Shown here piece after piece: positions 1 through 32,924 of a stretch of DNA of 32,924 nt. The DNA lies in IMG/VR virus record IMGVR_UViG_3300038457_000187, positions 1-32,924 of that record; one strand, 5' to 3'. The DNA is from a virus. A model generated the notes under the pieces. It saw only the letters and a program-made list of their open reading frames with translations. It made no database searches and had not been told where the DNA came from. How positions within the stretch are numbered: position 1 is the stretch's first letter; every line of letters begins with the position of its first letter. The translations under genes were made by a program, and so were the position numbers.

Positions 1-3000
1 CGCCGACGACCGGCAACTGGGCTGCCGTGGCTAAGCAAGGCGAAGATTACCTTGCCAGTATCGGCATGGGCCTTTCTCCATATAACCTGGACTGGATCTT
101 TGTCAACGGCGAAGCGGGCGTCCCACAGCAGCGGCGCGTGAATGCCCTCATCACGCACTTCGGTGCAGATTGGGTTGATAACGCGCGACGGCTCTCGGGC
201 GAAGATTACCGCGAACGCACCGGCGTCCCCGAAGCCCCCTTCTCCAAAACCTGGCACGAACTCGCCTTCCGGCGTGTTCTCCGCCATGCAGCCGAAAACG
301 GCTACGACCGCTTGACGTGGACCACGGGAGAGCAGCAGGCTGAACGATATGACCTATCAAAACAGCTTAGCGAAGTCTCCGCCTACGAACAACCCGATGG
401 ATCGTTCGACCTTTCCGCGCGCACGAAGGAAGGCCGGTTGCACGATATCGGCTCCCACATCCCGCCAGACAAAGTTGAGGATTACGTAGGCAAGGATCTC
501 GCCGCCAAGATTGTGGCCAAGCAGGCACCCCCAGTATCGTCGGATCGGCCCAGTTGGAGATCCTACACCGGCCTGGACCTGAAGGTGGGCGGGGAAGGCA
601 TGAAAGGCTTCTATGACCAGATTCTTCCAGCCTACGCATCCAAGTTGGGAAAGAAGTGGGGAGCAAAAGTAGGAGAGACGAAAGTACGAACCAAGCGCGG
701 TGGGAAAGTCTCTGTCTTCGCACAGCCCTTTGAAGGCCGGCCAACCATCTGGCAGGTTTACAACAGCAGCGATCTGAACGCTGACCCCATCGCCGAATTC
801 GACACTGAAGCAGCAGCAAACGAGTTCGCAAAATCGGCTCAACCCGCTGGATTTGAAACCGTCCACTCGATCGACATTACCCCTGCCATGCGGGAATCCG
901 TCATGCAGGGCCAGGCGCTATTCAACATCCCGGCTCCGCATGCGCCAATCGCCCCCACCACCGTCACCACCCCCCGGCTATCCAGCAACTACGAGCGCAC
1001 CAAGCCCTACATGCCCAGCCGCAGTCTCGGGTACCACATTCAGAATGCGGTATTCGAACGCATCGCCTTAAGCCCCGCCGACTCAACCTACGCCAAGGCC
1101 TACGTGGTAAATCAGGACGCCATGGCCTTTGCGGCGAGCTTCGCCGGCTTCAGCATGGACGATGCAGCCATGAACTTGCGCGGGCTCCACATGGACCCAC
1201 ACAACGCGCGTAAGGTGGCTTCCATGTGCGCCACGATGAAGCAGCCGTACACCACGGTGCCTGAGGCCCTGGACCAGTTGCACCAGTTTGCCGCCAGGGC
1301 GGCAGCCGAAAACAAAAGCCTCATCCTGGTTGCAGACCATGAAACCTTCCCCGGCTGGCACAAGGCCATTGCCATGCGGGAAGAACTCGACCACGCCTTG
1401 CAGGCTGGCTCAACCCAGACCCTCACCCGCTACCACCTGGGAGACTCGGCCACGTGGCTGACACAGGGATCTGAACCAGGAAGAGTGGCGGCGGCCACCA
1501 TCACCAAGCGCTACGGATACCTGCCCCAGGGAATGCTGGCGGCCGAGGTAGGCGTCCGGCTGATGCGTCCGGACGGGTACAAGGAGCTTGGTATCACTGG
1601 TACCGAAGCCCGTTACCTCGCCGCGCAATACGTGAGAGCATTAAGGAGAGAATATGGCACCGAATCTTCCCGCGCAATCGCCGAGCGAGTCTTCGCCGCA
1701 GCAGAACCTCGAGGAACTGCTGGAAGCAACGGACCCCAAAGTCTTCGAAGCGGCCCTGGACAGGCTGTATCCCCCGAGCGGCCTGGAGCAGGTGAAGCTG
1801 TCGGGCAACGGGATCGAAATGCAGGGGACCAGGGTGAAGCTGCCGCTTTCCGCCCCAGCCGCGTAGCGGGCGCACAAGCCGCCCGTCTCCGCGAACTCTT
1901 CAAAACCCCCAACCTTGCCGAGGAATTGGCACGTAGCAAGTTCGATGTCCTCCGGCAATACGAAACCGGAGATGATGGTAAACACTACGAGGCAATAGGC
2001 GTTCTGAAGCCAGAAGTTTTCGGGCCACATGCGTCCGCGTCCCATCCCGGCGAGCGCGGCTCCGCTCCCATGCTCACCGATCTGACCGACGCCCTGGTGC
2101 GCAAATTCGGCAAAGACGACGCCCCCAAAGCCAACTACAGCGCTATGGGCGGCCTCAAGCGCATTGTACAGCCCGGCCAATCCCTGGCCGAAGTGGAGAA
2201 GTCCTCCAAGGACGTGTTTGAAGCCGCTCTCCGGACCGGCGGATCCATGTCGCAGGCCTCCACGGTCCTCCATTCTGCCATGCCAGCGATCATGAAAGTG
2301 CTGAAAGGCTCGCCCATCACCTGGGACACGCTCGCCATGGCTTACGATCAGTCCCGTCTCGAAGGCATCCGCGATCGCTGGAACGGCTTTGCGGACCAGG
2401 CGGCCGAGATGACGGAAGAGGACCTGAAGGATTTCGTCTACGGAAAGTACTCGAGCGACCACCCCAACCCGACACTGCAACTGCTGTCGAATATCGAAGG
2501 GCGCGCCGGCCTGGCGCAGGACTTGGGGCAGACTGCGGCGGCTCTGGCCGAGGCACACGACTGGGACACGTTGCGCGAATTCCTGGAACAGACGTTCCGC
2601 GACGCCGCGGCGCGCGTGCAGCAGGTGATGCCCGAACCGGCCTTCGATTACGTCTGCGATCTCATCAAATCCCAGCCGGGAGTCGCTGAGGCCCACCGCA
2701 TTTACAAAGACCAGGTGGAAGCGGTGATGGCCCGGAATCACGCTCTCAATGAAGGCGTGTTTTCCGACGCGCTGGGACCCCTCGATACCTACTACCCGCT
2801 GATCCCCGTGGACAAACAGACGGTAGCGGGACCAGGCCGGCGCCTGCCGTACCACCCGCCCAAGAACATCGCCAACGCCTTCGCCACAGGTTTATCGTCC
2901 GGCGGCTACTCGATCCACATGGAGGACTTCGCCCGGCGCCTGGCCAGCGCGATCCGCGCCAACGACAAGGCCGTGCTCATCAAGACCTTGCGTGAGACCG

Positions 3001-4616
3001 CGTGGCTGAAACCCCAGCCCGCCAACTGGGACGGCACGATCAAAGGACCGGACGGCGAGGTCTATGAAGGCGCGCAAGTCGAAACCGGACAGGCGCGGCT
3101 GATTATCCAGAACGGCAAGGTTACCCATATCCCGGCCAGCTTCGGAGTCATGCCGAAGTTTATGGAGCGGGGCTTGCGGCCGATCCTCGCCAAAGAGCCA
3201 AGCGATCCGAACGACGTCGCCAAAATGATGGCCTGGGCCAACATGCTGGCCACCAAAGGCCCCTACGAATTCCTGTTCCACTCGTCCGGCGTCATGGGCG
3301 CGCTCTATTCCAACACGCCTTTCCTGGGCAAGTCCGGACTGGACAAGGCGCTTTCTTTGCCCCTCATTAAGTGGGCGGCCATCCGGGGCAAGCTGCTGTC
3401 CATCGATCCCACAACTCCCGAGAACATCGCCAAACTGCAAAAGATGGCGCAGGCCGGCGCGATGCCTGCGCGGTCGGGCAAAGTGACATACTCGAAAGAA
3501 TTTGCCGAGGCCACCGGCGCCAAGGTCGAGCGCGCCAGCTTCGGCCCGTTACTGTTTGGCCCGAAAGGCCTGGACGCCCGCGCGCGCATCCTGATGTACG
3601 ACATCTTTCAGGCGTCATTCCCCGCCGAGGAGCAGACCCCCAGCAACCTGTACCACTTCGTCAACCAGCTCGGGAACTACACCCCGGAATTCCAGGGCGA
3701 GATCGAGAAGTTCGTCAAGCGCATCGGCCTGGGACCGTTCGCTACCGCCGGCATGACGCGCATGGTGAACGCGGTGGATTCCTACACCGGAGCACCCCTG
3801 GCCGCGGGTGGCAAAGGACCATACGGTCAGATGACGCCCGAAGCGCGCGCCTGGATGTGGGCAGCCTCGAGCATTATGGCTGTGGCGCTGTGGGTGATTG
3901 GCTACAAATTGCTCACCGGGAAATGGCCGCTGGAAGACAGGCGCGCCAAGGCTTTCTCTATCCCGGTTGGCGGTGGCAATGGATATATCGATCAGTTCCG
4001 GCATTCGAAGCTGGGCGATGCCATGTGGGGGAATGGTCCGGAAGTGGGCTACCTCAATTTTAACTGGTACAATCCCCTGCCGGCCCGCGGCGCCAGGTTA
4101 TTCGGCGTGCCGCAAATGTTCCAGACCATGCAGTCTGGCGGTACCGGCGCGCAGATGGCGCAAGGCGCATTCTCGGATATCTCGAACAGCCTGGCGCACC
4201 CCATGGAAGGCCCCGCCGCGCGCAGCATGTTCGTGCTGGGCAGTGGGCTGCTGGGCCAGGGCTACGAGCCTTACGTGGAACCCGGCCCGAAGTTGATGCC
4301 CGCAACGCCCAACACACGCAAGCCCGGATTTATGGGCGGCCTGATGCCGGCGTTTTCTTCGGCTCCTGCGCAGAAGCACGCTGGCTATTCTTCGGAGGTC
4401 GGCGCCACCATCGGTGCCTCAATCCGTGAGTTGAATGCCTTCTATGGCGATTTGGGCCAGCAGAGCGGATTCCTGGGCAGCGACCGGGGGAAAGTGGGTA
4501 ACGCCTGGTGGCGGATGGCGGCCGACTTGAACCCTATTACCCAGGGAATCGTGCAGAATGCCTCCAGCCCGGAGAAACGCGAGAAGGCGCTGCGCCGGGA
4601 AGCTGCCGGACATTAA
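1..4616 (+). CDS. Giant phage polyvalent / virion-associated protein, C-terminal part (partial)
   Basis: The reading frame is open at the left edge (in frame from base 3) and ends with TAA at 4616. More than 1,530 residues are visible and the true start lies outside. Near residues 75-125 are WHELAFRRVLRHAAENGYDR and WTTGEQQAERYDLSKQ. Around 180-215 are TGLDLKVGGEGMKGFYDQ and LGKKWGAKVG, and near 285 is SIDITPAMRESVMQGQALF. These signatures recur in giant polyvalent proteins of phages and integrative elements, which are thought to be injected or to act on the host. A degenerate zinc-metallopeptidase-like motif (REELDH) sits near residue 450, followed by a low-complexity linker at about 560-620. 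The last 900 residues are unrecognised and have one hydrophobic segment (WMWAASSIMAVALWVIGYKLL) near residue 1280. The family assignment rests on remembered signatures and the biochemical role is inference. Confidence 0.85.
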   Translation, partial: PTTGNWAAVAKQGEDYLASIGMGLSPYNLDWIFVNGEAGVPQQRRVNALITHFGADWVDNARRLSGEDYRERTGVPEAPFSKTWHELAFRRVLRHAAENGYDRLTWTTGEQQAERYDLSKQLSEVSAYEQPDGSFDLSARTKEGRLHDIGSHIPPDKVEDYVGKDLAAKIVAKQAPPVSSDRPSWRSYTGLDLKVGGEGMKGFYDQILPAYASKLGKKWGAKVGETKVRTKRGGKVSVFAQPFEGRPTIWQVYNSSDLNADPIAEFDTEAAANEFAKSAQPAGFETVHSIDITPAMRESVMQGQALFNIPAPHAPIAPTTVTTPRLSSNYERTKPYMPSRSLGYHIQNAVFERIALSPADSTYAKAYVVNQDAMAFAASFAGFSMDDAAMNLRGLHMDPHNARKVASMCATMKQPYTTVPEALDQLHQFAARAAAENKSLILVADHETFPGWHKAIAMREELDHALQAGSTQTLTRYHLGDSATWLTQGSEPGRVAAATITKRYGYLPQGMLAAEVGVRLMRPDGYKELGITGTEARYLAAQYVRALRREYGTESSRAIAERVFAAAEPRGTAGSNGPQSLRSGPGQAVSPERPGAGEAVGQRDRNAGDQGEAAAFRPSRVAGAQAARLRELFKTPNLAEELARSKFDVLRQYETGDDGKHYEAIGVLKPEVFGPHASASHPGERGSAPMLTDLTDALVRKFGKDDAPKANYSAMGGLKRIVQPGQSLAEVEKSSKDVFEAALRTGGSMSQASTVLHSAMPAIMKVLKGSPITWDTLAMAYDQSRLEGIRDRWNGFADQAAEMTEEDLKDFVYGKYSSDHPNPTLQLLSNIEGRAGLAQDLGQTAAALAEAHDWDTLREFLEQTFRDAAARVQQVMPEPAFDYVCDLIKSQPGVAEAHRIYKDQVEAVMARNHALNEGVFSDALGPLDTYYPLIPVDKQTVAGPGRRLPYHPPKNIANAFATGLSSGGYSIHMEDFARRLASAIRANDKAVLIKTLRETAWLKPQPANWDGTIKGPDGEVYEGAQVETGQARLIIQNGKVTHIPASFGVMPKFMERGLRPILAKEPSDPNDVAKMMAWANMLATKGPYEFLFHSSGVMGALYSNTPFLGKSGLDKALSLPLIKWAAIRGKLLSIDPTTPENIAKLQKMAQAGAMPARSGKVTYSKEFAEATGAKVERASFGPLLFGPKGLDARARILMYDIFQASFPAEEQTPSNLYHFVNQLGNYTPEFQGEIEKFVKRIGLGPFATAGMTRMVNAVDSYTGAPLAAGGKGPYGQMTPEARAWMWAASSIMAVALWVIGYKLLTGKWPLEDRRAKAFSIPVGGGNGYIDQFRHSKLGDAMWGNGPEVGYLNFNWYNPLPARGARLFGVPQMFQTMQSGGTGAQMAQGAFSDISNSLAHPMEGPAARSMFVLGSGLLGQGYEPYVEPGPKLMPATPNTRKPGFMGGLMPAFSSAPAQKHAGYSSEVGATIGASIRELNAFYGDLGQQSGFLGSDRGKVGNAWWRMAADLNPITQGIVQNASSPEKREKALRREAAGH
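1654..1866 (+). CDS. Candidate nested small gene inside the giant gene (+1 frame)
   Basis: A 70-residue frame lies wholly within the giant gene, in another frame. Its ATG follows a textbook ribosome-binding site (TTAAGGAGAGAAT, about 5 bases of spacing). The product (MAPNLPAQSPSESSPQQN, then NLEELLEATDPKVFEAALD) looks like a normal helical protein. The giant-gene frame over the same bases is a low-complexity Gly/Ala/Arg linker, which suggests the linker tolerates overprinting. No family is recognised. It could equally be a chance open frame in GC-rich DNA; the ribosome-binding site and composition are the only support. Confidence 0.35.
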   Translation: MAPNLPAQSPSESSPQQNLEELLEATDPKVFEAALDRLYPPSGLEQVKLSGNGIEMQGTRVKLPLSAPAA

Positions 4617-4648
4617 ACACCAAAGCCGCTCAATCTATCTACTGCCCC

Positions 4649-4677
4649 TTGACATCCTCTCAGCAACCCGCTATTCT
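4649..4677 (+). promoter_or_regulatory. Sigma70-type promoter in a convergent intergenic region
   Basis: TTGACA at 4649-4654, a 17-base spacer and TATTCT at 4672-4677. It points rightward although the next genes on the right run leftward, so it would make a short or antisense transcript through the palindrome at 4717 toward the end of the leftward operon. The same TGCCCTTGACATC context recurs at the promoter at 23259. Confidence 0.5.
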
Positions 4678-4699
4678 TTCCTTTCGCCGTCCAGCACGG

Positions 4700-4732
4700 T
4701 GAAGAAAAGTAAATCCCCCCTGTACAGGGGAG
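4700..4732. repeat. Copy 1 of dispersed palindrome CCCCTGTACAGGGG
   Basis: A perfect 14-bp palindrome (4717-4730) is preceded by an A-rich stretch GAAGAAAAGTAAATCC. The same arrangement, A-rich GAAGAAAA then AATCCCCCCTGTACAGGGG, occurs at 17979-18011 and 23357-23388. It could be an operator, a replication iteron or a hairpin terminator. Its position 40 bases after a promoter fits an operator or attenuator. Confidence 0.7.
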
Positions 4733-4764
4733 CGGTTTACATCTTGCCCGGTTTACAATTTGCC
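4733..4764. repeat. 16-bp tandem direct repeat
   Basis: Two adjacent 16-bp units, CGGTTTACATCTTGCC (4733-4748) and CGGTTTACAATTTGCC (4749-4764), differ at two positions. They follow directly on the palindrome at 4717. A paired protein-binding site is plausible; the function is unknown. Confidence 0.6.
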
Positions 4765-4806
4765 CCCATCATGTTTCACCCTTCCCTGCCGGAGGCCTGC
4801 CCTTTA

Positions 4807-4980
4807 TTACTCCGAAGGATGACTCCTCTTCCACTTGTCCACCGACTTCAGGAGTTCTTTGCGGTGCGCCCGTTCCTGGCGGCCGACGTTAGCCCGCGAC
4901 ATCGAAGAGAATTTCTCCCGGAGACTTGGCAACCGCAATCTGTCGTGGTGGAGGACGGAGACAAGACGGGCAAGGGTCAT
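4807..4980 (-). CDS. Small basic hypothetical protein (57 aa)
   Basis: The last gene of the first leftward operon. It starts with ATG at 4980, three bases after the stop of the upstream gene, behind AAAGG, and ends with tandem TAATAA stops. The product (MTLARLVSVLHHDRLRLP at the start, HRKELLKSVDKWKRSHPSE at the end) is rich in Arg, Lys and His and predicted helical. The family is not recognised. Operon membership and the tight spacing are the evidence that it is real. Confidence 0.55.
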   Translation of the reverse strand: MTLARLVSVLHHDRLRLPSLREKFSSMSRANVGRQERAHRKELLKSVDKWKRSHPSE

Positions 4981-4983
4981 GGT

Positions 4984-5778
4984 TCAACCTTTCAAATCTT
5001 TGTTGTTTACTGCCGCCGTGGCCGCCGCCGATGAGATCCAATCCGCTCCGCATTCATCGCACTTATACCGCGCGCCGCCATACGCTGGAGTCTCAATAAC
5101 GGCCAAGGAGCCGCACTGGCAGCGCACGAGTTCCGTATCCGCCTTTGTTGCCGCCGTGGCCGCCGCCGCGTCCCCGGCTGGTTCCAGATTTTCCAGTTTG
5201 TCGTACTGCTGGATGCCCCAAACAATCGCATGCAGGCACCAGATGAAGTGATGGCTGTAGCCCTGGCCCTGGATCTCCCAAGGGTCCTGAAAGGAGAATC
5301 CGTTATATTCGAAATCGGCCAGCGCCTTGCGCGCGGACAGTTCATCCTCCAGACTGAAGACTTCCTCCTGGAGCACCGCCGTGATTTCTTGTTTTTCTTC
5401 GTCTTCGAGACCGTAGCCATCCAAGCTCAAAAGCACGTTTGCCTTGAATGACTCCCCGTCGAACTTGCGGGAAGGCCCTCCGAACCGGCTTTCACTCTCG
5501 ACCTTCTCGCACCAGTAGGATGCGTTTATTCGCAACTCCCGATTCCGAGAGCGGAAGAAAGTGAACATATCCTCAACCCGCGAGAATACCCACGTTCCCA
5601 TGTCGCCCCGGATGGCAAGATTTCCGGGCCATGTAACGAGATCGAACCACATATTCCACGATGCGGGCGAGGCTTGGCGGAAGCGGATGTGCCGATACAC
5701 GCCGTTGTCTTGCATGACCGCCATTGTGTGCCCCGCCACGTCGCGAAGAAACGATTCAGTTTGGTTTCCGTTTTCCAT
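4984..5778 (-). CDS. Phage hypothetical protein with C-terminal zinc ribbon (264 aa)
   Basis: I chose the ATG at 5778 because GGAGAG precedes it at normal spacing and the upstream gene stops one base away. The N-terminal half (SFLRDVAGHTMAVMQDNGVY, then FDLVTWPGNLAIRGDMG) is a signature I associate with a widespread but uncharacterised phage family. The C-terminus has a CxC...CxxC zinc ribbon (RCQCGS and YKCDECGADW) flanked on both sides by Ala-rich AAATAA runs. Those runs are encoded by two near-identical 20-bp GC-rich direct repeats (5011-5030 and about 5150-5170). No function is known. Confidence 0.85.
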   Translation of the reverse strand: MENGNQTESFLRDVAGHTMAVMQDNGVYRHIRFRQASPASWNMWFDLVTWPGNLAIRGDMGTWVFSRVEDMFTFFRSRNRELRINASYWCEKVESESRFGGPSRKFDGESFKANVLLSLDGYGLEDEEKQEITAVLQEEVFSLEDELSARKALADFEYNGFSFQDPWEIQGQGYSHHFIWCLHAIVWGIQQYDKLENLEPAGDAAAATAATKADTELVRCQCGSLAVIETPAYGGARYKCDECGADWISSAAATAAVNNKDLKG

Positions 5779-5779
5779 G

Positions 5780-6064
5780 TCAGTCACTCTCCAATTCGTA
5801 GAATAGATAACTCCCTGGCCCAGCTTCCCAGGACCAGGTATCCACCCAATGCGGCAGCGCCTCTTCAAAACTCAGGCGCCGCACCACGCGCACCGGCTGT
5901 TGAATGTACGCTACTGCATGCGTCTCTAAATCCGACACTGAATAGAAGCCGGGAAAGATGTGGCCGTTCTCAACAAGCTGAGTTGTCGCTAGTACCAGGG
6001 GATGCCCGGCTGCCAGGTGATTACGGAGCAGCGTTAGGGCGGCTTCTACGTTGCCGTGGTTCAT
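5780..6064 (-). CDS. Hypothetical phage protein (94 aa)
   Basis: It starts with ATG at 6064 in an ATGA overlap with the upstream gene's stop and ends one base before the next start. The product has an N-terminal helix (NVEAALTLLRNHLAAGHP) and an aromatic C-terminus (WVDTWSWEAGPGSYLFYELESD). No domain is recognised. Translational coupling in an early operon is the main support. Confidence 0.75.
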   Translation of the reverse strand: MNHGNVEAALTLLRNHLAAGHPLVLATTQLVENGHIFPGFYSVSDLETHAVAYIQQPVRVVRRLSFEEALPHWVDTWSWEAGPGSYLFYELESD

Positions 6065-6402
6065 GGGCGCCGCCTTCTATCATCGAGCGCCTTCAGGTAT
6101 TCCCGGAACGATATGCCCAAGTCGGCGTTGAGAAAGTCTCGGTATCGATGCTGGGATCGCGACAACTTGGGAGGCTTCGGACTCTCGGCCAGCATCGCCG
6201 CCCGGCCCGCTGCTGTCACGGTGCAGTTGTAATAGGGCAGGTACGACCGCTCGAAGGTCTCCATGTACCCCATCGCCACCAACTCCCGGCAGATTGCTTC
6301 ATCGTCGCCGCCAGCACAGAAGTGGTTGCGGTACATATTGCCCTGGCCGTATTGGTCCACACCCAGGCTGTGCTGGAGAATCTCCAACTGGCGGGGCGTC
6401 AT
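6061..6402 (-). CDS. Hypothetical phage protein, HTH-like (113 aa)
   Basis: ATG at 6402, with ATGA overlaps at both ends. The start MTPRQLEILQHSLGVDQYGQ followed by YRNHFCAGGDD is a signature I recognise from many phage genomes, where it is annotated only as hypothetical. The order (short helix, loop, then CRELVAMGYM and a strand-like YYNCTVTAAGR) resembles a small winged-helix fold, so a DNA-binding role is possible. That is inference from pattern only. Confidence 0.8.
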   Translation of the reverse strand: MTPRQLEILQHSLGVDQYGQGNMYRNHFCAGGDDEAICRELVAMGYMETFERSYLPYYNCTVTAAGRAAMLAESPKPPKLSRSQHRYRDFLNADLGISFREYLKALDDRRRRP

Positions 6403-6794
6403 GGACTCACCCTATCAGGGACTGGGCGCCGATAGTCCCAGTGAATGATCTGTCCGCGAAACGGCAGCCGGCCGCGCCAGAAGTGCATCATCTCCCCGAA
6501 TCCGTCGTCTCTGAAGCCATCTCTCCAAGCAAGCGCTTCGCATTCGTCCAGGCTCAATATCTGGCCGTCGATGAAAATCTGCGGGCGCCCACCCATTGGG
6601 GGATGAATCTCGACGTACTCCACCTTCACGCAGGGCCAGCGGCCGAGCAGGTGCATGGTCCTCTGGCGGGTGTCTCCATAGCAGTGGCAGATTTCCCCCA
6701 CAAGCACCCCGCGCTTCCGCATGGCCCGGATAGTATGAGTCTTCGAGCCGTCCCGGACGTAGGCCTCGAATCGCTTCTGGAATCCCAGCAACAT
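6399..6794 (-). CDS. ASCH-like small protein (131 aa)
   Basis: I chose the ATG at 6794 because it overlaps the TAA of the upstream gene and leaves MLLGFQKRFEAYVRDGSKTH at the N-terminus. The order GFQKRF...DGSKTHTIRA...GEICHCYGD...VEYVEI fits the ASCH/PUA-like beta-barrel superfamily, whose members bind RNA or modified nucleotides. It ends in an ATGA overlap. A second ASCH-type gene lies two genes upstream. Substrate unknown; the family call is by pattern. Confidence 0.75.
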   Translation of the reverse strand: MLLGFQKRFEAYVRDGSKTHTIRAMRKRGVLVGEICHCYGDTRQRTMHLLGRWPCVKVEYVEIHPPMGGRPQIFIDGQILSLDECEALAWRDGFRDDGFGEMMHFWRGRLPFRGQIIHWDYRRPVPDRVSP

Positions 6795-7174
6795 TACGCC
6801 GCCTTCCTTCCCTGCCGCCACAGATCATTCAACCTGCGCACCAGGGCGTCAATGTCGATCGAGCGCCGCCGTTCAAACTGGCGCCGGCCGATCGCATGGT
6901 ATGCTCCCGGCCCGAATCGGTGACAATCCGGGCAGAGCGGGATCGCCGAGAAGTCGCTACTTTTCTGCCGCAGCCCGCCGTCAGATCCGGTATGTGCCGC
7001 TTCCCCGGCTGGCTCCAGTCCACAGGCGGCACAAGGTAGGCTCCTGATCCATTGCCGGTATCGCCAGGAGCGTGTAGGCCCGCCCAGCGCGCGCCGTGGT
7101 GCTTTCCTGGGGATATCTACCCCATGGACTTCACGCATGAGCCAGCGAGCGAGCCGGTGGAAGGACAGGATCAT
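6794..7174 (-). CDS. HNH-type zinc nuclease-like protein (126 aa)
   Basis: Starts at ATG 7174 in an ATGA overlap. The core reads YRQWIRSLPCAACGLEPAGE, AAHTGSDGGLRQKSSDFSAI, then PLCPDCHRFGPGAYHAIG. That is a CxxC, an AH, a conserved K-S-D, a CxxCH and a final His-containing helix, the layout of the phage HNH/Ref-like nuclease group. In phages these act in recombination or DNA processing. The residues needed for zinc and metal binding appear intact. Confidence 0.8.
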   Translation of the reverse strand: MILSFHRLARWLMREVHGVDIPRKAPRRALGGPTRSWRYRQWIRSLPCAACGLEPAGEAAHTGSDGGLRQKSSDFSAIPLCPDCHRFGPGAYHAIGRRQFERRRSIDIDALVRRLNDLWRQGRKAA

Positions 7175-7683
7175 GGCGTCCACTCCCAGAGGCCGAGCGC
7201 GCCCTTTGCCGGGATGGGTTGCTTGAGGGGATGCACGTCTTCGAGAATCCAAGCCCAGCGACCAGCCGAATAATCTCCGAAGTCCAGCTCGGGAGAGGGC
7301 GGAGGTGTGATCCGGTTACCCAAGACCATATATTCGCCGCGGGGCATCGGCGGATAAACCGAAGCGATGATCTCGCGGCAGTTGACAAGGCGGCATGTGG
7401 CGACGATGGCCCCGACAGGCAACCTCGCCAACGTCTCAAATGCGAGCGATGTCGGCGGCAGCTTCATGCCGGAACGGGCCATGTGCGCCGCATAGGCCGG
7501 ATTTAATTCGGCAAAGAATCGCATGTCGTAGCGGACGGCATCCTTGACATGCTTCGGAAAGCCCTTGGCTGCGTGGATAGCGAGCGGGCCGCGGTAGTGC
7601 GTGCACCAGCTTCGCGTTTCGATTTTCTTGGCAGAAATAGCGACTAACGTTGCCCAGGGCTGAGTCAAAGTCAAGGCTTTCAC
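7171..7683 (-). CDS. ASCH domain protein (170 aa)
   Basis: GTG start at 7683 in a GTGA overlap with the upstream stop. The start MKALTLTQPWATLVAISAKK followed by IETRSWCTHYRGPLAIHAAK is the classic N-terminus of phage ASCH proteins. A middle strand (VGAIVATCRLVNCREI) and the C-terminal GRWAWILEDVHPLKQPIPAK complete the domain. ASCH proteins are thought to bind RNA or modified bases. Placement beside an HNH nuclease and in a phage with two DNA methyltransferases makes a modified-nucleotide role attractive but unproved. Confidence 0.88.
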   Translation of the reverse strand: MKALTLTQPWATLVAISAKKIETRSWCTHYRGPLAIHAAKGFPKHVKDAVRYDMRFFAELNPAYAAHMARSGMKLPPTSLAFETLARLPVGAIVATCRLVNCREIIASVYPPMPRGEYMVLGNRITPPPSPELDFGDYSAGRWAWILEDVHPLKQPIPAKGALGLWEWTP

Positions 7684-7910
7684 GCGAATTCCACCGCATC
7701 GAGCGCCACGCAGCCGCTCTCCCCTTCCAGCCAGATCACGGCTGTATGGCCGCTCAAGATGCTGGCTTGGGTCTTGGTCTTGCGCAGCCGGTACGCAGGC
7801 TCACCGATGACAGGGTGATACTGCACCAGCGTGCCGATGGGGCAGGCTCGATTCCAGATGTCGCACTGCTTCTGGAGTTCGGCTGGAGACTTCTGCCGCG
7901 GCCGCCTCAT
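7680..7910 (-). CDS. Small conserved phage protein (76 aa)
   Basis: ATG at 7910, coupled by overlaps on both sides. The product reads LQKQCDIWNRACPIGTLVQY, then YRLRKTKTQASILSGHTAVI and a C-terminal EGESGCVALDAVEF. I recognise this as a small beta-rich protein common in phage early operons and usually unnamed. No catalytic motif is visible. Confidence 0.8.
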   Translation of the reverse strand: MRRPRQKSPAELQKQCDIWNRACPIGTLVQYHPVIGEPAYRLRKTKTQASILSGHTAVIWLEGESGCVALDAVEFA

Positions 7911-8050
7911 CGCTTTCCTCCGGATTTCGGCTTCCGCGCTTTGCGCTGGCGCTTGAGCATCTTCACCAGCCTGGCGAGATCGTCGGTGGTGGTGTGAACC
8001 GGTTCATGGCCCTTGACGGTGATGGTGAGTTTGTAGTTTTCGTGTTTCAT
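7907..8050 (-). CDS. Very small basic protein (47 aa)
   Basis: ATG at 8050 overlaps the upstream stop (ATGA) and its own TGA overlaps the next ATG. The product MKHENYKLTITVKGHEPVHT continues to a Lys/Arg-rich tail (KMLKRQRKARKPKSGGKR). A short beta hairpin followed by a basic tail could bind nucleic acid. It is not a recognised family. The double overlap is the evidence that it is translated. Confidence 0.65.
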   Translation of the reverse strand: MKHENYKLTITVKGHEPVHTTTDDLARLVKMLKRQRKARKPKSGGKR

Positions 8051-8241
8051 GCCGCCCTCGCCGGTTCAGGCGGCGCGGGAACAAACTCGGGACAGTCGCA
8101 CTGGTTGATCTGCCGCGCCGTGCAGTTCTTGTCGCCGACGTGCCACCCACGCGGGTGCTTGCAGCCTGGTCGCTGGCAGAGTTCCGCATCGCGCTTCTGG
8201 GCTTCCTGCCATTGGAAGTATTGCTTCGATTTTTGGCTCAT
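8047..8241 (-). CDS. Cys/His-rich small protein (64 aa)
   Basis: ATG at 8241 in a TGATG overlap. After a Lys/Gln-rich helix (SQKSKQYFQWQEAQKRD) come ELCQRPGCKHPRGWHVGD, KNCTA and NQCDCPEF. That makes five Cys and two or three His, which could hold one or two zinc ions. It ends in a Pro/Ala-rich tail. Unnamed; one of several zinc-ribbon-like proteins in this operon. Confidence 0.7.
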   Translation of the reverse strand: MSQKSKQYFQWQEAQKRDAELCQRPGCKHPRGWHVGDKNCTARQINQCDCPEFVPAPPEPARAA

Positions 8242-8660
8242 CAGTTTGGCTCCCTATCTCCGAAGCTGGCTTCGTATGCAGCCTCGGTGTTCTCCAGCTT
8301 CTTTAGCAGGATCTCTGCCTCTGCATCCCGCCCAGCCTCCACTAGGTACCGGATAATTTCCCGGTCGGTGAGTCCGCGGAAGTGCAGCGACGCCACCACG
8401 CTATCGAGCGCCTGCACGCATCGCCGGCATACCGGGTGATGCGAGACCATGGCATCCGCGTGGTTGCCGCACGGACACCTGGCGGCGATGGCCGCGCGCC
8501 GCGCCAGCGAATTGGCGCAGTGCCAGCAGAGTGGCGTGCCGCCCCGCACGGCATCGGCGAACCGGCCGCACCGGCAGCGCAGGTTGCGATTGTAAAGCCA
8601 CCGGAAGCCCAGCAGGCCTCCGATGGCAATACCGGCAGCGGAGACATACCACCAGGTCAC
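8241..8660 (-). CDS. Membrane-anchored zinc-ribbon protein (139 aa)
   Basis: GTG start at 8660 in a GTGA overlap. An N-terminal transmembrane segment (WWYVSAAGIAIGGLLGFRWL) is followed by two zinc-ribbon modules: CRCG...CWHC, then CPCG...CRRC. After these comes a helical acidic tail (LTDREIIRYLVEAGRDAEAE). The topology predicts a short outside end with the zinc modules in the cytoplasm. The family is unknown to me. Confidence 0.7.
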   Translation of the reverse strand: MTWWYVSAAGIAIGGLLGFRWLYNRNLRCRCGRFADAVRGGTPLCWHCANSLARRAAIAARCPCGNHADAMVSHHPVCRRCVQALDSVVASLHFRGLTDREIIRYLVEAGRDAEAEILLKKLENTEAAYEASFGDREPN

Positions 8661-8827
8661 TTCACTCCCCAGATGCGCAGCAGCGCGATAAAACAGGCAA
8701 TGCCGATCGCGCAGAGCACGCCCAGCCCCAGCGCATCAGTCATGGCATCGCCCTGGCCGCTCGTGAGTCTCAGGCAGAACAAGGCGACGTGCTGCCACCA
8801 GGAGTAGTGCCGTGTCAGTGATTTCAT
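8657..8827 (-). CDS. Small membrane protein (56 aa)
   Basis: ATG at 8827 overlaps the stop of the Gp157-like gene (ATGA), and its stop overlaps the next GTG. The N-terminal half is amphipathic and aromatic (MKSLTRHYSWWQHVALFCLR). The C-terminal half is one membrane helix (ALGLGVLCAIGIACFIALLR). An internal ATG at 8743 is a possible alternative start. The role is unknown; small membrane peptides are common in phage early operons. Confidence 0.6.
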   Translation of the reverse strand: MKSLTRHYSWWQHVALFCLRLTSGQGDAMTDALGLGVLCAIGIACFIALLRIWGVK

Positions 8828-9462
8828 GATCGCCTGACTCCTTTCGGATACTCAATGTCGGCGCCTTCGATTTCCACGCCGGCCTTGAGAGCCTTTTTGA
8901 CATCGGCCAGCCGGACAGACACATCGACGGTGATCTGCGCCAGGGTTTCGGGCCACAGCGTCTCGACGATCTGCTGCCACAATTCCGCCGGCATCTTCGC
9001 CGCGGCCGTTTTGTATTCGATCGGCACCAGCGCCGCGTCCTCGACCTTGCATCGCTCCGAGGTCGAGAGCGCCAGGGTGTTGCACTGGCCCTCCAGCTTG
9101 CGCGGGCCCTTCTTTGGCGCCGGCAGGGCCTCCAGCACGCGCACGCAGTAGCCTTCGAGGGATGCCGCCTGGGACTCGAAATGCTTCTGGCGCTTGGTAA
9201 GCCGTTCGAATTCGAGATTCGCCGCAAGCTTCGCTGCGGCCGCCTGCGATTCGAGGTGAGCCAGCATCCGGCAGACATTATCTACCTTGCGCGGTAGCGC
9301 GTCCTGGAACTGCTGGATCTGCGCGTCGAGGTCGGCTTGGTCGGCGGAGCCTTGCTCCACCATGTCGCGGGTGTCCAAGAGACAGACAAGCTCCTCGGAC
9401 AATTCGTACAGCGAAAGGGAGGCCGTAGCCTCCCGAGGTTCAACCAGAGCTAGGGCGCTCAT
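8824..9462 (-). CDS. Gp157-family phage protein (212 aa)
   Basis: I chose the ATG at 9462 because GGAAGGAG precedes it and it overlaps the upstream stop (ATGA). The product begins SALALVEPREATASLSLYEL and has a long coiled coil (about residues 50-120, including MLAHLESQAAAAKLAANLEF and RLTKRQKHFESQAASLEGY). The C-terminal core has LALSTSERCKVEDAALVP and, after a short gap, ending VRLADVKKALKAGVEIEGAD. This is the layout of siphovirus Gp157 (Pfam Sipho_Gp157), linked to Streptococcus thermophilus phage replication or resistance. Its usual neighbour is a recombination gene, as here. Confidence 0.9.
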   Translation of the reverse strand: MSALALVEPREATASLSLYELSEELVCLLDTRDMVEQGSADQADLDAQIQQFQDALPRKVDNVCRMLAHLESQAAAAKLAANLEFERLTKRQKHFESQAASLEGYCVRVLEALPAPKKGPRKLEGQCNTLALSTSERCKVEDAALVPIEYKTAAAKMPAELWQQIVETLWPETLAQITVDVSVRLADVKKALKAGVEIEGADIEYPKGVRRS

Positions 9463-10562
9463 TGCCAGTCTCCTTCCACAGCTTCGTAGTGTTCGAAGGT
9501 GCGCGGGTCCGCCGCCTTGTGCAAGTGTTCTTGCACCCGTTGCTCCAGGCGCTGGTAGCATGCCCACGACGCCTTGGCGTTGTCGAACTGGTTGGAGTGC
9601 TCAACGCCGAACTGCCGGAGCACTTCGTAATAAAGCGGCCAGGGGATCTGGGACTTGAGGGCCTCGAAGCAGCGGACCATTTCGCCGAAGGTGCGCCAGG
9701 GCTTCGTGGTAGACTGCGGAGAAGAAGAAGTTTGGGATTGTGCATCTGGAAGCGTAGCAGCCGGCTTGCCTGTCAGGGTTTGGGCCGGTTGCTGCGCTTT
9801 TTGCGTTTCAGGCTCGGGTTCGGGCTCGGGCTGCTCCTCGATATCCTGGGTGAAAAACTCCGAGGCCGAAGTCGCGTTGATCGTGGCGCTGATCTTGGCG
9901 CGCTTGAGAGCGATCTTTTGGACCGTGTTCACGACATCGAACACGTCCGGGTTGCGAACGCGCCCGACTTCCTGGGACTCGATGGTCTGGTCGCCGGCCG
10001 GGAAGGTAGCGCCGCACCCGCCAGTCTTGTTCCAGCAGTACCAGCCCCCCTGTTTCGACTTGCGGATGTTCTCCTTGCTGCACTGGGGGCATTTCCGCTC
10101 TGCCTTGCGCCAGCGGTACTTGGCTTCCCACGAGGAGCAGGAGCCAATACCTTCGCCCATGAACTCCTCGCCGCGATAGGCGAAGCTGCGGACCTCGACG
10201 TAGAAGAACGGTTCGCCGCCGTGATCCTTGCCGGTCCAATCTTTGACGTTCTCGGTGACTTCGTACTCCAGCTTGAGCGAGAACAAATTGCAGAGCTTAT
10301 CGGCACCCGGCTGCAAGAGCGTTGGTTTGTCCGATCCGGGAATGGGGCCGTAGTCGGTGCCTTCGATCATCAGCCGCTTGGTGACTTCGATCATGAGGTG
10401 CCGACGCGCAATAGCCGCGTCCAGGTTCACATCTTTCTTGAGTTGCTGGACGGCCAGAGAGGCGCTGAGCGCGGACGCCAGATTCGAGCCGTCCGGCTTG
10501 ATGACGATGGGGTGCGGCCCGTGGCCGTTTCCGTTTCCATTCAATGCGGCGAGAGTTGCCAT
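9459..10562 (-). CDS. Phage recombination-associated protein with zinc ribbon (367 aa)
   Basis: ATG at 10562 follows AAAGGAG. The N-terminal region has EVTKRLMIEGTDYGPIPGSD followed by KPTLLQPGADKLCNLFSLKL, and then a basic strand region with EEFMGEGIGSCSSWEAKYRW. A zinc ribbon (CPQCSKEN...WYCWNKTGGCGATF) sits near residues 158-186. A further helix (VVNTQKIALKRAKI-like) lies near 215. The C-terminal 90 residues form a separate helical domain after a Pro/Glu/Gln linker. I associate this N-terminal signature with an unnamed phage family found beside Gp157 and recombination genes. A ssDNA-annealing or DNA-binding role is likely but inferred. Confidence 0.75.
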   Translation of the reverse strand: MATLAALNGNGNGHGPHPIVIKPDGSNLASALSASLAVQQLKKDVNLDAAIARRHLMIEVTKRLMIEGTDYGPIPGSDKPTLLQPGADKLCNLFSLKLEYEVTENVKDWTGKDHGGEPFFYVEVRSFAYRGEEFMGEGIGSCSSWEAKYRWRKAERKCPQCSKENIRKSKQGGWYCWNKTGGCGATFPAGDQTIESQEVGRVRNPDVFDVVNTVQKIALKRAKISATINATSASEFFTQDIEEQPEPEPEPETQKAQQPAQTLTGKPAATLPDAQSQTSSSPQSTTKPWRTFGEMVRCFEALKSQIPWPLYYEVLRQFGVEHSNQFDNAKASWACYQRLEQRVQEHLHKAADPRTFEHYEAVEGDWQ

Positions 10563-10564
10563 GG

Positions 10565-10780
10565 CTACTTTGTCTCCTTTTCTGCCGCCCTCGAGGTGGC
10601 GGCCATAGCAACGTTCATCTGGGTGGCCATATCCCAGATCATCTTGGGCAGATCGTTCGGCCGCGCCCGGATCGGTTCCTCGGCCGGCTCCTCGGGCAGG
10701 CGGCGCACAGTGGCGGCCATAGCAGCGTTCATCGCTGTGGCCATATCCCAGATCATCTTGGGCAGATCGTTCTCGCGCAT
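10565..10780 (-). CDS. Small protein with an internal duplication (71 aa)
   Basis: ATG at 10780, TAG at 10565, two bases before the next start. The chain contains two copies of NDLPKMIWDMATxMNxAMAA separated by a Pro/Glu/Arg-rich linker, so half the protein is a repeated amphipathic helix. The DNA copies (about 10598-10657 and 10711-10773) are nearly identical and about 111 bp apart. No family is recognised. A coiled or dimerising helix pair is a reasonable guess. Confidence 0.65.
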   Translation of the reverse strand: MRENDLPKMIWDMATAMNAAMAATVRRLPEEPAEEPIRARPNDLPKMIWDMATQMNVAMAATSRAAEKETK

Positions 10781-10783
10781 GGC

Positions 10784-11110
10784 TTACGCCACCTCCTGAT
10801 AATCGCCATGCCCGTAGCGCAAGGCGCGCTCCATTTCGTCCTCAGCCTGCGCCCGGATGGCGACGACGCGCGGGGCAGCTTTCCATCCGGCGTCTTCGGC
10901 GGCGCCGTGCGACAAGCATTCCAGGCAGTAATACTGGTCTCCGGCATCGCGGTAGCCGGTTTGTTCGCCGGCACCAAAATCGTATTCGCGCAACTCCACG
11001 TTGGCGGAGCCGCACTCGGGGCAGGAGTACTCCTGCTCCTCATGCAGTTCGCAGTCGTGGAACTCGATCGGGTAGGTTTCTTCTTCGGTCGGGGGGTCCC
11101 AGGTAATCAT
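10784..11110 (-). CDS. Acidic zinc-ribbon protein (108 aa)
   Basis: ATG at 11110 follows GAAAGGAAAAT. A CPECGSANVEL ribbon half (residues about 30-40) pairs with YYCLECL (about 60-67). The N-terminus is very acidic (TEEETYPIEFHDCELHEEQE). It may mimic DNA or bind a partner protein, but no family is recognised. The leader carries a GNRA hairpin shared with the gene starting at 11615. Confidence 0.7.
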   Translation of the reverse strand: MITWDPPTEEETYPIEFHDCELHEEQEYSCPECGSANVELREYDFGAGEQTGYRDAGDQYYCLECLSHGAAEDAGWKAAPRVVAIRAQAEDEMERALRYGHGDYQEVA

Positions 11111-11140
11111 ATTTTCCTTTCGCGCTTTAGAGCCTCGCGG
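11103..11140 (-). promoter_or_regulatory. Leader hairpin, copy A (AGCC-GCGA-GGCT)
   Basis: On the minus strand the 5' leader of the gene at 11110 reads AAAAGCCGCGAGGCT, then TAAAGCGCGAAAGGAAAAT before the ATG. The AGCC/GGCT stem is closed by a GCGA (GNRA) tetraloop. A nearly identical leader precedes the gene starting at 11615 (11616-11655). This shared mRNA element may set translation or processing. Confidence 0.5.
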
Positions 11141-11150
11141 CTTTTCAATG

Positions 11151-11204
11151 TGGTGGCCGGGCTTCGAACCGGCGCTGCCGCATTACACGCCCCGGAGGGC
11201 GTGT
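11151..11204 (-). ncRNA. Two-hairpin structured RNA, tRNA T-arm-like
   Basis: On the minus strand an 8-bp stem ACACGCCC/GGGCGTGT is capped by UCCG (C-UNCG-G type, very stable). It is followed by a T-arm-like hairpin (GCCGG, loop TTCGAAGC, CCGGC) and CACCA. A T-loop and a CCA-like end suggest tRNA. However, there is no 7-bp acceptor stem after the T-arm and no clear anticodon arm, so it is not a complete tRNA. It lies in the gap between two genes and could be a tRNA relic, a tRNA mimic or an mRNA processing signal. Confidence 0.3.
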
Positions 11205-11214
11205 CGTCTGCGAT

Positions 11215-11466
11215 TCACGCCTCGCAAGAATATCCGGCAGGTCCATCGCCCTTGGGGTGGATCATGCCGCACAGCGGACACCAAGCGGAATCCACCATTT
11301 CGCGGAGATCGTCCGAGGTGTACTGGCGGTCGTCCGGCTGCCCAGGCAGCGCATCAGCCACAGTGCAGAGGTTGTCGCAGGATTCGGGTGCGTCCGGGGC
11401 AGCGTCGTATGCGTCCAGCAATTCGATCGCTTCTTCGCGCGTCATGTATGTGATTCTGCTTTTCAT
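11215..11466 (-). CDS. Acidic Cys-containing small protein (83 aa)
   Basis: I chose the ATG at 11466 because CCAGGAGAATCACA precedes it and it overlaps the upstream stop (ATGA). The product has MTREEAIELLDAYDAAPDAP near the start, then CDNLC, and a C-terminal WCPLCGMIHPKGDG where CxxC plus His could bind zinc. It is strongly acidic. No family is recognised. Confidence 0.65.
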   Translation of the reverse strand: MKSRITYMTREEAIELLDAYDAAPDAPESCDNLCTVADALPGQPDDRQYTSDDLREMVDSAWCPLCGMIHPKGDGPAGYSCEA

Positions 11467-11615
11467 TGTGATTCTCCTGGGCACGCCTTGACGTGCTTCT
11501 GTATCTGGCTGGCCGCCACGCTCGCCCCGCAACGGGGGCAGGTTACAGGGTCCAATTCGCGCGGGCGGCCGGCGCCGGGCCGCTTTCCGCCGCGGGGGGA
11601 TTTGGGGTCGCTCAT
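11463..11615 (-). CDS. Small zinc-finger protein (50 aa)
   Basis: ATG at 11615 follows AAAGGAACAAG, and its TGA overlaps the next ATG. The N-terminus is basic and Gly/Pro-rich (SPRGGKRPGAGRPREL). Then come CPRCGASV and, eleven residues on, KHVKAC, a CCHC finger. It is the first gene of the lower early operon, a position that suits a regulator. Inferred DNA or RNA binding only. Confidence 0.6.
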   Translation of the reverse strand: MSDPKSPRGGKRPGAGRPRELDPVTCPRCGASVAASQIQKHVKACPGESQ

Positions 11616-11743
11616 CTTGTTCCTTTCGCTCTTTTTAGCCTCGCGGCTTTTTAACTTCCATGCCTATCATGCCACGGCGCGAAACGTAACGCAAGTACTT
11701 TCCGTACTGATTTTGGATATGGTACTCACCTTTTCATGGTAAG
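11616..11743. promoter_or_regulatory. Divergent control region between leftward and rightward operons
   Basis: The region separates genes starting at 11615 (-) and 11744 (+). Leftward, TTGCGT and CATGAT stand 17 bases apart. Rightward, TAAGAT lies about 3-8 bases before the 11744 start. AGTACTTTCCGTACT (11692-11706) is an inverted repeat of AGTAC, and a third GTACT lies at about 11720 (GGTACTCACC). Three GTACT boxes between divergent promoters are what a repressor/operator switch looks like. Leader hairpin copy B lies at 11616-11655. Confidence 0.5.
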
Positions 11744-11956
11744 ATGTGGCCGATGGGAGAAATCACACTGCGGGAGCACCTGACGCGCATCGCCGGGATG
11801 GGCGGCAGAGCGAGAGCATTGAAGCTGTCGCCGCGCCGGCGCCGGGCGATTGCGATAAAGGCCAGCGCCGCGGCTGTCGAGGGGCGTCGGGCTATTCCTG
11901 CCGAGAAGCGGAGCGCCCTGGCGCGCGCGGCTGCACTCGCACGGTGGGCAAAATGA
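11744..11956 (+). CDS. Small basic Ala/Arg-rich protein (70 aa)
   Basis: ATG at 11744, with MGEITLREH also possible from 11753. The core GGRARALKLSPRRRRAIAIK followed by ARAAALARWAK is a pattern I know from small phage and chromosome-borne proteins (GGRARA...LSPxRRxxIAxKAAxARW). They are thought to be short DNA-binding, repressor-like helices. It is the first gene of the rightward operon beside the operator-like region, and ends in ATGA with the next gene. Confidence 0.7.
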   Translation: MWPMGEITLREHLTRIAGMGGRARALKLSPRRRRAIAIKASAAAVEGRRAIPAEKRSALARAAALARWAK

Positions 11957-12210
11957 CGGCCTGGACCACCAGCGAGTTGCTCGACCTCGATCGCGCGGCG
12001 GCTGCACATGCCCGTCGTGCGCAAGAGCTGCTGGCCACGCTCGACCGCTCCGAAGCCGGCGTCTCGGTGCAGGCGACGGTCGAGCGCATCCGCTTGGCGG
12101 AGCTGACTGCAGCCGCGTTGCGGGAGTTCGCGGCGGCCAAAAGGCAGGGGAAAAGCGGGGAGCAAGCAGGCCCGGAAACCAGGCCGGCGAGTTCGGCAAA
12201 ACGCGCATAA
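11953..12210 (+). CDS. Ala-rich helical protein (85 aa)
   Basis: ATG at 11953 in an ATGA overlap. The chain is almost entirely helical (ELLDLDRAAAAHARRAQELL, then VERIRLAELTAAALREFAAA), so a coiled coil is likely. It ends at 12210, where the next ATG begins (TAATG). No family is recognised. Confidence 0.65.
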   Translation: MTAWTTSELLDLDRAAAAHARRAQELLATLDRSEAGVSVQATVERIRLAELTAAALREFAAAKRQGKSGEQAGPETRPASSAKRA

Positions 12211-12449
12211 TGCCGAACTCAAAAAAGTTGGCTGAAGCAACTAAAAGGGTTGCGGGCGCGGATACGAAAACGAGATCTGTTGTAATGCCGAACTGGAGAG
12301 GTAAAACGCTGATTTCAGGGGATTCGGGGCGGCCGGCTGGAGCGGCATATGAAGCCAGTATAGCGCGTCGGACGGAGCCAAGCGACGCGCAACGGCGCGC
12401 GGAAAACCGCCGTCCAGTGCACGCTTTTCGCGGGAGGCAAACATCGTGA
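12210..12449 (+). CDS. Basic hypothetical protein (79 aa)
   Basis: ATG at 12210 shares a base with the upstream stop, and its own TGA overlaps the next GTG. The chain (MPNSKKLAEATKRVAGADTK, later RRTEPSDAQRRAENRRP) has no fold that I recognise and is compositionally odd. Coupling on both sides supports translation. It may be a decayed gene. Confidence 0.45.
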   Translation: MPNSKKLAEATKRVAGADTKTRSVVMPNWRGKTLISGDSGRPAGAAYEASIARRTEPSDAQRRAENRRPVHAFRGRQTS

Positions 12450-12526
12450 GCAAAACCTCAATCGAATGGACCGATGTGACGTGGAACCCGACGCGCCCTG
12501 TTGCTAAGCGGAAGGGGGCGGCGTGA
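12446..12526 (+). pseudogene. Truncated start of a Gp37/Gp68 (DUF5131) gene
   Basis: GTG at 12446 follows GGGAGGCAAACATC, a good ribosome-binding site. The first 15 residues (MSKTSIEWTDVTWNP) match the hallmark start of phage Gp37/Gp68 (DUF5131), normally SIEWTDATWNPxxGC followed by a Cys cluster. Here the frame then reads TRPVAKRKGAA and stops. The protein is about 26 residues instead of about 240, so the rest was deleted. The next gene starts inside its stop (GTGA). Confidence 0.7.
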
Positions 12527-12741
12527 AGTCCGAATCGGAAATAAGAGGCAAGTTGGCTGAGTTGCTTGCCATCGATGGCCGCGTGCAGCCAGATGGCATG
12601 ACGCGCGGTGGAATGATGTTCGCTAAAGCGGCAGCTTGCAAAACGTTGCTGTGGGCGCTGGGCGAGAACGATGACGACCGCTGGCACATCACGGCCGTGC
12701 CTGGTCCGCCCGTCGATGCAAGGGCGAAGAACCGGAACTGA
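12523..12741 (+). CDS. Hypothetical protein (72 aa)
   Basis: GTG start at 12523, coupled to the DUF5131 remnant. The product (SESEIRGKLAELLAIDGRVQ, then GGMMFAKAAACKTLLWALGE) is two helices followed by NDDDRWHITAVPGPP. No family is recognised. It is the last gene of the short rightward operon and ends 55 bases before a heptamer array that may terminate transcription. Confidence 0.6.
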   Translation: MKSESEIRGKLAELLAIDGRVQPDGMTRGGMMFAKAAACKTLLWALGENDDDRWHITAVPGPPVDARAKNRN

Positions 12742-12795
12742 TCCGGGCGCCATCGGGGGGCTTAGGCGATGCGAGCGCACGCTCTGCCAATAAGT

Positions 12796-12870
12796 TTCAG
12801 CCATCAGCCCTCAGCCATCAGCCAAACCCGCGGGCGCGGGCTGAAAGCTGACGGCTGAAAGCTGACAGCT
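12796..12870. terminator. Inverted heptamer array between convergent genes
   Basis: A run of CAGCCAT/CAGCCCT heptamers (12796-12823) faces its reverse complement (GCTGAAAGCTGA type, 12837-12870) across a GC-rich spacer. The two halves could pair into a long imperfect stem. It lies exactly between the rightward gene ending at 12741 and the leftward gene ending at 12877, the expected place for a bidirectional terminator. The terminator function is inference; there is no clear T tract. Confidence 0.5.
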
Positions 12871-12876
12871 ACTCTC

Positions 12877-13311
12877 CTAGTTCCCCCCGCCGGCGCTCAT
12901 CGCCTTCTCGACGGGCTTCCGGCGCGCGCGCGTCTTAGCGGCCACCGGCACGGGCTGGCCTCCGGTCTCAACCGCGGGCGGCGCGGCCGTACCAGCTTCC
13001 TCGGCTCTCCGTTTCGCCCAGCGGGCTGTCGCGGCCTGGCTCAACTTCGCGCGCTGCGCTTTGGTCCGCCTGTGCCGCGCGGTATCGGTTGCCGGCGCCG
13101 GCGGCGCGTTGCCGGTGATTGGCGCGCTGGTCCGATTCTCGATCGAGAGCAGGCGCTCGGTCAAATTGTCGTTGAGCGCGGCGTTAAACCGCTGCCGTTC
13201 GGCGAAACTCATCTCCAACGTGGTGATGTAATCGTAGAGGCGCTGGTGGCGCCAGACTTCCGTCCGCGAGGACGGACGCGAGGACGGAATAGATAAAGCA
13301 AGTCCTTTCAT
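12877..13311 (-). CDS. Basic hypothetical protein with DNA-binding-like core (144 aa)
   Basis: ATG at 13311 follows AGGGAGAATCACCACC. N-terminal helices (EVWRHQRLYDYITTLEMSFA, ERQRFNAALNDNLTERLLSI) are followed by a basic RHRRTKAQRAKLSQAATARW motif, which resembles the KLSQAAxARW core of small phage DNA-binding proteins. The tail is Pro/Ala/Lys-rich and disordered. Near the start the DNA forms a 7-bp stem with a GCGA loop (13259-13276). Function unknown. Confidence 0.7.
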   Translation of the reverse strand: MKGLALSIPSSRPSSRTEVWRHQRLYDYITTLEMSFAERQRFNAALNDNLTERLLSIENRTSAPITGNAPPAPATDTARHRRTKAQRAKLSQAATARWAKRRAEEAGTAAPPAVETGGQPVPVAAKTRARRKPVEKAMSAGGGN

Positions 13312-13353
13312 GGTGGTGATTCTCCCTGTGGAAATAGTAACACGGGAAAAGAG

Positions 13354-13626
13354 TTATCGGCTTTCAGCGCGCGGCAGGCTGCTTTCCATGCGGACGTAGA
13401 TGTCTGGCTGAACCCACGCCATACGCTCAATGGTGCGGTGCTTTAGTGGCCGGCGCCCTCGCCCCCACCATCCCCGCGCTTCCGCGAGCTGGTCGCGACG
13501 TGCCTGTTGCGCGTCGGCGGCGCAGAGCTTGCAGCGCGTCCTGAGACGTCCGGTGCGGTCGCGGCGCACTGTGAGGAGGTAGTCGGCTTCGTGGATGCGG
13601 CAGCCGCTTGGAGCGGGCCCAGGCAT
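13354..13626 (-). CDS. Small Cys-containing protein (90 aa)
   Basis: ATG at 13626, one base after the upstream stop codon. The product has SGCRIHEADYLLTVRRDRTG then RLRTRCKLCAADAQQARRDQ, a C...CxxC pattern followed by a basic helix. This resembles the first half of HNH/VSR-like zinc domains, but no H-N-H triad follows. A nuclease role is therefore not supported. Confidence 0.65.
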   Translation of the reverse strand: MPGPAPSGCRIHEADYLLTVRRDRTGRLRTRCKLCAADAQQARRDQLAEARGWWGRGRRPLKHRTIERMAWVQPDIYVRMESSLPRAESR

Positions 13627-13627
13627 A

Positions 13628-14194
13628 CTACGGCACGCTGACCGTTACTGCCCCGTAGGCGTTGGCGGTCACAATCTGCTGGCACTGCGCCAAAGGAATG
13701 ATATTTCCCGCGCACTGGAGGCTCACCTGGGGGCTTGCCGGGTAGCCGGACCATTCCTGTGTCACCTGGGCAAACGTCGGCGTGTTGCCCGGCTGGAGCT
13801 GCGCCACGGCCACCATATAATCGCCCGGCATGGAGTTGAGGTTGTTGCTCCAGGAGCACGTCGGGCAAATTATGGTCGGCGCGCCGCCCGTCAACCCGGG
13901 CATAGCCACAATCGGCACGCCCAGGTACGACAGCCTCACGCCCACCACCCCGGCGCCGTAGTAGCTGTAGCCCGCCGGGATCGAGATCGGCGGCGGGCAG
14001 CTTGGGATCGCCGGCGGCAGCGCGTTGCAGGCAAACGACAGCGTGTCGTTGAGCCTGGTCGTGCTGGTGATCGAGGCAACGATGGTGGACCCGATCGGCG
14101 GGCAATCCGCGGTGGCGGTCAACTGCGTGACCGGCGCCGGCGCCTGGGCCAGCAAAAAGCCCACCAGAAAGGCAACTGGGGTCATTGCGCGCAT
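13628..14194 (-). CDS. Secreted hypothetical protein (188 aa)
   Basis: ATG at 14194; a second ATG at 14185 is possible. The N-terminus is a signal peptide (AMTPVAFLVGFLLAQA, likely cut after AQA). The mature part is Pro/Ser/Thr-rich and beta-rich with several Cys (CPPIGS, FACNAL, SCPPP, IICPTCSW, LQCAG), which could form disulphides. The family is unknown. With the FN3 protein upstream it looks like a secreted accessory (moron) cassette inside an otherwise cytoplasmic operon. Confidence 0.7.
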   Translation of the reverse strand: MRAMTPVAFLVGFLLAQAPAPVTQLTATADCPPIGSTIVASITSTTRLNDTLSFACNALPPAIPSCPPPISIPAGYSYYGAGVVGVRLSYLGVPIVAMPGLTGGAPTIICPTCSWSNNLNSMPGDYMVAVAQLQPGNTPTFAQVTQEWSGYPASPQVSLQCAGNIIPLAQCQQIVTANAYGAVTVSVP

Positions 14195-14206
14195 CGACAG
14201 AATACT

Positions 14207-14563
14207 CTACTTGGGAACAGCCGACAAAGTAGGGGGTTGCGCCGGAGGCAGAAAGGGAATCGTCGCACTGGCTTGCGGCGAGGGCAACGAATTACCTCCA
14301 GGGCCGGTTGCCAGGACCACGTAGTAGTACGTCGACCCTTCGGTCAGCGCGTTGCTCGCGCCGGCCGTGTCGACGTAGCTGAGTTGGGCCGGTGAGGAGA
14401 TGGCACCGATCTGCGTGTACGGGCCGCCCGTCGAGGTGCCGCGCTGCACGATAAATCCGGTGGTGGTGCCGCCGCCGGAGCCTGCCGTCCACGTCAAGGT
14501 AACGCTGTGTTGCGCGGCCGCGAGGCCGGCGCACGCAAAAAGTAGCAGTATCGCGCGTTTCAT
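14207..14563 (-). CDS. Secreted fibronectin type III domain protein (118 aa)
   Basis: ATG at 14563. The signal peptide (KRAILLLFACAGLAAAQ) is followed by one FN3 domain: SVTLTWTAGSGGGTTTGFIV, QRGTSTGGPYTQIGAI, and YYYVVLATGPGGNSLPSPQA. This order (LTW, xYxVxR, Y-YYVV-A) is typical of bacterial secreted FN3 repeats, which are frequent in Acidobacteriota. A role in surface or sugar binding is inferred. It is unusual in a phage replication operon. Confidence 0.8.
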   Translation of the reverse strand: MKRAILLLFACAGLAAAQHSVTLTWTAGSGGGTTTGFIVQRGTSTGGPYTQIGAISSPAQLSYVDTAGASNALTEGSTYYYVVLATGPGGNSLPSPQASATIPFLPPAQPPTLSAVPK

Positions 14564-14584
14564 GGTCTTAGATTACCACCACGC

Positions 14585-14758
14585 TCAGGAGCCAGGCCGC
14601 TTTTTGCGCTTCGCATACGGCACGCGCAGCTCGATCTTCCGCACTTCCCGGCAGGATGGGCAGTACTTGACGTTCCGGCAGGAGGAGAGATAGGCCGCGT
14701 GGCAGCGGTGGCACGTTTTTTCGATCTTGGGTTCGTCGGCGAGAAACGCTATAGTCAT
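14585..14758 (-). CDS. Small zinc-ribbon protein (57 aa)
   Basis: I chose the ATG at 14758 because GGAAG lies at good spacing and it overlaps the upstream stop (ATGA). KTCHRCHAAYLSS and VKYCPSCREVRKI give a CxxC...CxxC ribbon, followed by a basic tail (PYAKRKKRPGS). Many phage ribbons of this kind are annotated only as hypothetical. Nucleic-acid binding is likely but not shown. Confidence 0.7.
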   Translation of the reverse strand: MTIAFLADEPKIEKTCHRCHAAYLSSCRNVKYCPSCREVRKIELRVPYAKRKKRPGS

Positions 14759-14934
14759 GTCAGCTTCCAAACCTTCCGGTCGGCGATGGCGAGGTTCTTG
14801 GCGCGCCGCGCTTCATCCCTCTGTTTCTGGCGCAACTCGAAACCCCGGAGCCTCTCCCGTATCCAGTCGCGGAGCGGTATGGGTTGGTGCGTCAATAGCA
14901 AGTCTTGCCGGGGCCTGCGTGGCCTATCGTGCAT
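14755..14934 (-). CDS. Small basic helical protein (59 aa)
   Basis: ATG at 14934 follows AGAGGACACCTCA. Its TGA overlaps the next ATG. The product (LLLTHQPIPLRDWIRERLRG, then QKQRDEARRAKNLAIADRKV) is strongly basic and helical. No family is recognised. Conserved coupling is the evidence that it is real. Confidence 0.6.
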   Translation of the reverse strand: MHDRPRRPRQDLLLTHQPIPLRDWIRERLRGFELRQKQRDEARRAKNLAIADRKVWKLT

Positions 14935-14983
14935 TGAGGTGTCCTCTTATGGGTAGTTTCCGGCCATGCTTGTCTCGAAAGCG

Positions 14984-15005
14984 GCGGTGATAAATTTATC
15001 ACCGC
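14984..15005. promoter_or_regulatory. Perfect 22-bp palindrome
   Basis: The halves GCGGTGATAAA and TTTATCACCGC are exact reverse complements with no spacer. The palindrome spans the stop codon of the leftward gene ending at 14999 and lies 50 bp before the next gene's start. A dimeric repressor site or a hairpin processing/terminator signal is possible. Confidence 0.65.
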
Positions 15006-15184
15006 GCCGGCCGCCCGGCCAGTCCGGTAATCAGCGCGAGTACCGACATTGTTCGCCGGATTTTGCAGGCGATCTCATTGAGCGCCTGCTGCTCGCGCCG
15101 GCGTCCTGCTGCACATCGGCACCAGATCGGCGGCTCCCCGGGGAATAAGACTACTCCCCAGCCGTGGCATTGTTCGCAGGTCAT
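14999..15184 (-). CDS. DnaJ-type zinc-ribbon small protein (61 aa)
   Basis: I chose the ATG at 15184 because it overlaps the methyltransferase stop (ATGA). MTCEQCHGWGVVLFPGEPPI followed by WCRCAAG is a CxxCxGxG plus CxC zinc-binding module like half of a DnaJ zinc centre. The rest is a basic helix and a hydrophobic end (SVLALITGLAG). Its stop codon lies within the 22-bp palindrome. Confidence 0.65.
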   Translation of the reverse strand: MTCEQCHGWGVVLFPGEPPIWCRCAAGRRREQQALNEIACKIRRTMSVLALITGLAGRPAR

Positions 15185-16323
15185 GGGGCTGCCCTTTCTA
15201 ATTCCGCGTCCTGAAACAGGTTTCCGGTGTGGATGCAATACCGCGAGAACCAGATCACCTCATCCCGTGGTCCCTTGTTGGAGTAGCCCCGTGCTGCCTT
15301 CCATCTGGTCATGTGCCAACCCTCTGGCATGATATGTTCGCCACCGAGTCCGCAAAGCGCTATTCGCAGGTTCCGGTTGTCGCCGTTGGCAATCGCCCAC
15401 TCGCGGACTTCGGCCGCAACGTCTTCCTCAACCGAGTACAGCCGGTTGTCGCGCATCGTATGCGAGTACGGCGGATCCAAGAATACTCCGGTCAGTTGGC
15501 CGCCACCGAGCTTCCAGGTGCAGCTCGGCCTGACTATCCCGGACCAGTCGCCGCAGCAGACGCGCACCCGGCGCAGGCGGTCGGCTAAGGCGCACATCCA
15601 GGACACCAGTGCGACGCCCGGCAGATTCTTGGCATGCACGCCCATTTCATTAGTGAGTTGCGGCCGATGCTGCCAGTCTGGATTTTCCGGGGTCCGGATC
15701 TTGCGCCCCGGCTGCAGCCTACTTACGTCTCCACGGTTCATCTTTGGCAACTTCGATATTCCCCGGCCGCCGCGGTTGATGACCGGCCGCTTATTCATGC
15801 CATCGAGCTTGCCGGCCCAACTCGCCGCCGAATGCACGCCCATCTTGCCATTCAGGCGGAGGTTGGCGCTACCGTTCACGCCGCGGGAATGCGCCTTGCC
15901 GCCTTGCGCGCGGCCAATCCATTCCGGCCTTGAGCACCAGCCGGCGCCGATCCATTGCGAGATACCCCACACCCACCAGCCGGCGATCTTGGCGTTGTAG
16001 AAGTCCGGATCCGTCCCCATCTTGGCGCGGAAGTCCGGTTGTTCGGTAAGCCAGCGATGCCGCGCCTGCAGGTCTACCTCGCTCACCGGCCAGTCGGCAA
16101 ACTCAGCCACGGCTTCTGGATCCGCCTGGAGTGCCCGCCAGAAGTTGGCCAAGTAGGCATCGGCGTCATTCACTGTTTCAATCCGCGGCGCGTGAGGCCT
16201 AGCCAACAGCACAGCCAAGCTGCCAGCAAACGGCTCAACGTAGTTGCCGACGTCGCCGAAGTGCCGCCAGACAAGTTCCGCCGCGCGGCTCTTACCGCCG
16301 AACCAAGGAAAGGGGGCTTTCAT
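15181..16323 (-). CDS. DNA adenine-N6 methyltransferase, Dam/D12 class (380 aa)
   Basis: I chose the ATG at 16323 because it overlaps the upstream stop (ATGA) and puts the FxGGK motif at the N-terminus. MKAPFPWFGGKSRAAELVWR followed by YVEPFAGSLAVLLA is the SAM-binding motif X/I region of D12-class enzymes. GVFLDPPYSHT near residue 285 is the catalytic DPPY motif IV. The 380-residue length exceeds Dam (about 278) because of a basic insert at about 130-215 (KRPVINRGGRGISKLPKMNR), probably the target recognition part. It would protect phage DNA from host restriction. Specificity cannot be read. Confidence 0.9.
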   Translation of the reverse strand: MKAPFPWFGGKSRAAELVWRHFGDVGNYVEPFAGSLAVLLARPHAPRIETVNDADAYLANFWRALQADPEAVAEFADWPVSEVDLQARHRWLTEQPDFRAKMGTDPDFYNAKIAGWWVWGISQWIGAGWCSRPEWIGRAQGGKAHSRGVNGSANLRLNGKMGVHSAASWAGKLDGMNKRPVINRGGRGISKLPKMNRGDVSRLQPGRKIRTPENPDWQHRPQLTNEMGVHAKNLPGVALVSWMCALADRLRRVRVCCGDWSGIVRPSCTWKLGGGQLTGVFLDPPYSHTMRDNRLYSVEEDVAAEVREWAIANGDNRNLRIALCGLGGEHIMPEGWHMTRWKAARGYSNKGPRDEVIWFSRYCIHTGNLFQDAELERAAP

Positions 16324-16628
16324 GCGGCATCCCCCCGCCGCGCTGCGGCCTCGCGCTCCGCGCCGCGCACCAGGTCGCGTTCGCTTTGCCGCTGGGCTTC
16401 CGCCTGGCGGTCGGTCAGCGGCCACAACCGCCCTGGAGTACCCGGCGCGCGGCCGGCATTGGCGCGTGGATTTGCGTCCCGTGCACGTATCTCGCGCGGG
16501 TGGTCGCCGTAGAGCCGCGCTTTGGCGGGGATGCCGCGGGGCGCGCCGGGATCGTATACGTCATCGTTCAGACCCAGTTGGCGCGGGGCGAAGCCGCCGC
16601 GGACGAGGAGTAACCCGAGGGCGGTCAT
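16320..16628 (-). CDS. Basic hypothetical protein (102 aa)
   Basis: ATG at 16628 and TGA at 16320 both lie in four-base overlaps with the neighbouring genes, which is the main evidence. The product begins TALGLLLVRGGFAPRQLGLN and ends with an Arg/Glu/Ala-rich helix (RQAEAQRQSERDLVRGAERE). No domain is recognised. Confidence 0.6.
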   Translation of the reverse strand: MTALGLLLVRGGFAPRQLGLNDDVYDPGAPRGIPAKARLYGDHPREIRARDANPRANAGRAPGTPGRLWPLTDRQAEAQRQSERDLVRGAEREAAARRGDAA

Positions 16629-17218
16629 CCCGGACCTCGCAGTTGTCTGGCAGCCCCTTGGCGATCCCAGAGATTCTTGTACGCCTCTGACTCGGGATGC
16701 TCGGGCTGGCGACCAGCGCGGATCGCAGCCACTTCTGTCGGATGCTCCTGTTCCATCCGAAAGAGGAAGTCCGGCCAGAATTTTCGCCCGTCCTTGGTTT
16801 TGTCCCGCTCAGGAAGTCCTTGATATTCGAGCGCGTCCCCGATGCTCTCCCAACGCAAGGCGTCGAGTTGTTCCGGCGTCGATTTCCCATTGATCGTGCC
16901 TAGAATCGACTCAACGAAAGTGGGGTCTGGCTTCAACCCTTGTTTTTTCCACGCCTCAATGGGATCGGGTGGATGGATCGTAAACTTCTGGTCAAACATC
17001 TCCCGCATGGCTTTCGAGCCATACCATTTGTCCCATTGGTTGCGGATTTCCTGTACCACCCACATCGCTTGCTGGTCTGGTGCCCAACCCTGGAAACCTT
17101 GGCACCAGCCCACCAGGTCCTCGGCTATAGCCTTCAGCCCATCTGTGTCGGGGCAAAATACCAGGGTCTTGAGATTATTGGCAATTTCGCGGGCTTGATC
17201 GTATGTCAACTGTTTCAT
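16625..17218 (-). CDS. Helical protein, possible helicase-loader position (197 aa)
   Basis: I chose the ATG at 17218, which overlaps the stop of the replication gene. MKQLTYDQAREIANNLKTLV and AIAEDLVGWCQGFQGW lead to a hydrophobic helical core, then IEAWKKQGLKPDPTFVES and a C-terminal FWPDFLFRMEQEHP. No Walker motif or zinc site is visible. The position directly after an O-like initiator matches the helicase-loader slot in lambdoid phages (lambda P). That comparison is positional only. Confidence 0.65.
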   Translation of the reverse strand: MKQLTYDQAREIANNLKTLVFCPDTDGLKAIAEDLVGWCQGFQGWAPDQQAMWVVQEIRNQWDKWYGSKAMREMFDQKFTIHPPDPIEAWKKQGLKPDPTFVESILGTINGKSTPEQLDALRWESIGDALEYQGLPERDKTKDGRKFWPDFLFRMEQEHPTEVAAIRAGRQPEHPESEAYKNLWDRQGAARQLRGPG

Positions 17219-18447
17219 CGCAGCTTTCCCTCTCTTTGCATTTGTAGTTTCAAGTCGAGCAGGCTCGGCCCGGCTTCGGTTTTGGGCGCCCGCGCCAGCT
17301 TCGCCGCGTCCCGGGCCAGGTTTATAACCATGCCGTAGGACGTGATTGAACTCATGCGGGCCTGAATGCGCTGCGTGAGGAGCGCAAAATCCGCGTCTCC
17401 CAGCGCTGCCAGAATTCCGTGTAATGCGATAGGTCCAGGGATGTCGGGTGAGAGTTTGGCTCCAAGCCATCTCAGAAGCAATTCGCGGAGTGCTTCGGTC
17501 CTTTCCATTAAAAGAGAGTCCGGTCCCGTCGTCTCACAAGGGACGGGACTGGACTCTTCTTTTTTGACATCAAAAATAGCCCCGGAAACAGGGGTGGCCT
17601 CTTCTTTATTCTTATTCCTTATATGTCGCACCTGTACAGACGGAAAACCCGCTTGTACAAGGGGAGAACCGTTCCCCTGTCCAGCGGCCATCGTCTTCCC
17701 CTTTACAGGGGAGACAAGCACGTCCGGAATCGCCGGCGGCTCGAGCGTCAACTCGAGCTGCACACCCCGGTCGTTAGAGATTACCTCCATCTGTTTCGGG
17801 GGTAGTTTCACCCCGATGGCCCGCAAGGCGCTGTACCTCTCTTCCGCGATGATTTTACGGGCCTTATCCGTCGCGGCGTTCAAAACATCCTGGGACCAAC
17901 GGTTGAAGCTGACGGCCCATTCCTCGGCGGCGACGCGCCGCGGCGGGTCGAAGTTATGAATTTGGGCCAAAACCTCAGGCGAAGAAAAAACGAATCCCCC
18001 CTGTACAGGGGAGCGATCCTCGCGCCGGCGAGACTTTACCTTGTCGGCGTTCACTCCAATGGCGCCAGCCAGACGCTTTCCGTCGGCCGCGGTCGCCCGG
18101 CGAAACAGGCCACAGGCGAGTGCTTCGGCCAAGGTGTTGGCGATGTGCTTCTCGGTGCACTTCAACTTGTCGGCCAAGCTCCGGGTGGTATGCGCGTGTC
18201 CATCGTCATCGACCGCCCAGGGGCTCGGAGGGATCCGCCCGAGGCTTTCCTGTGTTATCAGAGCCCTGAGACGGATCAACGGCGTTTCGCCGTCCCGGAA
18301 ATCCGAGTCGGTCTGGCTCGGAGGATGTGCCGTAAAGCGGCCAGTGGCGCTTCCGAGGGACCTCATTAACCTGGCGCATGCGCCGTCATTCCGACGGTCG
18401 CCGTCTTGTTCGGAAGCCATCGGCTTCCGGTTCGTCTGTGTGTTCAC
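17215..18447 (-). CDS. Phage replication-initiator-like protein (410 aa)
   Basis: I chose the GTG at 18447 because GGAGG lies ten bases upstream and it overlaps the stop of the 41-residue gene (GTGA). A disordered start precedes a winged-helix block near residues 85-125 (HTTRSLADKLKCTEKHIANT, then LAEALACGLFRRATAADGKR). A basic helical stretch (VLNAATDKARKIIAEERYSA) and a C-terminal all-alpha domain follow (ALRELLLRWLGAKL..., HGILAALGDADFALLTQRIQ). DNA-binding wHTH plus a partner-binding tail is the lambda O-type plan. The central linker contains five Pro-Val motifs encoded by GTACA-like palindromes. The function is inferred. Confidence 0.7.
   Translation of the reverse strand: MNTQTNRKPMASEQDGDRRNDGACARLMRSLGSATGRFTAHPPSQTDSDFRDGETPLIRLRALITQESLGRIPPSPWAVDDDGHAHTTRSLADKLKCTEKHIANTLAEALACGLFRRATAADGKRLAGAIGVNADKVKSRRREDRSPVQGGFVFSSPEVLAQIHNFDPPRRVAAEEWAVSFNRWSQDVLNAATDKARKIIAEERYSALRAIGVKLPPKQMEVISNDRGVQLELTLEPPAIPDVLVSPVKGKTMAAGQGNGSPLVQAGFPSVQVRHIRNKNKEEATPVSGAIFDVKKEESSPVPCETTGPDSLLMERTEALRELLLRWLGAKLSPDIPGPIALHGILAALGDADFALLTQRIQARMSSITSYGMVINLARDAAKLARAPKTEAGPSLLDLKLQMQREGKLR
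17551..18011. repeat. Iteron-like palindromes and AT-rich patch inside the replication gene (candidate origin)
   Basis: Within the replication gene lie CCCCTGTACAGGGG (17998-18011), CCCCTTTACAGGGG (17698-17711, one mismatch), CTTGTACAAGGGGAG (about 17652-17666), TCCCCTGTCC (about 17673-17682) and CCCCGGAAACAGGGG (17580-17594). AT-rich runs flank them (17557-17580, 17600-17630). Iterons plus an AT-rich region inside the initiator gene is the lambda O/ori arrangement. Origin function is inference; the repeats are seen directly. Confidence 0.45.
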
Positions 18448-18569
18448 TGTGTGAAAACCTCCATTTTGTTGACTGCCTCCCATTCCGCTTCGTGGATGCG
18501 CGCGATGACATGCTGAGTCTCGACCTCGACTACGATCAGGCGGGGCAACCGTCTGGTGCTGTGTCTCAT
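18444..18569 (-). CDS. Very small protein (41 aa)
   Basis: ATG at 18569 overlaps the upstream stop and its TGA overlaps the GTG of the replication gene. The product (RHSTRRLPRLIVVEVETQHV, then RIHEAEWEAVNKMEVFTQ) is a strand-helix peptide without a known family. Overlaps on both sides are the evidence that it is translated. Confidence 0.6.
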   Translation of the reverse strand: MRHSTRRLPRLIVVEVETQHVIARIHEAEWEAVNKMEVFTQ

Positions 18570-18820
18570 GCGTGGCCCGCTTTTCCGTTTATCAGCCGCT
18601 TCTGGCCGGACTCGCGATCGAAAAACCGCATGTCTTCATCGGCGAGCCGCTCCACGGTTTTGTGGTAATCGAGCTGCACTTTGGCGGCTTTCACGATCGC
18701 ATCCGCGACGCGGGTAACAGCCAAGGCGCGCGCGATCTCCATAGGATTGTCGGGATCTTTCAGCGCTTCGATGGTCTCGAATAAATGGTCGTTCAAGTCA
18801 CGCAACGTGTTCTTTGCCAC
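18566..18820 (-). CDS. Helical hypothetical phage protein (84 aa)
   Basis: GTG at 18820 follows TAAGGAGACTTT, a strong site. The product (KNTLRDLNDHLFETIEALKD, ARALAVTRVADAIVKAAKVQ, then EDMRFFDR) is an all-helical charged protein I recognise as common but unnamed in phage early operons. Coupling to the HNH gene upstream (23-base overlap) and to the small gene downstream. Confidence 0.75.
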   Translation of the reverse strand: MAKNTLRDLNDHLFETIEALKDPDNPMEIARALAVTRVADAIVKAAKVQLDYHKTVERLADEDMRFFDRESGQKRLINGKAGHA

Positions 18821-19610
18821 AAAGTCTCCTTAGTCTGCGTTTCAGCGCCCCGTTGAGCGTAATTACCTGCTTCAGCTCGGGGGGCAGGTTATGGATGCTG
18901 TTGCGGAGCATCATCTCTCCGTCCGTTATCAGCTCCAGGTTTTCGATTTCGCAATGGGCCCGGTTATAGTCACGGAACACAACCTTGTGTCCCGCGGGGA
19001 TCGGGCCATGGTGCTGCTGCCAGACGCGCCAGTGCACCAGCGGCCAGACATCCTTGTGCCATCCGGAGCAGCCGTCGCCGGGGCGCCGCTCCCGGATCTT
19101 GATGCGCAGGTAGCCTTCGGGGTCGGCTACGATGGCGCCCACCGGCTTGTGCAGTTGCGCGGCGCGGCCGTTGAGTTGCCCCGGCTTGAATTGCGTCTCG
19201 GCCATGCGTCCGAGGGCATAACCGGGCATGCGCTTGCCCTTGTTCCACGGCACCAGGCCGGCCCGGAAAGATCCGCCGTTGGCGTGCTTGTGCGAGTTCG
19301 GCCCTTCGGCCGATGCCAAATACTCCGCGCTCTTTTGCAGCCCCAGGCGCGCCGCGGCTTGGTAAACCTTGCCGGCGCTGCGGCCGGTGAGCGCCGCAAT
19401 CTCTGCCGTCGAGTGATCGGCGTACAGCTTGCGCAGGAGATCGAGTTCTACGGTGGACCAGGGCTGGTACCCGGGCTTGCGAAGTCCCAACAATTTTGCC
19501 TTTGTTCGCACTGAGGGGAACGACCGCTTCAGCACTTCCGCCACGGCCCAGGTGGGATGGTGCGGATAGAGCACGCGCAATTTAGTGATGGCTTGGGGCG
19601 TCCAGCGCAA
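18798..19610 (-). CDS. HNH endonuclease with N-terminal HTH modules (270 aa)
   Basis: I chose the TTG at 19610 because CAGGAG lies six bases upstream; a GTG at 19736 would add 42 unremarkable residues. The N-terminal half has two SANT/HTH-like modules (LRWTPQAITKLRVLYPHHP, YQPWSTVELDLLRKLYADHS). The C-terminal half has a beta-beta-metal core: YLRIKIRERRPGDGCSGWHK, VHWRVWQQHHGPIPAGHKVV, RDYNRAHCEIENLELIT. That places H and N near VH and DYN and fits phage HNH_3-type homing-like nucleases. It may cut DNA or act in replication. Start is the main uncertainty. Confidence 0.8.
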   Translation of the reverse strand: MRWTPQAITKLRVLYPHHPTWAVAEVLKRSFPSVRTKAKLLGLRKPGYQPWSTVELDLLRKLYADHSTAEIAALTGRSAGKVYQAAARLGLQKSAEYLASAEGPNSHKHANGGSFRAGLVPWNKGKRMPGYALGRMAETQFKPGQLNGRAAQLHKPVGAIVADPEGYLRIKIRERRPGDGCSGWHKDVWPLVHWRVWQQHHGPIPAGHKVVFRDYNRAHCEIENLELITDGEMMLRNSIHNLPPELKQVITLNGALKRRLRRLCGKEHVA

Positions 19611-19837
19611 GCTTTTCTCCTGAAATTCAAGAAATTGAAACGCGAGCACTTGCGATTCAGGGGTAGGCTTGCGAAAATGAAGGGGAAGCCGTGCCTCCGG
19701 CGCTAAGTGTTTGCGCTTGTTTGCCGTCAGTCTCACCTGCCAAGATTTGATCGACGGCGACCGCTAAGGTAGTTATCCCGGAGGCGACCGTCCGCGGCTT
19801 TCACCTGCAGCGACCCCAATCGCGGGCGTAGCTGCGT
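19611..19837. other. Gap between the HNH and methyltransferase genes
   Basis: About 227 bases if the HNH gene starts at the TTG. The only frame over the right half is the possible 42-residue N-terminal extension of the HNH gene (GTG at 19736). No clear promoter, repeat or hairpin is visible to me here. Confidence 0.4.
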
Positions 19838-21124
19838 TCATGCGTGCGCCTCGTCGAATTCGGCAAGCCGGCGCGCGATCCACTCACTACAGTCTGGCAC
19901 CACCGCGTTACCCAGCCGGCTCAGTCGCTTGGTGCGGTCTTGCATCGCTCTGTCCAGCCCAGCGGGAAGCCCATCAGCCAGCAGACAAATCTTGGATTGA
20001 GCCGCCGTTTCTCCAGGCTCCCGTACTTTGGGCGGTCCGGGCTGTTGCCCGCTGTCTGCGCCTGCTCCTGATCCTGCATGGTTGCCATGCTGTCGGTCGG
20101 GGTAGCCCAGCGCTGGCGCGAGGTCGGGGCGCTCTCTGAGGATGGCTGGCCATCTTGGATCTGAGGGGCCTGGAGCGAAGCGGGGAAGCTGTGCTCCACG
20201 AAGTTCTGAAGCTGCTCGCCCTTCGTTGTTCCCGAGCGGTCCTGATAGCTCAGCTTGTTTGGAGTGCGGTAATCCCTGCTCGCTGGTGTCGGGAACCACA
20301 ACTTCGTTGCTCCCGTTAGCGAGTCCACCACTCCCGGATGGTTCCCGCAACTCTCGCCGTCTTCCTGGCGGGCAGTGGGCCAATTCTGCACTCGCAGGCT
20401 CAGCGCCTCGTAGTCGTCGTGGCTGTTGTACTGGCAGCGCTCTGCCTCGCGTGGAGTTGGCCACTGTTGCACCTTCACCGCAAGGCTCGTTATCGCCGTC
20501 CGGTTCGCGCCTGTGCCGTCGCGCTCGCCCATACGCTGTTTCATCGCCAAGTGCGCCGCTGGCGTCTTCCCGTCGTCTTTCGCCACTGCGGTAGGCCACA
20601 ATGAAGACGCGCTTTCGAATATGGGAAGCTCCGAACTCCGAAGCTCGTAGACAGCGCCAGCATCCCACATACCCGAGTCGGGCAAGGTCTCCAAGCACTC
20701 GCCCCATTGCTCCTCTTGAAGTAAGGAGCCCTGGGACGTTCTCAGCGACCACGAAACGGGGTCGAAGCTCGCCAATAATTCGGGCGAACTCAGACCAAAG
20801 GCCCGTGCGAGATCCTTCAATTCCAACTCGCTTTCCGGCCTGGGAAACGTCCTGGCATGGGAAGCCGCCAACGAGCACATCGACGGGTGAAAGAACGGCA
20901 GCGGTAGCAACGCGGATGTCATGATGTTTGGGAACCTTGGGCCAGTGCTTCTCAAGAATCTCGTGGCAGAATGGGTCGATCTCGATTTGGAAGCGGCACT
21001 CGAAGCCGGCGCGGTCGAAGCCTAAATCCAGGCCGCCGATACCGCTAAACAGCGAGCCATACGTGCGTCGCCGCGTCGCCGCGTCGCCGCGTCTGCCTGT
21101 CGCTGATTGTGGGGGCTTCTCCAT
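19838..21124 (-). CDS. C5 cytosine DNA methyltransferase (428 aa)
   Basis: ATG at 21124 follows a GGAG. All key motifs of the m5C family are visible: motif I SLFSGIGGLDLGF (residues 24-36), motif IV GGFPCQDVSQAG with the catalytic Cys near 90, motif VI AENVPGLL (127-134), motif VIII HIRKRVFIVA (168-177) and motif X RLGNAVVPDCSEW near 403. The target recognition region (180-390) is Gly/Arg-rich. It would methylate phage DNA against restriction. Two oddities: an 8-bp tandem repeat near the start, and a second, recognisable frame overprinting most of the gene. Confidence 0.92.
   Translation of the reverse strand: MEKPPQSATGRRGDAATRRRTYGSLFSGIGGLDLGFDRAGFECRFQIEIDPFCHEILEKHWPKVPKHHDIRVATAAVLSPVDVLVGGFPCQDVSQAGKRVGIEGSRTGLWSEFARIIGELRPRFVVAENVPGLLTSRGAMGRVLGDLARLGYVGCWRCLRASEFGASHIRKRVFIVAYRSGERRREDASGALGDETAYGRARRHRREPDGDNEPCGEGATVANSTRGRALPVQQPRRLRGAEPASAELAHCPPGRRRELREPSGSGGLANGSNEVVVPDTSEQGLPHSKQAELSGPLGNNEGRAASELRGAQLPRFAPGPSDPRWPAILRERPDLAPALGYPDRQHGNHAGSGAGADSGQQPGPPKVREPGETAAQSKICLLADGLPAGLDRAMQDRTKRLSRLGNAVVPDCSEWIARRLAEFDEAHA
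19921..20955 (-). CDS. Overprinted +1-frame protein with WPTP repeats (344 aa)
   Basis: This frame lies entirely inside the C5 methyltransferase gene on the same strand, read in +1 relative to it. SFDPVSWSLRTSQGSLL, LETLPDSGMWDAGAVYELRS, repeated WPTP/WPTA motifs (LWPTAVAKDD, QWPTPREAE, NWPTARQEDG, WFPTPASRDYRTP) and the C-terminal LNPRFVCWLMGFPLGWTE match a pattern I know from many phage-encoded proteins. SLRTSQ lies opposite motif VI of the methyltransferase, and WLMGFPLGWTE lies near the end of the methyltransferase, opposite residues just before motif X. Both frames therefore carry family-like signal. Start at 20955 is uncertain. Confidence 0.5.
   Translation of the reverse strand: MRSTGPRFPNIMTSALLPLPFFHPSMCSLAASHARTFPRPESELELKDLARAFGLSSPELLASFDPVSWSLRTSQGSLLQEEQWGECLETLPDSGMWDAGAVYELRSSELPIFESASSLWPTAVAKDDGKTPAAHLAMKQRMGERDGTGANRTAITSLAVKVQQWPTPREAERCQYNSHDDYEALSLRVQNWPTARQEDGESCGNHPGVVDSLTGATKLWFPTPASRDYRTPNKLSYQDRSGTTKGEQLQNFVEHSFPASLQAPQIQDGQPSSESAPTSRQRWATPTDSMATMQDQEQAQTAGNSPDRPKYGSLEKRRLNPRFVCWLMGFPLGWTERCKTAPSD
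21065..21093. repeat. 8-bp tandem repeat near the methyltransferase start
   Basis: GCGTCGCC is repeated about 3.6 times. It encodes part of residues 11-20 of the methyltransferase (RRGDAATRRR), between the start and motif I. Because 8 is not a multiple of 3, gain or loss of one unit would shift the frame. Confidence 0.75.
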
Positions 21125-21143
21125 TTCACTCCACCACAGAGCG

Positions 21144-21208
21144 TCGAGGGCCGGCCAAGGTGGTGCCCGGATCTCAAGGGGGTGAGACCGGCAGTGACCG
21201 GCCCTCGA
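21144..21208. promoter_or_regulatory. Inverted repeat in the methyltransferase leader
   Basis: TCGAGGGCCGG (21144-21154) and CCGGCCCTCGA (21198-21208) are exact 11-bp inverted copies separated by 43 bases. A smaller TCTCA/TGAGA stem lies inside. The position just upstream of the methyltransferase start (21124) suggests a structured 5' leader or regulator site. Confidence 0.5.
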
Positions 21209-21410
21209 ATACCGATGTCAGCATACCGCGCGGCAGGCCGCCACTCAAGTACTATTTGGCCCATGCTCGCAGCAGTATTGCGTTACACTACCCAAGCATC
21301 GTTACAGAATCAGGCTGTCTTATAGTATCCGGGCTTCATTTTTCCCATGACTGCCCATCTGTGCAGTAACGCATTGAAGCGGCCTCATTCCGAACGGGAT
21401 CGCGGGGTCG
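21209..21410. other. Intergenic gap upstream of the sigma gene
   Basis: About 200 bases between the structured leader and the sigma-gene control region. No convincing gene, promoter or terminator is visible. CAAGTACT (about 21244) and GTAACGC boxes (about 21280, reverse strand, and 21367) echo elements of the divergent control region at 11686-11706. Confidence 0.4.
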
Positions 21411-21464
21411 TTGATTATAATTGACTTCCGGGCGGAAATGTCAATTACAATAGACTTCCGAGAC
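21411..21464 (+). promoter_or_regulatory. Tandem promoter-like repeat and operator before the sigma gene
   Basis: AATTGAC (21419-21425) and GTCAATT (21440-21446) form a 7-bp inverted repeat with an inner TTCC/GGAA stem. TTGACT and TACAAT (21446-21451) stand 19 bases apart just before the ATG at 21465. ATTATAATTGACTTCCG and AATTACAATAGACTTCCG are a degenerate 30-bp direct repeat. The arrangement suits an autoregulated promoter with a very short leader. Confidence 0.5.
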
Positions 21465-22049
21465 ATGACCGATTGTCCCTCATGGCCCGAAGTAGTGGCG
21501 CGCATCGTCGCCGACGACCCTTCCGGCATGGAAGAGTTGTACCGCCGCTGTTTCGCGCGCGGTGTGCACGTCTACCTTGGACGCCGGCTGGGTTGGCAGG
21601 CCGCCCTGGACTTTACGCATGACGCCTTCGTGGCGACCGTTGGCGCCATCCACCGCGGGGAGTTGCGCAATCCAGAGTGCCTGATGGGATACGTCCAGTC
21701 CATCGTCCGGCGCATGGTGGCCGGTGAGATCGAGGAGCGCGTGCGCCAGCGCGAGGTCCGGCAGATCAGGGAGCCCGCCGACCGGCGCGACCCGGAGCGG
21801 GTGTTACTCGCGGCCGAGAAAGACCAGGCTATCGATCGCAAGCTGGGCAAACTCAAGGGCGCGGACCTGGCCATCATCACCCGGTTCTACCAACTGGGCG
21901 ATACCGCAAAGGAAATCTGGCAAGACCTGGGCCTGACCGAAACCCAGTTCCGGCTGCGCAAGTCGCGCGCGCTCGATCGGCTCCGGCCGCGCGGGCACGT
22001 GCGACGCGTGTACCGGCCGCGCCGGCTGGAAACGGAGCGCACGGTTTGA
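21465..22049 (+). CDS. ECF-family RNA polymerase sigma factor (194 aa)
   Basis: I chose the ATG at 21465; an in-frame TTG at 21411 would add 18 residues encoded by the repeat upstream. Region 2 is visible as YLGRRLGWQAALDFTHDAFV and LMGYVQSIVRRMVAGEIEER. Region 4 is ITRFYQLGDTAKEIWQDLGL followed by TETQFRLRKSRALDRLRPRG. The linker is short, as in ECF factors. It would redirect host RNA polymerase to phage or host genes. No anti-sigma gene is adjacent. A TnpB element sits directly after its stop. Confidence 0.88.
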   Translation: MTDCPSWPEVVARIVADDPSGMEELYRRCFARGVHVYLGRRLGWQAALDFTHDAFVATVGAIHRGELRNPECLMGYVQSIVRRMVAGEIEERVRQREVRQIREPADRRDPERVLLAAEKDQAIDRKLGKLKGADLAIITRFYQLGDTAKEIWQDLGLTETQFRLRKSRALDRLRPRGHVRRVYRPRRLETERTV

Positions 22050-22050
22050 T

Positions 22051-23263
22051 GGGCAATAACATACCTAACCGACCGGTACGTTCCGGAGTACGCCCAGCCC
22101 TAGTAAATACAGGTGCTCCAGCGCACAATAGAACTAGGTGCATCGCACGTTTACAATGCGGCTGAAGCCCAACGCGGAACAGCGGATGGCGCTTACCGGC
22201 ATCCTGGTGGACTCGGCGGAAACGTACAACGCCGCCCTCCAGGAGCGCCGCGACGCATGGAAGCTGTGCCACAAGAGCATCACCTACGAGGACCAGTGCG
22301 GCGAGCTGACCCAGCTTCGGCAAGACCCGCGCTACGCCACCATCGCCGTCGATATCCAGCGGGAGCCGCTGCGCCGCGTGGACCGCGCCTTCAAGGCGTT
22401 CTTCCGCCGCTGTAAAGCTGGAGAGAAGCCGGGGTTTCCAAGGTTCCGCGCGCGCGCACGATACGATTCCTTCGCGTGGCACGAACCCAGCCTCAAGGAC
22501 GCTGCGGTTCTGGTTCCTAAGCTCGGCTGTATCCGCTTCAAGTCTCATCGGCCCGTCGAAGGCCAGCCGAAGCAGGCGACCATCAAGCGGTGCGGCGGCA
22601 AATGGGAATTGCGCGTGGTGTGCGACCTTGGCGAAGCGCCGCCAAAGGTCGCCGTCTCCAATGCGGTTGGCATCGACCTGGGTCTGACGAATTTCGCAAC
22701 CTTGAGCGACGGCGCGGTGATCGACAACCCGCATTTCACGCGGAAGCACGAAGTGCGCATCGCGGCGGCCAACCGCAAGCTGGCACTGAAACAGAAGCGG
22801 TCCAAGAATCGCATCCGCGCCCGCGAAGTATTGCGCCGCGCTCACCAGCGGGCCGGGGACGCTCGGCGGAACTTTTGCCACCATGCCTCGAAGTGGCTGG
22901 TCGAGCACTACGATCTCATTGCGTTTGAAAAGCTCAATATCCGGGGGATGGTTCGGAGCAACCTGGCGAAGTCCATCCTCGACGCGGCATGGGCCGAACT
23001 GATCTGGCAGATATCGTACAAGGCTGAAAGCGCCGGACGATGGGCCATTCCAGTGAACCCCAGAGGCACGTCGATTCGATGCTCTCAATGCGGGGCGGAC
23101 GTTCGTAAGACGCTCGCCGACCGGCAGCACCTTTGCGGCTGCGGAGCATCGCTCGACAGAGACTACAACGCCGCGCTCAACGTCCTTGCGCTTGGCAGAA
23201 GCGCTGCGGGGCTTTGCCCTTCAGGAAACGTACCGGTCGGTTAGGTATGTTATTGCCCTTGAC
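22051..23263 (+). mobile_element. IS200/IS605-group element carrying only TnpB
   Basis: The element starts right after TTGAT (22046-22050). The right flank reads TTGAC at 23259-23263. As I recall, TTGAT and TTGAC are the left target/TAM and right cleavage sites of ISDra2. No tnpA is present, so it is a TnpB-only (IS1341-type) element of about 1.2 kb. Both ends carry the same 32-bp sequence in inverted orientation (22051-22082 and 23227-23258, perfect match). Long terminal inverted repeats are not typical of this group. The element follows the sigma gene's stop, so it breaks no coding sequence that I can see. Confidence 0.8.
22138..23244 (+). CDS. tnpB: TnpB RNA-guided endonuclease (368 aa)
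   Basis: GTG start at 22138; MHRTFTMRLKPNAEQRMALT is the usual TnpB start. RuvC-I AVGIDLGLTNFA holds Asp180, RuvC-II LIAFEKLNIRG holds Glu264, and RuvC-III LDRDYNAALNVL holds Asp342. The zinc finger is CSQCGAD near 315 and CGCG near 333. All catalytic residues are intact, so it could cut DNA guided by an omega RNA made from the right end. The last codons (VPVG and stop) lie inside the terminal repeat. The expected guide would be the bases just after the right end. Confidence 0.92.
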   Translation: MHRTFTMRLKPNAEQRMALTGILVDSAETYNAALQERRDAWKLCHKSITYEDQCGELTQLRQDPRYATIAVDIQREPLRRVDRAFKAFFRRCKAGEKPGFPRFRARARYDSFAWHEPSLKDAAVLVPKLGCIRFKSHRPVEGQPKQATIKRCGGKWELRVVCDLGEAPPKVAVSNAVGIDLGLTNFATLSDGAVIDNPHFTRKHEVRIAAANRKLALKQKRSKNRIRAREVLRRAHQRAGDARRNFCHHASKWLVEHYDLIAFEKLNIRGMVRSNLAKSILDAAWAELIWQISYKAESAGRWAIPVNPRGTSIRCSQCGADVRKTLADRQHLCGCGASLDRDYNAALNVLALGRSAAGLCPSGNVPVG

Positions 23264-23287
23264 ATCGCGGGTGCCGAGCGTTACGAT
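23259..23287 (+). promoter_or_regulatory. Sigma70-type promoter at the TnpB right end
   Basis: TTGACA (23259-23264), a 17-base spacer and TACGAT (23282-23287). The TTGAC is also the proposed right-end cleavage site, so the -35 box would be made jointly by the element and the flank. It points rightward to the palindrome copy at 23375. Confidence 0.45.
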
Positions 23288-23297
23288 CTTCTCGTCT

Positions 23298-23426
23298 ATG
23301 AAGCCCACGCCCAGCGCCTCGAAATCCCCCTTCGAGCGCGGGTTTATCGGGGTAGGCGAAGAAAAAGCGAATCCCCCCTGTACAGGGGCGATTCGCCGTT
23401 TGTTCGCCCCCCAAAATAGACGCTAA
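23298..23426 (+). CDS. Possible 42-residue peptide spanning palindrome copy 3
   Basis: ATG at 23298 to TAA at 23426. The product starts MKPTPSASKSPFERGFIGVG and continues EEKANPPCTGAIRR. The middle is encoded by the palindrome element, and the same element in other frames gives similar peptide fragments at 18000, so the coding signal may only reflect the repeat. No clear ribosome-binding site. Confidence 0.2.
   Translation: MKPTPSASKSPFERGFIGVGEEKANPPCTGAIRRLFAPQNRR
23357..23397. repeat. Copy 3 of dispersed palindrome, extended hairpin
   Basis: CCCCTGTACAGGGG at 23375-23388, again after GGCGAAGAAAAAGCGAATCC. Here GCGAATC on the left and GATTCGC on the right extend the symmetry, making the longest potential hairpin of the three copies. 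A terminator or protein-binding site is possible. Confidence 0.65.
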
Positions 23427-23553
23427 TCCATTCAACCCAATACACTTAGGTCGATACATGAGGTGACTTTCGCCTAATCTTCGCCTGCCAATTGCACATA
23501 TCCACAAGCTATTCCACTCACGCAAAACGACTTACGCAAGGTTCTGCTGCTTT
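23427..23553. other. Gap after the palindrome
   Basis: About 125 bases, relatively AT-rich (CAATTGCACATATCC and similar). No gene, promoter or repeat that I can support. Confidence 0.5.
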
Positions 23554-23591
23554 AGCTGAAAGCTGAGTGCTGAAAGCTGAAAGCTGCTTTT
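23554..23591. repeat. Heptamer array (GCTGAAA/GCTGAGT type)
   Basis: AGCTGAAAGCTGAGT followed by GCTGAAAGCTGAAAGC: five heptamers ending at the stop of the leftward gene at 23590. Same family as the arrays at 12796, 24943, 25345, 26620, 30545, 32643 and 32760. Confidence 0.75.
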
Positions 23592-23916
23592 AGGCCGCCA
23601 GCAGCCGTTGCCCCCGGCAATAGTGCGCGTCGCACGGGCAGCCGTCCGGGTGCAGCTCGCGCGGCGCCGGCGTCTTCGGCGTGGCGACCGCGGCGGTGTG
23701 CGTCTGCGCCCAGCGCCGTACTTCCGACCGCGTGGCCAGGCCCAGCTTCTCCTTGATGTGGCCGAAGTTCGTCATTTCCGTGGCCAGCGCCACGCCCATT
23801 CGCGCGGCAATCTCTTTGTGCGCGAAACCCTTGTCGAGCCAGCGCAAGAGTTCGCATTGCCGGGCGGACAGCTTCACCTCGTTTTGGCTACGCTGCGGTA
23901 CCAGTTTCAGTGTCAT
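23590..23916 (-). CDS. LuxR/GerE-type HTH regulator with Cys tail (108 aa)
   Basis: ATG at 23916 follows AAGGGAGCCCG. LSARQCELLRWLDKGFAHKE, IAARMGVALATEMTNFGHI, KEKLGLATRSEVRRWAQ is the four-helix LuxR-type DNA-binding domain (residues about 16-72). There is no N-terminal sensor domain. The tail has HPDGCPCDAHYC, a His plus three Cys that could bind a metal. The divergent neighbour has the same tail (HPEGCTCGEPFC). It is likely a transcription regulator of the region; ligand unknown. Confidence 0.8.
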   Translation of the reverse strand: MTLKLVPQRSQNEVKLSARQCELLRWLDKGFAHKEIAARMGVALATEMTNFGHIKEKLGLATRSEVRRWAQTHTAAVATPKTPAPRELHPDGCPCDAHYCRGQRLLAA

Positions 23917-24045
23917 CGGGCTCCCTTAATCGAAAAAACAGGTGCAATACTCTTTATTTACAACGCTTGCACAGCGAGACACAAGCCCCCAAATGCAGTA
24001 TCCTCAAAGTGGGGATATGGAATCGATGCCCAAAAGGGGATTGTT
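23917..24045. promoter_or_regulatory. Shared divergent region of the LuxR-type pair
   Basis: The region separates the leftward gene starting at 23916 from the rightward gene. It has an AT-rich stretch (CTCTTTATTTACAACG) but no promoter that I can assign with confidence. It would hold control sites for both regulators. Confidence 0.35.
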
Positions 24046-24441
24046 ATCAAACATATCCGGCAGAGGCTGATCGACCCGGAAACCGGGAAGCTCACGGCCG
24101 CGCCCCAGGACGCCGCGATACTCTCGCGCCGCGAACGACTGATCGTGTTTCTCCTCGCCTGCGGCGAGACCATCAAAGAGATTGCCTACTCGCTAAGCGT
24201 CTCAACGTCTACAATCACCGGGCACGCCAAACACCTCCGGCAGGGGCTGCGCATCCACACCCAGGCGCTTCTGACGCGCTGGGCTATGTCTCACAGCCGC
24301 GCCAAGGCCGGCGCCGCCGTCGGCATTAAGCAACACCCCGAAGGCTGCACGTGCGGCGAGCCATTCTGCACTTACGCGCGCGGCGCTGGCGAGGACATCG
24401 CGAGCATTCCCCCAGACGCTGACCCCGACCCCAAAACGTAG
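24046..24441 (+). CDS. LuxR/GerE-type HTH regulator with Cys tail, start uncertain (131 aa)
   Basis: The coding frame has no ATG, GTG or TTG near a plausible start. AAAAGGGGATTGTT precedes an ATC at 24046 with ideal spacing, so I place the start there; ATT at 24040 or a frameshift from the ATG at 24017 are alternatives. ILSRRERLIVFLLACGETIK, EIAYSLSVSTSTITGHAKHL and LRIHTQALLTRWAM form a LuxR-type HTH. The tail HPEGCTCGEPFCTYARGAGE mirrors its divergent partner. Ends at TAG 24441 within a hairpin. Confidence 0.75.
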   Translation: MKHIRQRLIDPETGKLTAAPQDAAILSRRERLIVFLLACGETIKEIAYSLSVSTSTITGHAKHLRQGLRIHTQALLTRWAMSHSRAKAGAAVGIKQHPEGCTCGEPFCTYARGAGEDIASIPPDADPDPKT

Positions 24442-24508
24442 TTGAAAACTACGCATTGTAATTGCGTACATACAAAATCGGGGCTCTGCCCTTACCATAT
24501 AATCTGAA
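24437..24508 (+). promoter_or_regulatory. Hairpins and -10 box before the rightward operon
   Basis: CGTAGTT-GAA-AACTACG (24437-24453) overlaps the stop of the regulator gene. TACGCA (24450-24455) and TGCGTA (24463-24468) form a second inverted repeat. TATAAT at 24498-24503 lies only five bases before the ATG at 24509, so the first gene could be leaderless. A -35 is not convincing. The two overlapping hairpins may be an operator or attenuator. Confidence 0.45.
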
Positions 24509-24991
24509 ATGGCAAGGGAACCAAAGTCTGACATTTCGGACCTCTCCTCTCTCCCTACCGAAACACTAGTTGACCGATACGGCGAAGCCGATCGGCAGTT
24601 CAAGTTATTCATTCCCCAAATCAACCCGCACGCAGCGACTCGCGCGGCTATTCTCAAGGAGCTGGCCGGACGGTACCCCGACCTGGCGGCCGAAAGCCAG
24701 CAGCTCTGCCGCGGCAAAGCCTACCAGCTCGAGATCACGCCGCGCGAGATTCAACGTCCTATCACAATCGAGGTGAAACAGCTCGCATGGAAGCGGCTGA
24801 AGCACCTGAAGGCGGATCCTTTCGCGGCCTTCTCGATCACGCTGGCGGAGCTGCGGTCGCAACTGGGCAAGAAATTCGTCAAGGATAACGTGGCCGAGGT
24901 GCGCACCGGACCCCGGAACTACAACGTGACGGCGTTGCAGGAAGCTGTCAGCACTCAGCCATCAGCCGCCGGCAAAAGCAGGGCGGCATGA
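24509..24991 (+). CDS. Hypothetical protein, first gene of the rightward operon (160 aa)
   Basis: ATG at 24509, with no ribosome-binding site but a -10 box directly upstream. The product starts AREPKSDISDLSSLPTETLV and has a middle YQLEITPREIQRPITIEVKQ, then WKRLKHLKADPFAAFSITLA, a beta-alpha pattern. The last residues (AVSTQPSAAGKSRAA) are encoded by a heptamer array (24943-24970), suggesting that the original stop was replaced. No family is recognised. Ends in an ATGA overlap. Confidence 0.7.
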   Translation: MAREPKSDISDLSSLPTETLVDRYGEADRQFKLFIPQINPHAATRAAILKELAGRYPDLAAESQQLCRGKAYQLEITPREIQRPITIEVKQLAWKRLKHLKADPFAAFSITLAELRSQLGKKFVKDNVAEVRTGPRNYNVTALQEAVSTQPSAAGKSRAA

Positions 24992-25071
24992 GCACCTTGC
25001 TAATCCTGGGCCTAGCGTGTTTGGCTTTGGGGCTCGGCTGCGACTTTCTGGACCGCATCACATGGAAATAA
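24988..25071 (+). CDS. 27-residue membrane peptide
   Basis: ATG at 24988 overlaps the upstream stop (ATGA). Its TAA at 25069-25071 lies after the ATG of the KTSC gene (25062), so all three genes are coupled. The peptide (MSTLLILGLACLALGLGC) is a single membrane helix ending in CDFLDRITWK. LGLGC is not a canonical lipobox. Its size and overlaps make it a plausible phage peptide. Confidence 0.5.
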   Translation: MSTLLILGLACLALGLGCDFLDRITWK

Positions 25072-25274
25072 CCCCAGTCACTTCCGAATGCCTCTCGGCG
25101 GTGGGATACGATCCCGCCAGCCAGACGCTGCGGCTGCAGTTCAACTCGGGCGCCACGCACGATTACGACGGGGTAGCACCCGAGCAATACGAAGCACTCA
25201 TGGCGTCGGACTCGCTGGGCAAGCACTTCCAGCGGCACATCCGCGCACAGTTTTCGCAACGCAAAGTCGCGTAA
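25062..25274 (+). CDS. KTSC-domain protein (70 aa)
   Basis: ATG at 25062. MEITPVTSECLSAVGYDPAS, QTLRLQFNSGATHDYDGVAP and EQYEALMASDSLGKHFQRHI form the short KTSC domain (Pfam KTSC, named from the C-terminal region of a lysyl-tRNA synthetase). The family is small, beta-rich and common in phages, with an unproved nucleic-acid or RNA-related role. All of the usual landmarks (VGYD, DYxxV, Y-L, S-GKHF) are present. Confidence 0.88.
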   Translation: MEITPVTSECLSAVGYDPASQTLRLQFNSGATHDYDGVAPEQYEALMASDSLGKHFQRHIRAQFSQRKVA

Positions 25275-25344
25275 GCGAAGGACTTTACCGCCGAATTTGG
25301 CACCGGGGTTTTCACCCTGTTGGGCCGGAGGCTGTCCGAAAAGA

Positions 25345-25380
25345 AGCTTTCAGCTTTCAGTTCTCGGCTTTCAGCTAAAA
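25345..25380. repeat. Heptamer array
   Basis: AGCTTTCAGCTTTCAG, TTCTCGGC and TTTCAGC units, immediately before the ATG of the next gene (25386). Part of the dispersed heptamer family. Confidence 0.7.
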
Positions 25381-25385
25381 GCGCG

Positions 25386-25547
25386 ATGCAATTACGATTG
25401 AACACACGCGAGGTCAGCCAGCTTGACGGCCTGCCAGTCAGCTTGACACAGCGCCTCCTCGGCGATCCGATATACCTCGTTCGCGTCTTGGTTCGCGGAT
25501 ATCAGGCCAGCATGCTCTTCCCGGCAGACGAGGTGGTCGAAGCCTAA
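25386..25547 (+). CDS. Small protein (53 aa)
   Basis: ATG at 25386 directly after a heptamer array; TAA at 25547 shares an A with the next ATG. The product (QLRLNTREVSQLDGLPVSLT, then YLVRVLVRGYQASMLFPADE) is beta-rich. No family is recognised. Coupling to the next gene supports translation. Confidence 0.6.
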   Translation: MQLRLNTREVSQLDGLPVSLTQRLLGDPIYLVRVLVRGYQASMLFPADEVVEA

Positions 25548-25873
25548 TGGGCCAGTTTCACATCGGGCAGAAGATCTGGGGATCCAAAACGCGGCTCCGC
25601 CAGCCTCCCGTCAAAGGGTCGCATCCCTGCCCCGGCCTGGAACTCGGGGACCTGAAGGTGGAATGCGGGCGCGCGATCAGCGGCAACAAGTTCCTGTGCT
25701 CGGTCTGCGCCGACGCATTGCGCGCCTGGGCGATAGAGCACAAGCCCGCGCCAGAACCCAACAAGTTCCTGTGCTCGGTCTGCGCCGACGCATTGCGCGC
25801 CTGGGCGATAGAGCACAAGCCCGCGCCAGAACCCAGCAACCAGAACCCAGCACCCCTCGAGGTCGCAGTCTGA
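25547..25873 (+). CDS. Zinc-ribbon protein with a tandemly duplicated module (108 aa)
   Basis: ATG at 25547 in a TAATG overlap. The N-terminus has SHPCPGLELGDLKVECGRAI, then NKFLCSVCADALRAWAIEHK, a Cys-rich ribbon usually seen once in small phage proteins. Here the second half, a 25-residue unit, is present twice without a difference, so it carries an extra CSVC pair. The DNA copies are identical, so the duplication is recent. TGATG links it to the NusG-like gene. Confidence 0.75.
   Translation: MGQFHIGQKIWGSKTRLRQPPVKGSHPCPGLELGDLKVECGRAISGNKFLCSVCADALRAWAIEHKPAPEPNKFLCSVCADALRAWAIEHKPAPEPSNQNPAPLEVAV
25684..25835. repeat. Exact 75-bp tandem duplication
   Basis: Units at 25685-25759 and 25760-25834 are identical; identity extends one base on either side. 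In frame, it adds 25 residues (from NKFLCSVCADAL to PAPEP). A smaller repeat (CAGAACCCAGCAAC / CAGAACCCAGCACC) follows directly. Confidence 0.9.
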
Positions 25874-26373
25874 TGCCCTGGTACGTCCTCCAAGTCCACA
25901 CCAGCCACGAAGACCTGGTTGCCGATCGCCTCGAGGCGCAAGGTGCCAAGAGTTATTGGCCATCGCGTTCGGTGGAAGTGAGGCACGGGCGCAAAAAAGA
26001 GATTGTCCGCCGCGCGCTGTTCCCCGGCTATGTCTTCGCGCGCTTCAAGAGCACCCCGCTCATAATTGCAAACCCGCACGTCATCCGCATCCTGCAGACC
26101 GACGGCGAGCCGGCCATCATCCCCGACCTGACCATCGAGAGCGTAAGGATCATGGAGCGGTCCCCCAGCGTGGAATCCGCGACCGGCATTACCGCCGAGC
26201 AGCTTGCCAGCGGCACCAACGTGCACATCCGCTATGGCCCCATGGCGGGCGTCTACGGCGTAGTGGTCAGAGTCGGCAAGCATAACCGGATTGTGGTTAA
26301 CGTGGCAGGCATCGGCAAGTCGGTTTCGGCCGAGGTGGATGTGGACTGGCTGGAATTGAAGAAAGCAGCATGA
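25873..26373 (+). CDS. NusG/UpxY-like transcription antiterminator (166 aa)
   Basis: ATG at 25873 overlaps the upstream stop. MPWYVLQVHTSHEDLVADRL is the NusG N-terminal (NGN) start; RRALFPGYVFARFKSTPLII and ANPHVIRILQTDGEPAIIP complete it. The C-terminus (GTNVHIRYGPMAGVYGVVVR, then VVNVAGIGKSVSAEVDVDWL) is a KOW-type domain. It would bind RNA polymerase and reduce termination, most simply in this long rightward operon. Length fits UpxY-type specialised NusG paralogues. Confidence 0.88.
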   Translation: MPWYVLQVHTSHEDLVADRLEAQGAKSYWPSRSVEVRHGRKKEIVRRALFPGYVFARFKSTPLIIANPHVIRILQTDGEPAIIPDLTIESVRIMERSPSVESATGITAEQLASGTNVHIRYGPMAGVYGVVVRVGKHNRIVVNVAGIGKSVSAEVDVDWLELKKAA

Positions 26374-26615
26374 GCCCAGAAGCCATCGAACTTGCGACCG
26401 CGCTACGGAGCGCCCCCGCACCTCGCGCCAGGCCAAAAGCGGATACGGTCCCGCTCCACCGGATATCAACGGAAAAGCTCGTGGATCTTCGCAAGCTCTA
26501 TCCCGTGGTGGACGTGGTGCTGGATGACGACCGCCTGGCGTATATTGCCACGGCTTGTGACTGTTTCAGCGACAGAAAACTGGTGCGGATCTTCGTGTTG
26601 GACGAAACCGCATGA
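26370..26615 (+). CDS. Hypothetical protein (81 aa)
   Basis: ATG at 26370 in ATGA overlap; its own stop overlaps the next ATG. The product has RISTEKLVDLRKLYPVVDVV, then LDDDRLAYIATACDCFSDRK and LVRIFVLDE. A beta-alpha-beta layout with no recognised family. Coupling on both sides is strong support. Confidence 0.65.
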   Translation: MSPEAIELATALRSAPAPRARPKADTVPLHRISTEKLVDLRKLYPVVDVVLDDDRLAYIATACDCFSDRKLVRIFVLDETA

Positions 26616-26830
26616 AGCAAGCACTCAGCACTCAGCGATCAGCTTTCAGCCGCGCGGTCATCGAGAGCGAACTCCTGACGCTGGAAAAACTGGCGCGCGC
26701 GTTCCTGGCCGATGCGCGGCGTTTCCGCGAGAAGGCCGTGCGGATTCCGGGGCGTCGCCCGAAGGCTCTTGCACCGATCTGGACGTGGAGAAAAAAGCAC
26801 TGCCGGATCTTCGAACACGAAAAAGAGTAA
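26612..26830 (+). CDS. Basic helical protein (72 aa)
   Basis: ATG at 26612 in ATGA overlap. The first residues (KQALSTQRSAFS) are encoded by a heptamer array (26620-26651), so the original start seems to have been rewritten. The rest (ESELLTLEKLARAFLADARR, then IWTWRKKHCRIFEHEKE) is helical and basic. No family is recognised. Confidence 0.6.
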   Translation: MKQALSTQRSAFSRAVIESELLTLEKLARAFLADARRFREKAVRIPGRRPKALAPIWTWRKKHCRIFEHEKE

Positions 26831-26850
26831 CCCCGCCACTCGGCCCCACC

Positions 26851-27519
26851 GTGAACGAAACGCTCGTGACAAAACAGCTATCCCGCGGCGAGCGTGGTCC
26901 GCGCAAGGCGCAGAAGGAAGCCACCTATCTCACAGAAGAAGAGATCGAGCGCTTCTTCCGCGTGATCCGCTCGATTCGGGACCGCGCCATTTTTCGCTTG
27001 ATGTATCACCGCGGCCTCAGAGCCTCGGAACCTGGCCGGCTGATGTATCAGGATTACCGGCCCGGACCGGGCAGGCCCCGCCTGCTGGTGAGACGCTGCA
27101 AGGGATCGATTACGGCGGAGCACGTGCTCCTCGACATCGAAACGAAGGCGCTGAAAGCCTGGACCAGGGTCTACCCATGGCCCGCTGTGCAGAATCTGGA
27201 ACGCAACGGCCCACTATTTCCGTCGCGCGACTGTCCGCATAAATTCGTGGCCGGCTTGCGCGGCAAACGCGGCATCAGCTCCGACATGATCGAGGTGCTG
27301 TTCCGCCGCTACTGCATCCTGGCAGGCATCCCGCTCGACAAGGCGCATCCGCACAGCCTGAAGCATTCCTGCGGCACGCACGTAACAAAGTGGCTGAACG
27401 GTAACATCGTTGAGGTACAAGACCACATGGGACATGCCGACATCCGCAACACTATGCGTTACGTCCGCTCGACCGAGCGCGAGACGCGCGCCGATCGGCT
27501 GGCAGGGTGGGGTGGATAG
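26851..27519 (+). CDS. int: Tyrosine recombinase / phage integrase, catalytic domain only (222 aa)
   Basis: GTG at 26851 (others at 26785 and 26866); no clear ribosome-binding site. YLTEEEIERFFRVI starts the catalytic domain almost at once, so the usual N-terminal core-binding domain is absent. Catalytic residues, numbered from this start: Arg57 in RGLRAS, Lys84 in RCKG, His168 in HPHSLKH, His195 in DHMGHADI, Tyr204 in TMRYV. The HxxR arginine is a lysine (HSLK). The fold is clear; the activity of such a short form is less certain. Confidence 0.85.
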   Translation: MNETLVTKQLSRGERGPRKAQKEATYLTEEEIERFFRVIRSIRDRAIFRLMYHRGLRASEPGRLMYQDYRPGPGRPRLLVRRCKGSITAEHVLLDIETKALKAWTRVYPWPAVQNLERNGPLFPSRDCPHKFVAGLRGKRGISSDMIEVLFRRYCILAGIPLDKAHPHSLKHSCGTHVTKWLNGNIVEVQDHMGHADIRNTMRYVRSTERETRADRLAGWGG

Positions 27520-27523
27520 CTAA

Positions 27524-28471
27524 ATGGCCTGGTGCGCCTGCCGCTGCGTCCAAGTGCAAAGCTGCCGGCACTTTCCGGCTGAACAACAAAACATGACTCC
27601 CTCCCTGAATCTCACTCCGATTTCCGCACTCTACCTGTTCGCCGTCTATCTGACGCGCGCGGGCTATCTCGCAGTCACAGGCAAGCAGGCACCGCCGTTC
27701 GATCCGACGAAGCCGGTCAAGAACTGGTTCGATCCGGCACCCAACGGCCAGCCGTACCTGATGTTCGATACCGCCGCAGGCAAACTTATCACCTTGCCGC
27801 TGCCGTCCGCGATTGCCTCCACGGTGAATCTGCCCGGGAGCTACAACTACCCGGCATACGTGGAGACACCGACAGACGCCACACAGAATTGCCTGGTCTC
27901 CGAAATCGCTCCCACGCCGATCGATCCGGCCACCTTGTGCATGGAAGCGGAAGCGCAGGCCGTCGCGAGCGCGATTGCCTTCCTGTTCCCCGGCAAGACC
28001 GTAACCGTGGCGCAGCAGGCGTATGGCATGTTCTATGCCGTCTTTCCCGCGGATGAACTCAGGCGCCAATGGTGCATCCTGGTCAACGGCGTTTCGCCGT
28101 ACGGCGCAGGCTTCGACCTCCACGCCAAGACGCTGATACTCGAGCGTGACAGCGCGGGCGTCGGTGCGCCGCAACATTGGATTTACGCGCCCGCCGATGG
28201 CGAGCCCGCCAACGATCCCACGGTGCAATCGATTCCGGACCAGCAAATTACCCTGGTTCCCGCCGGCGCCATGACGCTGCCGGTCCCGATCGAGCCGCTC
28301 GCGGCCGATCAGCAGTTCGTGCTGGTGCCGCCGGCAAACGCCTTATTTGGGCAGGCCACATGGATGGTGGAAACGATTCCTCCGCCGCCCGTGGTCACGC
28401 TGGCCGAAGTCCAGCGACTTGTCGCGCAGTACAACGCGCAGGCAGGTGTCACTCCTCTAAATGTGAGTTAA
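27524..28471 (+). CDS. Hypothetical protein (315 or 292 aa)
   Basis: ATG at 27524 has GGTGGA upstream; an ATG at 27593 would drop a Cys-rich start. The product has SALYLFAVYLTRAGYLAVTG near the N-terminus, a central AFLFPGKTVTVAQQAYGMFY and a Pro-rich end (ETIPPPPVVTLAEVQRLVAQ). No domain is recognised. Gene position between integrase and small membrane proteins suggests a structural or accessory phage protein. Signal or anchor is not clear. Confidence 0.65.
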   Translation: MAWCACRCVQVQSCRHFPAEQQNMTPSLNLTPISALYLFAVYLTRAGYLAVTGKQAPPFDPTKPVKNWFDPAPNGQPYLMFDTAAGKLITLPLPSAIASTVNLPGSYNYPAYVETPTDATQNCLVSEIAPTPIDPATLCMEAEAQAVASAIAFLFPGKTVTVAQQAYGMFYAVFPADELRRQWCILVNGVSPYGAGFDLHAKTLILERDSAGVGAPQHWIYAPADGEPANDPTVQSIPDQQITLVPAGAMTLPVPIEPLAADQQFVLVPPANALFGQATWMVETIPPPPVVTLAEVQRLVAQYNAQAGVTPLNVS

Positions 28472-28476
28472 ATGCT

Positions 28477-28707
28477 ATGCCCCCGCCCCTCATCACCGCC
28501 ATTGTAGCCTTGCTCGTTTTGGCCGGCCAAAGCCTCAACGTCTGGCTCACCTTGCGCCTCCGCGTCGATCAAGCCGAGACACGCACTGAGTTGGGGGCGA
28601 TGAAGAACACCATTCTAGATGAAGTCGATAAGGTCTACGTGCGCCAGGAAATCTGCAAGCGGGATATGGAAATCGCGACGCTCCGGGTGGGACACGCGGG
28701 GACGTAA
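28477..28707 (+). CDS. Small membrane protein (76 aa)
   Basis: ATG at 28477; five bases after the upstream stop. One transmembrane helix (LITAIVALLVLAGQSLNVWL) is followed by a charged helix (VDQAETRTELGAMKNTILDE). A single membrane helix with a charged tail recalls small phage anchor or lysis-accessory proteins. A holin is possible but not supported by a known motif. Confidence 0.65.
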   Translation: MPPPLITAIVALLVLAGQSLNVWLTLRLRVDQAETRTELGAMKNTILDEVDKVYVRQEICKRDMEIATLRVGHAGT

Positions 28708-28710
28708 TCG

Positions 28711-28806
28711 ATGAGATCCCTGCATAATCCGCCGCGCTATCCGGAGTCGGACGAAGAGACCGCGGGACTTTTGCGATGGGCTCGCTGGTATGGCGACGAA
28801 GAGTAA
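28711..28806 (+). CDS. Acidic 31-residue peptide
   Basis: ATG at 28711, TAA at 28806, overlapping the start of the next gene (28790). The product (RSLHNPPRYPESDEETAGLL, then RWARWYGDEE) is acidic and Trp-rich. Short but tightly packed between two genes; a chance frame is possible. Confidence 0.4.
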   Translation: MRSLHNPPRYPESDEETAGLLRWARWYGDEE

Positions 28807-29134
28807 AACAATAACCAAAATGACACAACGAGACGTGAAGAAGGAACTGGCGAAAGCCCAAGCCGAGTTGGCGCAAGCGAGGAAGGACCGGGACGACGCG
28901 GTCGAGTGCTCTGTCGATCTCGCGGAGCGCCTGCTGGCAGTTAGCCGCGAAAGCAGCGGCCTTTTGCATCACGTCAACGCATTGACCAACGCAAACGAGG
29001 CGCAGGAGCGCCAGATTAACCAACTCCAATCCAGCCTGGGCGCCTTCCGCGACCGCTTCAAAGCCCGCGTCTCGGAGATGAATATGGAAGCGCGGTTCTG
29101 GGGCATCTCGATTTCGGAGCTGCTGAAGGCCTAA
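28790..29134 (+). CDS. Coiled-coil protein (114 aa)
   Basis: ATG at 28790; an in-frame ATG at 28820 is possible. The whole chain is coiled coil (VKKELAKAQAELAQARKDRD, then DLAERLLAVSRESSGLLHHV and QERQINQLQSSLGAFRDRFK) ending in SISELLKA. No family is recognised. It might dimerise with or support the membrane proteins around it. Confidence 0.65.
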   Translation: MATKSKTITKMTQRDVKKELAKAQAELAQARKDRDDAVECSVDLAERLLAVSRESSGLLHHVNALTNANEAQERQINQLQSSLGAFRDRFKARVSEMNMEARFWGISISELLKA

Positions 29135-29141
29135 GCCCACC

Positions 29142-29531
29142 GTGCGACTACTCCTACCGCTCTCCTGCCTGTGGTTGGCGCTGATCGGAATCGGACTGGC
29201 TTGGCGGGAGCACGTCGCCGCGCAGGACGTCCGGTTCATCGTCCTTGACGCTCCTGACGCGCAAGGCGTAGCCCTGGCGGCCACCCAGAAGCGCGAAGCC
29301 GACCGGCATTGGCGGGCAGTCGAGCGCTACATCCGGGACAAGTACACCGGCGACCCAACCGGCGACGCCCGGTCCGGCGAAACGAAGGTGGAAGCTAAGA
29401 GCACGCGCAAAGGGTGGGAATATGGCTTCGACTTTTCGCACAACTGCCTGGAGTCCTCGCGGGATTGCAACCTGATCGTGGCGCGGCCAAAGCCTGGCTG
29501 CGTAGCGGACGAAAACACTGATCCTCGATGA
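29142..29531 (+). CDS. Secreted or anchored hypothetical protein (129 aa)
   Basis: GTG at 29142. The N-terminus (RLLLPLSCLWLALIGIGLAW) is a signal peptide or membrane anchor. The rest (EADRHWRAVERYIRDKYTGD, then WEYGFDFSHNCLESSRDCN) has two nearby Cys that could pair. No family. Its neighbours suggest a periplasmic or virion-linked job. Overlaps the glycosyltransferase start by four bases. Confidence 0.6.
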   Translation: MRLLLPLSCLWLALIGIGLAWREHVAAQDVRFIVLDAPDAQGVALAATQKREADRHWRAVERYIRDKYTGDPTGDARSGETKVEAKSTRKGWEYGFDFSHNCLESSRDCNLIVARPKPGCVADENTDPR

Positions 29532-30544
29532 AAGCCATTCTCCTTTTTAAGAACCCCGCAATCGAATCGGCGACCGCTTGCCACCAAGGGCTGGGAATCA
29601 CGGCCGCCACCACGGCTCTATCGCTGCGGGAGCAGCGGCTCGACGTCACCGCGTACCCTGTGCCACATGGCGAGTATATCTGGTCGCAACTGGCCGGTCC
29701 GTGGAGCGACGTAACCCACGTGGTGATGGAAGCGCCTTTCGTGGACGCTCCTTTTTTAGGCAAGCTCTTTGCCGCGTTCCCGGCGAAGCGCTTCACCCTG
29801 GTATACCATTCCAATCTGGGATTCCTCGCACAGGACGGCTTTGCTGGAGCCTCACTGCCGTTGTACATGGCGCTCGAAGCCAGTCAAAAGAACTTCTGTG
29901 TGGCGGCCAACTCCCAAAAATTGGCGGAATCCATGCAAGCGGCCACAGGGATGCCGTTCACCTGGCTGCCGAATTTGTACCACCTGCCCGCGCAGACCCG
30001 GCGCGAGCGTGAACCGTGGCGCGCCGGCCACATTCTGAATGTCGGGCTCTTCGGCGCCAGCCGCGTGCTCAAGAATTGGCTGACGGCGACCGTGGCGAGC
30101 ATGATTATGGCGCGCACATTGGGCGCTCCGGTGCGTTTCCACGTCTCCACCGGACGCGACGAAGGCGCCGCGCAAAGCCGCCAGAACCTCCAAGCGATTC
30201 TGGGACTCAACCCCTCGGTGACGCTGGTTCCGGTGCCGTGGCTGTCCCACGACGACTTCGTGCGGTATCTGTACGGCATGGACCTGCTCCTGCAGCCCAG
30301 CTTCACCGAGACGTTCAATAACGTAACCGCCGACGGTTGCGCGTGCGGCGTTCCCAGCGTGGTTTCGGCGGCGGTCGGATGGGTGCCTCAGAGTTGGATG
30401 GCCGAGCCGGACAGTGCGCTGGCGATTGCCAACGCCGGCTGTGCCTTAATGCGGAATCGAAACGCGGGACTCGACGGCTGGAAAGCGCTGGACAGCTACA
30501 ACCGGGACGCGCGCCTCGCCTGGACGCAATGGCTCATGGCGTAA
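29528..30544 (+). CDS. GT-B (GT1/GT4-like) glycosyltransferase (338 aa)
   Basis: ATG at 29528 overlaps the upstream stop (ATGA). The C-terminal half has VGLFGASRVLKNWLTATVAS, PWLSHDDFVRYLYGMDLLLQ, PSFTETFNNVTADGCACGVP, and SVVSAAVGWVP, the nucleotide-sugar-binding half of a GT4-like GT-B enzyme. The N-terminal half (ILLFKNPAIESATACHQGLG, then FTLVYHSNLGFLAQDG) is the acceptor side. It may modify phage DNA, virions or a host surface sugar. The acceptor cannot be read. Confidence 0.82.
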   Translation: MKAILLFKNPAIESATACHQGLGITAATTALSLREQRLDVTAYPVPHGEYIWSQLAGPWSDVTHVVMEAPFVDAPFLGKLFAAFPAKRFTLVYHSNLGFLAQDGFAGASLPLYMALEASQKNFCVAANSQKLAESMQAATGMPFTWLPNLYHLPAQTRREREPWRAGHILNVGLFGASRVLKNWLTATVASMIMARTLGAPVRFHVSTGRDEGAAQSRQNLQAILGLNPSVTLVPVPWLSHDDFVRYLYGMDLLLQPSFTETFNNVTADGCACGVPSVVSAAVGWVPQSWMAEPDSALAIANAGCALMRNRNAGLDGWKALDSYNRDARLAWTQWLMA

Positions 30545-30570
30545 AAGCTGAAAGTTGATGGCTGAAAGCT
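30545..30570. repeat. Heptamer array over the terminase start
   Basis: AAGCTGAAAGTTGATG and GCTGAAAGC; the ATG of the small terminase (30558) and its first codons lie inside the array. Confidence 0.65.
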
Positions 30571-31217
30571 CCTACGACCCCAAAAATCTACCCCCCGGCG
30601 TGCGCGCCTTTCTCACCGCCATCAGCGTCTGGCCCGACATCGGCGACGCTGCACACCGCGCAGCAGAAGCGCTGCACCCGCCGGTCCAGCCCCCGATCCT
30701 CGCGCCTGGCGGATTGAGCGGTCCGGGCAAAGCGGAGCGGGAAGCCGCCGCGACCGCGCAGCGGGCACGCGAGGCACGACGCGCCAAGCTCGTCGAGAAG
30801 CTGGCTGAGCGTATCCGGTGCCAGCACAAGCGGCGCGAGAAGGACGATCCGGCTTACAAGGCCGCATTCGACGAAGCTTGGGAGTTGGGGCGAGAAGGAC
30901 TGCAAGATCGCGCTGTCAAGCGTGCCACCCTGGGTTGGGACGAGCCGGTCTTCCAGGGCGGGATGCTTGTAGGCTACAAGCATAAAGTATCGGACAGCGT
31001 ACTGCTCCGGACGCTCGAAACCTTCTATCCGGAGACCTGGGGCAAGCGCAAGATGGAGCACGAGCACTCCGGCAGCTTGAAACTGGGAGTCGGATCGCTA
31101 TCGGATGAGGAGCTTGAATCTCGAATTGCCGCTGGAGAGCAGCTTATCGCTCGACTTAGTAAGAGAGACGGTGGCGACGTGGAAAGAGCAACGGAACCGC
31201 AGGCGGCTGAGCAATAA
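30558..31217 (+). CDS. Phage terminase small subunit-like protein (219 aa)
   Basis: I chose the ATG at 30558; a TTG at 30555 is possible. Residues 80-110 are an Arg/Lys-rich coiled coil (ARRAKLVEKLAERIRCQHKR). The core YKAAFDEAWELGREGLQDRA, VKRATLGWDEPVFQGGMLVG, and SDSVLLRTLETFYPETWGKR has the order that I know from small terminase subunits (AW-E-G-D-A-RA-G-EP-VF then S-LL-LK...P-W). Its position before the large subunit agrees. It would bind DNA and start packaging. Confidence 0.8.
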   Translation: MAESSYDPKNLPPGVRAFLTAISVWPDIGDAAHRAAEALHPPVQPPILAPGGLSGPGKAEREAAATAQRAREARRAKLVEKLAERIRCQHKRREKDDPAYKAAFDEAWELGREGLQDRAVKRATLGWDEPVFQGGMLVGYKHKVSDSVLLRTLETFYPETWGKRKMEHEHSGSLKLGVGSLSDEELESRIAAGEQLIARLSKRDGGDVERATEPQAAEQ

Positions 31218-32640
31218 ATTCGCCACATTCTACCCGGAGACGGGGCCGCTACGCCGGGACCTGTACCCCAAGCACTGCGCATTCTTCGCGGCCGGCGCGA
31301 CACATAACGAACGGCTCGCCATCTGCGGGAATCGCGTTGGAAAGTCGGAAGGCCTCGGCGCCTATGAAGTCAGCCTGCACCTGACCGGGGACTATCCGGC
31401 CTGGTGGAAAGGCCGCCGCTTCGACCGGCCCATCGATGCCTGGGTAGCGGGAAAGACCGGCGAGACCACGCGCGATATCGTGCAGGGCAAGCTGCTCGGG
31501 AAGTTGAGCCGCATAGCCGGCGACGACGCGCGCGCCACGCTGGGCCTTGGCACCGGCATGATTCCGCGGGAGCGCATCATCGGCAAGCCGTCGCCCAAGT
31601 CCGGCATATCCGATGCCATCGATACGGCTTGGATACAGCACGTCTCCGGCGGCAAGAGCACGCTGGGCTTCAAGTCATACGGCAAAGACCGGGACGCTTT
31701 TGAAGGGACAGAGCGGGACCTCGTATGGTTAGATGAAGAGCCTCCAGCCGATGTTTACGACGAGTGCACGATCCGGCTGATGGCCACCCGGCCCGGCGAG
31801 CGCAACGGCCTGATGCTCATCACCTTCACGCCGCTGGCCGGATACAGCGAAGTCGTCAAGAGCTTCCTCGAATCCGAAGACCCGTCCAAATTCTACATTC
31901 AGATCGGTTGGAACGACGCACCCCACTTGAGCGAAGAAGTCAAAGCCGAAATGCGCCGGAAGTACGCCGGGCAGCCGCACCTGCTGAAGACCCGCGAGCT
32001 GGGCGAACCGGGCCAGGGCGAAGGCGCCATCTATCCGGTGGAGCTGGATTCGCTGCTGGTCGATCCCTTCGACATCCCGTCGCACTGGCCGCGCGGCTAC
32101 GGCATGGACGTCGGCAAAACCGCCGTAGTCTGGGGCGCGCTCGATAAGCCCAACGACATCTTGTATCTCTACCGGGAATACTACTCCGAGGAGTACAACC
32201 CGGCGCTGCACGCGATCGCCATCAAGGGCCGCGATAACAAAGACCAGTGGATACCGGGCTTCATCGACCCGGGCAGTTTGGGATCCAGCCAGGTCGACGG
32301 GCAAAAGCTGTTTCGGATTTACAAGGTCGAGCACAGGCTGAATCTGCAGCTTGCCCCAAACAGCGTCGAAGCCGGCTTGCGGCACATGCTGGAGCGCATG
32401 CAGTCCGGCCGCCTGAAAGTATTTAGGACGCTGCCGCGCTGGCAAAAGGAATTCCTGCGGTATCACAGGATGAACATCGAAACGGTGTTCGGAATTTCTT
32501 CGAAGGTCGTCAAAAAGGACGATCATTTGATGGATTCCAGCCGTTATCTCGAAGGCAGCACCGACAAAATGATCGTGAAGCCCACGCGCCCGGCGCCGCC
32601 TCCCAAGGTTGTTATCAGCGAACGGGGATGGATGGCGTAA
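31105..32640 (+). CDS. Phage terminase large subunit (511 aa)
   Basis: ATG at 31105 overlaps the small subunit by 113 bases; a GTG at 31171 is the alternative. Walker A is CGNRVGKSEG (residues about 74-83), Walker B is DLVWLDEE (205-212), and motif III is ITFTPLAG. The nuclease domain shows Asp335 in GMDVGKTAVVWG, Asp388 in FIDPGS and Asp477 in DDHLMDSSRY. LYPKHCAFFAAG and LTGDYPAWWKGRRFDRP are further signatures of the family. It cuts concatemers and drives DNA into the capsid. TAA at 32640 is followed by a heptamer array. Confidence 0.95.
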   Translation: MRSLNLELPLESSLSLDLVRETVATWKEQRNRRRLSNKFATFYPETGPLRRDLYPKHCAFFAAGATHNERLAICGNRVGKSEGLGAYEVSLHLTGDYPAWWKGRRFDRPIDAWVAGKTGETTRDIVQGKLLGKLSRIAGDDARATLGLGTGMIPRERIIGKPSPKSGISDAIDTAWIQHVSGGKSTLGFKSYGKDRDAFEGTERDLVWLDEEPPADVYDECTIRLMATRPGERNGLMLITFTPLAGYSEVVKSFLESEDPSKFYIQIGWNDAPHLSEEVKAEMRRKYAGQPHLLKTRELGEPGQGEGAIYPVELDSLLVDPFDIPSHWPRGYGMDVGKTAVVWGALDKPNDILYLYREYYSEEYNPALHAIAIKGRDNKDQWIPGFIDPGSLGSSQVDGQKLFRIYKVEHRLNLQLAPNSVEAGLRHMLERMQSGRLKVFRTLPRWQKEFLRYHRMNIETVFGISSKVVKKDDHLMDSSRYLEGSTDKMIVKPTRPAPPPKVVISERGWMA

Positions 32641-32642
32641 AG

Positions 32643-32792
32643 AGCTTTCAGCTTTCAGCTATCAGCTTTCAGCTTTTGCGCAACCGAGCGCAAGGCGCTT
32701 CCCTGGTTCCGGGAGCGGGGCTGCCGTTCGAATCGTGCGGCTCGGCGCTGTCGGGAACGGGCTGAAGGCTGATTGCTGAAAGCTGAAAGCTA
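32643..32792. terminator. Facing heptamer arrays after the terminase gene
   Basis: TTTCAGC/TATCAGC heptamers (32643-32676) face reverse-complement units (32760-32792) across about 83 bases. They lie between the rightward terminase gene and a leftward gene ending at 32842, the same convergent placement as at 12796-12870. They could pair into a large stem and act as a bidirectional terminator. No T tract supports it. Confidence 0.45.
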
Positions 32793-32841
32793 CTTTCGGT
32801 AGTGGTGTCAGGTTGTGTTGGTTAAATATTCACCGGTTAGC

Positions 32842-32924
32842 CTAGCGCTCCCGTTTGCCTTTTTCCCAGCCTAACACCCCGGCCACGGCCATCGAAATCA
32901 GCCAGCCAACCACGAGCACGGTCG
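32842..32924 (-). CDS. Small membrane peptide, C-terminal part (partial)
   Basis: The leftward frame is open at the right edge (in frame from 32922) and ends at TAG 32842. The visible 26 residues (TVLVVGWLISMAVAGVLGW then EKGKRER) are one membrane helix with a basic tail. The start lies outside the window. A small phage membrane protein is likely; the family is unknown. Confidence 0.45.
   Translation of the reverse strand, partial: TVLVVGWLISMAVAGVLGWEKGKRER

Follow-up and report, generated by a model that had tools for sequence, protein, structure and literature searches.

Overlapping reading frames of a viral C5 cytosine DNA methyltransferase gene as the probable source of two subunits of one enzyme

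The window, the whole 32,924-nt stretch of viral DNA analysed here (IMG/VR record IMGVR_UViG_3300038457_000187), carries on its minus strand an ORF for a C5 cytosine DNA methyltransferase (MTase), hereafter alpha, which starts at ATG 21124 with GGAG upstream and within which a long +1 ORF, hereafter beta, is nested (Table 1). Alpha matched PF00145 (E 1.8e-48) with the match confined to residues 24-183, the phage profile phrog_363 (E 4e-70) and, by phmmer, M.HaeIII/M.HhaI over residues 23-180; the Pfam and PDB matches end at motif VIII. The initial annotation, made from the sequence alone, had read motifs I, IV, VI, VIII and X in the MTase frame, and all of these PF00145 hallmarks could be located by coordinates in the alpha coding frame. 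The alpha polypeptide lacks motif IX as well as any conserved target-recognition region between motifs VIII and X, and a motif-IX-like segment sits in the +1 frame, not in the MTase frame.

Table 1. Features of the methyltransferase locus (window coordinates; p1 and p3, rates at MTase codon positions 1 and 3)
Feature	Coordinates	Strand	Remarks
Alpha ORF, C5 cytosine DNA methyltransferase	19838..21124	-	428 aa; motifs I-VIII and X
Alpha motif I, FSGIGG	21032-21049	-	
Alpha motif IV, GGFPCQD (PCQ)	20849-20869	-	
Alpha motif VI, ENV	20735-20743	-	
Alpha motif VIII	20594-20623	-	
Alpha motif X, RLGNAVVP	19895-19918	-	
Putative beta subunit, nested +1 ORF	19921..20922	-	333 aa from ATG 20922; predicted target-recognition region and motif IX
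Probable beta start, ATG	20920..20922	-	column 53; spans alpha codons CAT/GAC; inferred from conserved position
Motif-IX segment in beta frame, RRLNPRFVCWLMGFPLGW	19954-20007	-	
Dual-coded zone	20594..20782	-	p3/p1 1.27 vs 2.5-3.0 upstream (near relatives); synonymous-codon z values
Beta-selected zone, WPTP modules and most of motif IX	19969..20593	-	p1 > p3 phase reversal
Alpha-selected C-terminal end including motif X	19838..19968	-	p3/p1 ~2.2 past motif IX

Read from TTG 20955, the +1 ORF comprises 344 codons (19921-20955, minus strand) within a stop-to-stop opening of 366 codons; the third frame contains 16 stops over the same stretch. Its length and its content, SLRTSQ, WPT(P/A) repeats and WLMGFPLGW, hold as first annotated, and so does the placement of the WPTP repeats opposite VANSTR, LAHC and LANGS segments of the alpha frame. 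The beta motif-IX segment has the consensus LNPxFVxWLMGFPxGW, and from locus to locus the WPTP modules vary in how many there are and in what they contain, as a specificity region would be expected to do. In the phage profile search beta matched phrog_1008 (E 4.3e-24, residues 31-337), as did related beta subtypes (E 1e-12 to 7e-38), which, with the alpha match to phrog_363, bears out the early impression that both frames look like real protein families.

Searches of viral contigs and GTDB genomes with the +1 protein, together with two phage records, yielded 172 usable loci, and the exact MTase +1 register over the C5 MTase domain is present in 170 of them; the hosts of the loci found in this way include Proteobacteria, Firmicutes, Actinobacteria, Spirochaetes, Verrucomicrobia and others. 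Because these 172 loci had been selected through the +1 protein, an independent sample was drawn with the catalytic half of the MTase only, in which motif VIII was aligned in 78 loci. By a strict pattern, a WLMG-type motif IX lay in the +1 frame in 50/78, in the +2 frame in 3/78 and in frame 0 in 0/78, and a looser pattern placed motif IX in +1 in ~63/78. Motif X divides the loci into class A, to which the window belongs and in which this motif is in the alpha frame, and class B (mycobacteriophages, L123 and L137), in which motifs IX and X are both in the beta frame and the 0 frame terminates shortly past motif VIII.

Homopolymers were observed between motifs VIII and IX at several loci. L183 and L242, two of the three MTase-found loci with motif IX in +2, have runs of this kind (C12, G11), consistent with a one-base slip. 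Five further loci (L040, L057, L069, L073 and L079) have poly-G tracts of 12, 13, 14 or 15 bases 15 nt past motif VIII, and motif IX then lies in frame 0, +1, +2 or 0, respectively; these length differences come either from homopolymer sequencing error or from phase-variable switching of the pair between frames.

A phase test on 60 locus pairs, with each locus used once, gave rates at MTase codon positions 1/2/3 of.151/.082/.294 up to where motif VIII ends, as is usual for a gene read in the MTase frame, and of.229/.082/.133 past motif VIII, the pattern expected for +1 reading. In the anchored profile the reversal was already present in the first 30 nt past motif VIII, where sites are few (61 per phase, dropping below 30) because only 42 loci yielded that anchor. 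The reversal ends ~30 nt past WLMG, where p3 is fastest again at ~.29; the WLMG-anchored profile contains 130-520 sites per phase over most bins. Among the near relatives of the window, whose pairs are not independent, p3/p1 in five zones was 2.97, 2.54, 1.27, 0.59 and 2.24. The order of zones is MTase-only, dual, +1-only and final MTase-only, and selection changes frame where motif VIII ends and again shortly past motif IX. Constraint acts on both frames in the dual zone, which holds alpha motifs VI-VIII and the beta sequence SLRTSQ...SGM...YELRSSEL, while in the +1-only zone the alpha frame is open and not conserved. The suggestion in the initial annotation that selection may act on both frames is supported, though non-uniformly, zone by zone.

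Constraint on the +1 frame begins well upstream of motif VIII. Among 150 representatives, synonymous codon bias jumps at about MTase column 101, ~60 codons ahead of the end of motif VIII, with GGG used for Gly135 in 116/150 (z 117) and a GCT/GCG bias at Ala145 (z 68). Stops in the +1 frame of the same representatives occur close to the expected rate in columns 5-54, become depleted from columns ~55-65, reach 0.16 of expectation in columns 65-74 and amount to 0 to 0.13 of expectation per bin in columns 85-164, and the +1 frame of homologues stays open even at 42-50% G+C. Two outcomes that would have refuted dual coding, homologues with +1 stops beside an intact MTase and an absence of excess synonymous constraint, were sought and not encountered; both frames are judged to be selected because the +1 frame is kept stop-free and synonymous codon choice is biased. 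Within columns 40-80, +1 ATG codons cluster at columns 52-54, which hold the first ATG past the last +1 stop in 73/151 loci, and +1 stops disappear just past this cluster. An ATG with a Shine-Dalgarno-like sequence was found at columns 52-55 in 18 cases vs 6.7 expected. In the window, where only a weak purine-rich, ribosome-binding-like sequence lies upstream, ATG 20922 is the probable start of beta, likelier than TTG 20955, although initiation was not shown. Taken together, the upstream codon bias, the stop depletion and the ATG cluster point to a separately started beta protein, with initiation inferred.

The relationship of beta to known MTases was traced through class B. The class B beta of Mycobacterium phage Pharaoh (gp78) matched Quico gp77, a single-chain C5 MTase, at 38% over 191 aa with E 3e-27, in a region that is the in-frame C-terminal half of Quico gp77, and the window-type beta family matched class B beta in hhalign (99.3%, E 5e-20). 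Compared directly, the window-type profile matched Quico at motif IX only (93.4%) and canonical motif IX weakly (12.6% probability, 21 columns). By position and homology, the best explanation is that beta is the half of this enzyme that holds target recognition and motif IX. The comparison thus supports an identity for the +1 protein that was absent from the initial annotation, namely that it would be the missing half of this MTase and not an unrelated protein.

We consider it likely that the locus encodes a two-subunit C5 cytosine DNA MTase with its subunits in overlapping frames of one gene. Homology of both frames, a register fixed across many phyla, frame-specific selection and an open alpha frame are demonstrated computationally; the whole case is comparative, and expression, assembly and methylation are inferred from it. 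Alpha, in frame 0, would provide the catalytic core of motifs I-VIII, followed by an open unconserved spacer and then motif X, and beta, nested in alpha in the +1 frame, would contribute the motif-IX segment and a target-recognition region assembled from variable WPTP modules. Beta would presumably have its own start codon (ATG 20922 in the window) and probably be translated by ribosomes on the shared mRNA, after which alpha and beta may join into one active enzyme that could mark phage DNA against host restriction. Points against this reading are the weak ribosome-binding-like sequence ahead of the window's beta ATG, the low-confidence AlphaFold models of beta alone (mean pLDDT 56 and 48), a PDB fold search with one of them (class B) that found nothing, and the weak direct match to canonical motif IX.

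We had favored a different mechanism at first, since the phase switch suggested a programmed +1 frameshift near motif VIII, and back past motif IX, that would yield one chain with motifs I-VIII, the target-recognition region, IX and X. The selected frame does change at exactly those two places, class B would need one +1 switch for a complete enzyme, and Quico gp77 demonstrates that a single-chain homologue exists. Under a frameshift, the new frame should come under selection from the point of the shift onward and the 0 frame should not be needed past it, and neither expectation was borne out. Beta constraint and stop depletion set in 60-100 codons ahead of motif VIII, in sequence that is also under selection for alpha, the ATG cluster lies exactly where stop depletion begins, and window-type loci would require two opposite shifts. 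In the beta-selected zone of 137 class A loci, moreover, only 4 alpha-frame stops were present vs 484 expected from beta-codon shuffling, and 136/137 loci had none vs 8.3 expected, an openness that two shifts would leave unneeded, whereas 13 class B loci contained 106 frame-0 stops vs 115 expected. Alpha is therefore held open only where motif X must be reached in its own frame, which favors two polypeptides over a single chain produced by frameshifting. Because beta is constrained upstream of motif VIII and alpha is kept open, the frameshift was demoted, and we now regard it as improbable.

Two further readings concern the nature of the +1 ORF itself. It might encode an independent protein with another role, such as a regulator or an anti-restriction factor, that merely shares the locus, as could be argued from its lack of recognizable relatives: beta alone had no match among Pfam or PDB families, beta profiles retrieved nothing relevant from PDB sequences, and its N-terminal ~60 codons lacked an identifiable counterpart in ordinary C5 MTases. 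This possibility is hard to reconcile with the homology that links class B beta to the window beta and to the in-frame C-terminal half of Quico gp77, with the absence of motif IX and of a conserved target-recognition region from alpha precisely where beta is selected, and with the movement of motif X into the beta frame in class B, and we assign it only a slim chance. Alternatively, the +1 ORF could be the shadow of a conserved, high-G+C MTase from which no protein is made. High G+C opens frames, ahead of column 55 part of the beta-family sequence follows alpha motifs, and a single gene alone gives limited evidence, as a +1 opening this long arose in 0.44% of synonymous shuffles with the alpha protein fixed (P = 0.004). 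In the reverse shuffle, with the +1 protein fixed, the MTase frame was this open in 0/5000. MTase subtypes with ~34% identity in the alpha frame share 80% identity over a +1 segment (residues 120-163), and the +1 frame is open in homologues of 42-50% G+C as well; the phase reversal, the synonymous-codon bias and the stop depletion in 150 representatives refute the shadow reading, to which we give virtually no weight.

Natural two-polypeptide C5 MTases provide a frame of reference for the overlapping alpha/beta pair. The small polypeptide of M.EcoHK31I is read from an alternative frame of the gene for its large subunit. PMC3404938 describes two such natural enzymes, M.EcoHK31I (YGGCCR) and M.AquI (CYCGRG): the former has motifs I-VIII, X and a predicted TRD in the large polypeptide and motif IX in the small one (citing Lee, Kam and Shaw 1995), and the latter, an alpha/beta enzyme, has motifs I-VIII split from IX-X (citing Karreman and de Waard 1990). 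Comparing layouts, not sequences, the window resembles M.EcoHK31I in that its large subunit has motifs I-VIII and X with motif IX in a second polypeptide, and differs from it in that selection between motifs VIII and IX acts on the beta frame. It resembles M.AquI in being split into two polypeptides close to the motif VIII/TRD boundary, and differs from it in having motif X in alpha and a fully nested overlap of ~1 kb; the M.AquI layout, with IX and X in beta, is matched by the class B relatives. Neither enzyme, as described there, combines a motif X in alpha with a beta that holds the stretch from VIII to IX, as the window does.

Among annotated phages, Mycobacterium phage Pharaoh (gp79/gp78), Streptomyces phage Vash (gp32/gp33) and Paenibacillus phage Arcticfreeze (56/57) have two ORFs in the +1 register, both annotated as DNA methyltransferase/methylase, and many phage records list both ORFs as 'DNA methyltransferase'; unlike the window, the Pharaoh pair (the one tested) is class B. 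Mycobacterium phage Quico gp77 is a C5 MTase that likewise has LPTP repeats, WMMGWP and GNGV, but is a single 581-aa chain in one frame. The initial annotation knew of no description of such a pair as a dual-coding unit. This stands for the pair itself, as no description, explanation or survey of it was found in the literature on overlapping or frameshifted phage C5 MTases, most subscription papers lying outside the search; it does not extend to two-polypeptide C5 MTases and double annotations, which are known. Plasmid records searched with a beta protein returned MTase genes only and no named R-M system.

On balance, we lean toward the broader proposal that a large fraction of phage and prophage C5 MTases across many bacterial phyla are ancient, deeply overlapping alpha/beta pairs, with the specificity subunit in +1 and the selected frame alternating, and that junction homopolymers in some lineages may switch the enzyme on and off. 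If so, this would explain phage cytosine MTases of ~240-300 aa (e.g. L261-L266) without a recognizable target-recognition region, since the overlapping frame is usually dropped by annotation. At other loci only the beta frame is annotated, or two 'DNA methylase' genes form a puzzling pair. Cloning or methylation-specificity prediction would have to keep both frames, as alpha-only recoding would silently destroy beta. The same-strand overlap is unusually long and widely conserved, with selection passing between frames and back, and would make a good test case for the origin and persistence of overlapping genes.

In the Acidovorax phages Alfacinha3 (L001 1937-3103) and Alfacinha1 (L002 1736-2869), the annotated cytosine-specific methyltransferase gp46 is the beta frame, and the catalytic alpha frame is unannotated.

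Several other ORFs of the window were noted. An HNH endonuclease (HNH_3, phrog_1891; 18798-19736, minus strand), possibly a homing or partner nuclease, lies directly 3' of the MTase on the same strand. An IS605 OrfB/TnpB-like transposase with a Cas12f-like TNB domain (22138-23244, plus strand) is overlain by a 417-aa antisense ORF and has a sigma-factor-like ORF (phrog_1740; 21411-22049, plus strand) as its upstream neighbor. A 1529-aa ORF (27-4616, plus strand) had no PHROG or Pfam match, and a 414-aa ORF (15181-16425, minus strand) matched D12-class adenine methyltransferases (PF02086, phrog_56) only at residues 35-108.

What the first reader, a model, noticed from the sequence alone, without database searches (positions are those of the whole stretch)
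22051..23263. TnpB element bounded by a 32-bp perfect inverted repeat
Bases 22051-22082 are exactly the reverse complement of 23227-23258. IS200/IS605 elements normally have short subterminal hairpins and no long terminal inverted repeats. The flanks (TTGAT left, TTGAC right) match the ISDra2-type sites as I recall them. Either the ends have been homogenised or the element uses another transposase in trans that needs inverted ends.
Basis: partly seen in the sequence, partly recalled or inferred. Interest (0 to 1): 0.7.

Follow-up and report, generated by a model that had tools for sequence, protein, structure and literature searches.

The report
Phage TnpB riding IS1595-type transposon ends
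In a bacterial virus, a gene for an RNA-guided DNA-cutting enzyme (TnpB) sits between the inverted ends of a different kind of jumping gene (IS1595), so the cutter probably moves by borrowing another element's transposase, and its relatives seem to have shifted their recognition motif to fit.

Summary
The 32-bp perfect inverted repeat is real, but it is not an ISDra2/IS605 end. The same end, GGCAATAAYATACYTRAC, bounds IS1595-family transposons: six of six paired elements from Acidobacteriota carry the IS1595 DDE transposase, five with perfect 8-bp target duplications; six viral pairs also have 8/8 duplications. TnpB relatives 51-67% identical, at 14 distinct sites in viral contigs, lie on diverged IS1595-type ends, four with 8/8 duplications. 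I read the window element as a transposase-less tnpB element moved in trans on IS1595 ends.

In those relatives GA stands at -9/-8 before the left end in 14 of 14, against 22 of 150 end orientations of TnpB-less elements, as if the target-adjacent motif had moved to the outer edge of the duplication. The first base after the right end is A in 13 of 13.

Against: the window copy has no 8-bp duplication and no GA there. Its TTGAT/TTGAC flanks match ISDra2 sites as recalled, but TTGAT adjoins 0 of 14 relatives. Helper transposase, guide RNA and cutting are inferred.

The parts
22051..22082 (+). Left terminal inverted repeat, IS1595 type (GGGCAATAACATACCTAACCGACCGGTACGTT); element proper probably starts at 22052
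   Evidence: same end on IS1595 elements
22138..23244 (+). tnpB, 368 aa, GTG start; Asp180, Glu264 and Asp342 are invariant in the alignments (that these are the RuvC triad is recalled)
23169..23258 (+). Predicted 3' part of the guide-RNA scaffold: a hairpin inside the tnpB 3' end and a terminal stem whose 3' arm lies in the terminal inverted repeat
   Evidence: prediction
23227..23258 (+). Right terminal inverted repeat, perfect reverse complement of the left; element proper probably ends at 23257
23259..23278 (+). Right flank, predicted guide segment (starts TTGACATC); not an 8-bp copy of the left flank
   Evidence: role inferred
22039..22050 (+). Left flank GCACGGTTTGAT; no 8-bp duplication with the right flank and no GA at -9/-8
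21411..22049 (+). Upstream phage gene, weakly sigma-70-like (below cut-off); one base separates its stop codon from the left repeat

Best explanation
The window holds a transposase-less mobile element: an RNA-guided nuclease gene (tnpB) between terminal inverted repeats of the IS1595 family. An IS1595 DDE transposase supplied in trans by the host or another element recognises the two inverted ends and inserts the element, normally duplicating 8 bp. TnpB makes its guide RNA from the right end, so the transposase's binding site doubles as the last stem of the RNA, and the guide is the DNA just outside the right end. TnpB would then cut copies of the site that lack the element, favouring its retention or spread among phages. 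Shown: IS1595 identity of the ends, intact tnpB, no match to either transposase in the record, a family of similar elements some with 8-bp duplications. Inferred: mobilisation in trans, guide RNA, cutting, benefit.
For: Window-type end at both sides of six Acidobacteriota elements (6 of 10 stretches read, up to 3 mismatches per end); all six match the IS1595 DDE by tblastn, one split over two frames; Pfam PF12762/PF12760 for two, NCBIfam IS1595 178 bits for one; 5 of 6 have 8/8 duplications under one boundary rule. Viral contigs: 21 hits to the end pattern, an IS1595 DDE in the same stretch in 8 of 21, and six pairs with 8/8 duplications, the second end with 1-3 mismatches. Related end GGGAMTTATATACWTRACTNCC: 103 distinct pairs, 76 with 8/8, 55 with the DDE, 4 with TnpB, 0 with both. 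TnpB relatives at 14 distinct sites have these ends; four have 8/8 duplications; ends paired across loci gave 0 of 678 with 13 of 20 identity and 7 of 8 duplication. GA at -9/-8 in 14 of 14 against 22 of 150 (P about 6e-11). Scaffold: 19 cells changed on both sides against 7.9 in shuffles. No IS1595 or Y1 gene matched in the record.
Against: The window copy has no 8-bp duplication and no GA at -9/-8. No other TnpB with its exact end variant was found: two narrow searches returned nothing, and no TnpB lay in the 21 viral stretches or the 40 fetched genome stretches. The genome pattern hits as a whole are no more frequent than the reversed-pattern control in Acidobacteriota (23 against 22, my count; 30 against 14 in Pseudomonadota, where none of the 15 fetched hits had a DDE), so the link rests on paired ends, duplications and DDE genes. 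Perfect duplications are rarer in TnpB elements, 4 of 15 against 75 of 99 (P 3e-4). Two covariation measures do not stand out (pairs changed on both sides 6 against 4.4, 68 of 500 shuffles as high; further pair types 183 of 500), and one helix lies in coding sequence.
Confidence: 0.88

Rival explanations
1. An ordinary ISDra2-like IS200/IS605 (IS1341-type) tnpB element: TTGAT at the left, TTGAC closing the right end, moved by a Y1 TnpA in trans, with ends that happened to be homogenised into an inverted repeat.
For: TTGAT and TTGAC abut the repeat; TnpB belongs to the broad IS605 OrfB families; no 8-bp duplication at this copy.
Against: The same inverted end bounds IS1595 DDE transposons with 8-bp duplications; 0 of 14 relatives have TTGAT next to the left end; no Y1 match in the record.
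Confidence: 0.08
2. A stranded TnpB, no longer mobile (compatible with the best explanation for its origin): the element arrived on IS1595 ends but its right flank has been exchanged, and the phage now keeps it as an RNA-guided nuclease against other phages or plasmids.
For: No 8/8 duplication in the window and in 11 of 15 relatives, one of these 7 of 8; three relatives keep a right end but show no left end within 1,500 bases (L306, L305, L313); one relative carries two right ends in tandem (L330).
Against: Both ends are intact and perfectly matched here, which fits a recently movable element.
Confidence: 0.3
3. Assembly artefact: the inverted repeat was created by misjoining.
For: Single metagenomic contig, single copy.
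Against: Homologous inverted ends in independent contigs and genomes.
Confidence: 0.01

Closest known systems
IS1595 family insertion sequences (ISXO2-like DDE, 8-bp duplications)
   Same: Homologous inverted ends; some relatives have 8-bp A/T-rich duplications, as described for an IS1595 member (PMC12561309, passages seen)
   Different: No transposase gene; cargo is an RNA-guided nuclease; no duplication at the window copy
IS200/IS605 elements such as ISDra2 (tnpA + tnpB)
   Same: TnpB protein family; predicted right-end guide RNA
   Different: Long terminal inverted repeats shared with DDE transposons; no Y1 gene; TTGAT not conserved in relatives
IS607 TnpB (ISXfa1), whose guide-RNA scaffold includes the fixed right-flanking base (PMC10711439, section 25 read)
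   Same: In the relatives the first right-flank base is also fixed (A, 13 of 13), suggesting the same kind of boundary adjustment to the transposase
   Different: IS607 uses another recombinase and matching dinucleotides; here a DDE transposase and an 8-bp duplication
Fanzor (eukaryotic TnpB relatives) carried by DDE transposons with inverted repeats (PMC3627910 and PMC10711439, passages seen)
   Same: TnpB-like nuclease as cargo of transposons with inverted repeats and target duplications
   Different: Prokaryotic TnpB, phage-borne, IS1595 ends, no transposase in cis

Membership tests
IS1595 family | Terminal inverted repeats of the family | tested here: met
   Same end on elements with IS1595 DDE
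IS1595 family | IS1595 DDE transposase gene inside the element | tested here: not met
   PF12762 finds nothing in the whole record; so it is a non-autonomous derivative at most, not an IS1595 insertion sequence
IS1595 family | 8-bp target duplication | tested here: not met
   0 or 2 of 8 at the window copy by the two boundary rules; 8/8 in 4 of 15 TnpB relatives and 75 of 99 TnpB-less elements
IS200/IS605 (ISDra2 type) | TnpB of the OrfB_IS605 family | tested here: met
IS200/IS605 (ISDra2 type) | No long terminal inverted repeats; subterminal hairpins instead | tested here: not met
   32-bp inverted repeat; folding of the single-stranded ends is no better than shuffles
IS200/IS605 (ISDra2 type) | Insertion 3' of TTGAT, right end closing with TTGAC (recalled) | tested here: inconclusive
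   Letters present at this copy; TTGAT in 0 of 14 relatives
IS200/IS605 (ISDra2 type) | Y1 TnpA (absent from IS1341-type members, recalled) | tested here: not met
   PF01797 finds nothing in the record
RNA-guided TnpB nucleases | Guide RNA from the right end and guided cutting | not testable with these tools
   Only predicted

The most novel reading that the evidence does not exclude
A lineage of phage TnpBs has been rebuilt to work with a target-duplicating DDE transposase of the IS1595 family. Its target-adjacent motif (ending GA) lies at the outer edge of the 8-bp duplication instead of next to the transposon end, the first duplicated base (A) serves as the last base of the guide-RNA scaffold, and the transposase's right-end binding site is the RNA's terminal stem. 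Exchange of the right flank without a new duplication would reprogram the guide.
Probability: 0.5. Interest if true: 0.78.

Novelty: new variant of a known kind. Interest (0 to 1): 0.66.

Why it matters
TnpB, regarded as the ancestor of Cas12 (recalled, and so stated in abstracts listed), is usually tied to IS605 or IS607 transposases. A prokaryotic TnpB on the ends of a DDE, target-duplicating transposon would show that RNA-guided nucleases can change transposon partner in bacteria and phages, as Fanzors did in eukaryotes, and the shifted GA motif gives a simple, testable rule for how the nuclease adapts. I made ten literature searches. None of the listed titles and abstract starts reports TnpB on IS1595 ends. 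Several lists were cut short, I saw passages of only three papers, and the library lacks most subscription journals, so novelty is not established.

Tried and rejected
Tried without result: exact search for the 25-nt core of the repeat and for GGGCAATAACATACNTAAC in viral contigs (0 hits, the window's own record being left out); relatives of the upstream sigma-like gene, to find the empty site (12 pattern matches, none a relative); single-protein TnpB scans (one weak hit; 16 pattern matches, none a relative); nucleotide search against isolated phages (none); a host guess from the terminase (5 of 386 Acidobacteriota and 7 of 388 Pseudomonadota genomes at E 1e-30, so no decision); Rfam over the element (two sub-threshold hits, on a palindrome outside it).

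Rejected: a Tn3-type reading (5-bp TTGAT/TTGAC duplication), considered early (note) and dropped once 8-bp IS1595 elements with the same ends appeared. Single-strand hairpin ends as the main feature: folding is no better than shuffles. A 7-bp decayed duplication TTTGATG/CTTGACA (four identities, three transitions, by eye) cannot be told from chance.

One search used 167 of the 207 fetched loci; one search used all 207. One search counted 15 relatives, among them L343, whose end type differs, plus the window; one search repeats the count on 14 by one score rule. In one search the right end of L316 was not recovered by the score, so +1 is counted on 13; the right ends of L309 and L322 score weakly. 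Rows dropped before counts: TnpB matches under 250 residues; duplicates by sequence or left flank; identity below 37% and 44%; left-end score below 20; loci too close to a contig end; 2 of 99 TnpB-less elements without full flanks. The end-score matrix was built from elements with 8/8 duplications (one of them a TnpB element); GA is not part of it. For the RNA alignment I used the window and 14 of the 17 right ends listed, leaving out L309, L322 and L334. The GA motif was found by looking at the flanks, then counted; one search shows the next best dinucleotide at 10 of 14.

Full report
Observation. The 32-bp inverted repeat is present as described (22051-22082 / 23227-23258, 32 of 32). It encloses one gene, an intact TnpB of 368 aa. 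The window is a whole 32,924-base viral record with terminase and phage-integrase domains. No further copy of the element was found there, and searches for an IS1595 DDE and a Y1 TnpA found nothing.

Relatives of the protein. In isolated phages and plasmids every match is under 60% identical and the best-ranked rows are 40-41%. An alignment-based scan of viral contigs kept 80 loci, the best 68% identical; a second scan with closer relatives gave 68. In Acidobacteriota, 4 of 396 genomes hold a match at E 1e-60 or better, best identity 42%. The single-protein scan of prokaryote genomes confirmed none and the alignment scan there could not run. So the close clade was seen only in viral contigs, but genomes were searched less deeply.

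Ends of the relatives. Inverted matches scoring at least 12 flank 13 of 25 TnpBs at 50% identity or more and 5 of 59 below (my tally). The commonest end is close to GGGAMTTATATACWTRACTCCC. These 207 loci give 103 distinct pairs less than 5 kb apart, of which 76 have identical 8-bp flanks. By tblastn 55 carry the IS1595-type transposase, 4 carry TnpB, none both. PF12762 was found in 12 of 12 genomes checked, chosen from the 87 loci, and in 1 of 14 control genomes; one such element was scanned directly. This is an IS1595 family with many transposase-less derivatives.

The window's own end. With two mismatches allowed, GGGCAATAACATACNTAAC hits 20 of 396 Acidobacteriota genomes, 23 hits against 22 for the reversed-pattern control (my count), and 26 of 398 Pseudomonadota genomes, 30 hits against 14. 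Hit numbers alone therefore prove nothing. But several Acidobacteriota hits share the variant GGGCAATAATATACTTGAC. Of ten stretches read, six have the end at both sides with up to 3 mismatches, and all six match the IS1595 transposase (one is split over two frames; Pfam for two; NCBIfam for one). With the boundary at GG, 5 of 6 have perfect 8-bp duplications. The 15 Pseudomonadota stretches fetched had no DDE match. In viral contigs GGCAATAAYATACYTRAC hit 21 stretches; six loci have a pair with an 8/8 duplication and 8 of 21 hold an IS1595 transposase. No TnpB lay in these 21 viral or in the 40 fetched genome stretches. The window end is thus an IS1595 end, and the window is so far the only TnpB seen on exactly that variant.

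Duplications in TnpB elements. Four relatives have 8/8 duplications (L020, L316, L331, L336), and L330 has 7/8 at its inner right end. Two Bosea plasmid TnpBs, 39-40% identical, also have GG ends and 8/8 duplications (L006, L013). Pairing ends from different loci gave 0 of 678 as good (13 of 20 and 7 of 8 or better), while at 11 of 20 chance already gives 13 of 678, so L316 at 11 of 20 rests on its 8/8 duplication and short distances. Most TnpB elements lack the duplication: 4 of 15 have it against 75 of 99 TnpB-less ones (P 3e-4). The window also lacks it. In these copies the left flank still looks like a duplication copy while the right flank does not (by eye). I cannot explain this; exchange of the right flank, which would give TnpB a new guide, is one possibility. 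L330 has two right ends in tandem.

The GA motif. At 14 distinct insertion sites of TnpB elements chosen by one end-score rule, positions -9/-8 before the left end read GA in 14 of 14. In TnpB-less elements with the same ends and 8/8 duplications it is 22 of 150 end orientations (P about 6e-11), and 16 of 98 for viral ones alone; the next most fixed dinucleotide is 10 of 14. Position -8 is the first base of the duplication and -9 the base outside it. The first base after the right end is A in 13 of 13, against 25 of 75; of three relatives that keep only a right end, one has A, the others C and T (L306, L305, L313). My reading: the pre-insertion site carries the motif ...GA just before the guide match, and the right-hand A is the last scaffold base. 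IS607 TnpB was shown to take the fixed right-flanking base into its scaffold (PMC10711439, section 25 read), a close precedent. The window has C,G at -9/-8, or G,G with the GG boundary, so it does not fit; with one copy, its motif is unknown.

Guide RNA. On 15 right ends (window and 14 relatives) a hairpin inside the 3' end of tnpB and a terminal stem that uses the inverted repeat are predicted in common. Of cells with letters 90% pair; 19 cells changed on both sides against 7.9 in shuffles, and sliding partners lowers pairing to 22-62%. Two other measures do not exceed the shuffles clearly (68 and 183 of 500 as high), and a middle stem that I added pairs poorly (73% and 33%). The hairpin is in coding sequence, so this is supportive only.

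Mechanism. Best supported: a transposase-less element with IS1595 ends, moved in trans, carrying a TnpB whose guide comes from its right end and which cuts sites lacking the element. Shown: ends, gene, no transposase match in the record, a family with duplications. Inferred: helper, RNA, cutting, benefit. Because the window copy lacks a transposase and a duplication, I do not file it as an IS1595 insertion sequence, only as a derivative that works on IS1595 ends. I do not file it as an ISDra2-type element either: it has long inverted repeats, and TTGAT adjoins the left end in 0 of 14 relatives.

Known context. An IS1595 member is reported to duplicate 8 bp, A/T-rich (PMC12561309, passages). 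Fanzors in DDE transposons are known in eukaryotes and their viruses (PMC3627910 and PMC10711439, passages). Ten literature searches listed nothing on a prokaryotic TnpB with IS1595 ends, judged from listings that were partly cut short.

Noticed in passing
L190:1711-2442, L213:7650-8387, L246:7034-7714, L254:6349-7488, L257:12292-12765, L284:3978-4460: Transposase-less elements with IS1595-type ends in viral contigs carry DNA methyltransferases: of ten proteins scanned, N6_N4_Mtase in four and Dam in two (one just under Pfam's cut-off); the other four had no Pfam match. IS1595 ends may ferry DNA-modification genes among phages.
   Followed up: partly
L409:1896-3260: An Acidobacteriota IS1595 element with window-type ends carries a RelA_SpoT-domain gene next to its transposase.
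   Followed up: no
L330:3115-3290; L328 after 3623: A relative with two right ends in tandem, each followed by a different flank, as if one TnpB had two guides (L330); L328 appears similar from the sequence after its right end.
   Followed up: partly
L006:1109-2480, L013: Two Bosea plasmid TnpBs lie in elements with GG inverted ends and 8/8 duplications; in L006 the annotated nucleoside monophosphate kinase gene (922-1131) ends just inside the left end, so the insertion seems to split it.
   Followed up: partly
window 12831-12876, 23546-23591, 25345-25376, 32643-32674, 32752-32797 and others: Dispersed repeats built from GCTGAAAGCTGA / AGCTTTCAGC units in several places of the phage genome.
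   Followed up: no
window 4696-4730, 17977-18011, 23354-23388: Three copies of a stretch ending in the palindrome CCCCTGTACAGGGG (74-100% identical); one lies about 95 bases right of the element.
   Followed up: no
window 25684-25833: Exact tandem duplication of 75 bp.
   Followed up: no
window 23262-23330, minus strand: Read by eye, the right flank looks like a cut-off reading frame on the minus strand ending at the right repeat, which would fit an exchanged right flank.
   Followed up: no
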